Below, piece after piece: positions 1-64,000 of a stretch of DNA of 64,000 nt (position 1 is the stretch's first letter; every line of letters begins with the position of its first letter). The position numbers and the translations under genes are program-made. The notes under the pieces were generated by a model. That model was not told where the DNA came from. It ran no database searches and saw only the letters and a program-made list of their open reading frames with translations. Origin of the DNA: Roseovarius confluentis (GTDB taxonomy: Bacteria > Pseudomonadota > Alphaproteobacteria > Rhodobacterales > Rhodobacteraceae); assembly GCF_002917925.1 (NCBI RefSeq), contig NZ_PPFE01000001.1, positions 372,001 to 436,000 of the forward strand, given 5' to 3'.

Positions 1-1
1 A

Positions 2-145
2 ACGAAGGGCGGCACCGGCCTTGGCCTCTCGATTGCAGCAGAGCTGATCCGTGGCCATGGCGGCACGCTCGAACTTGAAAGCACGGATGAGACCGGCACG
101 GTGTTCTGCGTCAGCCTGCCCCGTGGCGGGTTGAACGTGGACTGA
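2..145 (+). CDS. Sensor histidine kinase, C-terminal fragment
   Basis: Only the last 47 codons are in the window; the gene starts upstream. The fragment carries the G2 box of a GHKL ATPase (GTGLGLSI, bases ~14-37), followed by the usual terminal strand pattern ending in a phenylalanine-cysteine-valine stretch and a TGA at 143-145. This is the ATP-lid and last strand of the HATPase_c domain of a two-component sensor kinase. The sensor domain and partner regulator are not visible, so the signal is unknown. The tRNA-Arg gene follows 74 bp downstream on the same strand. Confidence 0.8.
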   Translation, partial: TKGGTGLGLSIAAELIRGHGGTLELESTDETGTVFCVSLPRGGLNVD

Positions 146-219
146 GGGAAATTCCTCGGAAAATCCCGTACCACCCCCTTGCAATGGCCGGCGCATGGGT
201 CTAGATGCTCGACCTCAAC

Positions 220-296
220 GGACCGATAGCTCAGCTGGATAGAGTACCTGACTACGAATCAGGGGGTCGGGGGTTCGAATCCTCCTCGGTCCGCCA
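220..296 (+). tRNA. tRNA-Arg (anticodon ACG)
   Basis: A 77-nt cloverleaf. The acceptor arm GGACCGA (220-226) pairs with TCGGTCC (286-292), followed by discriminator G and an encoded CCA (294-296). The anticodon stem CCTGA/TCAGG encloses the loop CTACGAA, giving anticodon ACG, which reads CGN arginine codons after wobble inosine modification. The T-arm carries GGTTCGAAT. The 3' end is repeated 627 bp downstream (910-927), which suggests the gene has served as an integration target. Confidence 0.97.
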
Positions 297-300
297 CTTC
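283..300 (+). repeat. tRNA-Arg 3'-end direct repeat, copy 1 (att-like)
   Basis: The 18 bases covering the tRNA-Arg acceptor 3' strand, CCA and four flanking bases match 910-927 at 17 of 18 positions. The arrangement (tRNA 3' end, foreign-looking DNA, repeat of the tRNA 3' end) is the footprint left by tyrosine-integrase elements that use tRNA genes as attB. No integrase gene remains between the repeats. Confidence 0.6.
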
Positions 301-468
301 TCCCTACAAGTGCATGTTCTTAAAGAGGTATTTTGCGCAGTACCTTCGCACCTGCCATAATGCGTGCCAACCGTAAAACGGCTTGATACATCGCGTGCGC
401 AAGTTCACAGTCAGCTTCCCGCGATTCTTAAGTAGCTGCGACGGTATTACTTCAGAGAGGACATATAC

Positions 469-789
469 GTGGACAATAAGGAAAAAGAACTTTTTGCCAA
501 AAGTGTCGGATTGATTGAGCGGCTATGCCATGAAACCGAACGCTTAAGTAAGGATGTACGTAGACTCTCTGGCCGGATTCAGCCTTTTGAAGGGGAAAAA
601 GAACCGACCACATTTTCTTACCATCGGAAGCCCAAGACTTTCCGAGAAGTAATTGATCTAATCGAAGAAACGCGCGGGCAAGTTCAGAATTGTGAGTACG
701 CGTTGAACAAGGTTTCCGCCCAGATTGAGCAAATCGTTTCCGATGGCTGGTCGAGAGAGGAGCTAAAGCCTTTTCTTCGAGACACATAA
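469..789 (+). CDS. Small hypothetical protein with helical/coiled-coil character
   Basis: This 106-residue frame starts at GTG 469 behind a purine-rich AGAGAGG (454-460). The protein is charged and predicted helical, with heptad-like segments at about residues 5-45 and 60-90, no membrane segment and no recognisable catalytic motif. Its base composition is clearly more AT-rich than the genes to the right, and it lies inside the segment bounded by the tRNA-Arg repeats, so it is probably imported cargo of a small integrated element. I do not recognise a family. An antisense frame over the same bases looks like a shadow. Confidence 0.6.
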   Translation: MDNKEKELFAKSVGLIERLCHETERLSKDVRRLSGRIQPFEGEKEPTTFSYHRKPKTFREVIDLIEETRGQVQNCEYALNKVSAQIEQIVSDGWSREELKPFLRDT

Positions 790-790
790 G

Positions 791-973
791 CTGCTGATAG
801 ACCAGCGCCGCGATCTTTGGGCGGCGATGCGCGCCGAGGGCATGTCATACCGCCAGATCGCAGAAGCCGATGGTGAGGTGAGCCCGCAGACGGTGCTGCT
901 TTCTGCTGTTCCTCAGTCCGCCACTTCCTCGAATTTCCGGAATTACAGACACCGCCTGGACGGTGGCCTTTGA
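791..973 (+). pseudogene. Fragment of a helix-turn-helix protein
   Basis: An open frame without a proper start reads as a typical HTH segment (motif AMRAEGMSYRQIAEADG, bases ~830-880), then runs through the second tRNA-like repeat to a TGA at 971. The pattern 'xxRxEGxSYRxIAExxG' is common in recombinase C-termini and phage regulators. Lack of a start, the short length and the position against the att-like repeat argue for a decayed remnant. The rest of the 790-1059 gap contains nothing else I can identify apart from the leader of the next operon. Confidence 0.4.
910..927 (+). repeat. tRNA-Arg 3'-end direct repeat, copy 2 (att-like)
   Basis: This is the second copy of the tRNA-Arg 3' end, differing from 283-300 at one base (A915 against G288). 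Upstream sequence shows no tRNA body, so it is not a second tRNA gene. It marks the probable right edge of a ~0.63 kb integration remnant. Confidence 0.6.
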
Positions 974-1059
974 CACGCGCGGCTCACGTGGCGTTCTTCT
1001 CGACAATTGAACCGCGCGGCTTATCGTTGCGATAAACGCAGAACGCGGCGGGAGGCACC

Positions 1060-1518
1060 ATGCAATTGACGATCGACGGTACGGACCACGAGATCGAGGT
1101 CGAGGACGCGATGCCCCTTCTGTGGGTGCTGCGCGACGTGCTGGGCAAAACCGGCGTGAAGTACGGCTGCGGGATCGCGCAATGCGGGGCCTGCACGGTG
1201 CATATCGATGGCGAGGCGGTCCGATCCTGCCAGGTTGCCGCGGGCGACGTGTGGGGCCCGGTCACCACCATTCACGGGCTGGGCAACCCCGAGACACGCC
1301 ATGCCGTGCAGCAGGCGTGGATAGAAACGCAGGTGGCCCAATGCGGTTATTGCCAGTCGGGGCAGATCATGCAGGCTGCGGCGCTGCTCTCGGAAACGCC
1401 CGATCCTTCGGACGAGGATATCGACGACGCCATGTCGGGCAACCTGTGCCGCTGCGGAGCCTATCCGCGCATCCGTGCGGCCGTAAAGGTCGCCGCCGCC
1501 AAGCTGAAGGAGGCGTAA
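1060..1518 (+). CDS. Isoquinoline 1-oxidoreductase-like small subunit, 2x[2Fe-2S]
   Basis: 152 residues, the usual length of the iron-sulfur subunit of xanthine-dehydrogenase-family molybdenum hydroxylases of the two-subunit (IorA-like) type. The N-terminal plant-ferredoxin domain carries CGIAQCGAC and a later Cys (residues ~38-62); the C-terminal all-helical [2Fe-2S] domain carries CGYCQSGQ and CRCGAYPRI (~100-140). It passes electrons from the Mo subunit encoded immediately downstream; stop TAA 1516-1518 and the next start GTG 1520 are almost fused. Substrate cannot be read from sequence: the family oxidises N-heterocycles and aldehydes. No cytochrome subunit gene is adjacent. Confidence 0.9.
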
Positions 1519-1519
1519 A

Positions 1520-3763
1520 GTGAGCCGGGTCGGTAAGATCGCGCGCCGAAGTTTCCTGGTAGGTGCCGTCGCCGCGGCGGGCGGCGTTGCCTTTGGGGTC
1601 TGGCGTTACAAGACACCATACCGCAATCCGCTGCTGAGCGGACTGAACGACGGCGAGGCGGCGCTGACCCCTTATGTGCTGATCCGCCCCGATGGCATCA
1701 CCCTGATCACACCCCGCGCCGACAAGGGCCAGGGCGCCTACCAGGTGCAGGCGATGCTGCTGGCCGAGGAACTGGACGTGACGCTCGACCAGATCGCGGT
1801 TGATCCCGGCCCGCCGGACGTCGCCTATTGGAACCGGGCGCTGGCCGACGAGGCCGCGGCCTTCCTCGCTCCCGGTGGTGGCTTTGGGGAACAGGTCGCG
1901 GGCTCGGTCGTGTCTGCGGGGGCGAAGTTCCTGGGGCTGCAGATCACCGGCGGCTCTACCACCACGCCCGACGGGTTCGACAAGCTGCGCGCGGCGGGCG
2001 CATCGGCCCGCGAGACACTGAAAGCTGCCGCCGCAGCACAGGCGGGGGTCGCGGCAAGCGAACTGACCACACGGGACGGAGCGGTGATCCTGCCGGACGG
2101 CACCACCCTGCCCTACACCGAGTTGGCCGCTGGGGCCGCTGATTTGGATCCGGTGACGGACGTCGCCCTGCGACCCGCTTCGGAATGGCGGCTGATTGGC
2201 AAGCCAACGCCGCGCCTCGACATGGTCGCCAAGTCCACTGGCACGCAAGACTACGGGATCGACGTGCACCTGCCCGGGATGGTCCACGCGACCGTACTTC
2301 TGAACCCCGCGATTGGCGGCGCGCTTGGCAGCTATGACACTGCCGAGACGTTCAAGATTCGCGGCGTGCAATCCGTGGTCGAGATTTCCGGCGGCCTGGG
2401 TATCGTAGCCGATAACACCTGGCGCGCGATGGAAGGGGCCAAGGCCATCGTGGCAAGCTGGCCCGACGGGCCATTGCCGCGATCGATGGAGGCGCATTGG
2501 CAGGCGCTTTCCGACAGTTTTACCGAAGACACGCAGGACAGCCGCAAGCGCGACGACGGCGACATGGACGCGGCGCTTGGCGCGGGTGATGTCATCGAGG
2601 CGGAGTATCGCGCGCCCTACTTGGCCCATGCCCCGCTGGAACCGGTCAACGCCACCGTGCGCGTCGATGATGATGCCATCGAGATCTGGACCGGCACGCA
2701 GATCCCGCGCAATGTGCTGACCAATGTGTCGGGCATCACCGGCGTATCGGAGGACGACATCACCCTGCATGTGCAGATGATCGGCGGCAGTTTTGGGCAC
2801 CGGCTGGAAGACATGGTGGTGCGTCATGCCACCGAGATCGCCATGCAGATGAAAGGCACGCCGGTCAAGCTGACCTATTCCCGCGAAGAGGACATGACCC
2901 ACGAGTTCCCTCGCCAGATCGCCATGGCGCGGATGCGCGGTGCCGTGCGCGAGGGGCGGGTCGAGGCCTTTGACCTCGGTATCGCGATGCCATCTGTCAT
3001 AGTCTCGCAAATGGGGCGGCAAGGGCTGAGCGTGCCCGGCCCCGACAGCCAGATCGTGGCCGGCGCTTTCGAGCAGCCTTTTTCCGTGCCGCACCACCGC
3101 GTAACAGGTTACCGGGCGCCGCCACTGGCGCCAATCTCGTCATGGCGTTCGGTCGGCGCGTCGACGAACGGGTTTTTCTACAATACCGGACTGGACGAGT
3201 TGATCCACGCCGCCGGGGCCGACCCGATGGAAGAGCGCCTGCGGCTTTGCGATGACGCGCTGGCCCGTGGCGTGCTGGAGGCCGTGGCCGAGATGAGCGA
3301 TTGGTCCGGACCGAACCCGGCCGACGGCGTGGGGCGCGGGGTGGCCTTTACCAAGTCCTTTGGCGTGCCCTGCGCCGAGGTCATCGAGGTCGAGACCACC
3401 GAGGCCGGACTGAAGCTGACGCGCGCCTGGGTCGCGGCAGAGGTCGGCACGGTGGTCGATCCGCTGAACTTCGAGAACCAGGTGGCGGGCGGTGTCATTT
3501 TTGGACTGGGTCATGCGATGAACTGCGAGCTGACTTATGCCGACGGTCGCGCCGAGCAGACCAATTTCGACACGTTCCAGGGGCTGCGCCTTTACCAGGC
3601 CCCGGCGATCGAAGTGCGCGGACTTGAGAATGGCGACAAGGTGCTGGGCGTGGGTGAACCCCCCGTGCCGCCTGCCGCCCCTGCCCTTGCGGCGGCTATT
3701 TTCGCGGCCACGGGGACGCGGCTGCGCGAGATGCCGTTCTCGAAATTCGTGGAGTTCGCGTAA
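1520..3763 (+). CDS. Isoquinoline 1-oxidoreductase-like molybdopterin subunit
   Basis: 747 residues, single-chain Mo-binding subunit of the IorB/aldehyde-oxidoreductase type. A twin-arginine leader (RRSFLVGAVAAAGG, residues ~9-22) indicates export of the folded complex to the periplasm. The family's substrate/Mo loops are present (GGSFGHR at ~417; C-terminal GVGEPPVPPAAPALAAAI with the expected catalytic Glu). GTG start at 1520 follows a strong AAGGAGG (1507-1513) inside the small-subunit gene, so the two are translationally coupled. Substrate unknown; N-heterocycle or aldehyde hydroxylation is the family role. Confidence 0.9.
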   Translation: MSRVGKIARRSFLVGAVAAAGGVAFGVWRYKTPYRNPLLSGLNDGEAALTPYVLIRPDGITLITPRADKGQGAYQVQAMLLAEELDVTLDQIAVDPGPPDVAYWNRALADEAAAFLAPGGGFGEQVAGSVVSAGAKFLGLQITGGSTTTPDGFDKLRAAGASARETLKAAAAAQAGVAASELTTRDGAVILPDGTTLPYTELAAGAADLDPVTDVALRPASEWRLIGKPTPRLDMVAKSTGTQDYGIDVHLPGMVHATVLLNPAIGGALGSYDTAETFKIRGVQSVVEISGGLGIVADNTWRAMEGAKAIVASWPDGPLPRSMEAHWQALSDSFTEDTQDSRKRDDGDMDAALGAGDVIEAEYRAPYLAHAPLEPVNATVRVDDDAIEIWTGTQIPRNVLTNVSGITGVSEDDITLHVQMIGGSFGHRLEDMVVRHATEIAMQMKGTPVKLTYSREEDMTHEFPRQIAMARMRGAVREGRVEAFDLGIAMPSVIVSQMGRQGLSVPGPDSQIVAGAFEQPFSVPHHRVTGYRAPPLAPISSWRSVGASTNGFFYNTGLDELIHAAGADPMEERLRLCDDALARGVLEAVAEMSDWSGPNPADGVGRGVAFTKSFGVPCAEVIEVETTEAGLKLTRAWVAAEVGTVVDPLNFENQVAGGVIFGLGHAMNCELTYADGRAEQTNFDTFQGLRLYQAPAIEVRGLENGDKVLGVGEPPVPPAAPALAAAIFAATGTRLREMPFSKFVEFA

Positions 3764-3826
3764 GTTAAGGCGCATCCAACGCGGCGCCGCCTTGCCGTTC
3801 CCCGCGCGGGGTGGTTGAAGGGGCGC

Positions 3827-4879
3827 ATGGGATCCATCCTGACCACACTTGCGCTGCTCGCCCTGGCTTGCGCCGCGGCCTTCGGCGCGCAAGCGGCCTC
3901 CATACCGCTTCCGTTCCTGATCGGGCCTCTGGTCGCGTCCGGTATCGTGGCGACAACCGTATCGGCTCGTTTACCGGATGGATACCATTTCCCCCCCATG
4001 CTGCGCTTGGTCTTCATTTCGGTCATCGGCCTGATGATCGGCGCGCAGGTCACGCCCGAACTTTTCGGACAGGCCTCGCGCCTGGCGGTCAGTTTCACGG
4101 CCCTGATGCTGTTCGTCGTCGTCGCCCATGGCTACGGCTACACCGTCTTGCGGTTCATAGGTGGGTATGACCGACCGACGGCTTTCTATGGCGCGGCGCC
4201 TGGCGGCTTGTTCGAATCGATTGCCCTGGGTGAGGAGGCCGGTGCCGATCCGGCCCGTTTGACACTGCAGCAGTTCCTGCGAATCATCGCGGTGGTCACG
4301 CTCTTGCCCATCGGCCTTTCGCTCTGGGTCGGTCATCCGGTCGGCAGTTCCGCAGGCGTCACGCTGGGCCGCGATGAAGTGCCCTGGTCTGCCTTTCCAC
4401 TGATAGCCTGCGCCGGCGCGGCGGGGATTGGCCTTGGGCATTTGCTGCGCCTGCCGGCCAAACAACTGACCGGGCCTTTGTCCGTGGCCGCGATCCTGTC
4501 GCTGACCGGGCTTTACCACGTCGATGTGCCGCAATGGCTGATCAACGCGGCTCAGATCGTCGTCGGCACGGCGCTTGGCATGCGGTTCAGGGGACTGTCC
4601 GGCGGGTTGGTACTCCGGGGCGTCTGGCTGACCGTCCTTTGCGTTGGAGGCATGCTGGGACTGGCCATCATCTTTGCGCTGGCGCTGATGCAGGTACTGG
4701 AGCAACCTTTCGACGTACTGCTGATCAGCTTCGCGCCCGGCGGTGTGACCGAGATGTCGCTGGTGGCCCTCAGCCTTTCGGCCAACCCGGCCTTCGTGAC
4801 GCTGCATCACATCTTTCGGATTCTGATCACCGTGGTCGGCCTTGGCCTCAGCTCCAAACTGGTTCGGCGACGGCTTTGA
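3827..4879 (+). CDS. AbrB-family integral membrane protein
   Basis: About 350 residues and ~10 hydrophobic segments, with the duplicated AbrB architecture (two halves each containing a GxxxG-rich helix pair; PLPFLIGPLVASG near the N-terminus and APGGVTEMSL in the second half, mirrored by APGGLFESIAL in the first). The family is described as putative ammonia-monooxygenase-regulator/AbrB-like transporters; the transported solute is unknown. ATG 3827 is chosen over TTG 3815 because GAAGGGG (3817-3823) sits at the right spacing. It follows the Mo-hydroxylase by 63 bp and may share its transcript, possibly to move substrate or product. Confidence 0.8.
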   Translation: MGSILTTLALLALACAAAFGAQAASIPLPFLIGPLVASGIVATTVSARLPDGYHFPPMLRLVFISVIGLMIGAQVTPELFGQASRLAVSFTALMLFVVVAHGYGYTVLRFIGGYDRPTAFYGAAPGGLFESIALGEEAGADPARLTLQQFLRIIAVVTLLPIGLSLWVGHPVGSSAGVTLGRDEVPWSAFPLIACAGAAGIGLGHLLRLPAKQLTGPLSVAAILSLTGLYHVDVPQWLINAAQIVVGTALGMRFRGLSGGLVLRGVWLTVLCVGGMLGLAIIFALALMQVLEQPFDVLLISFAPGGVTEMSLVALSLSANPAFVTLHHIFRILITVVGLGLSSKLVRRRL

Positions 4880-4937
4880 CAGGGCACGGCTTCTGGAATA
4901 CCTGAACACTTGTTCATTTCAAACCGCCGGAGGCTCC

Positions 4938-5693
4938 ATGCAAATCTCAGACACCGCCGCAATCATCACCGGGGGCGCTTCCGGCCTGGGGGAAGCGACG
5001 GCACGGCACTTTCGCGCGCATGGGGCCAAGGTCACCCTGCTGGACCGCGATGCCGAGCGCGGCGCCGCCGTGGCCGCCGAGATCGGGGCCGGTTTTGCCG
5101 AAACGGACGTTACCGACGAGGACTCGGTCCGCGCTGCCATAGCTGCGGCCAAGGACGCCATGGGCAAGATCACCGCTGCCGTGAATTGCGCCGGCATCGC
5201 GACCGGAGAGAAGACGCTGGGGCGCGACGGGCCGCACAGCCTTGAAGGGTTTCGCCGTACCATCGACATCAACCTCGTCGGCACGTTCAACGTGGCTCGT
5301 CTTGCCGCCGAGGAAATCGCGCAGAACGCCGCAGCGCCGGACGGCACGCGTGGGGTCATCATCAACACGGCGTCCATTGCCGCCTTCGAAGGGCAAAAGG
5401 GCCAGACCGCCTACGCCGCCTCCAAGGGCGGTATCGTTGGCCTTTCGGTGCCCATGGCGCGGGACCTGAGCCGCGATGGTATCCGGGTGATGGCCATTGC
5501 TCCTGGGATTTTCGCCACGCCCATGTTGAAAGGCTTGCCGCAGGAGGTGCAAGACGGGTTGGCGCAGGACGTGACCTTTCCCAAGCGGCTGGGTGACCCG
5601 GACGAGTACGCATCGCTGGCACGGTTCATCGTCGAATGCGATTACCTGAACGGCGAGGTCATCCGTCTTGATGGCGCGTTGCGGATGCAGTGA
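4938..5693 (+). CDS. SDR family oxidoreductase (3-hydroxyacyl-CoA dehydrogenase type-2-like)
   Basis: 251 residues from ATG 4938, which follows GGAGG (4929-4933). It is a classical short-chain dehydrogenase: nucleotide-binding TGGASGLG at residues ~10-17, NCAG, catalytic Ser in NTAS, and YAASK with the catalytic Tyr and Lys. The overall pattern, including SIAAFEGQKGQTAYAASKGG, fits the type-2 3-hydroxyacyl-CoA dehydrogenase (HSD17B10-like) branch that uses NAD in fatty-acid or branched-chain acyl-CoA oxidation. It ends 5 bp before the convergent carboxypeptidase gene. Confidence 0.88.
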   Translation: MQISDTAAIITGGASGLGEATARHFRAHGAKVTLLDRDAERGAAVAAEIGAGFAETDVTDEDSVRAAIAAAKDAMGKITAAVNCAGIATGEKTLGRDGPHSLEGFRRTIDINLVGTFNVARLAAEEIAQNAAAPDGTRGVIINTASIAAFEGQKGQTAYAASKGGIVGLSVPMARDLSRDGIRVMAIAPGIFATPMLKGLPQEVQDGLAQDVTFPKRLGDPDEYASLARFIVECDYLNGEVIRLDGALRMQ

Positions 5694-5697
5694 TGAG

Positions 5698-7176
5698 TCA
5701 ACCGTCGCTGAGCGCGCCGAACTTGGTTTCCAGGTAGGACATCAGCGGTGTCGCACTAGGCGCGCTGCCGCATGCGAGCGTGATGACGTCCTTGGGTTCA
5801 TGACGTCCACCGTGGCACTGAACCCGCTCGCGCAGCCAGCCCGTGGCGGCGGAGAGGTCGCCTTTCGCCAGTTGGTCATCCAGTTCGGGCAGATCCTTGC
5901 GCAGGGCCTCATGCAGGCAGCCGGCATAGACATTGCCAAGGCTGTAGGTCGGGAAATACCCGAAGAGCCCCACGGACCAGTGCACATCCTGAAGCACGCC
6001 GTTCGCGGGGCGGTTGGCGTCATACCCGAAATCCGCCCGGAACCGATCGTTCCAGGCCGCTTCGAGATCATTGACCTGAAGATCATTGGCGAACAGCGCC
6101 CGCTCCAGATCGAACCGCAGCATGATGTGCAGGTTGTACTGCACCTCGTCGGCCTCGGTACGGATATAGCCCCGGTGTACGCGGTTCACGAGCGCATAGA
6201 AGGCGTCTTCGTCCGGCACGCCGAAGTCGCCGAACAGGTCTCGCATCCGGCCATAAAGATAGCCACAGAAGGCGCGGCTGCGGCCAAGCTGGTTCTCGTA
6301 GATCCGGCTTTGGCTTTCATGTACGCCCATCGACACCCCTTGCCCAGCCGGAGTCAGAAGGAATTTCGGGTCGATACCCTGTTCATAGCATGCGTGGCCG
6401 ACCTCGTGGATCGTCGAGTAAAGGCAGTTGAACGGATCATCCTCGGCGGTGCGGGTGGTAATGCGCACGTCTTCGCCGGAGCCGCTGGAAAACGGGTGGA
6501 CCGCCCGGTCGATGCGACCCCGGGTCAGGTCATAACCGAAGGTTTCTGCCAGTTCCCGGCCAAGCGCCATCTGTGTGTCGGCGTCGAACGTAGCTGAAAG
6601 CGCCGTCACCTGGGGTGCGTTCAGGGCGTGTTCGCGCAAGCTTACCAGACCCGGGCGCATCTCGTCGAACATCGCGGCGAATTCGGTCGCTTTGCCGTTC
6701 GGCTCGAAATCGTCGACCAGCGCATCGTAGAGGTCGCCCTCGCCCGCCAGCGCCGCGGCCTCTTCCCGCTTGAGCTCGACCACCTCGGCCAGCGTGGGAA
6801 GGAAGGCGGCGACATCGTCATCGGCACGCGCGGCGGCCCATATGCCTTGCGACCTGCTTGTCAGCCGGGCCAGCGCGGCGGCCAGATCGGCCGGCACCTT
6901 GACCGACCGCTCATAGCTGCGGCGGATCAGGCGCAGTTGCGCAGCGCCGTCCGCGTCGGGCGGGTCGGCCTGCTCCAGCCACTCCCCGATTTGCGGGTTG
7001 GTGCGCCTTGCATGCAGCACGCTTTCCATCGCACCGCGTTCCTCTGCCCGCTGCCCGGCCGAGCCGCGGGGCATCACAGTTTCCTGATCCCAGCTCAGCC
7101 GCCCGGAGATGCGGGCCAGGGCTTGGGTTTCCCGCTCATAGGCCATGAGCGCGTCGAATGCATTGGGCAGGCTCAT
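5698..7176 (-). CDS. Carboxypeptidase Taq, M32 metallopeptidase
   Basis: 492 residues, the typical length for family M32. The zinc-binding helix HEVGH is at residues 257-261, preceded by the family's HPFSSG (227-232) and followed by HES (MGVHESQSR) and a downstream IRTEADE segment expected in M32 enzymes. It removes C-terminal residues from peptides in the cytoplasm. The start ATG 7176 overlaps the stop of the upstream ctaA gene (7173-7175) in an ATGA junction, so the two are translated from one message even though their functions are unrelated. A longer in-frame extension upstream is inside ctaA and is rejected. Confidence 0.93.
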   Translation of the reverse strand: MSLPNAFDALMAYERETQALARISGRLSWDQETVMPRGSAGQRAEERGAMESVLHARRTNPQIGEWLEQADPPDADGAAQLRLIRRSYERSVKVPADLAAALARLTSRSQGIWAAARADDDVAAFLPTLAEVVELKREEAAALAGEGDLYDALVDDFEPNGKATEFAAMFDEMRPGLVSLREHALNAPQVTALSATFDADTQMALGRELAETFGYDLTRGRIDRAVHPFSSGSGEDVRITTRTAEDDPFNCLYSTIHEVGHACYEQGIDPKFLLTPAGQGVSMGVHESQSRIYENQLGRSRAFCGYLYGRMRDLFGDFGVPDEDAFYALVNRVHRGYIRTEADEVQYNLHIMLRFDLERALFANDLQVNDLEAAWNDRFRADFGYDANRPANGVLQDVHWSVGLFGYFPTYSLGNVYAGCLHEALRKDLPELDDQLAKGDLSAATGWLRERVQCHGGRHEPKDVITLACGSAPSATPLMSYLETKFGALSDG

Positions 7177-8312
7177 CCGCGCACCGACCGCACAATGGGA
7201 TACTGGCTGAGGAACCGTGCCCTGAGGATCAGGACCCAGAGGATCACCGCCAGCAACTGGTGTGCGATGGCGAGTTGCCAGGGCGCGATATACAGCACTG
7301 TCATGATCCCGAGCACGACCTGCAGGCAAAGTGCGAGGAAGGCGAAATTGAACGCGCCGCGGGTCAGAGCATGGGCCGACCGGCGCCCCTTCAGCCAGAC
7401 GACGATGCCGAAAATCAGCAGAAGATAACCGGTCATGCGGTGGATGAACTGAACCATGCCCGGGTTTTCAAAGAAGTTTCTGGCACCCAGCTCCGGCATC
7501 CAGAAATCCACGGGCAGGAACCCTCCAGCCATGAGCGGCCAGTCGGTAAAGGTGCGTCCGGCGTCGATGCCCGCAACAAGCGCGCCGATCAGGATCTGCA
7601 GGAAGGCGAAATGCAGCCAGCCAGTGGACAGGCCGAAAAGCTTGCCCTCGCGGCTGCGCCGAGCCTGCATCAGTTCGCGCTCTTCTCGTCCGAGGCACAT
7701 CACGTACCACGCGATGAAGCCCAATATCACGAAGGCGAGGCCAAGATGCACGGCCAGCCTGTAGCTCGCCACGTCCAGCATCTGCCCGGAAAGGCCAGAA
7801 CTGACCATCCACCAGCCGATGGCGCCCTGAGCGCCGCCCAATCCTCCCAATAGCAACAAGCGACCTGTCCAGCCTGGGGGGATCTTGCGCAGCAGCAAGA
7901 AGCCCAGAAAGCCCAAGACCCAAACAAGGCCGATCACGCGGCCAAGCTGGCGATGGCCCCATTCCCACCAGTAGATCACCTTGAACTCGGCAAGGCTCAT
8001 GCCCTTGTTCTGCAACTGGTACTCGGGAATTGCGCGGTATTTCTCGAACTCGGATTCCCATGTGGCGGCGTCCATCGGAGGCAGCGCGCCGGTCACCGGC
8101 TTCCACTCGGTGATCGACAGGCCGCTGTCGGTCAGGCGCGTGAGGCCGCCCACGGCGATCATCACGACCACCAGCGCGAAAAGAAGCATCAGCCACACCC
8201 GAACGGCACCGCGCGCGCCACGGCGGCCTGCGTCGATCATCCCACCTTGCGGTGGCTGCCGCGGGGTGTCCGCATCTGACACTTCCTGGAAAATGCTGCG
8301 TTTTTCGCTCAT
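7173..8312 (-). CDS. ctaA: Heme A synthase (COX15/CtaA)
   Basis: 379 residues with eight hydrophobic helices and the conserved histidine-bearing segments of CtaA/Cox15 (TDSGLSITEWKP, WWEWGHRQLGR, VHLGLAF, FIHRMTGY, AIAHQLLA). It oxidises heme O to heme A in the inner membrane for aa3-type cytochrome oxidase. An N-terminal cytoplasmic tail of ~35 residues with a proline/glycine-rich stretch precedes the first helix. Length and motif set place it in the alphaproteobacterial (type 2) form. Overlaps the downstream carboxypeptidase by 4 bp. Confidence 0.95.
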   Translation of the reverse strand: MSEKRSIFQEVSDADTPRQPPQGGMIDAGRRGARGAVRVWLMLLFALVVVMIAVGGLTRLTDSGLSITEWKPVTGALPPMDAATWESEFEKYRAIPEYQLQNKGMSLAEFKVIYWWEWGHRQLGRVIGLVWVLGFLGFLLLRKIPPGWTGRLLLLGGLGGAQGAIGWWMVSSGLSGQMLDVASYRLAVHLGLAFVILGFIAWYVMCLGREERELMQARRSREGKLFGLSTGWLHFAFLQILIGALVAGIDAGRTFTDWPLMAGGFLPVDFWMPELGARNFFENPGMVQFIHRMTGYLLLIFGIVVWLKGRRSAHALTRGAFNFAFLALCLQVVLGIMTVLYIAPWQLAIAHQLLAVILWVLILRARFLSQYPIVRSVRG

Positions 8313-8361
8313 GTTCCGCCCTCTGACTTTGGCGTGACGTTAATCCGCGTCGCACGGCGCT

Positions 8362-9105
8362 TCAACCGCGCTCCTTCCAGCGCACCATTTGCCGCAGTAC
8401 GCCATGCAGTGTCTGCACGTCGGCTCGCGTCAGGGGCATCCGGCTCCACATGTTGCGCAGGTTGATCTTCATGCCGGGGGCCTTGGCCTCCGGAAAGAAA
8501 AAACCGGCGTCTTCGAGGCGTTCCTCGTAATGTGCCGACAGCGCCTCGATCTCTTTCTGGTTGGCCCATTCGGTGCCGGCCATATCGACGCGGGCGGCCT
8601 CGACCGTCTGCGACGCGCGGCGCCACTCGTAGCCGCACAAGAGCACGCATTGGGCAAGGTTCAGGCTTGGGAATTCAGGGTTCACCGGCACGCTGATGAT
8701 GGCGTTGGCGCGCGCGACATCCTCGTTCTCCAGCCCGGCCCGTTCCGGCCCGAACAGCACCGAGACACGTTCGCCTCGCGACAGGCGCGTCGCGGCCTCC
8801 ACCATGGCCTCTTCGGGGCTGAATACGGGCTTAGTCAGGCCGCGCACCCGGGCGGTTGTGGCCATCACGAAACTTTCGTCCTCGACAGCCGCCGGCAGGT
8901 CGGGGACAAGGCGCGCGTCGTCCAGCAGCCGACCCGCGCCGCTGGCCATGGCCACCGCCTTGGGATTGGGCCAACCATCACGCGGGGCCACGACGACCAT
9001 GCGGTCGAGACCGAAGTTCCACATTGCGCGCGCGGCGGCGCCGATATTCTCGCCCATTTGCGGACGTACGAGCACAAAGCGCGGCTGTGTGTTATCGCTT
9101 GGCAT
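8362..9105 (-). CDS. trmJ: tRNA/rRNA methyltransferase, TrmJ-like SPOUT family
   Basis: 247 residues from ATG 9105. SPOUT (SpoU/TrmH) motif 1 is NIGAAARAMWNFG, motif 2 VLFGPERAGL, motif 3 PSLNLAQCVLL, all in the order that builds the trefoil-knot AdoMet site. A C-terminal helical extension (~80 residues) is as in TrmJ, which 2'-O-methylates tRNA position 32. A longer frame upstream adds 43 residues without family similarity, so it is not used. It is divergent from the ThiE-like gene, with a 127-bp shared upstream region. Confidence 0.88.
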   Translation of the reverse strand: MPSDNTQPRFVLVRPQMGENIGAAARAMWNFGLDRMVVVAPRDGWPNPKAVAMASGAGRLLDDARLVPDLPAAVEDESFVMATTARVRGLTKPVFSPEEAMVEAATRLSRGERVSVLFGPERAGLENEDVARANAIISVPVNPEFPSLNLAQCVLLCGYEWRRASQTVEAARVDMAGTEWANQKEIEALSAHYEERLEDAGFFFPEAKAPGMKINLRNMWSRMPLTRADVQTLHGVLRQMVRWKERG

Positions 9106-9232
9106 CCTGTTCCTCCAACGTGCCCGCCATAATCCAGCCTGGCCGTGCGGGAAAGCGCAAAAGACCGCGTTCGCGTCCCGTAGACGCGTTCGCAAATCCC
9201 GGTTATAGGGGCAAAAACAGGACGACAAGACC

Positions 9233-9853
9233 ATGGCAGACCCCGAGCAGCCGCAAATCTATCTGATCACCCCGCCCGAGATTGAGCTGGCGCGCTTCCC
9301 CGCCATTCTCGACCGGGTCCTGCGCGACCACGAGATCGCCTGCGTGCGACTGGCGCTGTCGACCCATGACGAGACCGCGTTGTGCCGCGCCGCCGATACG
9401 TGCCGCGAGGTTGCGCATGGGCAGGACGTGGCCATCGTGATCGACACGCATTTTGTGTTGGCCGAACGGCTGGGGCTGGACGGCGTGCACCTGACGGACG
9501 GGTCACGCACCGTGCGCAAGGCGCGCAAGGAACTGGGACCGGATGCCATCGTCGGCGCTTTCTGCGGCACCTCGCGCCATGATGGTATGACCGCGGGCGA
9601 GGCCGGCGCCGATTACGTCAGCTTCGGCCCCGCCGGCGTCTCCGCCCTTGGCGACGGGTCGCAGGCCGAGACGGACCTTTTCGAGTGGTGGTCTCAGGTG
9701 ATCGAAGTGCCGGTGGTGGCAGAGGGAGCGCTAGACGCTGCCACGGTATCACAGCTGTCCTCCATGACTGATTTTTTCGGGATCGGCGACGAAATCTGGC
9801 GCGAGGACGACCCGAGCGCCGCCTTGGGCGAACTGGTCGCGGCAATGCGCTGA
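9233..9853 (+). CDS. Thiamine phosphate synthase-like protein (ThiE/TenI family)
   Basis: 206 residues forming a TIM-barrel of the ThiE/TenI superfamily: QIYLITPP strand 1, an ACVRLAL strand, DVAIVIDTHFVLAERLGLDGVHLTDG (helix and strand with the family's GxDGVHL), CGTSRH and YVSFGPAG. The canonical ThiE diphosphate-binding residues are only partly recognisable, and the protein stands apart from any thi operon. It may therefore be a TenI-like or uncharacterised thiamine-related enzyme rather than a proven ThiE. Confidence 0.72.
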   Translation: MADPEQPQIYLITPPEIELARFPAILDRVLRDHEIACVRLALSTHDETALCRAADTCREVAHGQDVAIVIDTHFVLAERLGLDGVHLTDGSRTVRKARKELGPDAIVGAFCGTSRHDGMTAGEAGADYVSFGPAGVSALGDGSQAETDLFEWWSQVIEVPVVAEGALDAATVSQLSSMTDFFGIGDEIWREDDPSAALGELVAAMR

Positions 9854-9873
9854 GGCGGGATTGCGCGGCAGTC

Positions 9874-10707
9874 TCAGCCCGGCAAAGCGACTTCGGGTGG
9901 CATCGCGCTACGCACTTTAGCCTCGAGCGTTCGGGCTAACGCCTTACGATCGGGATAGTCGCTGACACTGAGCGGCTCGTGATAGATCACGCGCACGCCA
10001 CCCTGAGGAAACCGCGACAGGACCTGCAGCATGTGTGGCCCGAGATCCATGTCGCCCCACCAGCCGTAAAAGCGCGGCTCTTCCAGCCCGTCTGGCGCGA
10101 TGTAGACAACCGTGACCGGCTGAATCAGCATCCCCGCTTCGAGATCCGAAAACGCGGCAAAGAGGCTCGACTTGAACGGCAGCACGCGCATTCCGTCGGT
10201 CGACGTGCCTTCGGGGAAGAACAAGAGCTTTCGAACGGCATCAAGCTCGGCTTTCAGCTGGTTGCGTTGTGCGTCGGCCTGCCGGGGATTGCGGCTGATA
10301 AATACGGTGCCGACGATCCGCGCAAGAAAACCGATGCCGGGCCAACCGGCCACCTCGGCCTTGGACACGAACGTGATCGCCTGCCCTGCCCCGAGAGCGA
10401 AGATATCCAACCACGAAGCGTGATTGGCCACCACGGCGCCATGGCTTTGCATGGGCTGGCCTTCGCGGCGATAGCGCAATCCGATCACGCGCAGTCCGGC
10501 CCAGATGGCCCAGCGTTGCAAGCGCGCGGTCAATGGGCGGCTGCGGTCGAAAAAAAATGGCTCGGCAAGGCGCAGAACCAGCACCGCAAAGACACCCGGC
10601 AAGATGATCGCCAAAAGCACCACAAGGCGCAGCGCCAGTATCAGCCAGCCTGTCCCCGTGACACGGACCACGCGCGCGGGACGCTGGGACTCCCAGGTGT
10701 TGCTCAC
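9874..10707 (-). CDS. olsA: Lyso-ornithine lipid O-acyltransferase (PlsC family)
   Basis: 277 residues. PlsC/LPLAT acyltransferase motifs are present: NHASWLD (HX4D catalytic box, ~residues 92-98), a helix around FISRNP, and FPEGTSTDG (block III). An N-terminal hydrophobic helix (~residues 21-45) anchors it in the membrane. It overlaps the start of this strand's upstream olsB gene by 4 bp. OlsA adds the second, ester-linked acyl chain to lyso-ornithine lipid; the olsB neighbour makes that role more likely than phosphatidic-acid synthesis. Confidence 0.87.
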   Translation of the reverse strand: MSNTWESQRPARVVRVTGTGWLILALRLVVLLAIILPGVFAVLVLRLAEPFFFDRSRPLTARLQRWAIWAGLRVIGLRYRREGQPMQSHGAVVANHASWLDIFALGAGQAITFVSKAEVAGWPGIGFLARIVGTVFISRNPRQADAQRNQLKAELDAVRKLLFFPEGTSTDGMRVLPFKSSLFAAFSDLEAGMLIQPVTVVYIAPDGLEEPRFYGWWGDMDLGPHMLQVLSRFPQGGVRVIYHEPLSVSDYPDRKALARTLEAKVRSAMPPEVALPG

Positions 10708-11474
10708 AGGCCGGCACCCTTGGAATAGATCGCCTTTTGCCGGGCGTTCAGTTGCGCGGTGTCCATAACGAGGCAGACATCGGTTGTGTTGAATGTGTGG
10801 TCGATGAACGCACCGTCACCGACAAAGCCGCCAAGCCGCAGATAGGCCTTGATCAACGCAGGCACCTGCAACATGGCCGCCCGCCGATCGATCTGATCTT
10901 CCGGCACCAGGTTAAGCGGCTGGTAATGGGCGGGCACGGTACGAACCCGCAATGCCTCGGGCGCCAAGTGGCGGTGGTGGAGCAATGAAAGCGGCTGCGC
11001 CAGGGCGCTGGTATCGGTGCCATGGAAGCTGGCGACGCCGAACAGGATCTCGATGCCGTGATCGGCGACATAGTGCGCAAGGCCGTTCCACAGGTGGTAC
11101 ATGGCCGCACCACCGCGATAGCCCTCGGCAAGGCAGGACCGGCCCAGCTCCATGATGCGCCGGCCCGAGGATTTGAGGACCGAAATGTCGTATTCATCTT
11201 CGGAGTAGAACTGACCCGCCTCGTCGGCCTGATCGTCGCGCAAGACACGGTAGACGCCGACAATTTCACCGCCGCGGGACTCGTCAGCCAGAAGCAGATG
11301 ATCAAAATAGGCATCGAACCGGTCACGCTCCAACTTCGCGTCGTGGTCGACGAGCGGGCCGTCGCCGCCCAGTTCCGCGACGAACACGTCGTAGCGGAGG
11401 CGTTGCGCCGCGTGCAGGTCTTGCTCGGAGCGGGCGAGTCTTACGGTGAACTGCACGTCGCGCGAATACATCAA
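10704..11474 (-). CDS. olsB: Ornithine N(alpha)-acyltransferase
   Basis: 256 residues in the OlsB/GNAT-like acyltransferase family: N-terminal VRLARSEQDLHAAQRLRYDVF, a GVYRV core strand, RIMELGRSCL and the AAMYHLWNGLA helix are the recognisable family segments. It transfers a 3-hydroxyacyl group from ACP to the alpha-amine of ornithine, the first step in phosphorus-free ornithine lipids. It is the first gene of an olsB-olsA pair coupled by an ATGA overlap. Ornithine lipids replace phospholipids under phosphate limitation in marine bacteria; no Pho box was identified in the 145 bp upstream. Confidence 0.9.
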   Translation of the reverse strand: MMYSRDVQFTVRLARSEQDLHAAQRLRYDVFVAELGGDGPLVDHDAKLERDRFDAYFDHLLLADESRGGEIVGVYRVLRDDQADEAGQFYSEDEYDISVLKSSGRRIMELGRSCLAEGYRGGAAMYHLWNGLAHYVADHGIEILFGVASFHGTDTSALAQPLSLLHHRHLAPEALRVRTVPAHYQPLNLVPEDQIDRRAAMLQVPALIKAYLRLGGFVGDGAFIDHTFNTTDVCLVMDTAQLNARQKAIYSKGAGL

Positions 11475-11619
11475 TGGGTCCGTTCAGATTGGCTGCGCGG
11501 GTTTTAATGCCTTTCAGTCCCGCGCTGCAACCACTTGAAGTCCCGCGGCGTATCTTTGCCCGCAGCAAGAAGGAGGCTTGCGAGCGCGCCTTTGCGTGTT
11601 AACGTTTTGGCAACGTTGC

Positions 11620-11802
11620 TTATGGTTCAGTCACCGGCATCAACTCAACGCGGGAGCCGTCTATCACCACTTTACCGACATCCTGAAAATTCACCGTGAT
11701 CTTTCCACCGATGTTGGACTGGACCTGCCCGGTGCCCCAATCAGGCTGATCGGGGTGGACCACGAGCATGCCGGGCTCGAGAATGCTGTTCATGTCGGAC
11801 AT
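11620..11802 (-). CDS. DUF3553 domain protein
   Basis: 60 residues from ATG 11802. This is a short beta-rich DUF3553 (CarD/Tudor-like fold) protein: a PGMLVVHP strand, DWGTGQVQS, KITVNFQ and GKVVIDG follow the order of the family, which resembles the RNA-polymerase-interacting module of UvrD/CarD proteins. The molecular role is not established. It lies head-to-head with chpT, 28 bp apart, so the promoters of the two must overlap each other's 5' ends. Confidence 0.8.
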   Translation of the reverse strand: MSDMNSILEPGMLVVHPDQPDWGTGQVQSNIGGKITVNFQDVGKVVIDGSRVELMPVTEP

Positions 11803-11830
11803 CGGCGGGCTCCGCGGGAAAGGAAACGAT

Positions 11831-12439
11831 TTGGCAAACGATACCAACGCTATCGCAGCTTTGATAGGCTCTCGTATCTGTCATGACCTGATCAGCCCTA
11901 TCGGCGCAGTCAGCAACGGGCTCGAATTGCTGGAATTGTCGGACGCCGCCGGTTCGCCCGAACTGTCGCTTGTCGCGGACAGCGTGGCCCATGCCAATGC
12001 CCGCATCCGTTTTTTTCGCTTGGCCTTCGGGATGGCCTGCAAGGAACAGGAAACAGGCGCGGAAGAGGTCAACTCGATCCTCAGAGACCTTCATGCAGAC
12101 GACCGAACCGAGATTGCCCCCTTTCCCTCAGGCCACTACCCGCGGGCCGAGGTGCGCGCGGTGCTGCTGGCGCTGCTCTGCGCCGAACAGGCGGTGCCCT
12201 ATGGGGGCCGCATTGTCATGACACGATCCGAGGACGGCTGGGTCATCCGGGCCACGGCTGAACGGATGAACGTGGACGCCACCTTGTGGGACATGCTGAA
12301 CGGCACACAAGGTACGTCGCTTCCGGCGCCGGCGCATGTGCAATTCTTGATCCTGCCCGCTGCGGCATGGGACGCGCGACTGGATTGTTCAGCGGTCCTG
12401 TCGGACGAAGCGGCGGAAGTGCGGCTCAGGCGCGGATAG
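11831..12439 (+). CDS. chpT: Histidine phosphotransferase ChpT
   Basis: 202 residues from TTG 11831, which has AAAGGAAA (11818-11825) in place; ATG codons at 11768, 11783 and 11792 are in frame but would run into the divergent gene and add no conserved residues. The key motif is [19 protein letters not shown] (residues ~16-34), the dimerisation helix with the phosphorylated His, followed by a degenerate ATPase-like domain. In alphaproteobacteria ChpT relays phosphate from CckA to CtrA and CpdR, controlling the cell cycle, motility and gene-transfer-agent production. It converges on proA with a 14-bp 3' overlap. Confidence 0.87.
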
Positions 12440-13691
12440 CGCCGTCGCCGTCCACGAGATACTTGAAACTGGTCAATTGCCGGGCGCCCACGGGGCCGCG
12501 GGCGTGCATCTTGCCGGTCGCAATGCCGATTTCCGCGCCCATGCCGAACTCTCCACCATCCGCGAACTGGGTCGAGGCGTTGCGCATCAGGATCGCGCTG
12601 TCGAGTTCGGCAAAGAAGCGCTCTGCAGTCGCGTCGTCCTCGGTGATAATGCAGTCCGTGTGCTGCGACCCATATTTCCGAATATGATCAATAGCGTCTG
12701 AGACGTCGCCCACCTTTTTCGCGGCCATGACCATCGACAGAAACTCGAACCCCCAGTCGCCATCGCCGGCCGGAACCGTGCCCGGCACCGATTGCAGGGC
12801 CGTATCGGCACGGACCTCGACCCCCTTTTCGACCAAGGCCCGTATGACGCCCTGCCCGATCGTATCGACAGCGTCCTCGTGCACCAGCAGACATTCGGCG
12901 GCGCCGCAGATCCCGGTGCGGCGGGTCTTGGCATTCATTACGACGCGCAGCGCCTTTTCCGGGTCCGCATGCTTGTCGATGTAGATATGCACGATGCCTT
13001 CGAGATGCGCGAAGACAGGCACCCGTGCCTCGCGCTGAACGAGGCCGACAAGCCCCTTGCCGCCGCGCGGTACGATCACGTCGATCGTCCCGGTCATCGT
13101 CAGCATAGCCTGCACCGCCGCGCGGTCGCGGGTCGGGACGAGCTGGATCGCGTCCTCCGGCAGACCGGCCTCGGTCAGGCCGGCGCATAGGCAGCGATGG
13201 ATGGCACCGGAGGAATGAAAGCTTTCCGAGCCGCCGCGCAGGATCACCGCGTTACCGGATTTCAGACAGAGCGCGCCCGCATCCGCCGTGACATTGGGAC
13301 GGCTCTCATAGATCACCCCGATCACGCCGAGCGGAGTGCGCACGCGCCGGATATGCAGGCCGTTCGGGCGGTCCCATTCGTCGATCACCTCGCCCACCGG
13401 ATCGTCCTGAGCGGCGACGGCGCGCAGCCCGTCGCAAATGCCACGGATCCGGTCGTCGTCCAGCATCAGGCGATCCATCATAGCATCCGACAGGCCCTTA
13501 TCGCGACCGAACTCGAGGTCTTTGGCGTTGGCCTCGAGGATGTCGGCGCGGCTGTCCCACACCGCATCCGCCGCGGCCGTCAGCGCACGGGTCTTGGCCT
13601 CTGCCGTGGCGGTGGCAAGCACCGCGGCGGCGGTCTTGGCCCGCTGACCTATCTCAGCCATAAGTGCTGGAATATTTTCGAGATCTTTCAT
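12426..13691 (-). CDS. proA: Gamma-glutamyl phosphate reductase
   Basis: 421 residues from ATG 13691, the family's usual length; an upstream in-frame ATG 13736 overlaps the proB stop as ATGA and would add 15 residues. The chosen start has AGGTG at suitable spacing. It is an ALDH-superfamily fold: [24 protein letters not shown] for NADPH binding, and the catalytic Cys in the [13 protein letters not shown] segment. It reduces gamma-glutamyl phosphate to glutamate semialdehyde, the second step of proline synthesis. Downstream of proB in the same transcript. Confidence 0.95.
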
Positions 13692-13732
13692 CAAGGCACC
13701 TGTTCGTTCAGCCGAATCTAGCAGTCGTTCGG

Positions 13733-15873
<2,141 letters not shown>

Positions 15874-15918
15874 TCAGATGGCGTCAGGGACCGTCCGTAG
15901 AACCAAACGCAGTCCGGC

Positions 15919-16419
15919 TCAAGCCCGGGGGCGCCGGAAGGTGCGAATTGGGTGAACCCCGCCACGTGCGCGGCAGGGCCCTTGGCAGGCTTTGCCCTCC
16001 TGGAAACCCAGTTTTTCCAGAACCCGGCCCGAAGCGGGGTTGTCAGCAAAGACGCAAGCCTCGAGGCTTTCCCAGCCAAATTTGTCGAATGCGTATGCGA
16101 CCGCGGCGACTCCGATTTCGGTGGCCAAACCCCGGCCCCAATGGGATTTTCCGAACATATAGCCAATCTTGACTTCGGGGCTGAGACCGAGATAGCCGAC
16201 GACCTCGTCGCCTTGGCAGACCACACCTGATGCGGCCTGATCCGACGCGGTGACGACACAGCGCGAGCGCGTGCAGGACAGGTTCGCAGGCCAGGGCCAG
16301 GTCTCGGTCTGGCGAACCACGTCGAAACCGCTGACGATCGCGTGAAGCGCCTGTAAATCATTCGGCGTGCCTGCGCGCCAGACAAGGCGTGGCGTGCGAG
16401 CAAAGACCGTTTCATCCAT
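15919..16419 (-). CDS. GNAT family N-acetyltransferase (RimJ/RimL-like)
   Basis: 166 residues from ATG 16419, which overlaps the stop of the upstream GNAT gene (16412-16414). It shows the GNAT core: RTPRLVWRAG at the N-terminus, the acetyl-CoA-binding signature HWGRGLATE, and NPASGRVLEKLGF near the C-terminus. It resembles protein/ribosomal-protein N-terminal acetyltransferases; the substrate is unknown. It is translationally coupled to its paralogue 16412-16957, and the pair sits between the L27/LysE genes and obgE. Confidence 0.85.
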   Translation of the reverse strand: MDETVFARTPRLVWRAGTPNDLQALHAIVSGFDVVRQTETWPWPANLSCTRSRCVVTASDQAASGVVCQGDEVVGYLGLSPEVKIGYMFGKSHWGRGLATEIGVAAVAYAFDKFGWESLEACVFADNPASGRVLEKLGFQEGKACQGPCRARGGVHPIRTFRRPRA

Positions 16420-16957
16420 TGTCCATCGCCCGGCTGTATGTCCAGGTCGGGACATTTGCCTTCCGCGCGACCGAAAAGCTTTCGGCGTCGCCGAGATAGC
16501 GAAAACCGCAGTTCGTCAGCACCCGGGCCGAGGCGGCGTTGTCTTGGAACACGCTCGCAAAGACAGTTTGCGCGTTCTGGGGATTGGCCGACAGGATCGC
16601 CTCGACCGCCGCCGAGGCGATGCCGCTGTTCCAATAGGCCGGTGCGACCCAGTACCCGATCTCGGACTGGTCGCGGTCCATCCGCTCCAGGCCGATCAGG
16701 CCCATGACCTCGCCACCCCCGATGCGCGTGCCGTCCATGACCCAGACATCCTCGGGGTGGTCGGGATCCATCACGCGGGCGATGAAGGCTTCGGCCGTGC
16801 CCGGCGGAAGCGGATGCGGAATGGACGTGGTGAACCGGGCCACGCGCTCGTCGCCGGCATAGAGCGAGATAAGGCCCGCATCGGATTCACGGACGGGCCG
16901 CAGGTCGAACCGTTCGGTTTCGAGAAGGGTATCGGTTGCGATGGTTTCAAGCTTCAT
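16412..16957 (-). CDS. GNAT family N-acetyltransferase (RimJ/RimL-like)
   Basis: 181 residues from ATG 16957. GNAT signatures: LETERFDLRPVRESD at the N-terminus, IGYWVAPAYWNSGIASAAV (acetyl-CoA loop, though the classical Q/RxxGxG/A is degenerate) and NAASARVLTNCGFRYLG. It is paralogous to the next gene downstream. Start and stop overlap neighbours by 4 and 8 bp, so lysE-like gene, this gene and the second GNAT form one coupled unit. Confidence 0.85.
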   Translation of the reverse strand: MKLETIATDTLLETERFDLRPVRESDAGLISLYAGDERVARFTTSIPHPLPPGTAEAFIARVMDPDHPEDVWVMDGTRIGGGEVMGLIGLERMDRDQSEIGYWVAPAYWNSGIASAAVEAILSANPQNAQTVFASVFQDNAASARVLTNCGFRYLGDAESFSVARKANVPTWTYSRAMDNG

Positions 16958-17559
16958 GTGCTGTCTCCTCCGAAAAGCACGAACAGGACGGATGCGACGG
17001 TCAGCGCGGCCAGGGCACGCATGAGGTGCGGCTCGGCCGGGGTTCCCGCCACGGTGCGCGCGATCCGGTCTCCTCCAAGTGTCCAGATCGGGTGCAGTAG
17101 CAATTGCAGGCTCAGAAGGCAGATGGATATGGTCAGCGTGGCCTGCAAGGCGGGCGTGCCCGCAGCGACAAAATTGGTGAAGCCGGCGACGATCATTGCC
17201 CAGGCCTTGGGGTTGAGCGGATGCACGATTAGCCCTGCCAGAAAGCCGGGCGCGGCGACCTGCGCGTCGGCCGGACCGAGGCGCAGGTGCGCGACCTTCC
17301 ATGCGAGCCAGCAGATGTACGCCGCCGACACCCACTTCAGAATGTCGAACACGTAAGGCGCGCGGTCGGCCAGCTCCATCAGGCCGAAGCCTACGGGCCA
17401 GATCACGAACTGCTTGCCGATGACCACCCCCGCAACAAAGGGCAACGCCGCGCGAAACCCGAACCGCGCGCCCGTCGCCAGAAGCGCCATGTTGGCCGGT
17501 CCCGGCGTGCCGACTTGCGACGCGCCAAAGACCAGAAAGGATGTAACGGCTACGCTCAT
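16954..17559 (-). CDS. LysE family amino-acid/metabolite exporter
   Basis: 201 residues from ATG 17559 with about six hydrophobic helices. LysE/RhtB features are the N-terminal GASQVGTPGPANMALLATGARFG segment and NPKAWAM in the fourth helix. These inner-membrane proteins export amino acids or related metabolites by proton exchange. Upstream open frame codons (to 17727) run into rpmA and the terminator and are rejected. Confidence 0.88.
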   Translation of the reverse strand: MSVAVTSFLVFGASQVGTPGPANMALLATGARFGFRAALPFVAGVVIGKQFVIWPVGFGLMELADRAPYVFDILKWVSAAYICWLAWKVAHLRLGPADAQVAAPGFLAGLIVHPLNPKAWAMIVAGFTNFVAAGTPALQATLTISICLLSLQLLLHPIWTLGGDRIARTVAGTPAEPHLMRALAALTVASVLFVLFGGDST

Positions 17560-17570
17560 GACGTGCCTCC

Positions 17571-17609
17571 GAAAAACAGAAAAGGGGACCGGCGATGTGC
17601 CGATCCCCC
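17571..17609 (-). terminator. Rho-independent terminator after rplU-rpmA
   Basis: Read on the minus strand, a 10-bp stem with one G-U pair (17599-17608 with 17584-17593, loop ACATC) is followed by TTTTCTGTTTTT (17583 down to 17571). It lies 27 bp past the rpmA stop and just ahead of the LysE-like start, separating the ribosomal operon from the exporter/GNAT/obgE unit. Confidence 0.8.
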
Positions 17610-17635
17610 TGAATTTCACACCTTGAAGGTTCGGC

Positions 17636-17905
17636 TTACTCGGCGGCCTCCGCCACCGGGAGAACCGAAATAAAGGTACGGCCCTTGAGGCCCTTGCGGA
17701 AATGCACCGAGCCCTCGACGGTCGCAAAGAGGGTGTGATCCTTGCCCTGCCCCACGCCGTCGCCCGGCCAGAACTTGTTGCCGCGCTGACGCACCAGGAT
17801 GTTGCCCGGAATCACGGCCTCGCCGCCGTATTTCTTGACGCCCAGACGACGACCGGCCGAGTCGCGACCGTTTCTGGATGAACCGCCTGCTTTCTTGTGT
17901 GCCAT
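17636..17905 (-). CDS. rpmA: 50S ribosomal protein L27
   Basis: 89 residues starting [16 protein letters not shown], the invariant L27 N-terminus that reaches toward the peptidyl-transferase centre, followed by [10 protein letters not shown] and GNILVRQRG. No N-terminal extension needing cleavage is present. It lies 11 bp downstream of rplU; the terminator at 17571-17609 closes the operon. Confidence 0.98.
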
Positions 17906-17916
17906 ATCGTCTCTCC

Positions 17917-18654
17917 TTAGCCTTTGACCAGTTCTTTGGCCTGCGCGACCCAGCCTTCACGCTCGATGCGGCCTTTGAAGGACAGTTTCTCGTCCATCTC
18001 GGCGATGTCATCGGCGGTCCATGCCGCGATCTGGGCAAACGTGGTCACGCCTGCCTCTTGCAGTTTCTTTTCGAGCGCCGGGCCCACGCCGGACAGCTCT
18101 TTCAGGTCGTCGCCACCTTCGGCCTTCGCGGCTTTCTTGGGAGCAGCCTTCTTTTCCTCGGCCTTCTTCTCGGCTTTGGGTTCGGCTTTCTTGGCGACGC
18201 TCTTTTCCTCGGCCTCGTTGTTCTTCACGCGCTTGGCCATCTCGGCCTGCTCGGCCTTGTTGTCGGCGTAACGGGTCTTGCCCATGCCGGCGGCCAGTGC
18301 GCTTGCGCCTACAGCGGCCTTCACGCCCGATTTGTCGGCGCCCTTCTCAAGGATCTCGGTCACGCGCAGCAGGGTCAGTTGCTGACGGTGGCCACGGGTC
18401 CGTTGCGAGCCGTGCTTCCGGCGGCGCTTGACGAAGTTGATGACCTTGTCGCCCTTTATCTGGTCCACGACCTCAGCCTGCACGGCCGCGCCGTCGACAA
18501 GCGGAGCACCGATGACCGGCGCGTCGCCACCCAGCATCAGGATCTCGTTGAACTGAACTTTCTCACCAGAGTCTGCAGCAAGCTTTTCCACCCGGAGCAT
18601 ATCGCCCGACTGAACCTTGTACTGCTTGCCACCGGTCTTCAGAACCGCAAACAT
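17917..18654 (-). CDS. rplU: 50S ribosomal protein L21 with C-terminal helix-hairpin-helix extension
   Basis: 245 residues, more than twice the usual ~103. Residues 1-105 are canonical L21 ([32 protein letters not shown]). Residues ~105-185 form a lysine/alanine/glutamate-rich helical linker, and ~185-245 a helix-hairpin-helix-like domain ([19 protein letters not shown], then FAQIAAW). The frame is unbroken, so this is a real fusion and not a readthrough artefact. The HhH module resembles those at C-termini of other Rhodobacterales proteins and may add RNA or DNA contact; its function is not known. Confidence 0.95.
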
Positions 18655-18876
18655 ATCTCTTTCCTTTTTTCATCCGCGTTCTGTGGCCCCGGGATCAACC
18701 GGCGTTTGGTGCCTCGAACGGCGCGCCCTTCGGGCGTCAAAAAAACAAATCCCGCACGAGTCGCCCCGCCGGGATGGCCGCTTATCCTAGGGGCGCCCCT
18801 CAAAGTCAAGCCTTGCACCCTGCAAAAGCCCGGTTTTTTAGGCCGACCGGCGCAGTTCGGCTCCGGCCGGGTTCGG

Positions 18877-19707
18877 TCACAGTTCTTGGCTGCGCATGTG
18901 CTCGGCGACTGCCTGCCCCAGAAGGTAGGAGATTTCGTCGTACATGCGGTCATAGGCGTTGAAAACCGCGGTATTCAGAATGCGCCCCTCGGGTGTGCGG
19001 TATAGTGCGGCGTAAGCTTCGAGTTCCTCCGCCTCCAGCGGACGGTAGGCCATCATCAGAAAGGACCCAAGCCAAGCCTCGGACTCCGCGCGGATGTCCG
19101 ATTCTTGCGCCCAGACATCGGCCAGCATGTCCGATTCCCCAAGATCGATGGCGCCGCCATCGGCCAGGCCACGATAGAACATGAGGTTGGCGTTCATCGC
19201 GCCCATGACGTTGTATTCCACGAGGTCGCTGTCGGCGATGATCGTCTCGATTTGCTGGTAAAGCTCTGTTTCGTCACCGCGGGCCACCTCAAAGGCGTCC
19301 ATCGCCGCAATCTCGGTTTCCTCGTCGAGAAAAGCCTCACGAGCCGAGATTTCGAGCCCAATGATCTCTTCCCCAAGACCACTATCGAAGAATTCGACCA
19401 AGGAGCCCAGTTCCTCCCCTTCGAGTGAAGTTTGGAACCCTTGGGTGATCACCGCCTCCATCTTCTCGGCATCATAGATGCGCGATACTGTGCGTTCCCA
19501 GTCGTCCTTTGGAATATCGGGCAGCATCTCCGCGCCGATCTCGGCGCCGTAGCGCAGACCTTCCTTGCGCATCACCACTACAGTGTCGTCAATCCGCATC
19601 AACTCGATCAAGCGCTGGCGATCGTCGTCCTGCGCGGTGGCGGCATCCGAGGCCAGAAGCACCGCCGAAAGTGCGCCTAGGGTGGCCAGGGTTCTTGCTA
19701 TATGCAT
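18877..19707 (-). CDS. Secreted DUF2059 protein
   Basis: 276 residues with a Sec signal peptide (hydrophobic stretch to ~residue 20, AxA-type end at TAQ). The mature part is acidic and helical with the DUF2059 pattern near residues 70-130 (YDAEKMEAVITQGFQ, LVEFFDSGLGEEI) and a second helical block ending in AEHMRSQEL. Periplasmic; biochemical role unknown. A paralogue lies 6 bp upstream on the same strand. The 222 bp between this gene and rplU holds A/T-rich runs and a GCGCCC/GGGCGT hairpin (~18722-18737) but no gene I can support. Confidence 0.78.
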   Translation of the reverse strand: MHIARTLATLGALSAVLLASDAATAQDDDRQRLIELMRIDDTVVVMRKEGLRYGAEIGAEMLPDIPKDDWERTVSRIYDAEKMEAVITQGFQTSLEGEELGSLVEFFDSGLGEEIIGLEISAREAFLDEETEIAAMDAFEVARGDETELYQQIETIIADSDLVEYNVMGAMNANLMFYRGLADGGAIDLGESDMLADVWAQESDIRAESEAWLGSFLMMAYRPLEAEELEAYAALYRTPEGRILNTAVFNAYDRMYDEISYLLGQAVAEHMRSQEL

Positions 19708-19713
19708 ATCAGT

Positions 19714-20556
19714 TCAAAGCTCCTGCCCGGGGTGCATTTCAGCCATTCGCGAAGCGAGCACCTCAAAGCGATTGGCCATGATCTCGTACTGGACCGCGTT
19801 CATCAGTTGATACACAGTCTGCATTTCGGGATGTTCGAGCGCGGCCAGATATTCCTTTAGCTCCCCGTTCGAGAAATCCTGGTAGGTGTATGCGGCATTG
19901 GCCAGCGCGCCAGCCTTCATGGTCATCCGCATCTCTTCCTCACCGGCCTTCATGGCCGCGCGCAACGCGTCTTCGTCAACCTCTTGGTTCAGAATGCCGG
20001 CATTCGATGCGGCCATCAGAAAGCGAACCTGAATTTCCTGTACAGCGCGAACCGAATTTCCGTCGGAATCCACCGCTTGGTTGAGGTTCTGAAGGGTTTC
20101 GATGCGTTCGTCGCCCTGCTCCACACCTTCGGCCACCAGGGCGCGGCCCTGCTGCTGCTTTGCCTCGTCATCCTCGACCATGTGCGAGGCGTTCTCGGCC
20201 TCCACCAGACGCTGTCCCAGCGGCGAAGCGTAGAATTCCGCGGCGTGGGTCAGATGCTCGTCGCTCAGAGTTTCGGACAGGATGTCGAGCGCCATTGTCT
20301 GCATCTTTTCGGTATCGAACACGTCTTTGGAAACACGCGACCAATCTGAGCCGAAATCGCTGGCCTGCATTCCCAGCATTGCGGGCGCATCCCCGGCGGC
20401 AAGCGCGATCGAATCGAGCGCGACACCAAAGCCGGTCACTTCGAGAAACGCGTCGAGCCGATCGCGATCCGCGGCTCGGGTCTGAAGCGCGGCCATCAGC
20501 GCGATTGCGAGGAAAGCTATGAAAACAAGGGGTCGGATTGAGCGCGTCCGGGTCAC
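19714..20556 (-). CDS. Secreted DUF2059 protein, paralogue
   Basis: 280 residues from GTG 20556, chosen because AGGAGG lies 4-9 bases upstream; the open frame continues to 20640 but without a ribosome-binding site. A signal peptide covers residues ~1-29. The layout matches its downstream neighbour: FDTEKMQTMALDILSETL and HAAEFYASPLGQRLVEAE correspond to the DUF2059 core, and both proteins end in QEL. Sequence identity between the pair is modest, so duplication is old. Likely one transcript of two periplasmic proteins of unknown role. Confidence 0.78.
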   Translation of the reverse strand: MTRTRSIRPLVFIAFLAIALMAALQTRAADRDRLDAFLEVTGFGVALDSIALAAGDAPAMLGMQASDFGSDWSRVSKDVFDTEKMQTMALDILSETLSDEHLTHAAEFYASPLGQRLVEAENASHMVEDDEAKQQQGRALVAEGVEQGDERIETLQNLNQAVDSDGNSVRAVQEIQVRFLMAASNAGILNQEVDEDALRAAMKAGEEEMRMTMKAGALANAAYTYQDFSNGELKEYLAALEHPEMQTVYQLMNAVQYEIMANRFEVLASRMAEMHPGQEL

Positions 20557-20671
20557 GATACCTCCTGACGTGGCGTTGTTTACCCCAACGTAGGCAAAAT
20601 CCGTGGCGAAACAAGGCAAACCCCTTGTCACCCCGTTCAAAGGCGATTAAACGCACCCTCCAGACCCCCGC

Positions 20672-20761
20672 GGAGAGGTGCCGGAGTGGTCGAACGGGGC
20701 GGTCTCGAAAACCGTTGACCCTTCACGGGGTCCCAGGGTTCGAATCCCTGTCTCTCCGCCA
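20672..20761 (+). tRNA. tRNA-Ser (anticodon CGA)
   Basis: A 90-nt class II tRNA with a long variable arm. The acceptor arm GGAGAGG pairs with TCTCTCC and CCA is encoded (20759-20761). The anticodon stem CGGT/ACCG encloses CTCGAAA, anticodon CGA, reading the UCG serine codon. The variable arm is the stretch around CCCTTCACGGGG and the T-arm carries GGTTCGAATCC. Confidence 0.97.
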
Positions 20762-21182
20762 GTTTCCCTTTGAAAACCGTATCAAAACGTCGTTCTGCGC
20801 ATCCGGCCGGTCGCGGTGCTTCTCACCCTGTTTCAGATGCGGCCCGTTCTTGTTTGGCGTAGGTGACATCATGATTAAACACCGCTCGTCGGTCCTTGAC
20901 CAATGATCAAGCAGAGTACGGCAATCGGGTCGTGGGCGTCCCGTAATCTCAAAAACCGCGAAGTCCGAAGCAACCATGTAAGCGGCCCGGTATAGTGCGC
21001 TGGCACGGTCCAGTTCCCTGACGCCCGCGGACAGAGTGTCCGTGTCAAAGACATTTGCGGCAGAGACCAGAGCAAGGATTGGGTAAGCAACGGGTTGATC
21101 CGGAAATGCGCGCCAGACTCCCGGAACAGCTTGGCGCGCCGCGAACAATAGCTGTAATTGGGGTTGCCCGGATGGTTGAGCG
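20762..21182 (-). other. Gene-poor stretch with one weak open frame
   Basis: No gene can be supported with confidence. A minus-strand frame is open from beyond 21148 to 20723 and reads moderately protein-like in its first ~95 codons (for instance an Ala/Leu-rich helix, then EITGRPRPDCRTLL), but its start codon would be TTG without a ribosome-binding site, and it runs through the tRNA-Ser gene at its 3' end. It may be a decayed gene. No terminator hairpin was found behind the tRNA. Confidence 0.35.
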
Positions 21183-21788
21183 TTACAGCAGTCCCAGATC
21201 GCGGGCCATCATCGCGGCATGGGTCCGGTTACGCGCGCCAAGTTTGCGCGAAAGAGTTTTCACATGCAACTTGACGGTCACTTCCTGAATGTCCAGCTCG
21301 CGGGCGATTTCCTTATTTAGCTTGCCTTCCGCGACACAATGCAACACTTCCAGTTCGCGCGGTGTAAGATGCGTGGCGCGGGTTCCTGCCAAGGATTCAC
21401 TCAGGAAATCCTGCGGAAGGTAGACATCGCCGCCCAGGATCTGCTGAATGGCCGCCACAAACTGCTGCGCAGCAAGTGTCTTGGGCAGAAAGCCTGCCGC
21501 GCCCGCCCGCAAAGCCCGCCGCGCGATATCTGGTGGAGCCGTGCCCGACAGGATCGCCACCGGACATCCCGACTCCGCGCGCATTCGGGTCAACCCTGCA
21601 AGCGCCTCCATTCCCGGCATGGTGTAGTCCAGCATGATCAGGTTGAACGGACCTTGCTCGGCATTGACCTTCAACGCTTCGTCCAGAGACGCGGCCTGCG
21701 CCACCTCAAATGCGGCCTGGCGCTTGATGAAATCCGCGATCGTCTCTCGGACCAGGGTATGGTCGTCGGCCAGCAAAATCCTTTTCAT
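21183..21788 (-). CDS. LuxR/NarL-family two-component response regulator
   Basis: 201 residues from ATG 21788. Receiver domain at 1-120: ILLADDHTLVRE with the acidic pair, LDYTMPGMEAL with the phospho-accepting Asp, AILSGT and the Lys of FLPKT. C-terminal LuxR HTH at ~137-200: LTPRELEVLHCVAEGKLNKEIARELDIQEVTVKLHV. It is a DNA-binding response regulator; no cognate kinase is adjacent. Its position next to the divergent RND efflux operon makes that operon a plausible target, but this is inference. Confidence 0.92.
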   Translation of the reverse strand: MKRILLADDHTLVRETIADFIKRQAAFEVAQAASLDEALKVNAEQGPFNLIMLDYTMPGMEALAGLTRMRAESGCPVAILSGTAPPDIARRALRAGAAGFLPKTLAAQQFVAAIQQILGGDVYLPQDFLSESLAGTRATHLTPRELEVLHCVAEGKLNKEIARELDIQEVTVKLHVKTLSRKLGARNRTHAAMMARDLGLL

Positions 21789-22098
21789 ACGCCGCGATAG
21801 GTCCGTCGGTTGACGTTGCGTTGGCGCCACCGACCCGGACAGGGCTGGGGCACATCTCAAGCTAAGTATAACACCGGATCCGATCGGCACCATCAATTAA
21901 CATCTGTGGGCACGTCTTGTGCACCAAACCCGATTATGTTTGCGTTCACGCACATTTGAAGACAGGCGGGCCAAGAATACACTGCCCGTTCAAGATGCAA
22001 CACTTGGCCAAGCTTGCTATTCAGCGCGGTTAATCTAACCTGCACGGACCTGTCTATTGCGGCGCCGTGCCCGCAGCGCGGGATCGTGGAGCGACCGA
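21789..22098. promoter_or_regulatory. Divergent upstream region, response regulator / RND operon
   Basis: 310 bp separating the two divergent start codons. It is relatively AT-rich in its middle (~21860-22040), as expected for promoters, but I cannot name a -35/-10 pair or an operator with confidence. GGAG (22088-22091) is the ribosome-binding site of the adaptor gene. No small gene is supported. Confidence 0.4.
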
Positions 22099-23190
22099 AT
22101 GTCCGTATTCAAACAGCTATTGCTGATTTGCCTCCTGGGGGCGATCGGCTACGCCGCCTACTGGGGGTACGCGACCTACCTCGCGCCTCCGGCTGAAGCG
22201 GCAGAGGCTCGTGGCTCGGACCCGGTTACGGTCGAAACGGCGCGGGCCGAAACCGAGCGCATCTATCAGAAGGTCGAGGCGGTCGGCACGACGCGCGCCG
22301 CCAACTCGGTTCAGATTGTCCCGGAAGCGGATGGCCGCATCGTGGAACTGGCGATCACGCCGGGGGGGCGGGTGGAGGAAGGCGCGGTTTTGGTCCGGCT
22401 GGACGACGCGATAGAGCGGGCCGATCTTGCCGAAGCCGAGGCACGGCTGATCGAGCGCCGGCAGGTTCTTGAGCGGGTCGAGCAATTGCGCAGCACAAAC
22501 GCGGTCAGTCAGGCTTCGCAGGAGGAAGCTGTAGCGCGGCTGGCGGAGGCCGAGGCACAGTTGGAACGGGCCCAACAACGGCTGGACCGGCGGACAATAA
22601 TTGCCCCGTTCGGCGGCGTTCTGGGTCTGGCCGAAGTGGATCGCGGCGCACGTGTGACCAGCGACGACATGATCACGCGCCTCGACGACCTGAGCCAGGT
22701 AGAACTTGAATTCTCGCTTCCGGAAACCCTGTTCGCGAAAGTCCAGCGTGGTATGCCGGTTGAAGCGCAAAGCGTGGCCTTCGACGATCGCGTGTTCACG
22801 GGTCAGATAGACGCGGTGGACAGCCGGATCGATCCAGTGTCGCGGGCCTTTCGGGCGCGCGCCGTTATACCCAATCCTGATGGTCTTTTGCCTGCGGGCA
22901 TGTTCATGTCACTGACCCTCACCCTTTCTGAAGCGGACGCGCTGGTGGTGCCGGAAGAAGCCATCATTTTTCAGGCCGCCGATACTTATGTCTTCACGAT
23001 CAACGAAGGGGTGGCCACGCGCACGCCTGTTCGAACCGGGGCGCGGCAGGACGGCAAGGTGGCCGTACTGGCCGGGCTCGACGAAGGCCAGGAGGTGGCG
23101 ATACGCGGGCTCGGCCGGCTGCGCGACGGCGCCGTGGTCACAGTCAAATCTACAGAACCAGTATTGGACGGGTCGGAGGGTGACACGTGA
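22099..23190 (+). CDS. RND efflux periplasmic adaptor (membrane fusion protein), system 1
   Basis: 363 residues from ATG 22099. One N-terminal membrane anchor (~residues 5-25) is followed by a biotinyl-lipoyl half (SVQIVPEADGRIVELAITPGGRVEEGAVLVRLDD), a coiled-coil hairpin rich in Glu/Ala/Arg (~85-150), the second lipoyl half (TIIAPFGGVLG), a beta-barrel and a membrane-proximal domain. It links the inner-membrane pump to an outer-membrane channel, which is not encoded here. It overlaps the pump gene (GTGA at 23187). Confidence 0.93.
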   Translation: MSVFKQLLLICLLGAIGYAAYWGYATYLAPPAEAAEARGSDPVTVETARAETERIYQKVEAVGTTRAANSVQIVPEADGRIVELAITPGGRVEEGAVLVRLDDAIERADLAEAEARLIERRQVLERVEQLRSTNAVSQASQEEAVARLAEAEAQLERAQQRLDRRTIIAPFGGVLGLAEVDRGARVTSDDMITRLDDLSQVELEFSLPETLFAKVQRGMPVEAQSVAFDDRVFTGQIDAVDSRIDPVSRAFRARAVIPNPDGLLPAGMFMSLTLTLSEADALVVPEEAIIFQAADTYVFTINEGVATRTPVRTGARQDGKVAVLAGLDEGQEVAIRGLGRLRDGAVVTVKSTEPVLDGSEGDT

Positions 23191-26100
23191 CGCTGTCGGA
23201 CATCGCGGTACGCCGGCCGGTGCTGGCGGCGGTGGCCAGCCTACTGATCTTGGTCTTCGGCCTTGCGGCAGTGCAGAACATCCCCGTGCGCGAATTGCCC
23301 GATGTCGACAACGCCGTGGTTACGATCACGACTGAGTATCGTGGCGCGGCACCCGAGGTGATCGACACCGATATCACCGAAACGCTGGAAGGCGCGGTTG
23401 CCGCAATCACCGGCCTGCGCTCGATTAGTTCGGAATCGCGCCAGGGCCGCAGTCGCATCACTCTAGAATTCGAAACCTCGCGCGATCTGGACAACGCGGC
23501 CAACGACGTGCGCAATGCGATCGGACGCGTCACCGGACAACTGCCTGAAGAGGCCGACGAGCCTCGAGTGGTCAAGTCCGACGCCGACGCGGATCCGGTC
23601 ATGCGGCTGGCCGTGACGTCGGACCGGATGACGACCGCCGAAATCACCGATTACATCGACCGCTTCATAGCCGACCGCATCGCCACGGTTGATGGCGTGG
23701 CAGATCTGAACATTTATGGCGAGCGTCCCTTCGCAGTGCGCATCTGGCTTGACCGGCGCTCGCTGGCGGCGCGCAAGCTGACGGTGGCCGATGTCGAAGC
23801 CGCTTTGCGGCGCAACAACCTCGAGCTGCCGGCTGGCGAGGTCAAATCGCAGGACCGGCAGTTGACCGTCCGGTTGAACTCCCGCCTCAGTAATATCGAG
23901 GATTTCCGCGACGTGGTGCTGGATCGCGTGGCGGGCTTTCCTGTGCGCCTGGGCGATGTGGCGCGGGTCGAGCCGGGCGTGGCCGATGACAGCACCATCG
24001 TACGCACTGATGGAACTGACGCGGTGGGCATCGCCGTCCTGCGCCAAAGCAAGTCGAACACCCTGGCAATTTCCCAGGCCGTGCGCGCCGAGATAGAGGC
24101 GATCACGCCGACCCTGCCCCAGGGCATGACACTGATCGTCGGATCGGATGACGCGCTGTTCGTCGGAGCCTCGATCCGCGAGGTGATTATCGCGCTCAGC
24201 ATCTCGCTGGCGCTGGTAGTTCTTGTGATTCTCGTATTCCTGCGCAGCCCTCGGGCCACACTGATCCCTTTCGTCGCGATCCCCGTGTCACTGATTGGTT
24301 GCTTCATCCTGATTTCGGCCTGGGGGTTCTCGCTTAACACGCTGACGCTACTGGCGCTGCTTCTCGCAATTGGCCTCGTGGTCGACGACGCCATCGTGGT
24401 GCTGGAAAACATCCAGCGCCGGATCGAGATGGGGGAAAGTCCGCTTGCCGCCAGCTATCGCGGAGCGCGTCAGGTGACGTTTGCAGTCATCGCCACATCG
24501 CTGACATTGATGGCCGTCTTCGTGCCGCTGTCTTTCATGCCCGGACAGGTCGGGCGCCTTTTCGTCGAATTCGGGTGGGTCATGGCGGGGACAGTGGCGA
24601 TATCGACCTTCGTGGCCCTGACCGCCTGCCCGGCGCTGGCCTCGAAGGTGCTGCGTCAGCGCGACGGGGTGTCCGCAGACGACGCCGAGAGCCTGGGTTG
24701 GGCGCAACGCAAGTACGAAGCGCTGCTGAAACGCGCAGTGCAGGCACCACTGGTGGTGCTTGCCGTGGCGCTCACCGTGACCGGGGGTGCTGCGCTGTTC
24801 TACGAGGGCCTCCCTCGCGAGTTGGCCCCGCGCGAGGATCGCGGGGTGGGTTTCGTGCCGCTGACCGCGCCCCAAGGCAGCACGGTGGAGCATTCCGATA
24901 TCGCCGCGCGGCAGGTCGAGGGGATTCTTGAACCGCTGCGCCAGTCCGGCGTGATCGAGACGGTTTTCACCTTTACCGGCTGGGGCAACCGGGCCTGGCG
25001 GTCTTTCGTGGTGTTTCGCCTTGCCCCCTGGGATGAACGTGACATGTCCGTTTCAGAGGTGGTCGGACAGATCGCACCCCAAATGGGAGACGTGACAATC
25101 GCCCGTGGCTTTCCGGTAACCCCGGCCGGCCTTGGCCTGCGCGGCAACTCCACCCCGGTGCGTGTGGTCGTGGGCGGTCCAGATTTCGAGAGCGTCAAGG
25201 AATGGGCCGAACGCCTGCAAGCGGAGGCCGAGACCATTCCGGGGCTGGTCAATCCCGAGATCGACTTCGACCAGAATTTGCCGCAACTCGATGTCACGAT
25301 CGATCGCGCGCGTGCGGACGACCTCGGCATATCGGTGGAAACGATCGCAGGTACCTTGCAAACGCTACTGGCCTCGCGCGAGGTCACAGGCTTTGTCAGC
25401 CGGGGCCGAGAGTACCCGGTGATCCTTCAGGCACAGGATGACGACCGCAATACGCCGTCGGATATCGACAATATCTTCGTGCGGGCGGGCGACGGCGAAA
25501 CACTCGTGCCGCTTGGGGCCCTGGTCGATCTGCGAGAGAATGCCGCCGCCCCCAGCCTGCGCCGCTTCGACCGCCTCCCGTCCGTTCAGCTTTCCGGAGC
25601 TCTGGAGCCCGGCGCACAGCTTGGCACCGTGCTTGACACGATCGAGACCGCCGCGCGGAATATCCTGCCGGTCGAGGCCAAGTTGGGGTACGAAGGTCAG
25701 TCACGTACCTTTAAGGACACGTCAGCGGGCGTCGGCTTCGTGCTTGCCCTGTCGCTGCTGATCGTCTTCCTGGTACTTGCCGCCCAGTTCGAAAGCTTTG
25801 TGCACCCGGTCACGATCATGCTGACCGTTCCGGCGGGACTGGCCGGGGCGATCTATGCGATGGCGCTTGGGGGACTCACACTCAATGTCTATAGCCAGAT
25901 CGGGATCATCCTGTTGGTCGGACTGGTCGCCAAGAACGGCATCCTGATCGTGGAGTTCGCCAATCAACTGCGCAGCGACGGCCTTGAAACCCGCGAGGCT
26001 GTGATCCGCGCGGCCACACTGCGTCTGCGTCCGATCGTGATGACGGTGATATCGACCATTCTGGGCGCCCTGCCCCTTGTCATGGCCACGGGCGCCGGCG

Positions 26101-26276
26101 CTGAAAGCCGTCAGGCCATAGGCACCGTGATCGTGGCGGGCTTGTCTCTGTCGGCGGTGCTCATGCTGGTCGTCACGCCTGTCCTTTACGATCTGCTGGC
26201 GCGGTTCACACGACCGCAGGGTACGCTGGAGAGACGGCTCGACCGCGAACTTTCCGAAACCCGCGCCGCAATGTAG
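23187..26276 (+). CDS. RND efflux pump, inner-membrane permease, system 1
   Basis: 1029 residues with the RND layout of 12 membrane helices and two large periplasmic loops. The proton relay is intact: Asp400-Asp401 in TM4 (LVVDDAIVVLEN) and Lys916 in TM10 (VAKNGILIVEF). The N-terminus reads LSDIAVRRPVLAAV as in MdtB/MexF-like pumps. It exports drugs, toxic organics or metabolites by proton antiport. It starts at GTG 23187 within the adaptor's last codons. Substrates unknown. Confidence 0.95.
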   Translation: MTLSDIAVRRPVLAAVASLLILVFGLAAVQNIPVRELPDVDNAVVTITTEYRGAAPEVIDTDITETLEGAVAAITGLRSISSESRQGRSRITLEFETSRDLDNAANDVRNAIGRVTGQLPEEADEPRVVKSDADADPVMRLAVTSDRMTTAEITDYIDRFIADRIATVDGVADLNIYGERPFAVRIWLDRRSLAARKLTVADVEAALRRNNLELPAGEVKSQDRQLTVRLNSRLSNIEDFRDVVLDRVAGFPVRLGDVARVEPGVADDSTIVRTDGTDAVGIAVLRQSKSNTLAISQAVRAEIEAITPTLPQGMTLIVGSDDALFVGASIREVIIALSISLALVVLVILVFLRSPRATLIPFVAIPVSLIGCFILISAWGFSLNTLTLLALLLAIGLVVDDAIVVLENIQRRIEMGESPLAASYRGARQVTFAVIATSLTLMAVFVPLSFMPGQVGRLFVEFGWVMAGTVAISTFVALTACPALASKVLRQRDGVSADDAESLGWAQRKYEALLKRAVQAPLVVLAVALTVTGGAALFYEGLPRELAPREDRGVGFVPLTAPQGSTVEHSDIAARQVEGILEPLRQSGVIETVFTFTGWGNRAWRSFVVFRLAPWDERDMSVSEVVGQIAPQMGDVTIARGFPVTPAGLGLRGNSTPVRVVVGGPDFESVKEWAERLQAEAETIPGLVNPEIDFDQNLPQLDVTIDRARADDLGISVETIAGTLQTLLASREVTGFVSRGREYPVILQAQDDDRNTPSDIDNIFVRAGDGETLVPLGALVDLRENAAAPSLRRFDRLPSVQLSGALEPGAQLGTVLDTIETAARNILPVEAKLGYEGQSRTFKDTSAGVGFVLALSLLIVFLVLAAQFESFVHPVTIMLTVPAGLAGAIYAMALGGLTLNVYSQIGIILLVGLVAKNGILIVEFANQLRSDGLETREAVIRAATLRLRPIVMTVISTILGALPLVMATGAGAESRQAIGTVIVAGLSLSAVLMLVVTPVLYDLLARFTRPQGTLERRLDRELSETRAAM

Positions 26277-26292
26277 GCGGGCGTCGCTCACC

Positions 26293-26655
26293 TTACCCCA
26301 CCAGCGGGGTTTCCTCGCCCTCCGAGAAAACGGCGATCAGGCATCCCGTCTCGGTATGTGAAACATGGTCGGTTCCCGGTGCCAGCCAGACGACATCGCC
26401 TTGCCGATAGACCGTGCCGTCATTGTCGATCAATTCACCCTCGAGCATCACGAATTCCTCGGCCCCGCCATGACGGTGCGGGGTCGACCTTGCCCCCGGC
26501 TCCATCCTGTAGATGTAGAAACCCACGTCGCGCGGCATCGCGGTGTTCAGCTTTAGGATCGAGGTTCCCGGCTCCGTGACGGGGTCATAGGGTTCGAAAG
26601 CAGTTGCGTCCCGTATATTTGCTACACGCCGGTCAATTGAACGAATTGGTTTCAT
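26293..26655 (-). CDS. Cupin-domain protein
   Basis: 120 residues with one cupin barrel: motif 1 PGARSTPHRHGGAEEFVMLEG (two His and Glu as metal ligands) and motif 2 PGTDHVSHTE (third His). It is small and cytosolic with no fused domain; the closest general description is a ChrR-like or metal-binding cupin of unknown substrate. It lies between two RND systems, convergent with the first and head-to-tail behind nothing in particular, so function is not inferable from context. Confidence 0.82.
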   Translation of the reverse strand: MKPIRSIDRRVANIRDATAFEPYDPVTEPGTSILKLNTAMPRDVGFYIYRMEPGARSTPHRHGGAEEFVMLEGELIDNDGTVYRQGDVVWLAPGTDHVSHTETGCLIAVFSEGEETPLVG

Positions 26656-26721
26656 GCGCTCCCCTCAATGTTGTGTTGAGAGAAACGTATCGGATTGCTG
26701 GGCGCCCGGCAAAACGCATCC

Positions 26722-29700
26722 TCAACTGGCCTGTTTCGAGACCCGCGCGGCCAACGTCTTGACCAGTACGTATAGCAGCGGCACGAACAGTGTTGCCACG
26801 AAGGTCGAAGCTGCCATGCCACCCAGCACCGCAATACCGATCGCGTTTTGAGCCTGTGCGCCGGGGCCACTGGCGGTCGCAAGGGGCATGACGCCGAGCA
26901 TGAAGGTCAGGGCGGTCATAAGGATCGGCCTCAGCCGCTGGCGTGCCGCGGTGACGGCGGCCTGCACGATATCGCCCGTCTCGCGCAGCACTTCTTCCGC
27001 GAACTCGACAACGAGGATGGCGTTCCGTGATGCCAGACCGATTGTCGTCAGAAGCCCTACGGTGAAGTAGACATCGTTCGATTGCCCGGTCAACCAAGAG
27101 GCTGTCAGCGCACCGGTCAGGCTGATCGGTACGGCCAGCATTACCGACAGGGGCACCATCCAGCTTTCGTAAAGCGCAGCCAGGGCAAGAAAGACGATCA
27201 ATGCGGAAATGGCATAAAGCATCGCCACGTTGCTGCCAGCGGCGCGCTCCTGAAAGCTTATACCGGCCCAGCCGACGCCATATTCCGGTGTCTCAGAGGC
27301 TACGAGTTCCTCCATCGCCGCCATCGCGTCGCCCGAACTGCCTCCTTGCGAGGGATTGCCGGAGATCGCGATTGCGCCAAGCCCGTCATATCGGGTCAGG
27401 ACCGGCGCGATCTGCTCCCACCGGCTTTGGATGAAGGCGGCGAAGGGCACCATCTCCTGATCGCTGTTTCGCGCGTACCAGGACGCGACATCCTCGGGCT
27501 GCATCCTGTGAGGCGCATCGGCCTGAACGATCACTGGCCGCAGATCGTTGCCCAGAAGAAAGTCATTCACGTCACGTCCGGCGAAGATGATTGACAGCAT
27601 CGCGTTCACGGAGTCGACCGAGAGGCCGAAGCTCTCGGCCTTGGGCCGGTCGATATCCAGTGACAGCGAGGCTTCGGTGTCGATCCCGTCGGCCCGAACC
27701 GCCGTCAGGCGCGGGTCCTGCGCGGCGGCCCCCGTCAGGCGCTGCGCGGCCTCGATCAGTTCATCCGCCCCCTGCCCGCCCTGATCGAGCAGATACATGC
27801 TAAATCCGCCCGACGTGCCCAGGCCGGGAATCGCGGGGGGCTGTATGGTGAAGATCTGCGCACTGCGATGACCGAAAAGCGCCTGGTTTGCGCGGGCTGC
27901 AACCGCCTCTGCCGAAAGACTTGGATCCTCGCGTAGGTCGAAATCCTTTAGCCGGGCAAACAGCATCGCCTGATGCTGACCGCTGCCGGCAAAGCTGAAA
28001 CCGCGAACGCCGAAGACCGCCTCGACCGCGTCGGGTTCGTTTTCCAGGAAATGCGTCTCGACCTCGTTCAGCACCGCCTCGGTGACCGGCGCCGTGGTTC
28101 CCGCAGGCAGAGAGATAAGACTCAGAACGACGCCCTGGTCCTCGGTCGGAATGAACGAACCTGGCATGCGCTCGTAAACAAGATAGCCACCGTAGCCTAT
28201 GGCGCCGACGACCAGTAGCATCACAAAGCGCAGAGGCACCAGCCGCTTGACCAAGCCGGTGAACCCTGCGACCAGGCCGGACAGGCCGCTGTTGAACCAC
28301 CGCGCGGCGAAGAACCGCGCGTCGCCGCGTTTGCGCAAGAGCTGCGCGCACATCGCCGGTGTCAGGCTGAGCGCGATCAGGAGCGACAGGACCATTGCGG
28401 TGATTATCGTGATCGAGAATTGCCGATATATCACCCCGACCGAACCCGCGGAAAACGCCATCGGCACGAACACAGCGACAAGTACCACCAGGATCCCGAT
28501 AAGCGCGCCAGTGATTTGCTTCATGCTGCGCACAGTCGCGGTAACCGGGTCCAGATCCTCTTCCGCAATCAGCCGTTCCACGTTTTCCACCACCACGATG
28601 GCGTCGTCCACCAGTAGGCCGATCGCCAGCACCAGCGCAAACATGGTCAAAGTGTTGACGGTGTATCCCAGCACCGACAGCGCCGCGAACGTACCCAGAA
28701 GGACGATGGGCACCGTGATGATCGGAATGATCGTCGCACGCCAGGTTTGCAGAAAAATCAGCAGCACGATCAGGACCAGCACCACCGCTTCGACCAGGGT
28801 CATGTAAACTTGGTTGATCGACCGCTCCACGAAAGGCGAGGTGTCATAGGGGATCTCGACCGCGACCCCCTCGGGCAGACTGGGCTCGATCGAGCGAAGG
28901 AGTTCGCGCACCCCCTCGGCCGTGTCGAGCGCGTTGGCGCCGGTGCGCAGATTGACGCCGAATCCTACCGCGGATTGCCTGTCGAGCCACGCCTCGGTGG
29001 CATAGCTTTCGTTGCCGATCTCGATGCGGGCAACATCGCTGAGATAGACCGCGTCCCCGCCCAGCCCGGAGCGAAGCAGGATCCGGCCGAACTCGTCCTC
29101 CGTGCGAAGCTGGCTTTGCGCGGTGATCGTCGCTGTGACCTGCTGGCCGTCCGCCAGCGGCAGGTCGCCCAAAGCGCCGACCGCGACGGCAGTGTTCTGC
29201 GCCTCGACCGCCGATACAACGTCCGACGCAGTCAGCCGGTAACGCGCGAGCGACAACGGGTCGAGCCAGATGCGCATTGCGTAGCCCGAGCCGAAAAGGT
29301 TCACACCACCGACGCCATCCTGTCGCAAAAGCGTGCTTTCGATTTGGCCGGTGAAGATATTGCCAAGGTCGGTCGAGGTTTGCGCCCCGTTTTCGGATAC
29401 CAAGGCACCTACCAGAAGCAGCGACGAGCTGGACCGGGTTACGTTCACACCCTGGTCCCGCACCGTCTGAGGCAGTTGGGACTCGATCTGGGTGACGCGA
29501 ACCTGCACATCATTCTGTGCAGTCACGGGTTCGATGGAGCCGTCGAAAACCATAGTGATCGACGAACTGCCAGCGGTAGATGTCGACGTCGTGTAAAGCA
29601 AACCGTCCAGGCCGGTCAGTCGGTCCTCGATCACCCGTGTTACCGTGCTTTCAAGCGTGCTTGCGGTACCGCCAGGATAGGTCGCCTCCACGCGCACGGT

Positions 29701-29823
29701 CGTCGGGGCGATCTCGGGATATTGCGATACCGGCAGACTGATCATGGCGAAGGTGCCCACGATCGACGTGACGATGGCAATTACCCATGCAAAGACGGGG
29801 CGGTGGACAAAGAAGGCTCCCAC
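26722..29823 (-). CDS. RND multidrug efflux pump (AcrB/HAE1-like), system 2
   Basis: 1033 residues starting at GTG 29823 (GAFFVHRPVFAWVIAIV). HAE1 features include the TM4 pair Asp406-Asp407 (GLLVDDAIVVVEN), the large-loop porter domains and the full second half. In TM10 the position equivalent to the AcrB proton-relay lysine reads LASRNAILVVEF, that is Arg933 (codon 27025-27027). It follows its adaptor gene by 2 bp. The family exports hydrophobic and amphipathic drugs, bile-salt-like compounds and solvents. Confidence 0.95.
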   Translation of the reverse strand: MGAFFVHRPVFAWVIAIVTSIVGTFAMISLPVSQYPEIAPTTVRVEATYPGGTASTLESTVTRVIEDRLTGLDGLLYTTSTSTAGSSSITMVFDGSIEPVTAQNDVQVRVTQIESQLPQTVRDQGVNVTRSSSSLLLVGALVSENGAQTSTDLGNIFTGQIESTLLRQDGVGGVNLFGSGYAMRIWLDPLSLARYRLTASDVVSAVEAQNTAVAVGALGDLPLADGQQVTATITAQSQLRTEDEFGRILLRSGLGGDAVYLSDVARIEIGNESYATEAWLDRQSAVGFGVNLRTGANALDTAEGVRELLRSIEPSLPEGVAVEIPYDTSPFVERSINQVYMTLVEAVVLVLIVLLIFLQTWRATIIPIITVPIVLLGTFAALSVLGYTVNTLTMFALVLAIGLLVDDAIVVVENVERLIAEEDLDPVTATVRSMKQITGALIGILVVLVAVFVPMAFSAGSVGVIYRQFSITIITAMVLSLLIALSLTPAMCAQLLRKRGDARFFAARWFNSGLSGLVAGFTGLVKRLVPLRFVMLLVVGAIGYGGYLVYERMPGSFIPTEDQGVVLSLISLPAGTTAPVTEAVLNEVETHFLENEPDAVEAVFGVRGFSFAGSGQHQAMLFARLKDFDLREDPSLSAEAVAARANQALFGHRSAQIFTIQPPAIPGLGTSGGFSMYLLDQGGQGADELIEAAQRLTGAAAQDPRLTAVRADGIDTEASLSLDIDRPKAESFGLSVDSVNAMLSIIFAGRDVNDFLLGNDLRPVIVQADAPHRMQPEDVASWYARNSDQEMVPFAAFIQSRWEQIAPVLTRYDGLGAIAISGNPSQGGSSGDAMAAMEELVASETPEYGVGWAGISFQERAAGSNVAMLYAISALIVFLALAALYESWMVPLSVMLAVPISLTGALTASWLTGQSNDVYFTVGLLTTIGLASRNAILVVEFAEEVLRETGDIVQAAVTAARQRLRPILMTALTFMLGVMPLATASGPGAQAQNAIGIAVLGGMAASTFVATLFVPLLYVLVKTLAARVSKQAS

Positions 29824-29825
29824 GT

Positions 29826-31016
29826 TCAGCCCTCTTCTTCAACGACGCGTCCGGCGTCATCCAGTCTGACCTGCTTGGGGGCCACTGGCGCGCCACTGCG
29901 CAACCGTGTCAGCCCGTCCACAATCAACTGATCGCCCTCCTGCAGCCCTTCGGCCACGACCCAGGCATTCTCAAAGCTTCCCAGATCGCGAGTTTCGACC
30001 AGCACGGCTTTGCCTTCGCGGGCCACGTAGAATGTCAGCAGTCCTTCGGCTCTGCGACGTGCGGCGCGTTGCGGCACAAGAAAGGCCTCGCGCATTCCCA
30101 GCGTAACGTCAGCGCGCAGGAACTGTCCCGGAAGGATAACCCGATCAGGGTTGGGAAACTCGACGCGGTAGGCGAGCGTGCCGGTGGTCTCGGACACCCG
30201 GGCGCTGTCGGACACCAGGCGCCCAGGCTCCGGGTAGGTCTCGCCTGTCTCAAGCGTCAATGAAAAGCCGATGTCGCCGTTGACGCGCAGCGCGCCGGAC
30301 CGGATCATCTCTTCGATTCGAAGCACGCGGGCGCTCGATTCAATGAGGTCAACGTAAATCGGGTCCAGTTGCGTGACTGTCGCCAACGCCTCGGCCTGGT
30401 TCGCGGTGACCACCGCTCCAATCGAAATCGCGGCCACGCTGGGCTCGCCGGCGAAGGGGCTGCGGATTTCGGTCCGATTGAGCTCAAGTTGAGCGATTTC
30501 AAGGTTGGCGCGGGCCTGTTCAAGGTCGGCTTCCGCGGAAAGCACGGCCACTTCCGCATCGTCGACCTGGGTCTGGCTGACCGACCGGCCGCTCAGTGTC
30601 TGATAGCGCTCCAGTGTGTTTCTGGCGGTGACCAGCGCCGCCTCCGCCCGCGTAACCGAGGCTTCGGCGGCGCGTTTGTCGGCGGCAAATGTGTCGCTCT
30701 CGATCCGGAACATCGGATCACCCGCCGCAACCTCAGTGCCGGGCCTGTAGGTGATCTCGTCGATCACACCAGTCACCTGTGGGCGAATATCGCTTTCGCG
30801 GAAAGCCACGGCACGGCCGGGCACGGTCAGCACGAAGGGCACGTCCTGCGCATTGAGGACAATCACGCCGACCGGCTTGGATTGCGACGCCGCCGCTCCG
30901 GCATCGTCCGACTGGGCCGCAGCGTCGTGCGACAAAACGGACAGACATGCAATAAGTGCAAGTGCGCGCAGGCCGGACCCGGCAAATGGGAATTTTTCGT
31001 TCTTCGGCGCCGGCAT
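29826..31016 (-). CDS. RND efflux periplasmic adaptor (AcrA-like), system 2
   Basis: 396 residues with a signal peptide (hydrophobic to ~residue 28, cleavage near DAAAQ). Domains in order: lipoyl half (GVIDEITYRPGTEVAAGDPMFRI), a long coiled-coil hairpin (~105-175), second lipoyl half (TEIRSPFAGEPSVAAISIG), a beta-barrel and a membrane-proximal domain. This is the AcrA/MexA type that pairs with HAE1 pumps. First gene of a two-gene operon; no TolC-type channel is adjacent. Confidence 0.93.
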   Translation of the reverse strand: MPAPKNEKFPFAGSGLRALALIACLSVLSHDAAAQSDDAGAAASQSKPVGVIVLNAQDVPFVLTVPGRAVAFRESDIRPQVTGVIDEITYRPGTEVAAGDPMFRIESDTFAADKRAAEASVTRAEAALVTARNTLERYQTLSGRSVSQTQVDDAEVAVLSAEADLEQARANLEIAQLELNRTEIRSPFAGEPSVAAISIGAVVTANQAEALATVTQLDPIYVDLIESSARVLRIEEMIRSGALRVNGDIGFSLTLETGETYPEPGRLVSDSARVSETTGTLAYRVEFPNPDRVILPGQFLRADVTLGMREAFLVPQRAARRRAEGLLTFYVAREGKAVLVETRDLGSFENAWVVAEGLQEGDQLIVDGLTRLRSGAPVAPKQVRLDDAGRVVEEEG

Positions 31017-31374
31017 CGTCGCACTCTCCCAAAGCTTGGCGGAATCTGAAACAGTCCCGCGTACTATTCTTCCTTAACCGAACTAACGCGCGCGGCAGTC
31101 GCTTTCGGCTCGGCTTCGCAATTTGCACAGCTGACTCGCATTCTCCGATCACGCGTTCCAGCACTCCGTCGCGCCGTGCCATGCGACAACATCGGATCCG
31201 AGCTTTCGCTGCCGCTGAAACGAACCGCGCCAAGAACAGCGAGCCATGCCCATGTCGAAACTTCTTGTTAATCGACGCAATCAGCGAACCTGTCCTTAAT
31301 GGCAAGGTGCATCGCCGCACATGCAGTGTGCAATTTGCTCTGTACGCTTAATGTCCTGAGAGCTGCCTTTTCTT
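31017..31374 (-). promoter_or_regulatory. Upstream region of RND operon 2
   Basis: 358 bp between the tetR stop and the adaptor start, both on the minus strand. Frames across it are short and lack start signals, so I see no gene. It must contain the promoter of the efflux operon unless that is read through from tetR. A small inverted repeat GCACA/TGTGC (31316-31330) is present but too weak to call an operator. Confidence 0.4.
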
Positions 31375-32049
31375 TCAGCGTTCAGTACTTTGCCCCGCCG
31401 GACGCGCACCAAGGCGCGCGTGGAACCTGGCGAGTTCGTTCGGCGCAGGCTCGATGCCACAAAACGTCATGACATAGCCGGGCACCCGCGCCATACGGAG
31501 CTCGGGGGGTTCTTGAACCTGCATCGAGATATACCCGATCTGCGTCAGATAGACGGTCCTTGCGCGCACGTCGGCATCACTTCTGTCATACCCGAACCGT
31601 TCGAACATGCGCCTGATCGCGTCAAGCCGGATTTTGTCCGATGCATTCACCCTGGTCATCACCTCTGTCGATTGGTGTGCCCAGCCGCGGATCGCAAAAT
31701 CAAGCTGGGGCTCGAACAAAGCCTCGTCATGAAAGACCGCAATCAGGTTCAGAATGGCCTCGGTGATCGTCTCGGCATAGGCGTCGGAGGCATCGGCGAA
31801 GGCTCCTGTATTCTTGGCATCCCATTCTTCCAGCAGCGCGTCTAGAAGTGCGCCGCGATCTTTGAAAAACCAATAAAAACTGGTGCGGGAAATGTTCAAG
31901 CGGCTGGCGAGCGGCTGGATCTTGACCGCATCGAGACCTGTTTCCAACAAGGCCTGCTTGGCCGCCGTGAGCCAAAGCTCGCGCGAGCCGCGCCACCCCG
32001 ACGTCTTTTCAGGTTCATCTACCGAGATGTCATCCATACGCATGTTCAT
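31375..32049 (-). CDS. TetR/AcrR-family transcriptional regulator
   Basis: 224 residues. The N-terminal HTH domain is clear (ALLETGLDAVKIQPLASRLNISRTSFYWFFKDRGALLDALLEEW, ~residues 33-77); the C-terminal ligand-binding domain is all-helical. It is divergent from the FMN/Fe-S oxidoreductase gene and upstream of RND operon 2, so it may repress either; the divergent partner is the more usual target. The intervening 111 bp contains ACTCGA (32098-32103) and TCGAGT (32127-32132) arms, too far apart for a typical TetR site. Confidence 0.9.
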   Translation of the reverse strand: MNMRMDDISVDEPEKTSGWRGSRELWLTAAKQALLETGLDAVKIQPLASRLNISRTSFYWFFKDRGALLDALLEEWDAKNTGAFADASDAYAETITEAILNLIAVFHDEALFEPQLDFAIRGWAHQSTEVMTRVNASDKIRLDAIRRMFERFGYDRSDADVRARTVYLTQIGYISMQVQEPPELRMARVPGYVMTFCGIEPAPNELARFHARLGARPAGQSTER

Positions 32050-32160
32050 AGATAAAGGGCAAGTTGCCGATCCTCAAATGAAAATATACAACAGTGAACT
32101 CGATATTGACACAAATGCACATTTTTTCGAGTGTCCCAGTGTCAGCACAGGAGCCAGCCC

Positions 32161-34200
32161 GTGACCAGCGACCCCCTACTTCAACCGTTCCAGCTCAAAC
32201 ATTTGACACTGAAAAACCGGCTGATGATCACCAGTCACGAGCCCGCCTACCCAGAGAATGGCCTCCCGACCGATCGCTACCGGGCCTACCACGCCGAACG
32301 GGCCCGCGGCGGCGTTGCGCTTACCATGACCGCCGGCTCGGCGGTGGTGTCACGCGACAGTCCGCCAGCCTTCAACAATATCCTCGCCTACCGCGACGAG
32401 GTCGTGCCGCACATGAAGGCGCTGACCGACGCGTGTCACGAGCATGGTTGCGCGGTGATGATCCAACTGACCCATCTGGGCTGGCGTACCCGCTGGGACC
32501 GCGGTGACTGGTTGCCCAGCCTTGCGCCTGGCCATGCGCGCGAGCCGGCACACCGCGCCTATCCCAAGAAGATGGAGGACTGGGATATCGCGCGCATCAT
32601 CGAGGATTACGCCGACGCCGCCGAACGGATGCAGGCCGCCGGTCTCGACGGGATCGAGCTCGAGGCCTATGGCCACCTGATGGATGCGTTCTGGTCGCCG
32701 AAGCTCAACCAACTTGACGGCCCTTTCGGTGCGAGTGACCACGACAGCCGCTTGCGCTTCACGATGGAGGTGCTGACGGCGATCCGCGCCCGCGTGGGCG
32801 AGCGCTTCATCGTGGGCATCCGATATGTCGCGGACGAAGACAAGCCGGGCGGGATCACCCGGGAAGACGGAATCGAGATCACCAGGCGCCTGAAATCCTG
32901 CGGGATGGTCGATTTCCTGAATATTATCCGGGGTTACGTGGCAACGGATGCCGCTTTGACGGACGTGATTCCTGTGCAGGGCATGCGATCAAGCCCACAT
33001 CTGGATTTCGCCGGCGAGATCCGGGCCGAGGCGCAGATTCCCACGTTCCATGCCGCCAAGATCCAGGACGTGGCGACCGCCCGCCATGCAATCGCCTCGG
33101 GCAAGTTGGACATGGTCGGCATGACCCGCGCCCATATCGCTGAGCCGCATATCGTGGCCAAGATCATGCGGGGCGAGGAAGATCGCATCCGCCCCTGCGT
33201 CGGGGCCAACTACTGTCTGGACCGTATCTACCAAGGGGGTATGGCGCTTTGCCTGCACAATCCGGCCACCGGGCGCGAGACCGAGCAGCCGCACGAGATA
33301 GAAAAGGTCGACACCCACCGCCGTGTGGTCATCATCGGCGCCGGGCCTGCAGGGCTGGAGGCCGCCCGGGTTTCGGCGGAACGCGGTCACGAGGTGATCG
33401 TATACGAGGCGGCGAACGACCCCGGTGGTCAGGTGCGCCTCACCGCGCAGACGGACCGCCGCAAGGAGATGCTCCAGCTGATACAGTGGCGTTTCGAGGA
33501 ATGTACGCGCATGGGAGTGGCCTTCCACTTCAACGCCTTCGCCGATGACCGGACCGTTTTGGCAGAAGACCCGGACGTGGTTATCGTCGCCACCGGCGGC
33601 CTGCCGCAGGTCGAGGTTCCGGGCGGGGGCGAGGAGCTTGTCGTTTCCAGCTGGGATATCCTCTCGGGAGACACCCAGCCGGGTGCAGATGTGCTTATCT
33701 ATGACGAGGCCGGTGACTTTGCCGCGCTTCAGGCCGCCGAAAAGATCGCCGCCACCGGCGCAAAGGTCGAGATCATGACCCGCGATCGCAGTTTTGCGCC
33801 CGAGGTCATGGGCATGTCCCTGACCCCTGCGATGCGAGAACTGCAAAAGTGCGACGTCAGGTTGACGGTAACCTGGAAGCTGGCCGCGGTCGAGCGCGAA
33901 GGCAACGCTCTTCTGGCCACCATCGACAGCGATTACGGCGGCGTGACACGGCATCGACATGTCGATCAGGTGGTCGTGAACCACGGCACCCTGCCGCTCG
34001 ACGATCTGTATTTTGACCTCCGTCCGGGATCCTCCAACCTGGGAGAGGTCGACTATGATGCGCTGATCGAGGGGCGCACGCAGGAATTGCGGAGCAACGA
34101 TGGTGGCACTTATCAACTCTATCGGATTGGTGACGCGGTGGCGTCGCGCAACACCCACGCCGCGATTTACGACGCTTTGCGCCTGTGCAAAGCACTCTGA
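32161..34200 (+). CDS. FMN/Fe-S NADH:flavin oxidoreductase, TMADH / N-methylproline demethylase-like
   Basis: 679 residues from GTG 32161, which has AGGAG (32148-32152); GTG 32131 has no site. Residues ~1-340 form an Old-Yellow-Enzyme FMN barrel (LTLKNRLMITSHE, GGVALTMT, IQLTHLGWR, DGIELEAYG), then a cysteine segment, then an FAD/NAD Rossmann half (VVIIGAGPAGLEAAR, ~382). In trimethylamine dehydrogenase the [4Fe-4S] ligands lie as C-x2-C-x2-C-x11-C; here the spacing is exact (346, 349, 352, 364) but residue 349 is Ala. Relatives demethylate tertiary or secondary methylamines such as N-methylproline or dimethylglycine-type compounds. Divergent from tetR and beside the flavin-monooxygenase cluster. 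Confidence 0.85.
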   Translation: MTSDPLLQPFQLKHLTLKNRLMITSHEPAYPENGLPTDRYRAYHAERARGGVALTMTAGSAVVSRDSPPAFNNILAYRDEVVPHMKALTDACHEHGCAVMIQLTHLGWRTRWDRGDWLPSLAPGHAREPAHRAYPKKMEDWDIARIIEDYADAAERMQAAGLDGIELEAYGHLMDAFWSPKLNQLDGPFGASDHDSRLRFTMEVLTAIRARVGERFIVGIRYVADEDKPGGITREDGIEITRRLKSCGMVDFLNIIRGYVATDAALTDVIPVQGMRSSPHLDFAGEIRAEAQIPTFHAAKIQDVATARHAIASGKLDMVGMTRAHIAEPHIVAKIMRGEEDRIRPCVGANYCLDRIYQGGMALCLHNPATGRETEQPHEIEKVDTHRRVVIIGAGPAGLEAARVSAERGHEVIVYEAANDPGGQVRLTAQTDRRKEMLQLIQWRFEECTRMGVAFHFNAFADDRTVLAEDPDVVIVATGGLPQVEVPGGGEELVVSSWDILSGDTQPGADVLIYDEAGDFAALQAAEKIAATGAKVEIMTRDRSFAPEVMGMSLTPAMRELQKCDVRLTVTWKLAAVEREGNALLATIDSDYGGVTRHRHVDQVVVNHGTLPLDDLYFDLRPGSSNLGEVDYDALIEGRTQELRSNDGGTYQLYRIGDAVASRNTHAAIYDALRLCKAL

Positions 34201-34877
34201 CATGCGCTCGTCCCGGACGATCCACTTGGTCTCAGCCGATGCCCGGGGCGAAGTCGGCGATGTCACCGACGGTGACGTTCTGCCCCAGCCCGGCTTTACG
34301 CTCTGGCGGCAAAGCCTATAGATCAACCGTGACCGCAGCTTGCGCGACTTCGTTCTGAACGTCCGCGCGGCGGCGTCTTTCGCCAAATGAACCGGCTGGT
34401 GCCGCCGAAACACCCCAAGGCCGATGCGCGCTTCATCAAAAGAGAGCCGGCGGACACTGGCGTCGACGTGCAAAGCTATTCCCAGCGAAAAAAGAGCAAA
34501 CTTTCACAGCTTTGGAAAACTTCGCCAGTTTGGAACAGTCATGAGGTTTAAAGAATAGCGACCCCCGGAATAAGATTTCGCCAAGCTTGCCAGCGGCGCA
34601 GCGTTCAGCCCCTCCCGCAGAACCCTCGCAAACAAAGGAAAAGTCCGACCGAACCCGGACCTAGAAAACAATTTCTAAAGGGCAAGTGGCGGAGCGAACG
34701 GGACCAAAGTCCAACGTTCTCCTGTTAGGAAGCTACTTTGCTTTTTGTTGGCGCAAAGTGTCACTTGCCCTGGCTCTGGGCGATCATCTCGTTAAGATTG
34801 AAGCGCAATGACTTGAGCGCAGGCAGGCATGTCACCGAACTTAAAAGGACTCTAAACCTTTACACCTCGAAGTTTGA
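34201..34877. other. 677-bp gap, probable decayed sequence
   Basis: No complete gene is visible. Short frames (34202-34321 and 34387-34551, plus strand) are proline/arginine-rich, lack ribosome-binding sites and match no family I know; they look like remains of a gene once following the oxidoreductase. From ~34500 the sequence becomes clearly more AT-rich and is free of frames longer than ~60 codons. No terminator with a clear T-run was found behind either convergent gene. Confidence 0.45.
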
Positions 34878-35483
34878 CTAGCTAAGCTCAGAAACTTTCG
34901 TTTGGTCGGTGTCCAAGTCCTCCATGTCTTGATAGCGATCGCCAATTCGAGCATGAGGGCGTCCTCCAGTCGCACCGCCGATCGCAATCAAGATTTCATC
35001 CGGCCCCGGAGCGTCGGCGACGCAAAACTCAGCAGACAGGAAATGCGATCGAGCCCCGCCCTCCGATATGCTTTTCAGCGGAAACGTCACCAATTGTCCT
35101 GGCCCGCCGCGTGTATTGATGAACGGAATGAATTCAGCGCTCTTCACCGCTTCTCGCAAGTAATTGCCGAACCTCAGAGTGTGGATGAAAGCCGAACCAT
35201 GCTCGATCTCGCCGTTCACGCCGACAATCGCAGCCTTGCCAAAAGCCTCCACCTTCTCGGCGCCGCCCAAAAGTTCCATGAGCTGCGGCACCATCTCCTG
35301 CCCGAGGACCGGTGCCATCGCGTGTATTTCCGGCCGGAGATCCTGAACAAAGCCGCGTCCGGCCCAAGGATTCTCAAAAACGGCGGCAACTGCCGCGATA
35401 CGAAGCGGCCGCTCTGCTGATTTTCCGCCTTCCACCAGGATAGTTTCCATATGGGAGACGTATTTTCTGACTCTAGGTTGCAT
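34878..35483 (-). CDS. AA_synth family protein (PF06684-type), catabolic cluster
   Basis: 201 residues of the 'amino acid synthesis' family: an RIAAVAAVFENPWAGRG strand-loop near residue 28, FGKAAIVGVNGEIEHGSAFIHT around 80-102, and LLIAIGG-type ending (EILIAIGGATGGRPHARIGD). Despite its name the family has no firm biochemical role; homologues recur beside LLM flavin monooxygenases and hydrolases. Here it is the last gene of the minus-strand cluster, 14 bp behind the alpha/beta hydrolase, so a step late in breakdown of a ring-opened product is likely. The 39-residue N-terminus is short and soluble. Confidence 0.75.
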   Translation of the reverse strand: MQPRVRKYVSHMETILVEGGKSAERPLRIAAVAAVFENPWAGRGFVQDLRPEIHAMAPVLGQEMVPQLMELLGGAEKVEAFGKAAIVGVNGEIEHGSAFIHTLRFGNYLREAVKSAEFIPFINTRGGPGQLVTFPLKSISEGGARSHFLSAEFCVADAPGPDEILIAIGGATGGRPHARIGDRYQDMEDLDTDQTKVSELS

Positions 35484-35497
35484 TGAGGAGTTCTCCC

Positions 35498-36301
35498 TTA
35501 GGAATGGTCAGGCAGATGGGGTGCCAGAAATTTGTTGAGATGGTTGGCGACGGTTTGGGGGGCTTCTAGCAGGATCGAGTGCTTCAACTTGTCGAGGACA
35601 ACTAGTTCGGAGCCGCGGATTCGATCATGCATCAGTCGAGCCATCCGGGTGTTCGATCCGATGTCATTCTCTCCGGTCATCACCAGCGTCGGTGTTTTGA
35701 TCTGGTCCAGTTGATCTCCCAGGTCGCTTTCAGCCAGGACATTGTAAGCGGCCATGTAGCACTCGGGGTCATTCGCCCGAGCTTGTTCTCGGCGTCGCGC
35801 GATGATTTCCGGGTTCTTGGCAATGAACTCTTCCGTGAACCAGCGTTCGACTGCGTTGGCGAGGTGGGTCAAGGGGCCTTCGCGCTGCAAAATATCGCGA
35901 CGCTGAAGAACGCGCTCGCGCTCGTCCGCGCTACGCCCCGCAACTGTCGATAAAAGGCAAAGAGCATTCAGCCGGTCAGGGTGATCCAAGGCGATGCGCT
36001 GCGCGATCAGCCCGCCCAATGAAAAGCCGACGATCGCGAAGCGCTCAAGGTCACAGTGATCTGCCAGCGCGATGACGTCAGCGGCCATACCACGGAGCGT
36101 ATAGGGACCAGTCAATCGTGCGCTCTCCCCGTGACCGCGCAAATCAGGCCGCAGATAGGTTCGTCTCTTATCCAGATGAGGAAAAACTGGATCCCAGGCG
36201 GCGCGATTGGACCCCACGCCGTGCACCAGCATAACGGCAGGTCCTTCACCCTTGCGATCGTAGGCAAAAGCGGCTCCTTCAGGCGTGTGATAGATTTCCA
36301 T
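35498..36301 (-). CDS. Alpha/beta hydrolase (RutD/TgnD-like context)
   Basis: 267 residues, canonical fold: oxyanion loop LVHGVGSN (25-32), nucleophile elbow GFSLGG with Ser94, acidic residue in TGENDIGS (~214) and His in KHSILLEAP (~243). Closest general resemblance is to 3-oxoadipate enol-lactonase and Rut-type aminoacrylate hydrolases. It lies 6 bp behind the LLM oxygenase gene. In trigonelline degradation an alpha/beta hydrolase splits the N-methylformamido-methylene-succinate intermediate, and a comparable amide or enamine hydrolysis is inferred here. Confidence 0.88.
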   Translation of the reverse strand: MEIYHTPEGAAFAYDRKGEGPAVMLVHGVGSNRAAWDPVFPHLDKRRTYLRPDLRGHGESARLTGPYTLRGMAADVIALADHCDLERFAIVGFSLGGLIAQRIALDHPDRLNALCLLSTVAGRSADERERVLQRRDILQREGPLTHLANAVERWFTEEFIAKNPEIIARRREQARANDPECYMAAYNVLAESDLGDQLDQIKTPTLVMTGENDIGSNTRMARLMHDRIRGSELVVLDKLKHSILLEAPQTVANHLNKFLAPHLPDHS

Positions 36302-36307
36302 GTGACC

Positions 36308-37384
36308 CTATCCGCCCTGAGCCACCATTGCCGGCTTGCCAGCCGCGTTCCCTGTGTTCTGGAAATACGGGATCACATGTTCGCAGAACAGTTCCAGCGA
36401 TCGCCGTGCTCTCTTGTGCGGCAGGAAGAAGGACGTGCCCAGGATCACGTGATCGACACCAACCTCCTGATATTTCTTGATCTTGGCGATAATCTCTTCC
36501 GGTGTGCCCAAAAGCATATTCTCGGTTAGGGCGTCGGGCTGATATTCACCGCGGTTGGCTACAATGTCGAAATCCACAGCCTCCGGGTATCCATGCCGAA
36601 CCTCGCCGATGTTCTTGAACAGGTTTTCGAAACTGCGACCGAAATCGATCATCGCGCGGATCGCGTCATCACGTCCGGCGTCATCTTCATATACGCACCC
36701 TGTGCGCAGCGTGGCATGTTCGATCGGGCCCTTGCTGTGGCTGGCGGCCTGGACGAACTTGGACTGCAGGTCGCGCACTTCATCGAAGGGCTTGCGCAAC
36801 GCGGTCGACATGATGTTGCATCCGTTTTGCGCCGCAAATTCGAATGTGTTGGGGTCGCGCGCGGCAACCCACATCGGCGGGCGTTTCTGAATGGGTCGCG
36901 GCACACAAGCAGTTTCGGGGAAATTCCAGAGTTCACCGTCATGAGCGTAGTCGCGCTCCCACAGAGCCTGGACAGCAGGAATGATCTCGCGCAGATAGCG
37001 GCCGCCTTCCCCTTGTTCCATGCCACCTGCCATTCGGTCGAACTCGTATTGGTAGGCGCCTCGGCCCAAACCCAATTCCAGTCGCCCACCTGTCAGCACA
37101 TCACAAAGGGCAGCCTCTCCGGCAAGTCTGACCGGGTTCCAATACGGTGCGGCGACGACCGCAGTTCCCAAGCGAATCTTCTTAGTGTGGGCACCCCAGT
37201 GCGACAGCAACTGGAACGGGTTGGGAGAAATTGTCAGCTCGATTGTGTGGTGTTCGGCTGTCCAGACGACGTCAAAACCTCCCTCGTCGGCAATCTGCAC
37301 GAGTTCCAACGCTTCCGATGCGACTTCCTCCATCGGCTTCGAGGCATCCATGCGCCCCAAGTTGATGGCAACTGAGAATTTCAT
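36308..37384 (-). CDS. LLM-class flavin-dependent monooxygenase
   Basis: 358 residues from ATG 37384; an open frame extends to 37645 but overlaps the aldehyde dehydrogenase. It is a bacterial-luciferase-like TIM barrel: MKFSVAINLGRMD, FDVVWTAEHH, IRLGTAVVAAPYWNPVRLAGEAALCDVLTGGRLELGLGRG (the family signature) and TPEEIIAKIKKYQEVGVDHVIL. Such enzymes are the oxygenase component of two-component systems (RutA, trigonelline TgnB, nitrilotriacetate monooxygenases) and need FMNH2 from a reductase, which is encoded two genes upstream. The substrate ring cannot be read from sequence. Confidence 0.92.
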   Translation of the reverse strand: MKFSVAINLGRMDASKPMEEVASEALELVQIADEGGFDVVWTAEHHTIELTISPNPFQLLSHWGAHTKKIRLGTAVVAAPYWNPVRLAGEAALCDVLTGGRLELGLGRGAYQYEFDRMAGGMEQGEGGRYLREIIPAVQALWERDYAHDGELWNFPETACVPRPIQKRPPMWVAARDPNTFEFAAQNGCNIMSTALRKPFDEVRDLQSKFVQAASHSKGPIEHATLRTGCVYEDDAGRDDAIRAMIDFGRSFENLFKNIGEVRHGYPEAVDFDIVANRGEYQPDALTENMLLGTPEEIIAKIKKYQEVGVDHVILGTSFFLPHKRARRSLELFCEHVIPYFQNTGNAAGKPAMVAQGG

Positions 37385-37407
37385 GATATTGCTCCGTTCT
37401 TGCTGAA

Positions 37408-38916
37408 TTACTTCTGGACGCGCATGACGAAGCTGTCCTGCGTCTGGCCCGAGTAGTCGATCACCACGGTTTTGATGCGGCTGAATTCTTCGATCGCGGC
37501 AAAGCCATTGTGCTTTCCGTATCCGCTTTCCTTGAATCCGCCTGAGGGGGACATCATCGAAGGGCTGCGGTAGGTATTGATCCAGACCATGCCAGCCTCG
37601 ATCCGCCGCATGAAGCGCATCGCGCGGTTCATGTCGTCGGTCCATATGCCTGCCGCGAGGCCAAAGCGGGTGTCATTGGCCTTGTCAATCATGTCATCTT
37701 CGTCGGAAAAGGGCATGACGCCCAAAACCGGCCCGAAAACCTCATCGCGGCCCAGCGTCATTTCGTTTGTGACATCGGCAAAGATCGTGGGTTCGACATA
37801 CCAGCCGTCACCCATTCCTTCTGGACGGCCACCGCCACTTATCAGCCGCGCGCCTTCCGCCTTGGCCGTTTCCACGAACTGTCCGACTTTCTCGACCTGC
37901 GCCCAGAGGGCAAGAGGGCCCAGCTGCGTGGTATCGTCGTCTGGGGCGCCGATCCTGATCGCATTGGCGCGCTCGGACAAACGGTGAAGAACTTCATCAT
38001 AGATACTTTCGTGCACAAGGCAGCGAGACCCCGCGACGCAAGTTTGCCCTCCCGCCGCAAAAATGCCCGACACCACGCCGTTTACCGCGCGGTCCAGATC
38101 GGCATCTTCGCAGACGATGTGGGGCGATTTGCCTCCCAGCTCCAATGCCGTCTGCGTCAGGTTCTCGGCAGCTGATTTCGCGATAATCCGGCCGGTAGCC
38201 GGTCCGCCGGTGAAATCGACTTTGTCCACCTCGGGATGACGCACCAAAGTGTCACCAACAGTGCTGCCGTAACCGGTCACCACGTTGAACACGCCTTCGG
38301 GAAATCCTGCCTCTTTCACCAGTTCCGCGATTGCCATCACCGCAGCAGAGGCATGTTCCGAAGGCTTCACAACCATCGTGTTTCCCAGCGCCAGACAAGG
38401 GGCCATGGCGCGGTTCAACAGCAGAAGGGGCGAATTCCATGGCACGATGGTCGCGATAACGCCGATGGGCTCCCGGATCGTGAAGTTCAACATGTCCGGC
38501 TTGTTTACCGGAATCGTGGTGCCCTCCACCTTGTCGGCCATGCCGGCGAAGTATCGTAGCCCCAGAGCCACCGCATTCGCCAGCGCCTGCATCTCGCGAA
38601 ACAGCTTGCCATTGTCGCGTGTTTCGAGGCGCGCAAGGCGATCCGCGTTCTCGCTGACGAGCTCTGACAACCGGCCCAGAAGCGCCCCGCGTTCCGATTG
38701 GGAGATGTCGCGCCAGGACGGTTTCTTTAAAGCAGCGCGTGCAGCCATGACCGCTGCATCCACTTCCTCCGTGGTAGCGTCTGCAATACGGGACCATTCC
38801 TTCCCGGTTGCGGGGTCGAAGCTCGCGAATGTTTCACCTTTTGACGTGATGAAGTCATTGTTGACGAATATCGGCAGACAGTTTCCCGCGATCTTATCGG
38901 TCGTAAATTGTGTCAT
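37408..38916 (-). CDS. Aldehyde dehydrogenase, catabolic cluster
   Basis: 502 residues, NAD(P)-dependent ALDH superfamily with intact catalysis: Glu259 in LELGGKSPH, Cys293 in GGQTCVAGSR, and PWNSPLLL and FTGGPATGR for cofactor binding. The TgnC-type enzyme of trigonelline degradation and the 5-carboxymethyl-2-hydroxymuconate branch are plausible relatives. It overlaps the flavin-reductase start by 4 bp upstream and is followed 23 bp later by the LLM oxygenase gene, placing oxidation of a ring-opened aldehyde in the same unit. Confidence 0.93.
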   Translation of the reverse strand: MTQFTTDKIAGNCLPIFVNNDFITSKGETFASFDPATGKEWSRIADATTEEVDAAVMAARAALKKPSWRDISQSERGALLGRLSELVSENADRLARLETRDNGKLFREMQALANAVALGLRYFAGMADKVEGTTIPVNKPDMLNFTIREPIGVIATIVPWNSPLLLLNRAMAPCLALGNTMVVKPSEHASAAVMAIAELVKEAGFPEGVFNVVTGYGSTVGDTLVRHPEVDKVDFTGGPATGRIIAKSAAENLTQTALELGGKSPHIVCEDADLDRAVNGVVSGIFAAGGQTCVAGSRCLVHESIYDEVLHRLSERANAIRIGAPDDDTTQLGPLALWAQVEKVGQFVETAKAEGARLISGGGRPEGMGDGWYVEPTIFADVTNEMTLGRDEVFGPVLGVMPFSDEDDMIDKANDTRFGLAAGIWTDDMNRAMRFMRRIEAGMVWINTYRSPSMMSPSGGFKESGYGKHNGFAAIEEFSRIKTVVIDYSGQTQDSFVMRVQK

Positions 38917-39905
38917 GTTCGCTTCTCTTCCAAATTGAATACATCACTCCACGGGGTTGCCTGACCCGCAAATCGCGCGATATGTCCGCTGCGGCGCGGC
39001 GCATCGGCATATAGACTGAAGGCACCGTCGCGATTCTCGCTCAGATACCGGCGCACCATCGATCGCATGCCACGAACCGGCATCTCATCAACCGGAAGCT
39101 CGTCGAGCGCAAAGATGCGATAGCCGTCTTTCAAGTCCGGCGTCCCGTCTAATGATCCGTGAAAGAACATCCAGGTGCCGTCGCCCTTGGGCTCATCGAA
39201 AACCGAATAGAGCACGTTCCAGTTCACATCGACGCCCGCCTCACTCAAACAATTGTCAAGGCTGGTGCGCGCGGCTCTAAAGCCCGGTTGCGGCCGCCCC
39301 ATGGGAACCGTCCAGGCACCGTTCACCTTTTGCAGCAAAACACCCTCTGAACCGGCCAGAAGTCCGCCCACCTGAACGCCGCCATTTGCAGTTTCCATCA
39401 GGGCCTCGACCGGCTTTGGCGCCTCGAGATATTGGCCCTTCAGATAGATTAGTGGGGCCAGATCAGACTGGTCGAAATCCCTCACCCGTCCGATCAGGAC
39501 GATATGGTCACCCGCGTCCACAAATTGGTGAACCAAGCAGTCGAACCATGCCGCGCTTTTGTCGATGAGAGGCGCACCGTTTTCTCCTGACTCCCACATG
39601 ACATCAGCGAAGCGATCAGGCTGCCGTGAAGCAAATTTGTTTGACAGGTCGACTTGGCTAGCAGAGAGAATATTCACCGCAAAACTTTTGCAGCGGCGGA
39701 AGTGCTCGAGACTTGTCGAGGTCTTCGCGATGCATATCAGTAGGAGCGCAGGCTCGAGCGAGACCGATGTAAAGGAATTGGCGGTGAACCCGAGCGGCTT
39801 GCCTTCGGTATCCTGGCAGGTGACGATTGTTACGCCTGTGGCAAAGGCACCAAAGGCGCGCCTGAGTGCGTCACAGTCCTCATTGCTGAGTCTTTGGCTA
39901 GCCAT
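38913..39905 (-). CDS. Flavin reductase fused to a degenerate Nudix-like domain
   Basis: 330 residues. Residues 1-165 are a flavin reductase (HpaC/TgnA type): LRRAFGAFATGVTIVTCQ, GFTANSFTSVSLEPALLLICI, FAVNILSA. Residues ~175-300 look like a Nudix fold: VLLQKVNGAWTVPMGRPQPG precedes a box region reading SLDNCLSEAGV, where the REUxEExGU core is mostly lost, so hydrolase activity is unlikely. The reductase supplies FMNH2 to the LLM oxygenase. The fused half may bind an ADP-like part of NADH or sense substrate; this is inference. Coupled to the ALDH gene by ATGA overlap. Confidence 0.88.
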   Translation of the reverse strand: MASQRLSNEDCDALRRAFGAFATGVTIVTCQDTEGKPLGFTANSFTSVSLEPALLLICIAKTSTSLEHFRRCKSFAVNILSASQVDLSNKFASRQPDRFADVMWESGENGAPLIDKSAAWFDCLVHQFVDAGDHIVLIGRVRDFDQSDLAPLIYLKGQYLEAPKPVEALMETANGGVQVGGLLAGSEGVLLQKVNGAWTVPMGRPQPGFRAARTSLDNCLSEAGVDVNWNVLYSVFDEPKGDGTWMFFHGSLDGTPDLKDGYRIFALDELPVDEMPVRGMRSMVRRYLSENRDGAFSLYADAPRRSGHIARFAGQATPWSDVFNLEEKRT

Positions 39906-39914
39906 TACTACTCA

Positions 39915-39953
39915 CTTCCCTTGGTCAATGATCTTGAACGCAGTCTAGGGAAG
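39915..39953 (-). promoter_or_regulatory. Inverted repeat upstream of flavin reductase gene
   Basis: CTTCCCT (39915-39921) and AGGGAAG (39947-39953) form perfect 7-bp arms with a 25-bp spacer, starting 10 bp before the flavin-reductase start codon. It lies in the 100-bp gap behind the PucR gene, the only gap over 25 bp in the minus-strand catabolic run, so a promoter or operator here is reasonable. No experimental basis. Confidence 0.35.
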
Positions 39954-40005
39954 GTGCCGGCTCTCAATCCTCAATCGAATACGAGGAGCAAACGAAGAAT
40001 TTTTT

Positions 40006-41796
40006 CTACGTTCTGTAGGACTTTCTCAGCTTGTATAGGCGCAGGGCCAGTTCGAGTTCAAAGCATTGCCCTGAATCTGAAAGGTCAATGTTGTGCTTTT
40101 CGGCTAGGCGCTCCAAGCGATAACGCATGGTCGAGACGTGAATTTTCAGCTCATCGGCAGATTCCTGCAGCCGCCGTCCGCTATTAAGAAAGACATCAAG
40201 TGTATTCAGTGCGGTCTGGCCCTTGCTTGACCCATTTTCTGCGATTGGCTCAATTGTCTTTGCAAGAAAATTCTCAGCCGTGGCTTCGCTGAGCGATGTC
40301 ATCAACGTGTTGAGCGCTCCAATATTCTGGGCCGTTATCCAGCCGCGAGCCTTCATGCGCTCAGCCAAAGTCAGGTTCCGATGGCATACTTCCTGGGCAT
40401 GAGGTATCTGGATCAGTTCCGGTATAGGGTCGGACAGTGTGATCGCTGCGTCTGGAGGAAGCGCCGGACGAACCTGCGCCATAAACCCGTCACGGAACTT
40501 CTTCTCCTCTACATCCGGAAGATCATGCAAAAGAAAATAAATCGCGCCGTCGAATCCACAGGATACGGACTGGCCAAAGGTTTCCTGGACCTTGCGTATG
40601 ACAAAACTGTAAGCGCCGTCCTCAAGCGGATCACGTCCTGGGCAGCGAATTGCCAATAACCTCATCGTGCCATCGAGACTAAAATCAAGCATTGCCGCTT
40701 CTTCCAGAAGTTCCTCCTGATTTGTAAGTTCACCAGAGAAAAGCCGCTTGAGCAGACGTTGCGCTGCATGACCTCGAATTCGAAAAGCGACGTAATTGCG
40801 CAACATCATTGTCGACAAAGCAAACTGCCCGGCCTGAACGACAATCTCCTGTTGCGGGGTTAATTCACCAGAATCAATGAGGAACAAGGCACCGACGCGG
40901 CTACCGTCTATGTCCAGCCCGCGCACACGCACATCCCGTGGCGGTCCGTTCCCCAATCGCAAGGGAACAGTTTCGCCGCCATTCGAGGACTCTGCCCGTA
41001 GCGTCTGTCGCACGATCTCGCCCAGCAGGTTGCGTTGGTTCATGTCTAGCGGCGGCCAGTCGAGATCTTTATCCATGATGGGGCGACCTGAGGTGAGATC
41101 CACAGCGAACCACATTCCTGGAAAAAGGCGTGAAAGAACTCTTACAAAATCTTCGGATTTCTCGAGGTTGAGAGTGCTGGCCAAGGCGTCCGTGAGATTG
41201 CCCAGAACTTCGCGCAGTGAATGCGCCTCTGCGGTCTCCTTTTCCAGGGCCTGCATCCTGCGCACGGCAAGATCCGCAAGATCCGCAAGACATTGCAGAA
41301 AGCCCATTTCGGTCTGATCGACTTCGACGACCTCATAAGCGTAGACGGAAAAGACGATCGCGCGGCCTTCTGAGTCGGGAAATTTCAATGGAATGAGAAC
41401 CACTGTGCGATAGCCGCGGTGCCGTGCGTCATCGCGAAAGTTGGGATAACCATCCTGCTCGGACGCATCCGGCATGACCAGGGGTTTGCCCGTTTCCACG
41501 ATCCTAACCAACGGGCTGCCGCCTGCTTCCCATTCCCGCATTGTCGCGACCGCCTGCGGGCGGAAAGGATCGTATCGCACGATGGGCATCGTCATTTCAC
41601 GCTTCAGGTCCAGCGCCTGGATTGTGCTGGTTGACCAGTTGGAATGCATGCACACGCCTTCCGTCAGACGTCGAAGCACGTCGTGCAGATCGTGGCTTTC
41701 GTGGATTAATCGCGCAATTTCCGAAACCTTGCGAAACTTCTGTGCCCCTGGCGTGCTGTTTTCGCCTGAAGCACTCAAGTGAGGGCTGTCAGGCAC
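40006..41796 (-). CDS. PucR/CdaR-type regulator with GAF-like sensor domain
   Basis: 596 residues. N-terminal GAF-like domain (~25-190: IARLIHESHDLHDVLRRLTEGVC to FLQCLADLADLAVRRMQ), a second helical/alpha-beta region, a CdaR GGDEF-like segment (~345-480) and the C-terminal PucR HTH at ~540-596 (LNTLDVFLNSGRRLQESADELKIHVSTMRYRLERLAE). This family senses small metabolites such as purine or polyamine-type compounds and activates catabolic genes. It overlaps the upstream hydrolase gene by 8 bp and is transcribed with the cluster, a typical local regulator arrangement. Confidence 0.88.
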   Translation of the reverse strand: MPDSPHLSASGENSTPGAQKFRKVSEIARLIHESHDLHDVLRRLTEGVCMHSNWSTSTIQALDLKREMTMPIVRYDPFRPQAVATMREWEAGGSPLVRIVETGKPLVMPDASEQDGYPNFRDDARHRGYRTVVLIPLKFPDSEGRAIVFSVYAYEVVEVDQTEMGFLQCLADLADLAVRRMQALEKETAEAHSLREVLGNLTDALASTLNLEKSEDFVRVLSRLFPGMWFAVDLTSGRPIMDKDLDWPPLDMNQRNLLGEIVRQTLRAESSNGGETVPLRLGNGPPRDVRVRGLDIDGSRVGALFLIDSGELTPQQEIVVQAGQFALSTMMLRNYVAFRIRGHAAQRLLKRLFSGELTNQEELLEEAAMLDFSLDGTMRLLAIRCPGRDPLEDGAYSFVIRKVQETFGQSVSCGFDGAIYFLLHDLPDVEEKKFRDGFMAQVRPALPPDAAITLSDPIPELIQIPHAQEVCHRNLTLAERMKARGWITAQNIGALNTLMTSLSEATAENFLAKTIEPIAENGSSKGQTALNTLDVFLNSGRRLQESADELKIHVSTMRYRLERLAEKHNIDLSDSGQCFELELALRLYKLRKSYRT

Positions 41797-42436
41797 GTTG
41801 GACTACTCCGGCAGGGCTCGAAAGCTTCTTTTCAATTTCAGCACAACTTACGACGTGGCCGTAATTGCCTGAGAATGCCTCGAGTGTTGCCCGTTGACGT
41901 GTCGGATTGTTCGATGCAACGGCATCACCAATCAGTGCGGTGTGATAGCCATAGTGCACTGCATGACGCGCCGTGTCCTCGACACACATCTCGGTAACCG
42001 TTCCCGCGAAGAGTAAACCATCGACACCCGCCGCTTCGAGCTGCGTTTGCAAATCCGTTTGAAAAAAAGCGCTGTAATACGGTTTGTCGATCACTATTTC
42101 ATTATCCAACGGTGCCAGCTCATCGACAATAGCAACTGCTTCGCGGGCCTCTCCGATATCGGTGTAGTATCGCCTGAATTCCGGCCTGCAAGCATTGATG
42201 GGTGGTTCAAGCAATCTCAACCATTGCAGGCGATCTTGTAGATGCGCGTAGTTTGGTGACCCAATGTATCGCGTATGCACGACCGGTAAAGGTGCTTTGC
42301 GGAAAAGAGTGAGTATGCCTGTCAGTCTCGGCAGAACTTCACGTGCATCCGGCACCTCTAGTGGAGCGCCCTGACGGACAAAATCGTTCTGCATATCGAC
42401 GATGACGAGCGCGGGTCGTTCAGTTTTTTCAAGCAT
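41789..42436 (-). CDS. Isochorismatase-fold cysteine amidohydrolase (RutB-like)
   Basis: 215 residues from ATG 42436. The cysteine-hydrolase triad is complete: Asp14 in IVDMQNDF, Lys118 in VIDKPYYSAF and Cys151 in TVTEMCVEDTARH. Family members cleave carbamates, ureidoacrylate (RutB), N-carbamoylsarcosine, maleamate and nicotinamide. As first gene of the minus-strand cluster, facing the betaine-type transporter, it most likely removes an amide or formamide group from a ring-opening product; a maleamate- or N-formyl-type amide would fit. An upstream in-frame ATG 42472 lacks a ribosome-binding site. Confidence 0.88.
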   Translation of the reverse strand: MLEKTERPALVIVDMQNDFVRQGAPLEVPDAREVLPRLTGILTLFRKAPLPVVHTRYIGSPNYAHLQDRLQWLRLLEPPINACRPEFRRYYTDIGEAREAVAIVDELAPLDNEIVIDKPYYSAFFQTDLQTQLEAAGVDGLLFAGTVTEMCVEDTARHAVHYGYHTALIGDAVASNNPTRQRATLEAFSGNYGHVVSCAEIEKKLSSPAGVVQRA

Positions 42437-42515
42437 CGGGCATACCTTGCAAAAGTTTTGGCAGGGTAACACTATCGCTACCCTAGCAAATGCCGCAATT
42501 CCACGGAGAATATGA

Positions 42516-42545
42516 CGTCTTTTTCCTATTCCAGATAGGAAGACG
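42516..42545. promoter_or_regulatory. Imperfect inverted repeat in divergent promoter region
   Basis: CGTCTT-TTT-CCTAT (42516-42529) and ATAGG-AAGACG (42535-42545) are complementary over 11 bp apart from a three-base insertion in the left arm, with a 5-base centre. It lies in the middle of the 194-bp space between the divergent hydrolase and transporter genes, where an operator controlling both directions would be expected. The PucR-type regulator is the natural candidate to bind it. Confidence 0.5.
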
Positions 42546-42630
42546 GAGCCAATTGCCTGCTGTTCAATCGTGATTCAGTATTCTCGCGACTGGATCGCCC
42601 CATCGCATGAGAAAAAGAGGACATATAACC

Positions 42631-43740
42631 GTGAGCAACCGCATAGAGGTTCGAAACCTTTACAAGATATTCGGGAATGATCCCGCTCAAGCCCTACGCA
42701 TGCTCGAGGCGGGCAGCAGCAAAGACAAACTTCTGGCCGAAACCGGCAGTGTGTTGGGAGTGGACAATGTGTCCCTGAAAGTTCCTGCCGGCGCGATCTC
42801 GGTCATCATGGGCTTGTCCGGCTCAGGAAAGTCGACGCTTGCTCGCTGCGTCAATCGAATCCTTGAACCAACCGCAGGCCAGGTGCTGCTGGATGGTGAC
42901 GACATCACCCATGTTGGCCTAGACAAACTACGCGAGATCCGACGCCATCGTATGTCGATGGTTTTCCAGAACTTCGGCTTGTTCCCGCGAAAATCAGTGA
43001 TTGAAAACGTGGCTTTTGGCCTGAAAATGCAAGGTATCGGCCAACGAGAACGCTATGCGAAGGCCGGCGAGGTTCTGGAAACCGTCGGTCTATCGGCTTG
43101 GGCGTCCCATCTGCCAGCGGCTCTGAGTGGTGGTATGCGTCAGCGGGTGGGTCTTGCTCGAGCTCTTGCCACCGATGCGGACATACTTATCATGGATGAA
43201 GCTTTCAGTGCGCTCGACCCCCTGATCCGGGGCGAGATGCAGGGCGAATTGCTGCGTCTGCAGAATGCACTCCACAAGACGGTGCTCTTCATTACCCACG
43301 ACTTTCAGGAAGCGCTCAGGCTCGGGACACGTATCGCGATCATGTCGGACGGTGCCCTGATCAGGGAAGGTGCGCCCCAAGAAGTCGTGACCGAACCTGG
43401 CCACGACTACGTGGCGGCTTTCACCCGTAACGTGGACCGCAGCCGTCTTTTCGATGCGCTGTCCGTAATGAGTGCCGAAAAAAACGAGTTTTTCGAGTTG
43501 GATTCCGAGGGGCGTCTGATCGGGTATCGCGAGACTGCTACGGGCAAATTGTCCCAGAATTATACAGCAGTTCGACCGGAAACCAAGCTTATTGCCATAG
43601 CTGGCGCTGCTCAAGGCGGTCGGCCAGTAGCCGTGACAGACGAAGAGGGGCGCTATCAAGGTTATGTTCCCACACAGGCTTTGTTGGCGGGAATTTCCGG
43701 GCCGAAGGTCCCTGACCAAGAGGACACCGTATATGTTTGA
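42631..43740 (+). CDS. proV: Glycine betaine/proline-type ABC transporter ATPase
   Basis: 369 residues from GTG 42631 with AGAGGA (42616-42621); ATG 42607 is in frame but lacks a site. Walker A GLSGSGKST, Q-loop MVFQNFGLFP, signature ALSGGMRQRVGLARALA, Walker B ILIMDEAFSALD, His switch FITHDF, then a C-terminal regulatory region of CBS-like half-repeats (VAVTDEEGRYQGYV). This is the ProV/OpuAA type that drives uptake of quaternary ammonium zwitterions. Overlaps the permease start by 8 bp. Symbol by family; substrate may differ. Confidence 0.9.
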   Translation: MSNRIEVRNLYKIFGNDPAQALRMLEAGSSKDKLLAETGSVLGVDNVSLKVPAGAISVIMGLSGSGKSTLARCVNRILEPTAGQVLLDGDDITHVGLDKLREIRRHRMSMVFQNFGLFPRKSVIENVAFGLKMQGIGQRERYAKAGEVLETVGLSAWASHLPAALSGGMRQRVGLARALATDADILIMDEAFSALDPLIRGEMQGELLRLQNALHKTVLFITHDFQEALRLGTRIAIMSDGALIREGAPQEVVTEPGHDYVAAFTRNVDRSRLFDALSVMSAEKNEFFELDSEGRLIGYRETATGKLSQNYTAVRPETKLIAIAGAAQGGRPVAVTDEEGRYQGYVPTQALLAGISGPKVPDQEDTVYV

Positions 43741-44686
43741 AATGGAAACCTATTACATCCCGCTCGATGACTGGATTCAGACCGGGATCGAATGGCTCGC
43801 TTTCAATTTTCGTCCCTTCTTCTTGCTTATCCGCTGGCCGGTGGAGGCGCTTCTGAAAACGATTGAAAGCGGTCTTCTGGTAGTCCCTGCGCTGATTCTC
43901 GTAGTGACCTTTGCCTTGCTTGCATTGTGGATCAGTGGCCGCGGCCTTGCACTTTTTACTGCGTTCGCCCTGATCTTCATTAACCTCATAGACCTCTGGG
44001 CCGAAGCGATGACCACCCTGTCGCTTATCGCGACGGCCATCGTCGCCTGCGTCCTGATCGGGATCCCGACTGGAATTTTGTGCGCACGAAGTGAATTGGC
44101 ATGGCGGATCGTGCGGCCGGTTCTGGACATCATGCAGACCACACCGTCTTTCGTTTATCTCATCCCGGTCGTGATGCTCTTTGGCGTGGGAACAGTGCCA
44201 GGCGCTGTAGCGGTCATCATCGTCGCAGCGCCGCCCCTGATAAGGTTTACCAACCTAGGCATTCGAATGGTTGACAAGGAGCTCGTTGAGGCTGGCATTG
44301 CCTACGGTGCGACAAGCCGACAACTTCTCTGGGAAGTGCAACTGCCCCAAGCTCTGCCCACAATCCTGGGGGGCCTGAACCAGACCGTTCTTATGGCCAT
44401 GGTAATGGCCGTCATTGTAGCGATGATCGGTGCAGAGGGCCTTGGTCTGGTGGTGCTTCAGGGTCTTGGAAGACTCGATGTGGGTCGCGCAGCGATTGGG
44501 GGGATCGGGATCGTCCTTCTCGCCATAATTCTCGATCGTCTGACTCAAGCTCTTGCCCACCGCCAAAAGCCAGATTCACCTAAGCCATCGCAACAGGGTG
44601 TCCGCTTCTCGATCAAAAGGGCCTTAGCGGGCAGCAGGAAAGAACATTTGGCAAATTCGGACGAGCCTATTCGGGCCGATCAATGA
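43733..44686 (+). CDS. proW: Glycine betaine/proline-type ABC transporter permease
   Basis: 317 residues from ATG 43733, inside the last codons of the ATPase gene, with AAGAGGA (43718-43724). It has ~7 membrane helices with the EAA-type loop ELVEAGIAYGATSRQLLWEVQLPQALPTIL that contacts the ATPase. N-terminal amphipathic stretch as in ProW. Its 3' end overlaps the open frame containing the binding-protein gene. Family transports glycine betaine, proline betaine and related zwitterions. Confidence 0.9.
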   Translation: MFEMETYYIPLDDWIQTGIEWLAFNFRPFFLLIRWPVEALLKTIESGLLVVPALILVVTFALLALWISGRGLALFTAFALIFINLIDLWAEAMTTLSLIATAIVACVLIGIPTGILCARSELAWRIVRPVLDIMQTTPSFVYLIPVVMLFGVGTVPGAVAVIIVAAPPLIRFTNLGIRMVDKELVEAGIAYGATSRQLLWEVQLPQALPTILGGLNQTVLMAMVMAVIVAMIGAEGLGLVVLQGLGRLDVGRAAIGGIGIVLLAIILDRLTQALAHRQKPDSPKPSQQGVRFSIKRALAGSRKEHLANSDEPIRADQ

Positions 44687-44772
44687 ACAGAATTCTACTG
44701 GCCACAATTGCACCTGCAAAGTTGAACCAGAAAAGCGCAGGTGCGCTCAACTCAACCAACAGGAGACTATAC

Positions 44773-45807
44773 ATGAATTTCGTGACCAAAAGATGTCTTG
44801 TCAGCGCAGCTCTGATCGCATTCGCCGGCCCGGTCTTGGCAGAGGAACTGCCGGGAGAGGGCAAGTCTGTGCGCTTTGCACGTAACGATAGCCTTGGGGC
44901 CCAATACGTCCAAGACGAAATATTGGTGACCCTGATGAAAGAGCTGGGCTACGAGGTCGATCTTCGCACGATTGGTGTGGCGGCCTTTCTGCAAGCCGCC
45001 GCACAGGGCGACATGGACATCACAGGCGACATGAACATGCCTCAGCGCGCCCTTCAGTTCGAGAAAGTCGAAGACGAACTGTCATTACTTGGTGACGGGA
45101 CCATCGGCGGCGGTGGCGGTATCAATGGCTACGTCATCGATAAGAGGACAGCGGAGGAATATGGGATCACCGAGGTCTCGCAGCTCAAGGACCCAGAGCT
45201 TGCGAAGCTGTTCGACTCCGATGGGGACGGCAAAGCCAATCTTGCGAACTGCAACCCAGGCTGGAGCTGTGGGGACGTGGTGGATTATCAGCTCGAGGAA
45301 TACGGGCTGCTCGATACAGTGGAATCCATTCGGGCAACGTATGAGCCTCTATTGGCAGAGGTCTTCGCCCGCTACCGGCAAGAACAGCCTATCCTGTATT
45401 ATACTTGGAGCCCCTCCTTCGTGACGGAAGAGCTGAAACCAGGGGAAGACGTGGTCTGGCTGCCCATCCCCTACGGTGCCCTACCGGAAGGCGTTACATC
45501 CAGCGGTGGCCATGAAGTTTCCGGCGTGGTGGGTTGCGCCGGGGACCAGGATCCCTGTCGGATGGCCACCGGATCCTGGAACTGGAAGCTTGCCGCCAAC
45601 AAGGAGTTCCTTGAAGAGAACCCTGCGATCGAAAGCCTGGCCGAGACGGTGCAATGGCCCCTTGCGACCTGGTCAAGCTGGGAGGGGCAAATGATGGAAG
45701 ATAACTCCGACAAAGCTATCGAGGAAATTGCCCAGAAATGGATCTCCGAAAATCGCGACGTAGTCGATGAATGGCTGGCTCAGGCGAAAACTGCGGCAAA
45801 GAGTTAA
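44773..45807 (+). CDS. proX: Betaine-type ABC transporter substrate-binding protein
   Basis: 344 residues from ATG 44773 behind CAGGAGA (44759-44765). Signal peptide to ~residue 21 (VLAEE). The mature protein follows the OpuAC/ProX fold: KSVRFARNDSLGAQYVQDEILVTLMKELGYEVD, then ITGDMNMPQ, YTWSPSFVTEELKPGEDVVWLPIPYG, and terminal ALDH-independent helices. Tyr/Trp residues such as those in YYTWSP are typical of cation-pi cages that hold quaternary ammonium groups. Because the neighbouring enzymes degrade rather than accumulate, a pyridinium or pyrrolidinium betaine is a likelier ligand than an osmolyte. Confidence 0.87.
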   Translation: MNFVTKRCLVSAALIAFAGPVLAEELPGEGKSVRFARNDSLGAQYVQDEILVTLMKELGYEVDLRTIGVAAFLQAAAQGDMDITGDMNMPQRALQFEKVEDELSLLGDGTIGGGGGINGYVIDKRTAEEYGITEVSQLKDPELAKLFDSDGDGKANLANCNPGWSCGDVVDYQLEEYGLLDTVESIRATYEPLLAEVFARYRQEQPILYYTWSPSFVTEELKPGEDVVWLPIPYGALPEGVTSSGGHEVSGVVGCAGDQDPCRMATGSWNWKLAANKEFLEENPAIESLAETVQWPLATWSSWEGQMMEDNSDKAIEEIAQKWISENRDVVDEWLAQAKTAAKS

Positions 45808-45817
45808 CGAAACATCA

Positions 45818-45854
45818 CGCTCACCTGCGCCGACTTTCTTGGTTCAGGTGAGCG
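45818..45854 (+). terminator. Strong hairpin after the betaine-type transporter
   Basis: CGCTCACCTG (45818-45827) and CAGGTGAGCG (45845-45854) make a perfect 10-bp stem with a 17-base loop, beginning 10 bp after the binding-protein stop. There is no T-run, so it could be a processing or 3'-stabilising hairpin instead of an intrinsic terminator. Confidence 0.55.
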
Positions 45855-46541
45855 AACTAGTCGCCATTGTTTGGACAGTTTCAGACGTAGTTGGCCCTAC
45901 TATCTGCTTCCACTTATCGGTTTCGAACTAAGCCACGGCCGTCAGGTGTTCACATAGCTATACTCCGATACAGAGACCGCGGCCTCAGAATGGCGCTTGG
46001 GCAGCCGGTGCAATTCATTGAAGTCTGTTGCCTCGTTCATGATCCCAAGCCGCACCTGGATCGGGTCCGGGGTTAGCCGCAGCGCCGGTATCTGGCGCCG
46101 GTCCATCGATCGGATTATTCGCTTCGTTGCACGTAGCTCTGCATTCTCCGCATAATTGTCGGATGCGTGCCGCCCGGCGTGTTCGATAAATGTCTCCGCC
46201 AATGCACCGCCTTCAACGCTCCTCCGTTCCAGCTTGTCCGAGTACCGTGGCCCCGGTCAGATTGCCCAACCTGACGCTACGGGCCTTCGCTGCAGCCATC
46301 GCTTCCTAGGTGCGCCGTGAGATCGTCTCTCACCCTTGCCGTGCCACGAGAGCCATGATGCCCTTACCGGGGCAAGTCATAGTAATGGAACGGACTTTTC
46401 ACAAAGGAGCCCGAATGACCGCTGAGCAGGACAAAGCGGGTATTCGCTGCGCGAGCTTGAAACGGCCGCTATCGCTGACAGGATTCCCGTCTAATAGCGG
46501 GCAAGGAAATATGGCTCTCCTTCACCCGCCTTCACACACGG
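45855..46541. other. Gap with decayed mobile DNA
   Basis: 687 bp with no intact gene. The right half contains the recombinase relic described separately (46060-46386). The frame 45942-46202 on the minus strand is partly that relic (segment ASDNYAENAEL resembles the C-terminal region of serine resolvases) and partly unrecognised. The plus-strand frame 46310-46552 has no ribosome-binding site and reads through the relic's antisense, so it is not called. Confidence 0.5.
46060..46386 (-). pseudogene. Decayed serine recombinase (resolvase) fragment
   Basis: Minus-strand translation of 46386-46212 gives GIMALVARQG, stop, ETISRRT, stop, EAMAAAKARSVRLGNLTGAT, which lines up with the intact recombinase at 49194-49898 (GIMALVAQQEREAVSRRT, then EALAAAKARGVRLGNPNGAE). 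Two in-frame stops and loss of the N-terminal catalytic domain make it non-functional. A frame change continues similarity weakly to ~46060 (ASDNYAEN). It shows that resolvase-bearing elements have entered this locus more than once. Confidence 0.65.
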
Positions 46542-47543
46542 TTAAGCCGTAAGAGCATGGTTCCCAAAATAGAGGAACTCGCGATCCATACCGGCGACAT
46601 CCCCGGCTTCGAGCGACAGGCTCGCGCTATCGAGCATCTTGAAGCTTTGTTGTGCTTTGACCCATTCATCCGCGCTTTGAAGCGTGGTCAGAGTATAGCT
46701 TGTCGTTTCACTCAGGTAATGAGTTGGGATGATAATCTTCGGCTTAAGCTTCTCGACAATGTCGTTGCCTTGCTGGTAATCCAGAATGTGCTGTGACCCA
46801 TCGACGGGTAGTGTCAGCACATCGACCTGTCCGATCGCATCCCAAAATTCCTGCGGTGGATTGTGCCGATTGTCGCCCCAAATCAGGGTTCGGACGCCGC
46901 CTGTTTCAACGAGATACACCACCATATCCATGTGGCTGACATTGTCCGGCGGGCAAGCATTGACGCCGAATTCGCCCAGTGCGTTTGTCCAATTATACCA
47001 GCCAGGTGCGCGACAGACATGTTTATCGGCAAACCCAGTGATTTTAACATCAGCAAATTCAAAGTTCCCTACCATGCGGTCCAGCACCATGGTTGAAACC
47101 GGGCGGTGAATGGCATCGTGGTCAAAATGGGTGTGTGTAGACAGGCAAATATCCACCGGTATCTCGGGGAACTCGTTTTTAAACCAAAGGCCCCATGCAC
47201 CCGATGGATCGTCGCGCCAGGGGTCGAACATGAGTGTCGCGCCACCCGGCGATGTGATTTTGATCGCGCAATGGCCGTAGAAATCGACACCCACAGCACC
47301 CGAAACGTCTGTTCCGGTGGTTTTTTGCAGCTCAATCACACCGTTATTGTTGCCGGGCTGTGTCCAGTCGGTTGATTGGGCTTGCACCGAAGTACCAGTT
47401 AGCAGGCTCGTGGCCCCGCCAACACCCGCAGCTCCCGCGGCCATAAAGAAGGAGCGGCGTGAAATACCACTGGCCACCTCATCCGCTTCGCCATTGATAA
47501 CCATCGGTTCTAAATTGAGAGAATCTCTGTCCATGATTAGCAT
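46542..47543 (-). CDS. Tat-exported MBL-fold metallohydrolase
   Basis: 333 residues. A twin-arginine leader (SRRSFFMAAGAAGVGGATSLLTG, residues ~29-51, AQA-like end) sends it to the periplasm folded. The metallo-beta-lactamase fold has THTHFDHDAIH as the zinc motif, GWYNW and IIPTHYLSET later, and ILDYQQGN; it resembles the UlaG-like / L-ascorbate-6-phosphate lactonase branch (beta-lactamase superfamily II). Substrate unknown. The start MLIMDRD could be one of two nearby ATGs. Downstream of a GAF-LuxR regulator on the same strand, separated by a hairpin. Confidence 0.85.
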   Translation of the reverse strand: MLIMDRDSLNLEPMVINGEADEVASGISRRSFFMAAGAAGVGGATSLLTGTSVQAQSTDWTQPGNNNGVIELQKTTGTDVSGAVGVDFYGHCAIKITSPGGATLMFDPWRDDPSGAWGLWFKNEFPEIPVDICLSTHTHFDHDAIHRPVSTMVLDRMVGNFEFADVKITGFADKHVCRAPGWYNWTNALGEFGVNACPPDNVSHMDMVVYLVETGGVRTLIWGDNRHNPPQEFWDAIGQVDVLTLPVDGSQHILDYQQGNDIVEKLKPKIIIPTHYLSETTSYTLTTLQSADEWVKAQQSFKMLDSASLSLEAGDVAGMDREFLYFGNHALTA

Positions 47544-47640
47544 CCCTGTTGTTGTTCAAAGATCTGGATCTTGGTTCCAGATGACAGGATGGTATCAATG
47601 AAGGTTTATCAGTGACGTATTAGAATAATGGTAGCATAAT

Positions 47641-47657
47641 ATGGGGGCATTCCCCAT
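47641..47657 (-). terminator. Hairpin between regulator and MBL gene
   Basis: ATGGGG (47641-47646) and CCCCAT (47652-47657) form a 6-bp stem with a 5-base loop. On the plus strand it is followed by GTTTTT, but the flanking genes are both on the minus strand, so it is more likely a 3' hairpin of the upstream regulator gene or an operator. Confidence 0.3.
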
Positions 47658-47703
47658 GTTTTTCCGCTCGTCAAATATTACTCGGAGTGAAAAGACTATC
47701 GGT

Positions 47704-48714
47704 TCAGTGCAGTGAAAGCAGCAAGCTTCGCAGGTTTTTCCCGCTATGTCTGAGACCCAGCTTGGAGCGAATGTTGTTGCGATGAAATTCAACGGTGCTA
47801 CGCCCGCGCGACAATGTGCGCGCGATTTCCTTTGTGGACTGCCCCCGCATAATCATTTGAGCAACCTCCCGCTCGACCGGTGTCAGTTTTTCCATGATTG
47901 TCATCAGCTTGCTGTTTACGCTTGCGGTGATCGAGTTCAGCTGATCTTCGACCGTATCAAGATAGTTGGACCCGATCGGGTCACTTTCCAGCCGGATACG
48001 CAGCTTTGACAGGTGCGGCATCACCAGACCCTTGATCTGACGCAGCAACTTTAGGTCATATTCCTCGCGTGCCTTTTCGACGCTTCCCAACAGCACCCGA
48101 AGAGCGGTATTTGCTTCTTCCAGATCCGCCGTGCGATCCATGACCCTTAGCTCAAGCTCGTCCAGTGTTGTCTGCAATTCAGCCTCCAGCTCGATCCGCC
48201 GGTTCATCTCGGTGAACAGTTCAAGATCGGCCTCGATCACTCTGGCAAATTCCTGCAGCCCTTCCCGAAACAAAATCGCACGTCGGTTGCGCCTTGAGTC
48301 CAGCACGCAGATTGTTCCGAATATCTCACCATTCGGCCATTTCAGAGGATAGCCGATATAGAAAGACATACCGTGCTCCATATCGTCATTGTCTGACCAT
48401 ACCGGATCACTGCTCGCGTCTTCGACAAACAACTCGCCATCCTTTTGAAGAACGCCGTGACAGTATAGTTTTTCGTTTAAAGTGAACTGGCAGCCAACCT
48501 GATAAGGGTTTTTGTCGCTTTCGCTAGTGACAAAAACCGAATGGTATGGTGCGCTGGTGCGCATCACCAAGCTTGCAGGTACCTCGGCAACCCGCGCAAT
48601 CAGGTCAACAATACGTTGCCATTTCTCCACGGTCTTTTGAGGAATCTGCGGTTCCAATGACGCCCTTCTTGATCGGTAAACCTGAACTACAGCAACAATA
48701 AGGTCGAAACGCAT
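47704..48714 (-). CDS. GAF-domain LuxR-type transcriptional regulator
   Basis: 336 residues from ATG 48714; ATG 48750 is also possible. Residues ~20-150 form a GAF domain (EKWQRIVDLIARVAEVPASLVMRT, FGTICVLDSR), ~155-220 a coiled coil (EMNRRIELEAELQTTLDELELRVMDRTADLEEA), and the C-terminus a LuxR HTH (LTPVEREVAQMIMRGQSTKEIARTLSRGRSTVEFHRNNI). No histidine-kinase domain is present, so a ligand or redox state sensed by the GAF domain probably drives DNA binding directly. The downstream MBL gene may be its target. Confidence 0.85.
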   Translation of the reverse strand: MRFDLIVAVVQVYRSRRASLEPQIPQKTVEKWQRIVDLIARVAEVPASLVMRTSAPYHSVFVTSESDKNPYQVGCQFTLNEKLYCHGVLQKDGELFVEDASSDPVWSDNDDMEHGMSFYIGYPLKWPNGEIFGTICVLDSRRNRRAILFREGLQEFARVIEADLELFTEMNRRIELEAELQTTLDELELRVMDRTADLEEANTALRVLLGSVEKAREEYDLKLLRQIKGLVMPHLSKLRIRLESDPIGSNYLDTVEDQLNSITASVNSKLMTIMEKLTPVEREVAQMIMRGQSTKEIARTLSRGRSTVEFHRNNIRSKLGLRHSGKNLRSLLLSLH

Positions 48715-48736
48715 CGGTCGGCAAGCTCGGCTCAAA

Positions 48737-49070
48737 TTGAAGAAGCACAATGCATCTCGACGCCAGGTGAGAAGATTCCGCCTTAGCTTGCCTCAAATAG
48801 GTTTAGGTTTGGCCGGCCTTGCGCTGGTGCTCGCGATCTTGCTTAAATTGGAGCAAGCAGGGCTCATTGACTGGTTCGACGAAAATGCTTGGTTTTCAGA
48901 AGAACAACTTCCGGCGCGCATTCAAGGCGGAAATGCTTGGAACCGAGATGGCTTAAAGGCTTCGAAGACCATCAATGGTAATTTAGCCGGAAAGGTCACA
49001 CACGTTCGCGATGGAGACACCATCGAAATATCTGGTCGCCCGATCAAATTCTCCGATCTGGATTGCGCGG
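48737..49070 (+). pseudogene. Truncated thermonuclease-family protein
   Basis: From TTG 48737 the frame has an N-terminal membrane anchor (~residues 20-40) and the start of a staphylococcal-nuclease domain (VTHVRDGDTIEISGRPIKFSDLDCA, ~86-110). After LDCA, near base 49070, family similarity stops: the next expected motifs of the SNase domain are absent, and the frame continues only as antisense of the recombinase gene. The remainder of the gene was displaced or deleted when the mobile element at 49.1 kb arrived, or sits on the far side of the element. Confidence 0.65.
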
Positions 49071-49193
49071 TTGATACTGAGATATCTCGTTTGGATAGGC
49101 GGCATTTCCAAATAGGAGAGAAGGAGCATTATGATTTCAGAGCGGCCGCTCGCTGTGACCGGCATGAATTTTCTTTCCGTAGCCTTAACCACC

Positions 49194-49898
49194 TCAACGT
49201 GACAGTCGCACCAACAGCCCGCGCACGTTCGAGACATACCATCGGCCTCTCCGTCGGGTCATTATCCCGCGGTCATTCAACGCCTCTGCGATGTCTCGGA
49301 GTGTCGTCACGCCGTTCTCCTGGAGTCCCTGGATAATCGGCGCCAGACCCTCGGCGAACGCATCCGCATTGGCGGCTACGGCCGCCCGCAAGGCTTCTCC
49401 GCCCTTGCCCGCCCGCCTTAGCGCCTCAGCCCCGTTCGGATTGCCTAATCTCACTCCACGCGCCTTTGCCGCCGCCAGCGCCTCCTTCGTGCGTCGAGAG
49501 ACCGCCTCCCTTTCCTGCTGGGCGACAAGTGCCATTATGCCCACGGTCAGGTCATTGGCCTCGGGCATGTCGCAGGCCACGAAGCGGACGCCCGCATCGC
49601 GTAGGGTGAGCAGGAAAGCGGCGTTGCGCGAAAGACGATCTAGCTTGGCTATAATGAGCGTCGCACCAGTCAGCCTCGCAAGCTCCAAAGATCTTTGCAG
49701 TTCTGGCCGATTATTCCTGCGACCCGACTCCACCTCAGTGAAGCGAGCCAGGACCTGCGCGTTCTTCGCCGCCGCAAAATCGTCGATGGCCTTGCGTTGG
49801 GCGTCGAGCCCGAGCCCGGATCTCCCCTGCCGCGCCGTCGAGACCCGCACGTAGGCGACGAGCTTCAAAGGTGGGACAGTGTTGCTGATCATGTACAA
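49194..49898 (-). CDS. Serine recombinase (resolvase/invertase family)
   Basis: 234 residues (ATG 49898 or 49892). Catalytic domain with the nucleophile in YVRVSTARQG (Ser ~residue 19), RNNRPELQRSLELARLTGATLIIAKLDRLSRN, and a C-terminal HTH region (TTLRDIAEALNDRGIMTRRRGRWYVSNVRGLLVRL). Small-recombinase length fits a resolvase or invertase. A perfect 10-bp palindrome GAGATATCTC (49079-49088) lies just beyond its 3' end, where a resolution or crossover site could be. It has a decayed homologue at 46.2 kb. Confidence 0.92.
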   Translation of the reverse strand: MYMISNTVPPLKLVAYVRVSTARQGRSGLGLDAQRKAIDDFAAAKNAQVLARFTEVESGRRNNRPELQRSLELARLTGATLIIAKLDRLSRNAAFLLTLRDAGVRFVACDMPEANDLTVGIMALVAQQEREAVSRRTKEALAAAKARGVRLGNPNGAEALRRAGKGGEALRAAVAANADAFAEGLAPIIQGLQENGVTTLRDIAEALNDRGIMTRRRGRWYVSNVRGLLVRLSR

Positions 49899-49966
49899 AC
49901 CTGCCTAACGTTGGTTTGGCAGTTCTGTACGATGGAATCCTTAATTAGTGTAGGCGCATCAGTGCC

Positions 49967-50503
49967 TTAATCGCGCCGACCGGGCTTGCAGGTGACCCTC
50001 ACGGGGTCGCGTGGAGCATTTGGCTCTAATTCATCGTCCCGGGCGCCTTCTTCGACGCTGTTGCCATCCTTGTCGGTGTAGACCGTCACGAACTTGATCG
50101 TTGTGACCGGATCTTTCATTGCAGCAGTCTCGGCCATGTCCACGCGCGTGCGCGCCACCGGTGTCAGGCCCAGTTCGGACATGTAGCGGCCCATCAGCTC
50201 CATCTGTTTGTTCGCGACCGTCAGCCAGGGCGACTGCTGAACGTATCCGCTGGGCGTCTTGAGCAACGCGGGCCCCTCTCCCAGCTTTTCTTCCGCCTGG
50301 ACCCAACGGGCGTAGGCCTGGCAATAGGCCGCGAGGGCCGCACGGTCCGCCAGCGTCAGGATGCCGGCCTCGTGGAGCGGTGTCGCCAGCCTTCGCCATT
50401 CCTTGCGGGCTACGTCTTTCAGATGCGACGGGCATCGCGGCAAGGCGTTCAGGGGCGAGTGTGCTAGCGTGCCGGCTTTGGGCACTGGCTTACGGCCGCG
50501 CAT
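49967..50503 (-). CDS. Phage terminase small subunit, P27 family
   Basis: 178 residues from ATG 50503 (alternative ATG 50512). P27 pattern: MRGRKPVPKAG basic N-terminus, LPRCPSHLKDVARKEWRRLATPLHEAG, ADRAALAAYCQAYARWVQAEE, SPWLTVANKQMELMGRYMSELGLTP. This subunit binds DNA and regulates packaging with a large terminase ATPase, which is absent here. The C-terminal ~40 residues are charged and unusual. It lies downstream of the ParB-methyltransferase gene on the same strand. Confidence 0.85.
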   Translation of the reverse strand: MRGRKPVPKAGTLAHSPLNALPRCPSHLKDVARKEWRRLATPLHEAGILTLADRAALAAYCQAYARWVQAEEKLGEGPALLKTPSGYVQQSPWLTVANKQMELMGRYMSELGLTPVARTRVDMAETAAMKDPVTTIKFVTVYTDKDGNSVEEGARDDELEPNAPRDPVRVTCKPGRRD

Positions 50504-50545
50504 TGACCCCACCCGAGCGGGCCTTGATGGCTCTCATTGAAGCCA

Positions 50546-51796
50546 TCAAGCCGCCTCCTCCTGCCGTATCGACGCGATCTCGTCGAAGCTGCGGCCGTCC
50601 TCCTCCAGCGTCGCTGTCTCCCCGGTAAAGCTTTCCCAGCGTCGGACGGCCACATCCACGTAGGCCGGATCCAGTTCCATGGCGTGGCAGACGCGCCCGC
50701 AGGTCTCGGCCGCGATGAGACTCGTGCCCGATCCGGAAAAGGGTTCATAGACGGCCTGTCCGGGACTGGAGTTGTTCAGCATGGGCCGTCTCATGCATTC
50801 CACGGGTTTCTGGGTGCCGTGGATCGTCTGCGCGTCCTGGTCCCTGTTCGGGATCTCCCAGAGCGTCGATTGCTTTCGGTCGCCCGACCAGTGCCCCTTG
50901 CCCCTCACGCAGTACCACGCCGGCTCGTGCTGCCAGTGATAATGCCCCCGTGACAGGACCAGCCGCTCCTTGGCCCAGATGATCTGGCTGCGGATCTCGA
51001 ACCCGCTGGCGACCAAGCTCTCCGCAACCGTGCCCGCGTGCAGAGCGCCATGCCAGACATAGGCCACGTCCCCGGGAAAGAGCGCCCAAGCCTCCCGCCA
51101 GTCAGCACGGTCGTCATTGGCCACCCTACCCGTCCGCTTGGTCCTGGTCGCGCCGGTCTCGTTGCGCCAGGCTGGATCGTACGCGACGCCATAGGGCGGA
51201 TCTGTCACCATCAGGTGTGGCACCACGCCCTCGAGCAGGCGGGCGACGTCGGACTTGCTGGTCGCATCCCCACAGAGCAGGCGGTGGTTTCCGAGACGCC
51301 ACAGGTCGCCCGAACGAGATACCGGAGTGACCGGTGGCTCCGGCGTTTCCTCTTCGCGCGGGTCCGCCGCGCCGCGGTCCAGCAAGGCATCGAGTTCAGC
51401 GCCCTCGAAGCCCAGGTCGGACAGATCGACGCCAAGCTCGGAGAGGTCGCCCAGTTCCAGCGCCAGCAGTTCCCTGTCCCACCCTGCCCGCTCGGCCAGC
51501 CGGTTGTCCGCCAGGATGTAGGCCCGCTTCTGCGCGTCCGAGAGATGCCCGAGCTCGATGACCGGCACTTCTTTCAGTCCAAGCCGGTGCGCGGCTTCCA
51601 GGCGCCCGTGCCCCACGATAATGCCGTTCGCGCCATCGACCAGCACTGGGTTGTTGAACCCGAACTCCCGGATCGACCCTGCGATCAGCGCAATCTGCGC
51701 GTCGGAATGCGTCCGCGCGTTGTTGGCGTAGGGCACCAGATCCTCTACCGGACATTGCCGGATCGCTGTTGCGCGCCTGTCTGTTCTCTTTGCCAC
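50546..51796 (-). CDS. ParB-domain DNA (N4/N6) methyltransferase
   Basis: 416 residues. The N-terminal ParB/sulfiredoxin-like domain (~15-115) contains PNNARTHSDAQI, GIIVGHGRLEAA and the DNRLAE segment typical of phage ParB-MTases. The C-terminal AdoMet methyltransferase of the gamma/beta class has DPPY (motif IV, ~198-201), FSGSGTSLIAAE (motif I, ~366) and a KPVE segment. No restriction endonuclease is next to it, so it is an orphan modification enzyme, common in prophages, probably methylating adenine or cytosine amino groups to protect element DNA. Confidence 0.9.
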   Translation of the reverse strand: MAKRTDRRATAIRQCPVEDLVPYANNARTHSDAQIALIAGSIREFGFNNPVLVDGANGIIVGHGRLEAAHRLGLKEVPVIELGHLSDAQKRAYILADNRLAERAGWDRELLALELGDLSELGVDLSDLGFEGAELDALLDRGAADPREEETPEPPVTPVSRSGDLWRLGNHRLLCGDATSKSDVARLLEGVVPHLMVTDPPYGVAYDPAWRNETGATRTKRTGRVANDDRADWREAWALFPGDVAYVWHGALHAGTVAESLVASGFEIRSQIIWAKERLVLSRGHYHWQHEPAWYCVRGKGHWSGDRKQSTLWEIPNRDQDAQTIHGTQKPVECMRRPMLNNSSPGQAVYEPFSGSGTSLIAAETCGRVCHAMELDPAYVDVAVRRWESFTGETATLEEDGRSFDEIASIRQEEAA

Positions 51797-52157
51797 TCTA
51801 CCCCCCCCGCTCTATTTCAACGCGTCCGTGTGCCCGCATCTCGGGGAGTATAGCAAACCCAATAAATCGATGTAATCACGACAATTTCTGACAATCACCG
51901 CCAGTGAGCGACGAACCTGTGAGTCGTGTGAAGCTGAAGCAAGCGCAAATAAACCAGTGATTGGCGCAATGGCGGTTAACTTTAGGCACCGGAATGAGCA
52001 AATGTGTCTATCGCTACACGGCGACAAACCGAGATGCCTTGCCTCATATTTCCGTTTACCATTTCGCAGGGTTAGGCCGACATCTCCAGTTCCGACAATT
52101 TTCTGTGTCGCTGCAGTTTATGCGGGTACTGTTGGCAAGTAGAAATTTTCGGAGGTC
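51797..52157. promoter_or_regulatory. Divergent gap, methyltransferase / HNH-like gene
   Basis: 361 bp without a supportable gene; frames such as 51957-52142 have no ribosome-binding site. The left 60 bases contain a C-rich run (GCCACTCTACCCCCCCCGC) near the methyltransferase start. The right part is more AT-rich and carries GGAGG (52151-52155), the ribosome-binding site of the next gene. Confidence 0.4.
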
Positions 52158-53123
52158 ATGGTGGATCTGGAAGTTTATTCGAAGCTGACTTGGGCCAAAG
52201 GTGAGCTGCAAGTGCGCGAAATAATCGAAGGTCGTGACGAGGTTCTGAAGAAGTTTTCTCCCTCCTTCAAACCGTCCGCGGTGGCTGATCTCGACGAGAG
52301 CAATTTCAGAAAATTCCTTAGTATTAAGCACAACAAGCACTGGACAGGCCTCGGGCGTCAACCGCAGCTATATGCGGACATGAACAGATTGCGGCAGGTG
52401 CTCAGCGTTCTAGTGGACGAGTCACTTCCCATCAGTGGGCGGATTGATAGCGCAATCAAGGCGCCTGGCATGGGGATGGCGAAACTCTCCGCCATTCTGT
52501 TAGTGACTTACCCAGAAAAGTACGGGGTTTGGAACGGGACTTCGGAGAAGGCCCTCCGCTTTCTTGGGCTCTGGCCTGCCTTCAAGCGCGGAACAACAAC
52601 AGGAGAACGATATGTCGCTGTAAATGAGGTGCTGCATGATCTGGCCCGGAAGCTTGATATCGATTTGTGGACACTGGATGCGCTCTGGTGGGGTGTCAAA
52701 GATGAGGGAACTGCCTCGAAAACCTCGGTCGAAAAAGACGGCGTGAATGACGGCGAATCAAAGGCGAAGGCCCTCGCGAACATGAAAAATTCGATTCTTG
52801 TCACGACCCGGTTTGCCAACGGGCAATTGGAGAATGTGACAATTAAGAGAAAAGACCTGAAGATGTCTGACAGCGAGCTTGATGCACTTTTGGCTCGTCT
52901 CTTGAAAAAGCAGGAAGAGCGGTGTGCGATCACCGGGCTGCCTTTTAAGTACAGAGGTGACAAGAACATGCTACCGTCAGCAGACCGGATAGACAGCAAT
53001 GGGCACTATGAAGCGGCAAACCTTCAGCTGGTCTGCCGCTTTGTCAATTTCTGGAAGCAAGCGACTCCGGACCACGTATTCCGTCGCCTGATTGCAGTTG
53101 TGCGCGAAAGCAGTGTGTCTTGA
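52158..53123 (+). CDS. HNH-like endonuclease candidate with uncharacterised N-terminal domain
   Basis: 321 residues; ATG 52158 is only 2 bases from GGAGG, so GTG 52161 may be the true start. Residues ~235-320 resemble HNH nucleases of the 'DRID' type: CAITGLPF, then PSADRIDSNGHYEAANLQLVCRFVNFWK, with D-H-like and N residues in order. Residues ~60-160 carry GMGMAKLSAILLVTYPEKYGVWNGTSEKALRFLG, a segment seen upstream of nucleases in restriction- and defence-type proteins. The central part is rich in Lys and Glu. Function as a phage-defence or homing nuclease is inference; codon use is more AT-rich than the chromosome. Confidence 0.6.
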   Translation: MVDLEVYSKLTWAKGELQVREIIEGRDEVLKKFSPSFKPSAVADLDESNFRKFLSIKHNKHWTGLGRQPQLYADMNRLRQVLSVLVDESLPISGRIDSAIKAPGMGMAKLSAILLVTYPEKYGVWNGTSEKALRFLGLWPAFKRGTTTGERYVAVNEVLHDLARKLDIDLWTLDALWWGVKDEGTASKTSVEKDGVNDGESKAKALANMKNSILVTTRFANGQLENVTIKRKDLKMSDSELDALLARLLKKQEERCAITGLPFKYRGDKNMLPSADRIDSNGHYEAANLQLVCRFVNFWKQATPDHVFRRLIAVVRESSVS

Positions 53124-53184
53124 GGCTCTCTCTGCTGATGCGTTGACACGCCTGCCGGGAACACCTTTTGCAGAAGGTCGGTCC

Positions 53185-53188
53185 TTTC
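53185..53188 (+). repeat. IS target-site duplication, left copy
   Basis: TTTC directly abuts the left inverted repeat; the same four bases follow the right inverted repeat at 54460-54463. A 4-bp duplication is normal for IS407-group IS3 elements and shows that both ends moved together in one insertion. Confidence 0.8.
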
Positions 53189-53251
53189 TGACCTGCCACG
53201 GGATTTTTCCTCCAGCATCGATTAGAGTCCGGCCCAACTTGAGGACGGACA

Positions 53252-53518
53252 ATGAAGCGAACGAGATTTACGGACGATCAGATCATCGGCATCCTGACGG
53301 AGCACGAGGCGGGCGCGAAGTGCGCGGACCTGTGCCGCAAGCACGGCATGTCTGAAGGGACGTTCTATAACTGGAAGGCCAAGTTCGGCGGCATGACGGT
53401 GTCGGAGGCCAAGCGGCTGAAGGCGCTCGAGGATGAGAACGCGAAGCTCAAGAAGCTGCTGGCCGAACAAATGCTCGATCTTTCCGCGATGAAGGAACTG
53501 GTTTCAAAAAAGTGGTGA
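53252..53518 (+). CDS. IS3-family transposase OrfA
   Basis: 88 residues, helix-turn-helix of the Tnp_1/HTH_38 type: [41 protein letters not shown], then a leucine-zipper-like helix ([18 protein letters not shown]). It ends at 53518 just after A AAA AAG (53506-53512), the classical slippery heptamer for -1 frameshifting into OrfB. Confidence 0.92.
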
Positions 53519-54441
53519 CGCCTGCTGTGAAGCGCGAGGCGGTCGCGCATCTGAAGGCCCGGTTCGGGCTCTCAGAACGGCGGGCGTGCCGGATCGCCGG
53601 GGCGGATCGCAAGATGGTCCGCTACCAGTCGCAGCGTGCGCCTGATACGGAGCTGCGTGGTCGGTTACGGGAGCTGGCTAATGAACGTCGGCGGTTCGGA
53701 TACCGGCGGCTCTTCGTCCTGCTGCGCCGCGAGGGAGAGCCTTCCGGGGTCAACCGGATCTATCGGCTCTACCGCGAGGAAGGGCTGACGGTGCGCAAGC
53801 GAAAGGCCCGACGCAAGGCTGTTGGGACCCGGGCGCCGATCCTGGTCGAGGCACGGCCCAATGCACGCTGGTCACTGGATTTCGTTCACGACCAGTTCGC
53901 CAATGGCCAGCGTTTCCGCGTTCTCAACGTGGTCGACGACGTCACCCGCGAATGCCTGGCTGCGATCCCGGACACTTCGATCTCGGGGCGGCGTGTGGCA
54001 CGGGAGCTGACGGCCCTGATCGAGCGGCGCGGAAAGCCCGGCATGATTGTCAGCGACAACGGGACCGAACTGACCAGCAACGCGATCCTGCGGTGGTGCT
54101 CCGAGCAGCGGATCGAATGGCACTGCATCGCGCCGGGAAAACCCATGCAAAACGGCTTCGTGGAGAGTTTCAACGGGCGGATGCGCGACGAACTGCTCAA
54201 CGAGACCATGTTCCGCAACTTGGCACACGCGCGGGTCGTCATCGCCGCCTGGGCCGCCGACTACAACACCGAACGCCCGCATTCGGCCTTGGACTACCAG
54301 ACCCCTGCTGACTACGCGCGGACCCTGACCACCGCAATCGCCCGCCCCGCTGCGCGAGATGAAAGCTCCGCGCGTCGGGCGATTGCTCAACCTGCGCCAA
54401 CAGGCGTAAACACAAACCGGGCTCCGGTCGCGGCTGGATGA
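53512..54441 (+). CDS. IS3-family transposase OrfB (DDE integrase)
   Basis: 309 residues, expressed mainly as an OrfAB fusion through -1 frameshifting at 53506-53512, which joins this frame to OrfA. The rve integrase core carries the DDE triad: Asp in WSLDFVHD, Asp in VSDNGTEL and Glu in FVESFNGR with the usual 35-residue spacing to the Glu. HTH_21 lies upstream of it. The C-terminus (from ~270) is low-complexity Ala/Arg-rich. No stops or frame breaks. Confidence 0.93.
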
Positions 54442-54459
54442 AAGTTCAGTGGCAGGTCA

Positions 54460-54463
54460 TTTC
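54460..54463 (+). repeat. IS target-site duplication, right copy
   Basis: TTTC immediately following the right inverted repeat, identical to 53185-53188. Confidence 0.8.
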
Positions 54464-54704
54464 GGCGCCTAAATCCTCAAGCACTCAAGGTTGATCGACC
54501 ACATACAAAAACCGAACATTAGCTATAAGATTCATTAAAGTCAGCTATGCGGGACCAAGCGGAAATTCATCTTGGGCGCCGTTAATTAATACCTTAGTTA
54601 AACTTACTCCCAGGTGCGCCAGTGCGGCTGCGATGAAGAAACATGCATCCAAGATACTGTAGTGGATTGTTGAGCCAGCCAACCGATCCAGTTTAGCTTT
54701 TGAT

Positions 54705-55499
54705 ATGGAAGAATTTTTGCTGATGGACATTGTTTCAAGTTTCTTGTCTTGGATGAACGCGAACCAAGGTGTTCTTACATTCCTCATTTTTTTGGTTACG
54801 GTACTACTTGGTTGGGTTAGCGGAATTTTTTCTGCGCTCCGCCGACGGCCAAAACTAAAGGTGAGCCTAATTGATGGACCAACCTTTTCGTGCACATACA
54901 ATACAGGAGCCGAACATAATGGCTTCGATGCTCATCGCACGGGAATAGCTCTCTACTTGCATGTTACGAACTATGGAAGCGCACCTACTTCTATTACTGC
55001 CGTAGAAATCGGATATCACTGGCATTTGCGCCCAGTCTCTAAATCATGGTGGAAGTATCGAGTAGGGTGGTTCTGGCTGACGCAACAATCGGTAGCGTTA
55101 GTAGATTTTCAAGCTGCCATTGGCAGAAGCACAAAAGTGTACCCTTTCTTGACACAGATAAACCACCTATCTGACGCGCGACCGAAAACTTACCTTAGGA
55201 TCGGTGAAGCGACAAATGGAGTTGTGTATTTCGAGCAACAAGAAAGCTGGGGCGGCTGTTTCCCAACACCTAAACATGGCCACACAACGATAAAGGTCCG
55301 TCTAAGGGATGCGCATGGTCGTCAACACACGTCGAAGCATAGAATTCCAATAATAGAGCGTGTAGATGCTTTGAAATACAACCCTCGCTTTGGAGAAACT
55401 CATCAAGAGATCGGCGGTCAGTTTTTGCCTTATGAAGAAAGTGAGATCACAACTGAACAAATCGATCAATTAGAGAATAAGGATGAAGTGAGCACGTAG
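54705..55499 (+). CDS. Membrane-anchored hypothetical protein, low GC
   Basis: 264 residues (alternative ATG 54723). One N-terminal transmembrane helix at ~22-42 (VLTFLIFLVTVLLGWVSGIFSAL) is followed by a basic anchor (RRRPKLKV) and a cytosolic beta-rich domain with YLHVTNYGSAPTSITAVEIGYHW, a pattern common in uncharacterised single-pass proteins from defence islands. No catalytic motif is evident. Its base composition is much lower in GC than its surroundings, so it is probably recent cargo. It lies between an IS copy and the primase-polymerase gene. Function unknown. Confidence 0.65.
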   Translation: MEEFLLMDIVSSFLSWMNANQGVLTFLIFLVTVLLGWVSGIFSALRRRPKLKVSLIDGPTFSCTYNTGAEHNGFDAHRTGIALYLHVTNYGSAPTSITAVEIGYHWHLRPVSKSWWKYRVGWFWLTQQSVALVDFQAAIGRSTKVYPFLTQINHLSDARPKTYLRIGEATNGVVYFEQQESWGGCFPTPKHGHTTIKVRLRDAHGRQHTSKHRIPIIERVDALKYNPRFGETHQEIGGQFLPYEESEITTEQIDQLENKDEVST

Positions 55500-55574
55500 A
55501 TTTGGGCTCAAAGCTGAAGTTCGCCGCATGTTTCACCAACGACCGCTGGCAGCATCACTTTGACGCGCGCGCAT

Positions 55575-58500
55575 CTAAATTCGCCAGCCAGACAGTTTTC
55601 CAAGAGCAGTTTCGAGGAGACATCGCATCTGTGCTTCGTCACCACTCACCCACCAGACCCGCTGCCAGCACCGGCCCCGGCCGTCACGTCGGTAGGCAGC
55701 CGATTTAAGGGTCATTTCCCTATAAGGACTATACATAGGGTTTTGACCCTTAAATGCTGACCTTTTAATCGCCAGCTTCGCCTCATTGGAGTTGCCGAAT
55801 AGCTCTGGATGCAAAGCGGCGGCATCCGCCGGACTGTTCACAGCCACGCTCGCCAAGAGCATCTGCTGGAAAGGGTCTGGCTTTTCAGCGTCCCACGACG
55901 TCAAGCGGTCATAAACAAGCGGTAACGCCACGTCTGCCAGAATATGCACTTCCAGCGGATTGGCGGCAGTCCTGTTCACCCCACGCCCCCGGCCGATTGC
56001 CTGCACTAGTTCATCGTCGCAGATCGCGGCGCGCAGGGTCTCTGCAGTTTCATCTTTATGCCGCACCGCGGCTAGCCCGCACGTCCGACCTGTGCGCATG
56101 TACAGTCCGACACGATCCGAAACATAGCCGGACGCTTCAACACCGCCGAACAGCGCTCTCGCTAACTCTTCGGCCTCCTGGCTCGGAGGAAGTGGCCGGC
56201 CAATGCCGATGAGCATCGCGACATCCTTGTAGATGTCGAGCCCGGCGACGGCGTTGAAATGCGCCGTCACGACGTTCGGAATATCAATGAAGGCAGGTTC
56301 TATGGCTTGGTAGGTCACCACCAGCACATCGCGCGGGAAAACCCGGAGCGCGTGCCAGCGCACGTAATCCACGCATTCCCGCAGCCTGTTTTCCCGGCGC
56401 CGGAATTCTTCTGGCGGCAGGCCCGGCAACGGGCAGATCATCGACTTCCCGAAGCTCCCCGTGACTAGGCGTACATGCATGTGCGGCGCCGCGACGTTGA
56501 TACACTCGATCTCCATCGGCGGCAGGATCGCTTCTGCGAGGCTCTGTCGAAGCGTCGCATCGAGGTGAAGGACAGGTTTCCCTCGCAGACTGTCATGCAG
56601 GCGCTTGACCCGCCGCATCTCGATCGCCTGCCGGCCATCTGACCCGGCCGGGCGCACCTGCAGGGACTGCCCCGGTTGCTCGCCATAGCGCAGCAAATCG
56701 GCCAGGGCGCGCCAGAAGCGGCTTAACAGGTCGATCCTCTGGTTTGCCTTGGCCGTGCGCAGAGCTTCCGCACGACGGGCTCTGTCGAGACCGGGCACGA
56801 AGGCCACAGCCGGCCTACGCCACTCTTCCAGTTTCGCAGCGTGCTGGCAGTCCTTATGCGTCAGACCCTCGGCGCGCAGACTGCGGATCAAGGACATGTC
56901 TTTTTGCCCTAGGCGCAAGGCTCGAGCGGCAGCCTGCCGGAAAGCCGAAAGATCAGCCATCGCGGCGACCGGCGATCCGCCCACCCTGTTCTCGCCCATC
57001 CCATGCAAGGGCTCGTCGAGCAGATCCTCGACGAACAGATCTGAGCAAGTCTCGACAGCCCGCTGCCAGCATCCTTCGTCGACCAGGATGAGCGCCACAT
57101 TGTCTTCCGAGAAAGCAAGGCCGGAAAACAGCGCATCATAGGGCGCCACGACAACGTCGGCCACGGCGGCGTCCTTGCGGTTCTGCTGCTTGAGGCAGCT
57201 CTCGAAGAATCTACATTGGTTGCCTTCACGCGACCGACAGGCGTGGTCCTGCACGGAAAGCCCGCTCGCGAGAACGGCCCGGACCATCTCGATGTCACGA
57301 CACATCGGATCGCCCGTTGTCGGGTCCTTGCGCTCGTAGCCTCGGAGCACCGTCGCGTCGATGCCGAGATCGCGCCACGCGCAAGCGGTTTCCTCGGCCA
57401 AAGCGTGGGAGGGCGTAAAGACGAGAACGCGATGCGGCAAGCCCTGGCCGCGGAGCGCCGGCATCATGTCACTGATCGCTGCGCGCGCGGCGCGGGACTT
57501 GCCAAGACCTACCGTGGCCCGCACGCCGAGCGAAGGTGGATCTTTCTCCTGGCTCCGGTGCCATGCCAGCACCTTCTCGCAGTGGCCTGACAGCACCTCC
57601 TGCAAACGCGTGCGGCCTTTTTCCACAGACAGCGCGGCTGACGTGTAGTCCAGCGTGGGCGTGGAGACCTCCCTGCCGGGCAGCCGCCCCTCATCCAGCA
57701 GGTCCAGCTTGTCGGTGACCTTGCGTGTGGCGTCAGCGACATCAAACGCACGGCCGGTCGACGAACGCGGGCGATCAAGATCGGTGGTGTTGGCAAACCG
57801 CTCCCAGACGAGGGAGGCAAGGGCGACTGGGACCGGCGTTTCGCCCCGATCGATCAGATCATGCACACTGTGGAACGCGATCTGGCTAAGCCAGGCATCG
57901 CGCCCGTCGACGACCCACCCGTTGCGGCGAACGACCTCGACCGGGCCTGTAGCCGCGCGTGGGGCAGTCTTACCTGCTCGCCTCGCGGCCCGTTGGGGTC
58001 CAGGGTGAACTTCGGCCAGAAAGGAACGTGCATCGTCTTCCGTGATGAGGGGCAAGTCGTCGATCTCATAATCGAGGACTGTCTCGCCCGTTGGCCAGTA
58101 ATAGGGTTTTCCTGTCCCGGAATGACTCCCGAAGGCCACGAACTGTTGGCCGGCCCCAAGGATCTCCACGGATCCAGACTTGAGCTTCGGGAACGCCTGA
58201 TCCGCCCGATAGAGCAGCAGTCGTTTTGGCCACTGACCGACCCGGACGAGTGTCGCACCGAACCGCGCCTCCGCCAGCGACTGGACACGGTGGGCGGCAT
58301 GTGCGTCCAGACAATCGATATCGAGCCCGATGAGCCGTCCTGTGCGAAGGCCCACGCCGCAATTAGCGTGCGTACGGCACCATTGCGCCACCTTCGCGTC
58401 GTCGATCTCCACACTGGACCAGCGTGTGACTGCGGGCGCTTTCCCTCCCATCCGGATAGGCAGTGACTCGAAGCCCTGCGACAGCAATTGCTCGGCGGCC

Positions 58501-58601
58501 TGCCCGAATGTGATGTGACCAGCACCAACGGGGCCGCCATTGGCAGCCCGGTTGCTGTTTTCGTCTGACTGTGGAGTCGGAAGGTTCCGCTCCACGCGCA
58601 T
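55575..58601 (-). CDS. Primase-polymerase / helicase fusion, element replication protein
   Basis: 1008 residues. N-terminal PrimPol (Prim-Pol / bifunctional DNA primase-polymerase) domain at ~30-195: QGFESLPI, GVGLRTGRLIGLDID (catalytic DxD at 94-96), VEILGAGQQFVAFGSHSGTG. An ATPase follows: Walker A-like TVGLGKS (~363-369), motif Ia TPSHALAEE, Walker B ILVDEG (~505-510). Four Cys (434, 455, 463, 469) between Walker A and B resemble the Fe-S domain position in XPD/DinG helicases. C-terminal helicase motifs include QAIGRGRGVNRT. It should initiate and unwind DNA for element replication. Confidence 0.85.
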   Translation of the reverse strand: MRVERNLPTPQSDENSNRAANGGPVGAGHITFGQAAEQLLSQGFESLPIRMGGKAPAVTRWSSVEIDDAKVAQWCRTHANCGVGLRTGRLIGLDIDCLDAHAAHRVQSLAEARFGATLVRVGQWPKRLLLYRADQAFPKLKSGSVEILGAGQQFVAFGSHSGTGKPYYWPTGETVLDYEIDDLPLITEDDARSFLAEVHPGPQRAARRAGKTAPRAATGPVEVVRRNGWVVDGRDAWLSQIAFHSVHDLIDRGETPVPVALASLVWERFANTTDLDRPRSSTGRAFDVADATRKVTDKLDLLDEGRLPGREVSTPTLDYTSAALSVEKGRTRLQEVLSGHCEKVLAWHRSQEKDPPSLGVRATVGLGKSRAARAAISDMMPALRGQGLPHRVLVFTPSHALAEETACAWRDLGIDATVLRGYERKDPTTGDPMCRDIEMVRAVLASGLSVQDHACRSREGNQCRFFESCLKQQNRKDAAVADVVVAPYDALFSGLAFSEDNVALILVDEGCWQRAVETCSDLFVEDLLDEPLHGMGENRVGGSPVAAMADLSAFRQAAARALRLGQKDMSLIRSLRAEGLTHKDCQHAAKLEEWRRPAVAFVPGLDRARRAEALRTAKANQRIDLLSRFWRALADLLRYGEQPGQSLQVRPAGSDGRQAIEMRRVKRLHDSLRGKPVLHLDATLRQSLAEAILPPMEIECINVAAPHMHVRLVTGSFGKSMICPLPGLPPEEFRRRENRLRECVDYVRWHALRVFPRDVLVVTYQAIEPAFIDIPNVVTAHFNAVAGLDIYKDVAMLIGIGRPLPPSQEAEELARALFGGVEASGYVSDRVGLYMRTGRTCGLAAVRHKDETAETLRAAICDDELVQAIGRGRGVNRTAANPLEVHILADVALPLVYDRLTSWDAEKPDPFQQMLLASVAVNSPADAAALHPELFGNSNEAKLAIKRSAFKGQNPMYSPYREMTLKSAAYRRDGRGRCWQRVWWVSGDEAQMRCLLETALGKLSGWRI

Positions 58602-58604
58602 GGC

Positions 58605-58802
58605 CTATTGAGGATCCCTCTGCCGCCGCCCGGCTTCCTCGAATGCCTCGACGTCCGACCGGCGATAGAGCACCCGGCCGCAGATTTTGAGCCAGTCAGG
58701 CCCCCTGCCCTGCGCACGCCAGCGTTCCAGCGTGCGGCGGCTGACGCGCCACCGAAACGCGAGATCGTGTTGCGTGAGGTGCGATGGTATTTGTCCGGTC
58801 AT
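58605..58802 (-). CDS. AlpA/excisionase-like helix-turn-helix protein
   Basis: 65 residues of MerR/AlpA type: LTQHDLAFRWRVSRRTLERWRAQGRGPDWLKICGRVLYRRSDVEAFEEAG matches the phage excisionase/AlpA HTH_17 pattern. It ends 3 bp before the primase start and begins within the stop of the upstream 58-aa gene (TAATG overlap), so it is co-translated. Probable role: control of element excision or replication. Confidence 0.85.
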   Translation of the reverse strand: MTGQIPSHLTQHDLAFRWRVSRRTLERWRAQGRGPDWLKICGRVLYRRSDVEAFEEAGRRQRDPQ

Positions 58803-58978
58803 TACCCCACTCCTTCTTCGTCCAGGCGTGCCCGGTAGATCGCAAAGAGCGGTGTGCCCTCCTCAGTCGGTTCGACGTAGTGCACCTGGTAGTCGTCACG
58901 GCGGTCAATGACGAAGGGCAGATCCCAGAGCCGGTATAGCCCCGGGATCCGCTGATACGCCTGATTCTCTGTTTCCAT
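58802..58978 (-). CDS. Small hypothetical protein
   Basis: 58 residues from ATG 58978: starts METENQAYQRIP and contains a mixed charged, aromatic-rich segment (LWDLPFVIDRRDDYQVHYVEP) that could form a small beta-rich domain. A longer frame extends to 59491 but lies antisense to other coding sequence. Its stop TAA (58802-58804) overlaps the start of the HTH gene, which supports it being real. No family recognised. Confidence 0.6.
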   Translation of the reverse strand: METENQAYQRIPGLYRLWDLPFVIDRRDDYQVHYVEPTEEGTPLFAIYRARLDEEGVG

Positions 58979-59043
58979 GTGAAGTGTCCTTGCTTGAGTC
59001 TTTGAGGTGAAAAGCCACTCCGGAGGCCCGAATGGGACAGTCA

Positions 59044-59751
59044 TCAGGAAAGTTTTCCGTCGAGGGCGTGCAACTTCGCCAAGGCGCGCTGGTACCGCTT
59101 GCGGGCCGCGTCGTGACTCATCCCCAGGGCCTGCGCCGCTTCCTTCTGGGTAAACCCCATCAGCACCACGGCCACGACGAGGCCGGCATCCTCGCCGATC
59201 AGCGGCTTCAATCGTTGCAGGGCGCGATCCGGAGAAGTACTCGCCGGCGCCTCCGCCGCGGTGATACTCTCGTCGAGGAATGCTTCCTGCCGTGCCCAGT
59301 CCCGTTTGAGGGCCCGGAGAATGTCGCGGCGCACGTTCATCAGCAATGATGCGGCCAGGCGATCCACGCGCGTGAGATCGACGCGGGCAATTGCCGCCGC
59401 CATGCGCGCCGAAAGCTCCGCGCAGAGGATGTCGGGATGCTGTCTGTAGTACCGAGACAAACGCCCGTGCAGGGCATCGAGCCCGGGCCAAAGCGCCAGC
59501 AGCACAAGGACTTGCGCCGTGTCTGCGAAAGCCGCCTGTGATTGCGCCGCCGTCACCAGCGCCCGCAATGTCTTGTTCTTCGCGTTCGGATCGTTATCCC
59601 GTGCATGTTGATGATCCAGCAACGCCGGCACGTCCGGAAAACCTTCCAGATCGGGATGGTTGGTCTGCATGTCGCGGAAGTGTTTTGTGGTCGCCAGCCG
59701 CTCCGCACGGCGGAGAAGCTGCGCGTGAAGCGCGTGCCAAGAGGCTCGCAT
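59044..59751 (-). CDS. Sigma-70-like HTH protein of the element
   Basis: 235 residues. The C-terminal ~60 residues form a sigma region-4-like HTH (MGFTQKEAAQALGMSHDAARKRYQRALAKLH); the middle has a region-2-like helix (RVDRLAASLLMNVRRDILRALKRDW). The N-terminal ~100 residues are an all-helical extension. It resembles sigma-factor-like regulators found in alphaproteobacterial phages. It starts the minus-strand run 59751 to 55575 (this gene, 58-aa protein, HTH, PrimPol), so it may drive or be part of element expression. Confidence 0.65.
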   Translation of the reverse strand: MRASWHALHAQLLRRAERLATTKHFRDMQTNHPDLEGFPDVPALLDHQHARDNDPNAKNKTLRALVTAAQSQAAFADTAQVLVLLALWPGLDALHGRLSRYYRQHPDILCAELSARMAAAIARVDLTRVDRLAASLLMNVRRDILRALKRDWARQEAFLDESITAAEAPASTSPDRALQRLKPLIGEDAGLVVAVVLMGFTQKEAAQALGMSHDAARKRYQRALAKLHALDGKLS

Positions 59752-59868
59752 GAGACGCCTGCCTTTCGGCCGGGCGTCGGGCGCCTCATCGTGGCCAGGT
59801 CAGGGCGTCGCGCGCCTCTCGAGTTGGAAAAAGAAATGCGGGCGACCGTCAGGCCGCCCGTTTAGAGA

Positions 59869-60081
59869 TCAGGTTTCGTTCAGGGTGCCGCAGCTCCGGC
59901 AGACCGCCGATGCCGGACGCGAGATGCGGTAGCGATGTCCGCGTGCGAACTGCACCAGGATCGCCGCCCCGTGCCGGCGGCCGAGCAGCTTGCCGCAGCA
60001 GGTGCAGCGCCAATCACTGGCGTGGTTTATTGCGCCGGACCGAGAATTCTTTTGGTCATGGAAGGTCGTGAATGTCGGCAT
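59869..60081 (-). CDS. Small zinc-ribbon protein (Com-like)
   Basis: 70 residues with two CxxC pairs: CTCCGKLLGRRH and CRSCGTLNET, forming a zinc ribbon as in Mu Com-type translational regulators. The N-terminus is Ser/His-rich. No other motif. Placed between the sigma-like gene and a hairpin at 60141-60180 on the same strand. Confidence 0.6.
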   Translation of the reverse strand: MPTFTTFHDQKNSRSGAINHASDWRCTCCGKLLGRRHGAAILVQFARGHRYRISRPASAVCRSCGTLNET

Positions 60082-60140
60082 TTGCCTGCACCTTTCAGAA
60101 GTTGACGGTGCCTGGCAAAAAACTCGACATTCTTCGAAGA

Positions 60141-60180
60141 AAATAGCCCAAGCTATCGCAAGGGATGGTTTGGGCTATTT
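60141..60180 (-). terminator. Perfect-stem terminator hairpin
   Basis: AAATAGCCCA (60141-60150) and TGGGCTATTT (60171-60180) give a perfect 10-bp stem with a 20-base loop, directly past the stop of the 60183-60836 gene. On the minus strand it is followed by TTTTCTTC, a T-rich tail fitting an intrinsic terminator. Confidence 0.75.
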
Positions 60181-60182
60181 CT

Positions 60183-60836
60183 TTATCTAACGCCCTTCAT
60201 GGTGCTGCGGCCTATACGCGCAAAAGTTTCGCCATGCTCATGGATCAAGCTGTTGAGCATCTGAGGGGTGCTTTGACCCTTCGAGATGCCAGTGACAAAT
60301 TCGCTGCGACGCTGGATCCAATTCCGTACGGTTTGTCCGGACACGTCATATAACTTGGCAACACTAGATTTGGGTCTGCCGTCTTCGATCTCACCGCGCG
60401 CAGCGGCTTCGATGTATAGAAGCGCATAGCCTATGGCCCGTCTTTCCATCCGCCAATACGGTCTGCCTTTTCCGGCAACTGCAACATCTTTGATGAAGTC
60501 AGGAATGTTTCCATGTCTCAAATCGTCGGCCATTTTGGCAAGCCTGCTTAGAACAGCCATCGGCATTGGATCGAGACGGTCGCCTTCATGTGCATTGTCA
60601 CGCTGGTACGTCCAGAGGATCGCATTAGCGATGCACCACCACTCGCGAACGGCTTGAGATTTGACGGAGGTTTTCTCCGCATTCGATCGATCAAGCTCAC
60701 GGCAAAACTTGAACTGTTGCTTCTCCAGGTCCAGCAGCAGCGCATAATCGTCTTTGGAAATCTTACTGTCGGGATCGGGAGGCTCGAAACCTTCAAAATC
60801 CTGGAATGGAGTGTTCGCGCTTGCCGACTTGTTCAC
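60183..60836 (-). CDS. HTH-containing hypothetical protein
   Basis: 217 residues. Polar and acidic N-terminus (~1-50), an alpha-helical middle with LREWWCIANAILWTY-like aromatic helix, and a C-terminal HTH (KSSVAKLYDVSGQTVRNWIQRRSEF, ~160-185) typical of phage and plasmid proteins. No membrane segment or catalytic motif. A terminator follows at 60141-60180. It is divergent from the 60959-61186 gene, 122 bp apart. Probably a DNA-binding protein of the element; precise role unknown. Confidence 0.6.
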   Translation of the reverse strand: MNKSASANTPFQDFEGFEPPDPDSKISKDDYALLLDLEKQQFKFCRELDRSNAEKTSVKSQAVREWWCIANAILWTYQRDNAHEGDRLDPMPMAVLSRLAKMADDLRHGNIPDFIKDVAVAGKGRPYWRMERRAIGYALLYIEAAARGEIEDGRPKSSVAKLYDVSGQTVRNWIQRRSEFVTGISKGQSTPQMLNSLIHEHGETFARIGRSTMKGVR

Positions 60837-60958
60837 GATTTCCTCCCGTACATCACTCAGATCTTCGGCACATTGATTGACCGCGATGAAAAATGCAAAA
60901 TCCGGCCTCCCTCAAAGGCAATGTCCCATTTTCGTCTCTGGTTTGGCTTTTGGAGGAC

Positions 60959-61186
60959 ATGAAACAGAAGAAACTCCGGCCCACCCGAACGCCCAACCCG
61001 CTTAATCCATCGCACATGACGCCCCTCGAACGTCGCGCGGCGCTCTGCAAGATCCTGGCGCTCGGCCTGGTCCGCCTGCATCAGCGCCAGTCAAGCGAAG
61101 TATCTGCACGGGCGGGAGAAAGTTCGCTTCACTCTCCGCCCGACCGGAGCGGTCATGCAACCACCGAAACCGGAGGACATGCATGA
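60959..61186 (+). CDS. Small basic protein of the DUF2924/recombinase module
   Basis: 75 residues from ATG 60959 with TGGAGG (60951-60956). The central MTPLERRAALCKILALGLVRL is a short amphipathic helix pair that recurs in alphaproteobacterial genomes upstream of DUF2924 genes. Lys/Arg-rich N-terminus. It overlaps the DUF2924 start by 4 bp. Function unknown, but the strict linkage with a recombinase suggests a mobility accessory. Confidence 0.65.
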   Translation: MKQKKLRPTRTPNPLNPSHMTPLERRAALCKILALGLVRLHQRQSSEVSARAGESSLHSPPDRSGHATTETGGHA

Positions 61187-61635
61187 CAAAGCAAGACCCG
61201 ATTCCCGCGCGCCTGGCTGCGCTGAAGACCGCCACGACGCCGGAGCTGAAGGCGCACTGGCGCGACCTTTTCGACAGCGAGCCTCCACCCTTCAATCGCC
61301 GCCACCTCGAAAGCAGGCTGGCCTATCGCATCCAGGAACTGACCTACGGCGGGCTGAAGCCGGAGACCATCCGCCGACTGGAACGGCTGGGCGAAGAGCT
61401 CGATGGTGGCGATCGCAAGAAGAGCCGACGCCGTGCCGATCACGGCATGCCCATCGCCGGCACGCGCCTCATCCGGGAATGGCAGGGCGTCGAACATGTG
61501 GTGACTGTCACCAGCGACGGCTTCGAGTGGCAAGGCCGACCCTACAAATCGTTGTCTGCCATAGCTCGGGCCATCACCGGCACGCGCTGGAACGGCTGGG
61601 TGTTTTTCGGTCTCAAGAGCCGGAGAAAATCGTGA
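61183..61635 (+). CDS. DUF2924 protein
   Basis: 150 residues. The DUF2924 pattern is clear: ARLAALKTATTPELKAHWRDLFDSEPPPFNRRHLESRLAYRIQEL, then GTRLIREWQGVEHVVTVTSDGFEWQGRPYKSLSAIARAITGTRWNGWVFFGL. The C-terminal half looks like a small DNA-binding RAMA-like or SH3-like domain. This family is almost always next to large serine recombinases in alphaproteobacteria and is thought to help recombination, without proof. Overlaps its upstream neighbour by 4 bp. Confidence 0.9.
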   Translation: MTKQDPIPARLAALKTATTPELKAHWRDLFDSEPPPFNRRHLESRLAYRIQELTYGGLKPETIRRLERLGEELDGGDRKKSRRRADHGMPIAGTRLIREWQGVEHVVTVTSDGFEWQGRPYKSLSAIARAITGTRWNGWVFFGLKSRRKS

Positions 61636-61828
61636 GAAACGTCAGACTACCTTGGGTTAACCAAACCTCCCTGCTTTGCAGGACCTTTAAGCCAATTCTT
61701 GAAGCCACCGAGAGCATCTCCCTTTCTACTCTTTCGTGGAAATCTCCGGGCAATTTCATCGTGATCAGAAATTCGCTGGGCCTTGGTTCTCTTGCGGCGT
61801 TTCAATTTCATCACGGAGCACCTTTCCT

Positions 61829-63157
61829 ATGAATATGAGTAAACATGGTGATGAAGCTATCTTTCGCAAGCTGCGTTGCGCGATCTACACCCGCAAGTCC
61901 TCCGAGGAAGGGCTCGAGCAGGAGTTCAATTCGCTCCACGCTCAGCGGGAGGCCTGCGAGGCCTATATCGCCAGCCAGAGGTCGGAGGGCTGGGTTCTTG
62001 TTCGCGATCAGTATGATGATGGCGGCATATCCGGCGGCACGCTCGACCGCCCTGCCCTTCAGCGTCTCACGGAAGACATCGAAGACGGGCTGGTCAACGT
62101 GGTCGTTGTCTACAAGATCGACCGTCTCAGCCGGTCACTCGCCGACTTCGCAAAGCTGGTCGAGGTGTTCGACCGGAACGGCGTGACCTTCGTGTCGGTA
62201 ACGCAGTCGTTCAACACGACCACGTCCATGGGCCGGCTGACGCTGAACATCCTGCTATCCTTCGCCCAGTTCGAACGCGAGGTCACTGCCGAGCGCATTC
62301 GCGACAAGATCGCGGCATCTCGGCGCAAGGGCATGTGGATGGGCGGCGTGCCGCCTTTAGGATACCGGGTCGAGAACCGGAAGTTGCTGATCGATGAAGC
62401 GAAGGCCGAACACGTCCGTTGGATCTTCGCTCGTTTTCTTGAAATCGGCTCGGGAACAGAACTGGCGCGCGAAGTCGATCAACGCGGCATCCGTACTCCG
62501 CGCGGCAACCGGATCGACAAGAAGTACCTGTACCGGATGCTGAACAACCGCGCCTATATCGGCGAAGCGGTCCACAAGGGCGAGAGCTACCCCGGCGAGC
62601 ACGACGCCATCATCGCCCGCGAGACATGGGACCGCGTTCACGCCATCCTGCAGGAAAGCCCGCGCAAGCGAGCCGCCCGCACCCGCGCCGAGACGCCCGC
62701 ACTGCTGAAGGCGCTTCTGTTCGGCCCCGACGGCGCGGCCTTCTCGCCGACGCACACCCGCAAGGGCGACAAGCTCTACCGCTACTATGTCAGCCAGACG
62801 GTGCTGAAGCATGGCGCAGGGTCGTGCCCGGTGGGACGTGTCTCCGCCGCCGAGATCGAGGCCGCAGTCGTCGATCAGTTGCGCACCGTTTTCCGCCAGC
62901 CTGAGGTCGTGGCGGGAACGTGGAAGGCGGCACGCGGCCACGCTGACGACATCACCGAGGCCAACGCCCGCGCAGCACTCCAGCAGCTCGATCCGCTCTG
63001 GGAGGAGCTCTTCCCCGCAGAGCAGGCGCGCATTGTGGCGCTGCTGGTCGAGCGAGTTGACATCGGCACGGACGGGCTCAAAGTCCGCCTGCGCATCGAC
63101 GGCCTCAGCGGCCTAGCGCGCGAGATGCAGGCCGGTGGCATGGAGGCGGCAGCATGA
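61829..63157 (+). CDS. Large serine recombinase (integrase)
   Basis: 442 residues from ATG 61829 (GGAG at 61814-61817); a longer frame to 61736 lacks a site. Resolvase catalytic domain (~10-160): AIYTRKSSEEGLEQ with the nucleophilic Ser, DGGISGGTLDRPALQRL, VVYKIDRLSRSLADF. Then the recombinase domain (GGVPPLGYRVENRKLL to GTELAREVDQRGIRTPRG), a zinc-ribbon-like beta region (KALLFGPDGAAFSP) and a C-terminal coiled-coil segment. Such enzymes integrate and excise elements between short attP/attB sites. It is shorter than phiC31-type integrases but complete in domain order. Confidence 0.93.
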   Translation: MNMSKHGDEAIFRKLRCAIYTRKSSEEGLEQEFNSLHAQREACEAYIASQRSEGWVLVRDQYDDGGISGGTLDRPALQRLTEDIEDGLVNVVVVYKIDRLSRSLADFAKLVEVFDRNGVTFVSVTQSFNTTTSMGRLTLNILLSFAQFEREVTAERIRDKIAASRRKGMWMGGVPPLGYRVENRKLLIDEAKAEHVRWIFARFLEIGSGTELAREVDQRGIRTPRGNRIDKKYLYRMLNNRAYIGEAVHKGESYPGEHDAIIARETWDRVHAILQESPRKRAARTRAETPALLKALLFGPDGAAFSPTHTRKGDKLYRYYVSQTVLKHGAGSCPVGRVSAAEIEAAVVDQLRTVFRQPEVVAGTWKAARGHADDITEANARAALQQLDPLWEELFPAEQARIVALLVERVDIGTDGLKVRLRIDGLSGLAREMQAGGMEAAA

Positions 63158-63537
63158 CCCGCGGGGCTCCGATCCCCGAGACGGTGACGCTCCACGTGCC
63201 GTTCCGCGTTGTGAAGCGCGGGGGGCGAAAGGAGATGCAGATGCCGGATGGTGCCATGCAACCGCGCCGGACAGACAGCACACTCTTAAAGGCGCTAGCG
63301 CGCGCATTCCGGTGGAAGCGGATGCTGGAGTCGGGAGAGTACGCAACCATCGGCGATTTGGCCCAGAGCGAAGGGATCGCACACTCCTACACGACCCGCG
63401 TGCTGCGGCTCACATTGCTTGCGCCCGACATCCTCGAGACGATCCTGGAAGGGAAGCAGGGTCCGAAGGTAACTCTAGCACGGGTGTTGGAGCAGTTTCC
63501 ATCGGAGTGGAGTGCACAGGAGAGTCAGTTCTGCTGA
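63154..63537 (+). CDS. HTH protein of the recombinase module
   Basis: 127 residues, overlapping the recombinase stop by 4 bp. The C-terminal HTH (LARAFRWKRMLESGEYATIGDLAQSEGIAHSYTTRVLRLTLLAPDI) resembles ParB/KorB-type DNA-binding regions. Proteins of this kind follow the serine recombinase in many alphaproteobacterial elements. It is probably a recombination directionality factor or repressor, by position; no evidence in sequence decides which. Confidence 0.7.
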   Translation: MTRGAPIPETVTLHVPFRVVKRGGRKEMQMPDGAMQPRRTDSTLLKALARAFRWKRMLESGEYATIGDLAQSEGIAHSYTTRVLRLTLLAPDILETILEGKQGPKVTLARVLEQFPSEWSAQESQFC

Positions 63538-63725
63538 CAACACTCTTACGGACATTAAAACTCAGTGCAGCGAATGACCGCTCCGAGCCCAAAATGACAA
63601 ATACTGCGGGTCACCCGAAGGGCGGCGAAGCGCATGAAGCGGACTTTGCAAAGTCTCACTATCTGCCCTTTCTTGCCATTGAACTGGCCAGCAAGATTCG
63701 GCGCTGCGGCTCGGGCAACGATGCT

Positions 63726-63962
63726 TCAGTTTGATCCATTGTCTTCGGCTGGGTTGATTATCTCTCGGAACAGATTTTGCCACTCCCCATCCTCCTTTTT
63801 ATCTATTGCTTGATCGATGGTGGTTTTGTCGGTTGAGAGCACTTGAACAAGTATGTGTCCTTCGTGTTCCTGGGCATGGCTTCGCAGCCGTTCCAGCATC
63901 TCCCTTTGCTCGCTTTTTCCATACGATAGCTTACAAAGTGTTCCGTATTGTTCTTTCGTCAT
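63726..63962 (-). CDS. Hypothetical protein at the window edge
   Basis: 78 residues from ATG 63962; the frame stays open upstream to the window edge (a TTG at 63980 would add six residues), so the gene may start beyond 64000. The protein is polar, Glu/Lys-rich and predicted helical (KSEQREMLERLRSHAQEHEGHILVQVL). No family is recognised. It is on the minus strand, convergent with the recombinase module. The 188-bp gap before it (63538-63725) holds only a short frame without a start signal. Confidence 0.5.
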   Translation of the reverse strand: MTKEQYGTLCKLSYGKSEQREMLERLRSHAQEHEGHILVQVLSTDKTTIDQAIDKKEDGEWQNLFREIINPAEDNGSN

Positions 63963-64000
63963 TCGTACGACAGACGGCAATGCGCTTTGAGGGGGGCCGG

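Follow-up and report, generated by a model that had tools for sequence, protein, structure and literature searches.

The window, a 64,000-nucleotide stretch of Roseovarius confluentis DNA, carries a block of ten genes in which seven minus-strand genes are divergent from a ProV-ProW-ProX importer operon. The genes, with their Pfam matches, and the region between the two operons are as follows:

34878..35483, minus strand: AA_synth/DUF1185 protein, TgnF-like (PF06684, 211.6 bits)
35498..36301, minus strand: alpha/beta hydrolase, PcaD-like, with a putative TgnD-like role (Abhydrolase_1, 91.4 bits)
36308..37384, minus strand: LLM flavin monooxygenase, type II (see below), TgnB-like (PF00296, 190.2 bits)
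37408..38916, minus strand: aldehyde dehydrogenase with a putative TgnC-like role (PF00171, 572.6 bits)
38913..39905, minus strand: flavin reductase with a C-terminal extension and a putative TgnA-like role (PF01613, 140.6 bits)
40006..41796, minus strand: PucR-type regulator with an N-terminal GAF-like part (PF13556, HTH_30, 59.3 bits)
41789..42472, minus strand: isochorismatase-fold amidohydrolase (PF00857, 135 bits)
42473..42606, no strand: intergenic stretch separating the divergent operons of hydrolase and importer, from the gene positions
42607..43740, plus strand: ProV-type importer ATPase (PF00005, 119 bits)
43733..44686, plus strand: ProW-type permease, ORF listed from 43664 (PF00528, 93.4 bits)
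44773..45807, plus strand: ProX-type binding protein, ORF listed from 44683 (PF04069, OpuAC, 144.5 bits)

All ten genes named in a preliminary description of this DNA lie where it had placed them and belong to the Pfam families it had given, and the gene positions bear out its divergent arrangement of a minus-strand enzyme and regulator run and a betaine-type importer. The LLM gene starts at 37384, the ORF from 37645 extending back into the aldehyde dehydrogenase gene. The starts of proW (43733) and proX (44773) are the probable ones, chosen by eye from the translations, that of proX being placed by its signal peptide. Region 42473..42606 is likely to be the control region of the divergent operons.

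At the family level, the cluster contains a two-component set of LLM oxygenase and flavin reductase, as well as an aldehyde dehydrogenase and an alpha/beta hydrolase. The flavin reductase matched PDB 3rh7 over residues 10–300 (E 1.1e-56), and its C-terminal part of about 165 amino acids is also present in that entry. The predicted structure of the LLM protein (mean pLDDT 88.3) was nearest to other luciferase-type monooxygenases. The preliminary description had left room for a kinship of this protein with alkanesulfonate or nitrilotriacetate enzymes; as far as this can be tested it stands apart from them, scoring 39.1 bits against the NtaA/DmoA model TIGR03860 (cut-off, 279.7), and the 25 best-scoring of its 31 NCBIfam models do not include SsuD. 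We rejected the alkanesulfonate/nitrilotriacetate reading on these family scores and the PDB matches. The best NCBIfam model for the alpha/beta hydrolase was PcaDC (196.5 bits), with PcaD at 170.5 bits, both below their cut-offs of 390 and 255.85, and all 25 models listed for the aldehyde dehydrogenase were likewise below theirs. In the regulator, GAF_2 (27.9 bits) fell slightly below its cut-off of 28.6, and there is also a weak GGDEF-like part. The isochorismatase-fold hydrolase matched 6xix with an E value of 1.8e-23, and the alignment shows its Asp, Lys and Cys positions to be kept relative to solved relatives. Its R. leguminosarum relatives (41–42% identity) lie near fdxB, and two of the three regions inspected also have a cytosine permease next to the gene; these neighbourhoods gave no hint of function.

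In trees, the window LLM protein belongs to a clade (type II) that lies apart from a second clade (type I), whose members are 36–43% identical to it. One cluster of each type occurs in the window's own genome, which makes a related but different substrate the better guess for type II. Both types are also found in genome G1015, R. etli CFN 42 and 4 of the 43 named type I genomes, and in Shinella yambaruensis the two clusters stand back to back, which suggests related substrates.

The Tgn trigonelline pathway (TgnA–F) of Acinetobacter baylyi ADP1 was reportedly described by Perchat et al. in 2018. Family-level counterparts of five of its six proteins (TgnA, TgnB, TgnC, TgnD and TgnF) stand together in the window cluster beside the betaine-type importer, in agreement with the trigonelline-pathway logic proposed earlier. 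TgnB of ADP1 is UniProt Q6F9F6 (PMC11354265), and the ring-opening step is described in PMC8269262. Two features had been thought to distinguish the cluster from the tgn genes. The AA_synth protein does not do so: PMC7913881 describes HcdD, a DUF1185 protein, as a homologue of A. baylyi TgnF, so that AA_synth, as the TgnF family, is not foreign to tgn, and all 80 type I loci have an AA_synth match. The PucR regulator, on the other hand, does mark the cluster off from type I, a PucR match being found in only one of these 80 loci.

The type II gene set recurs with conserved synteny. In locus L216, from another genus of the same family, the order AAsyn-CMD-ABH-LLM-ALDH-FR-PucR-ICH is divergent from ProV-ProW-ProX, the proteins being 42–74% identical to the best reference protein; this recurrence indicates more than a chance neighbourhood. 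The unit without the isochorismatase-fold hydrolase is found in rhizobia, Agrobacterium, Azospirillum and Caballeronia. We counted partners by tblastn in 15 annotated type II clusters from alpha- and betaproteobacteria, which were fetched and are not a random sample. PucR, the reductase, the aldehyde dehydrogenase, LLM and the alpha/beta hydrolase were present in all 15, and AA_synth in 14, the remaining cluster being cut by its contig end. A succinate semialdehyde dehydrogenase (SSADH) gene adjoins three of the 15 (R. etli p42f, genome G880 and R. leguminosarum CB782); tblastn recognised none within the window. Five further loci whose LLM falls into type II (L226–L230), some on short contigs, have one or two partners or none, so membership of the LLM clade is not enough to identify the pathway. 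Other LLM groups accompanied by AA_synth have a TPP enzyme, TauD, enoyl-CoA hydratase and 3HCDH as partners, which do not fit trigonelline.

The importer carries a further mark of type II. The window ProX exceeds the cut-off of the NCBIfam ProX model (339.5 versus 215 bits) and thus keeps the name glycine betaine ProX, and ProV scores 357.6 bits against TIGR03415, below the cut-off of 483.75. The ligand cage of Trp65, Trp140 and Trp188 with His69 is numbered after the E. coli ProX structure. In alignments, the window ProX has Asn at the position of Trp65 and Arg at that of His69, keeps Trp140 and Trp188, and accordingly lacks the full three-tryptophan cage with His69. Asn replaces Trp65 in 11 of 11 ProX proteins tied to type II clusters and Arg occupies the His69 position in nine of them; in six of six other ProX proteins, Trp or Tyr65 and the His are kept. 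As judged from the alignments, the pocket is different from an ordinary glycine-betaine pocket, and the exclusive preference for glycine betaine that the preliminary description had considered is not what the pocket suggests, in spite of the NCBIfam name. A search for plasmid ProX matched 74 records; the 13 best of the 25 listed (42–50% identity) all reappear among the hits for type II LLM or reductase, and the next listed have at most 36% identity. The association of the Asn65 (mostly Arg69) substitution with type II clusters appears to be new here.

Taken together, these features probably, in our moderately confident reading, describe a PucR-regulated Tgn-type catabolic cluster for a pyridinium betaine, comprising import and ring opening. 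For its chemical steps and substrate, we infer the following scheme. The presumed cargo of ProXWV is a small zwitterionic N-heterocycle; a pyridinium carboxylate betaine is the likeliest, with a close analogue of trigonelline favoured over trigonelline itself. With reduced flavin from the flavin reductase, the LLM oxygenase would open the ring next to the nitrogen to give an N-formyl(-methyl) enamine aldehyde. The aldehyde dehydrogenase would convert the aldehyde to the acid, and the alpha/beta hydrolase would release formate and the amine, perhaps joined in this marine lineage by the isochorismatase-fold amidohydrolase. The carbon would end up in succinate semialdehyde, and the TgnF-like AA_synth protein may assist in oxidising it. 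Other parts of the genome could provide for the use of methylamine, through a type III glutamine synthetase, which scores above its cut-off, and the glutamate-synthase-like genes (GATase, GXGXG and Glu_synthase) that lie beside it.

As to the substrate, we tentatively propose that type II may open the ring of a pyridinium betaine distinct from trigonelline by a route not yet described, in marine roseobacters, rhizobia, agrobacteria and Caballeronia. Its dedicated ProX subfamily, with a rebuilt three-tryptophan quaternary-ammonium box (Asn65, mostly Arg69, two tryptophans kept), would hold a flat aromatic zwitterion between the two tryptophans.

Rather doubtful is the notion that types I and II have the same function, type II being simply the tgn system and the second copy in the genome a matter of redundancy or of another condition. 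The five Tgn counterparts and the three adjoining SSADH genes agree with it, as do automatic JGI names: the seven listed proteins called 'trigonelline monooxygenase, oxygenase component' all fall into the type II clade in the tree. They make up 7 of the 35 listed proteins with a JGI name, compared with 0 of 8 for type I, in listings that truncate the names, and are too few to decide. The genomes with both types argue against it, as does S. meliloti pSymA, which is required for growth on trigonelline (PMC4207669, excerpt) and holds exactly one LLM protein of the family at E 1e-40, a type I protein; the evidence on TgnB orthology is thus split. A further point against it is the type I LLM of Moraxella caviae, one of the Moraxellaceae (P0074; 72% identical to the type I query and type I in the tree). 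No Acinetobacter title appeared among the 80 of 266 type I LLM relatives kept in the contig scan, the 120 of 3965 protein-search matches that were listed included no Acinetobacter name, and type I LLM was absent from the 23 genomes of the family holding the sole one-mismatch 16S match to the Acinetobacter probe (369 genomes).

It is quite unlikely that the cluster is the homarine (N-methylpicolinate) cluster of marine bacteria, for which the hom operon, homABCDER, has been reported. Roseobacters make up most of the nearest LLM relatives for which an organism is listed, and PMC8269262 describes homarine as prominent among the metabolites of marine phytoplankton, its concentrations there having later been corrected downward (PMC10134881). 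However, the type II clade also takes in soil and plant rhizobia, Agrobacterium and Caballeronia; the authors of PMC8269262 argue that steric hindrance would impede TgnAB on homarine; and the SSADH neighbours, belonging to the end of the trigonelline route, would point to a 3-substituted ring. A different cluster, L225 (LysR with a short reductase-ALDH-LLM-AAsyn-ABH), is an equally good candidate for the hom operon. The homarine suggestion of the preliminary description gained no positive evidence.

We likewise regard as improbable that the isochorismatase-fold hydrolase first makes trigonelline from 1-methylnicotinamide, or acts on another pyridinium-acid amide, before the LLM route. Amidohydrolases of this fold include nicotinamidases, and the gene is kept with the cluster in L216, but its best family model is a biuret amidohydrolase (87.1 of 370 bits), the PDB entries that match it best are named cysteine hydrolase or N-carbamoylsarcosine amidase, not nicotinamidase, and only one of the 15 type II clusters has a match of 51% identity and another one of 31%. 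A late formamide or carbamoyl step would fit the hydrolase equally.

Opening of a pyrimidine (Rut) or other non-pyridine ring is highly improbable and the Rut reading was rejected: the enzyme classes of RutA/B/D/F, to which the preliminary description had drawn attention, do recur, but RutB (76.9 of 377.95 bits), RutD (87.7 of 238.5) and RutF (90.4 of 254.75) are far below their family cut-offs, no RutC- or RutE-type gene was found by Pfam among the ten, and the LLM model resembles other luciferase-type enzymes. As to RutA, the 25 best-scoring of the 31 NCBIfam models for LLM do not include it, and no entry of that name occurs among the 25 PDB sequences matched by LLM.

Pyridinium betaines hold much plant and algal carbon and nitrogen, yet this pool is poorly mapped. 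The present comparison splits cluster types that otherwise stand under one label (LLM oxidoreductase, or trigonelline monooxygenase), and AA_synth/DUF1185 emerges as a very regular partner of complete clusters. Asn65/Arg69 provides a sequence mark for the importer, by which a single purified protein would suffice to test the substrate question, and single deletions in the strains named above as having both types would assign the substrates.

At the family level, the cluster looks like a sibling of the trigonelline pathway already known, distinguished by a regulator of its own and by the altered binding pocket of its importer. As in ADP1, flavin reductase, LLM oxygenase, aldehyde dehydrogenase, hydrolase and DUF1185 protein families lie in one cluster, and SSADH stands beside some of its relatives; unlike Tgn, it has a PucR/GAF regulator, ProXWV with the altered pocket and an isochorismatase-fold hydrolase, and no SSADH was recognised in the window. 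The type I clusters (S. meliloti pSymA at about 430–441 kb and R. etli p42c, both with SSADH alongside, Pantoea, Leisingera and contig C25 of the window's genome) have the five enzyme families in common with it, but differ in their GntR or LysR regulators instead of PucR, their other importers and their gene order, AAsyn-ABH-FR-LLM-ALDH. The likeness to the Rut pathway is one of enzyme classes, with the tested cut-offs unreached and RutC/RutE-type genes lacking. With E. coli ProU, finally, the importer has the ProV/W/X architecture, Trp140, Trp188 and Cys142 in common, whereas its ProX carries the changes Trp65 to Asn, His69 to Arg and Gly141 to Ser.

The ten genes of the cluster (34878..45807) lie where the preliminary description had placed them, and Pfam and NCBIfam profiles matched the families that it had named. 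Tightly spaced on the minus strand are genes for an isochorismatase-fold hydrolase, a PucR regulator, a flavin reductase, an aldehyde dehydrogenase (ALDH), a luciferase-type flavin monooxygenase (LLM; gene start 37384), an alpha/beta hydrolase (ABH) and an AA_synth protein, with overlapping gene ends at the isochorismatase-fold hydrolase/PucR and reductase/ALDH junctions; ProV, ProW and ProX of a betaine-type ABC importer have the opposite orientation. The G+C content is 56% in the 34.9–45.8 kb block versus 63% in the 34 kb to its left. To the right of this low-GC block, the stretch at 49194–51796, with a resolvase gene (49.2–49.9 kb), a small phage-terminase-like ORF recognised by eye and a DNA methylase gene, resembles a mobile element.

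The ten-gene block is a unit that recurs elsewhere. Locus L216 of G1140, a genome of another genus in the same family, repeats the window gene order, including the isochorismatase and the divergent importer, and has an extra carboxymuconolactone-decarboxylase-like (CMD) gene, for which tblastn found no match in the window. The core of such clusters (type II) is present in Agrobacterium pAt, Thalassospira, Azospirillum, R. etli p42f, Ensifer canadensis, R. leguminosarum CB782, Caballeronia sp. SBC2 and two more Caballeronia genomes, two Shinella genomes, of which one has two such clusters, and genomes G880 and G1015. We counted partners by tblastn (E 1e-10) in 15 annotated type II clusters, which are those fetched and not a random sample. 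PucR, reductase, ALDH, LLM and hydrolase each matched in 15/15, and AA_synth in 14, because the contig cuts the G1015 cluster. ProX matched in eight, with CB782 having a ProX about 2 kb past the stretch searched, and five had an amino-acid-type binding protein. A CMD match occurred in 12, directly adjoining the hydrolase in 10 of those, and a close succinate-semialdehyde dehydrogenase (SSADH; at least 59% identity) in three. Relatives of the window isochorismatase were seen in G1140 (51%) and in a neighbouring block of Azospirillum (31%). Beyond these 15, the LLM clade includes five loci with few or no partners: none in L226, one each in L228 and L229, and two each in L227 and L230. The distribution of type II clusters is patchy: a type II LLM was present at E 1e-112 in 4 of the 394 sampled genomes of the family, counting the window's own, and searching 35 other genomes of the genus gave no type II LLM at E 1e-60. 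On an Azospirillum oryzae plasmid (L003), the neighbourhood of the type II cluster has genes for an alpha/beta hydrolase, an Asp/Glu racemase and an N-carbamoylsarcosine amidohydrolase, then an MFS transporter, a set that we take to resemble the lower nicotinate (nic) pathway. An island of Caballeronia arvi (L285/L286) combines a type II cluster with a pair of type I LLM genes and a pair of ProX genes.

In a 176-sequence LLM tree, the sister clusters of type I (113 sequences) were separated from the 59-member clade containing the window. A 100-sequence tree grouped the window with nine sequences whose names are largely those of roseobacters (support 0.994), nested in a 33-sequence type II clade that included rhizobial clusters (0.894); a neighbouring group of 46 sequences (1.0) had different partners. 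The window's own genome encodes one LLM of each type, the type I copy (36–38% identical) being accompanied on contig C25 by genes for AA_synth, hydrolase, reductase and ALDH. At E 1e-10, all 80 of the named type I loci matched for AA_synth, hydrolase and ALDH, 79 for the reductase, 75 for a GntR regulator and one for PucR, and none matched for ProX or isochorismatase. Searches ORF by ORF at the less strict E 1e-6 detected an isochorismatase in two loci and a close SSADH in 18. An additional LLM, at 49% identity or above, turned up in 4 type I genomes out of the 43 named ones searched, which cover 43 of the 80 loci, and the two cluster types adjoin in Shinella yambaruensis. The type I LLM of CP060162.1 (L007), listed as an Acinetobacter venetianus plasmid, is 98–100% identical to that of Pantoea eucrina, which points to either a recent transfer or an incorrect assignment of the replicon.

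Trp65, Trp140 and Trp188 of E. coli ProX form a box around the quaternary nitrogen, and His69 contributes to binding of the carboxylate; all four residues are present at those positions of its sequence. In the alignment, Asn occupied position 65 in all 11 type II-linked ProX proteins, which also all kept Trp140, Cys142 and Trp188; position 69 was Arg in nine, Ser in one and Glu in one, and position 141 Ser in ten and Gln in one. Trp/Tyr65 and His69 were kept in all six comparison proteins (E. coli, Vibrio, Cereibacter, Nitratireductor, Haematobacter and Paracoccus). Two tryptophans facing each other, together with the new Asn/Arg, would make a pocket suited to a flat aromatic zwitterion; counting against this reading, NCBIfam still assigns the window ProX to glycine betaine ProX. 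ProX of L151, L156 and L160, which belong to another LLM cluster type, kept Trp65 but had Gln69 and Tyr188, and the pocket changes are therefore not limited to type II. Among plasmid records, 74 matched ProX, and the best 13 of the 25 listed were all also among the listed type II LLM/reductase hits.

That other cluster type, a LysR gene with ALDH-LLM-AA_synth-ABH, occurs in same-genus and family relatives (L151, L154, L156, L160, L225) and is a candidate homarine operon. It adjoins a ProXWV importer in L151, L156 and L160, with a TPP enzyme and TauD added in L151 and a short flavin reductase in L225. A further type, ALDH-LLM-enoyl-CoA hydratase-3HCDH (L153, L161, L219–L222), has a GATase-AraC regulator in several cases; related clusters (L158, L159) include Rieske oxygenase genes. 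The third AA_synth gene of the window's genome (contig C21:128629–129150) looked, on visual comparison, more similar to R. pomeroyi SPO0826, and no LLM gene was recognised in the surrounding 17 kb.

The enzyme families and the trigonelline (Tgn) pathway of Acinetobacter baylyi ADP1, the detailed chemistry of which was reportedly described by Perchat et al. in 2018, suggest a whole route in which ProXWV would import the substrate, a flavin-dependent step would open the ring, the aldehyde would be oxidised, and hydrolysis would yield formate, an amine and succinate semialdehyde (SSA). The isochorismatase-fold hydrolase, which by alignment retains the Asp, Lys and Cys positions of solved relatives, may catalyse a formamide or amide step. 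The closest structures to the LLM model were other luciferase-type monooxygenases; AA_synth has the fold of its own family, structure comparison giving nothing more specific. Contig C24 of the window's genome encodes a type III glutamine synthetase, scoring above the cut-off, next to GATase, GXGXG and Glu_synthase genes. Judging from known pathways, this set would permit methylamine use.

Among the papers listed by the literature searches, made in a library with a minority of subscription journals and no bioRxiv preprints, none has a title or abstract opening that describes the PucR/ProXWV variant. According to PMC8269262, TgnAB opens the trigonelline ring and R. pomeroyi grows better with trigonelline than with homarine, and its authors are sceptical that homarine could be a TgnAB substrate; the homarine values were later corrected (PMC10134881). 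S. meliloti lacking pSymA does not grow on trigonelline, as a passage of PMC4207669 states, and the one LLM of the family on pSymA of strain 1021 (E 1e-40) belongs to a type I cluster that ends with SSADH. The hints on the placement of TgnB conflict: seven automatic names from JGI favour type II, whereas the pSymA phenotype favours type I. AA_synth is the DUF1185 family, a member of which is called a TgnF homologue in a section of PMC7913881, where TgnF of A. baylyi is said to stimulate SSA oxidation by TgnE. Given this homology and the shared enzyme families, the window cluster has, in comparison with the Tgn system, family-level counterparts of TgnA, TgnB, TgnC, TgnD and TgnF.
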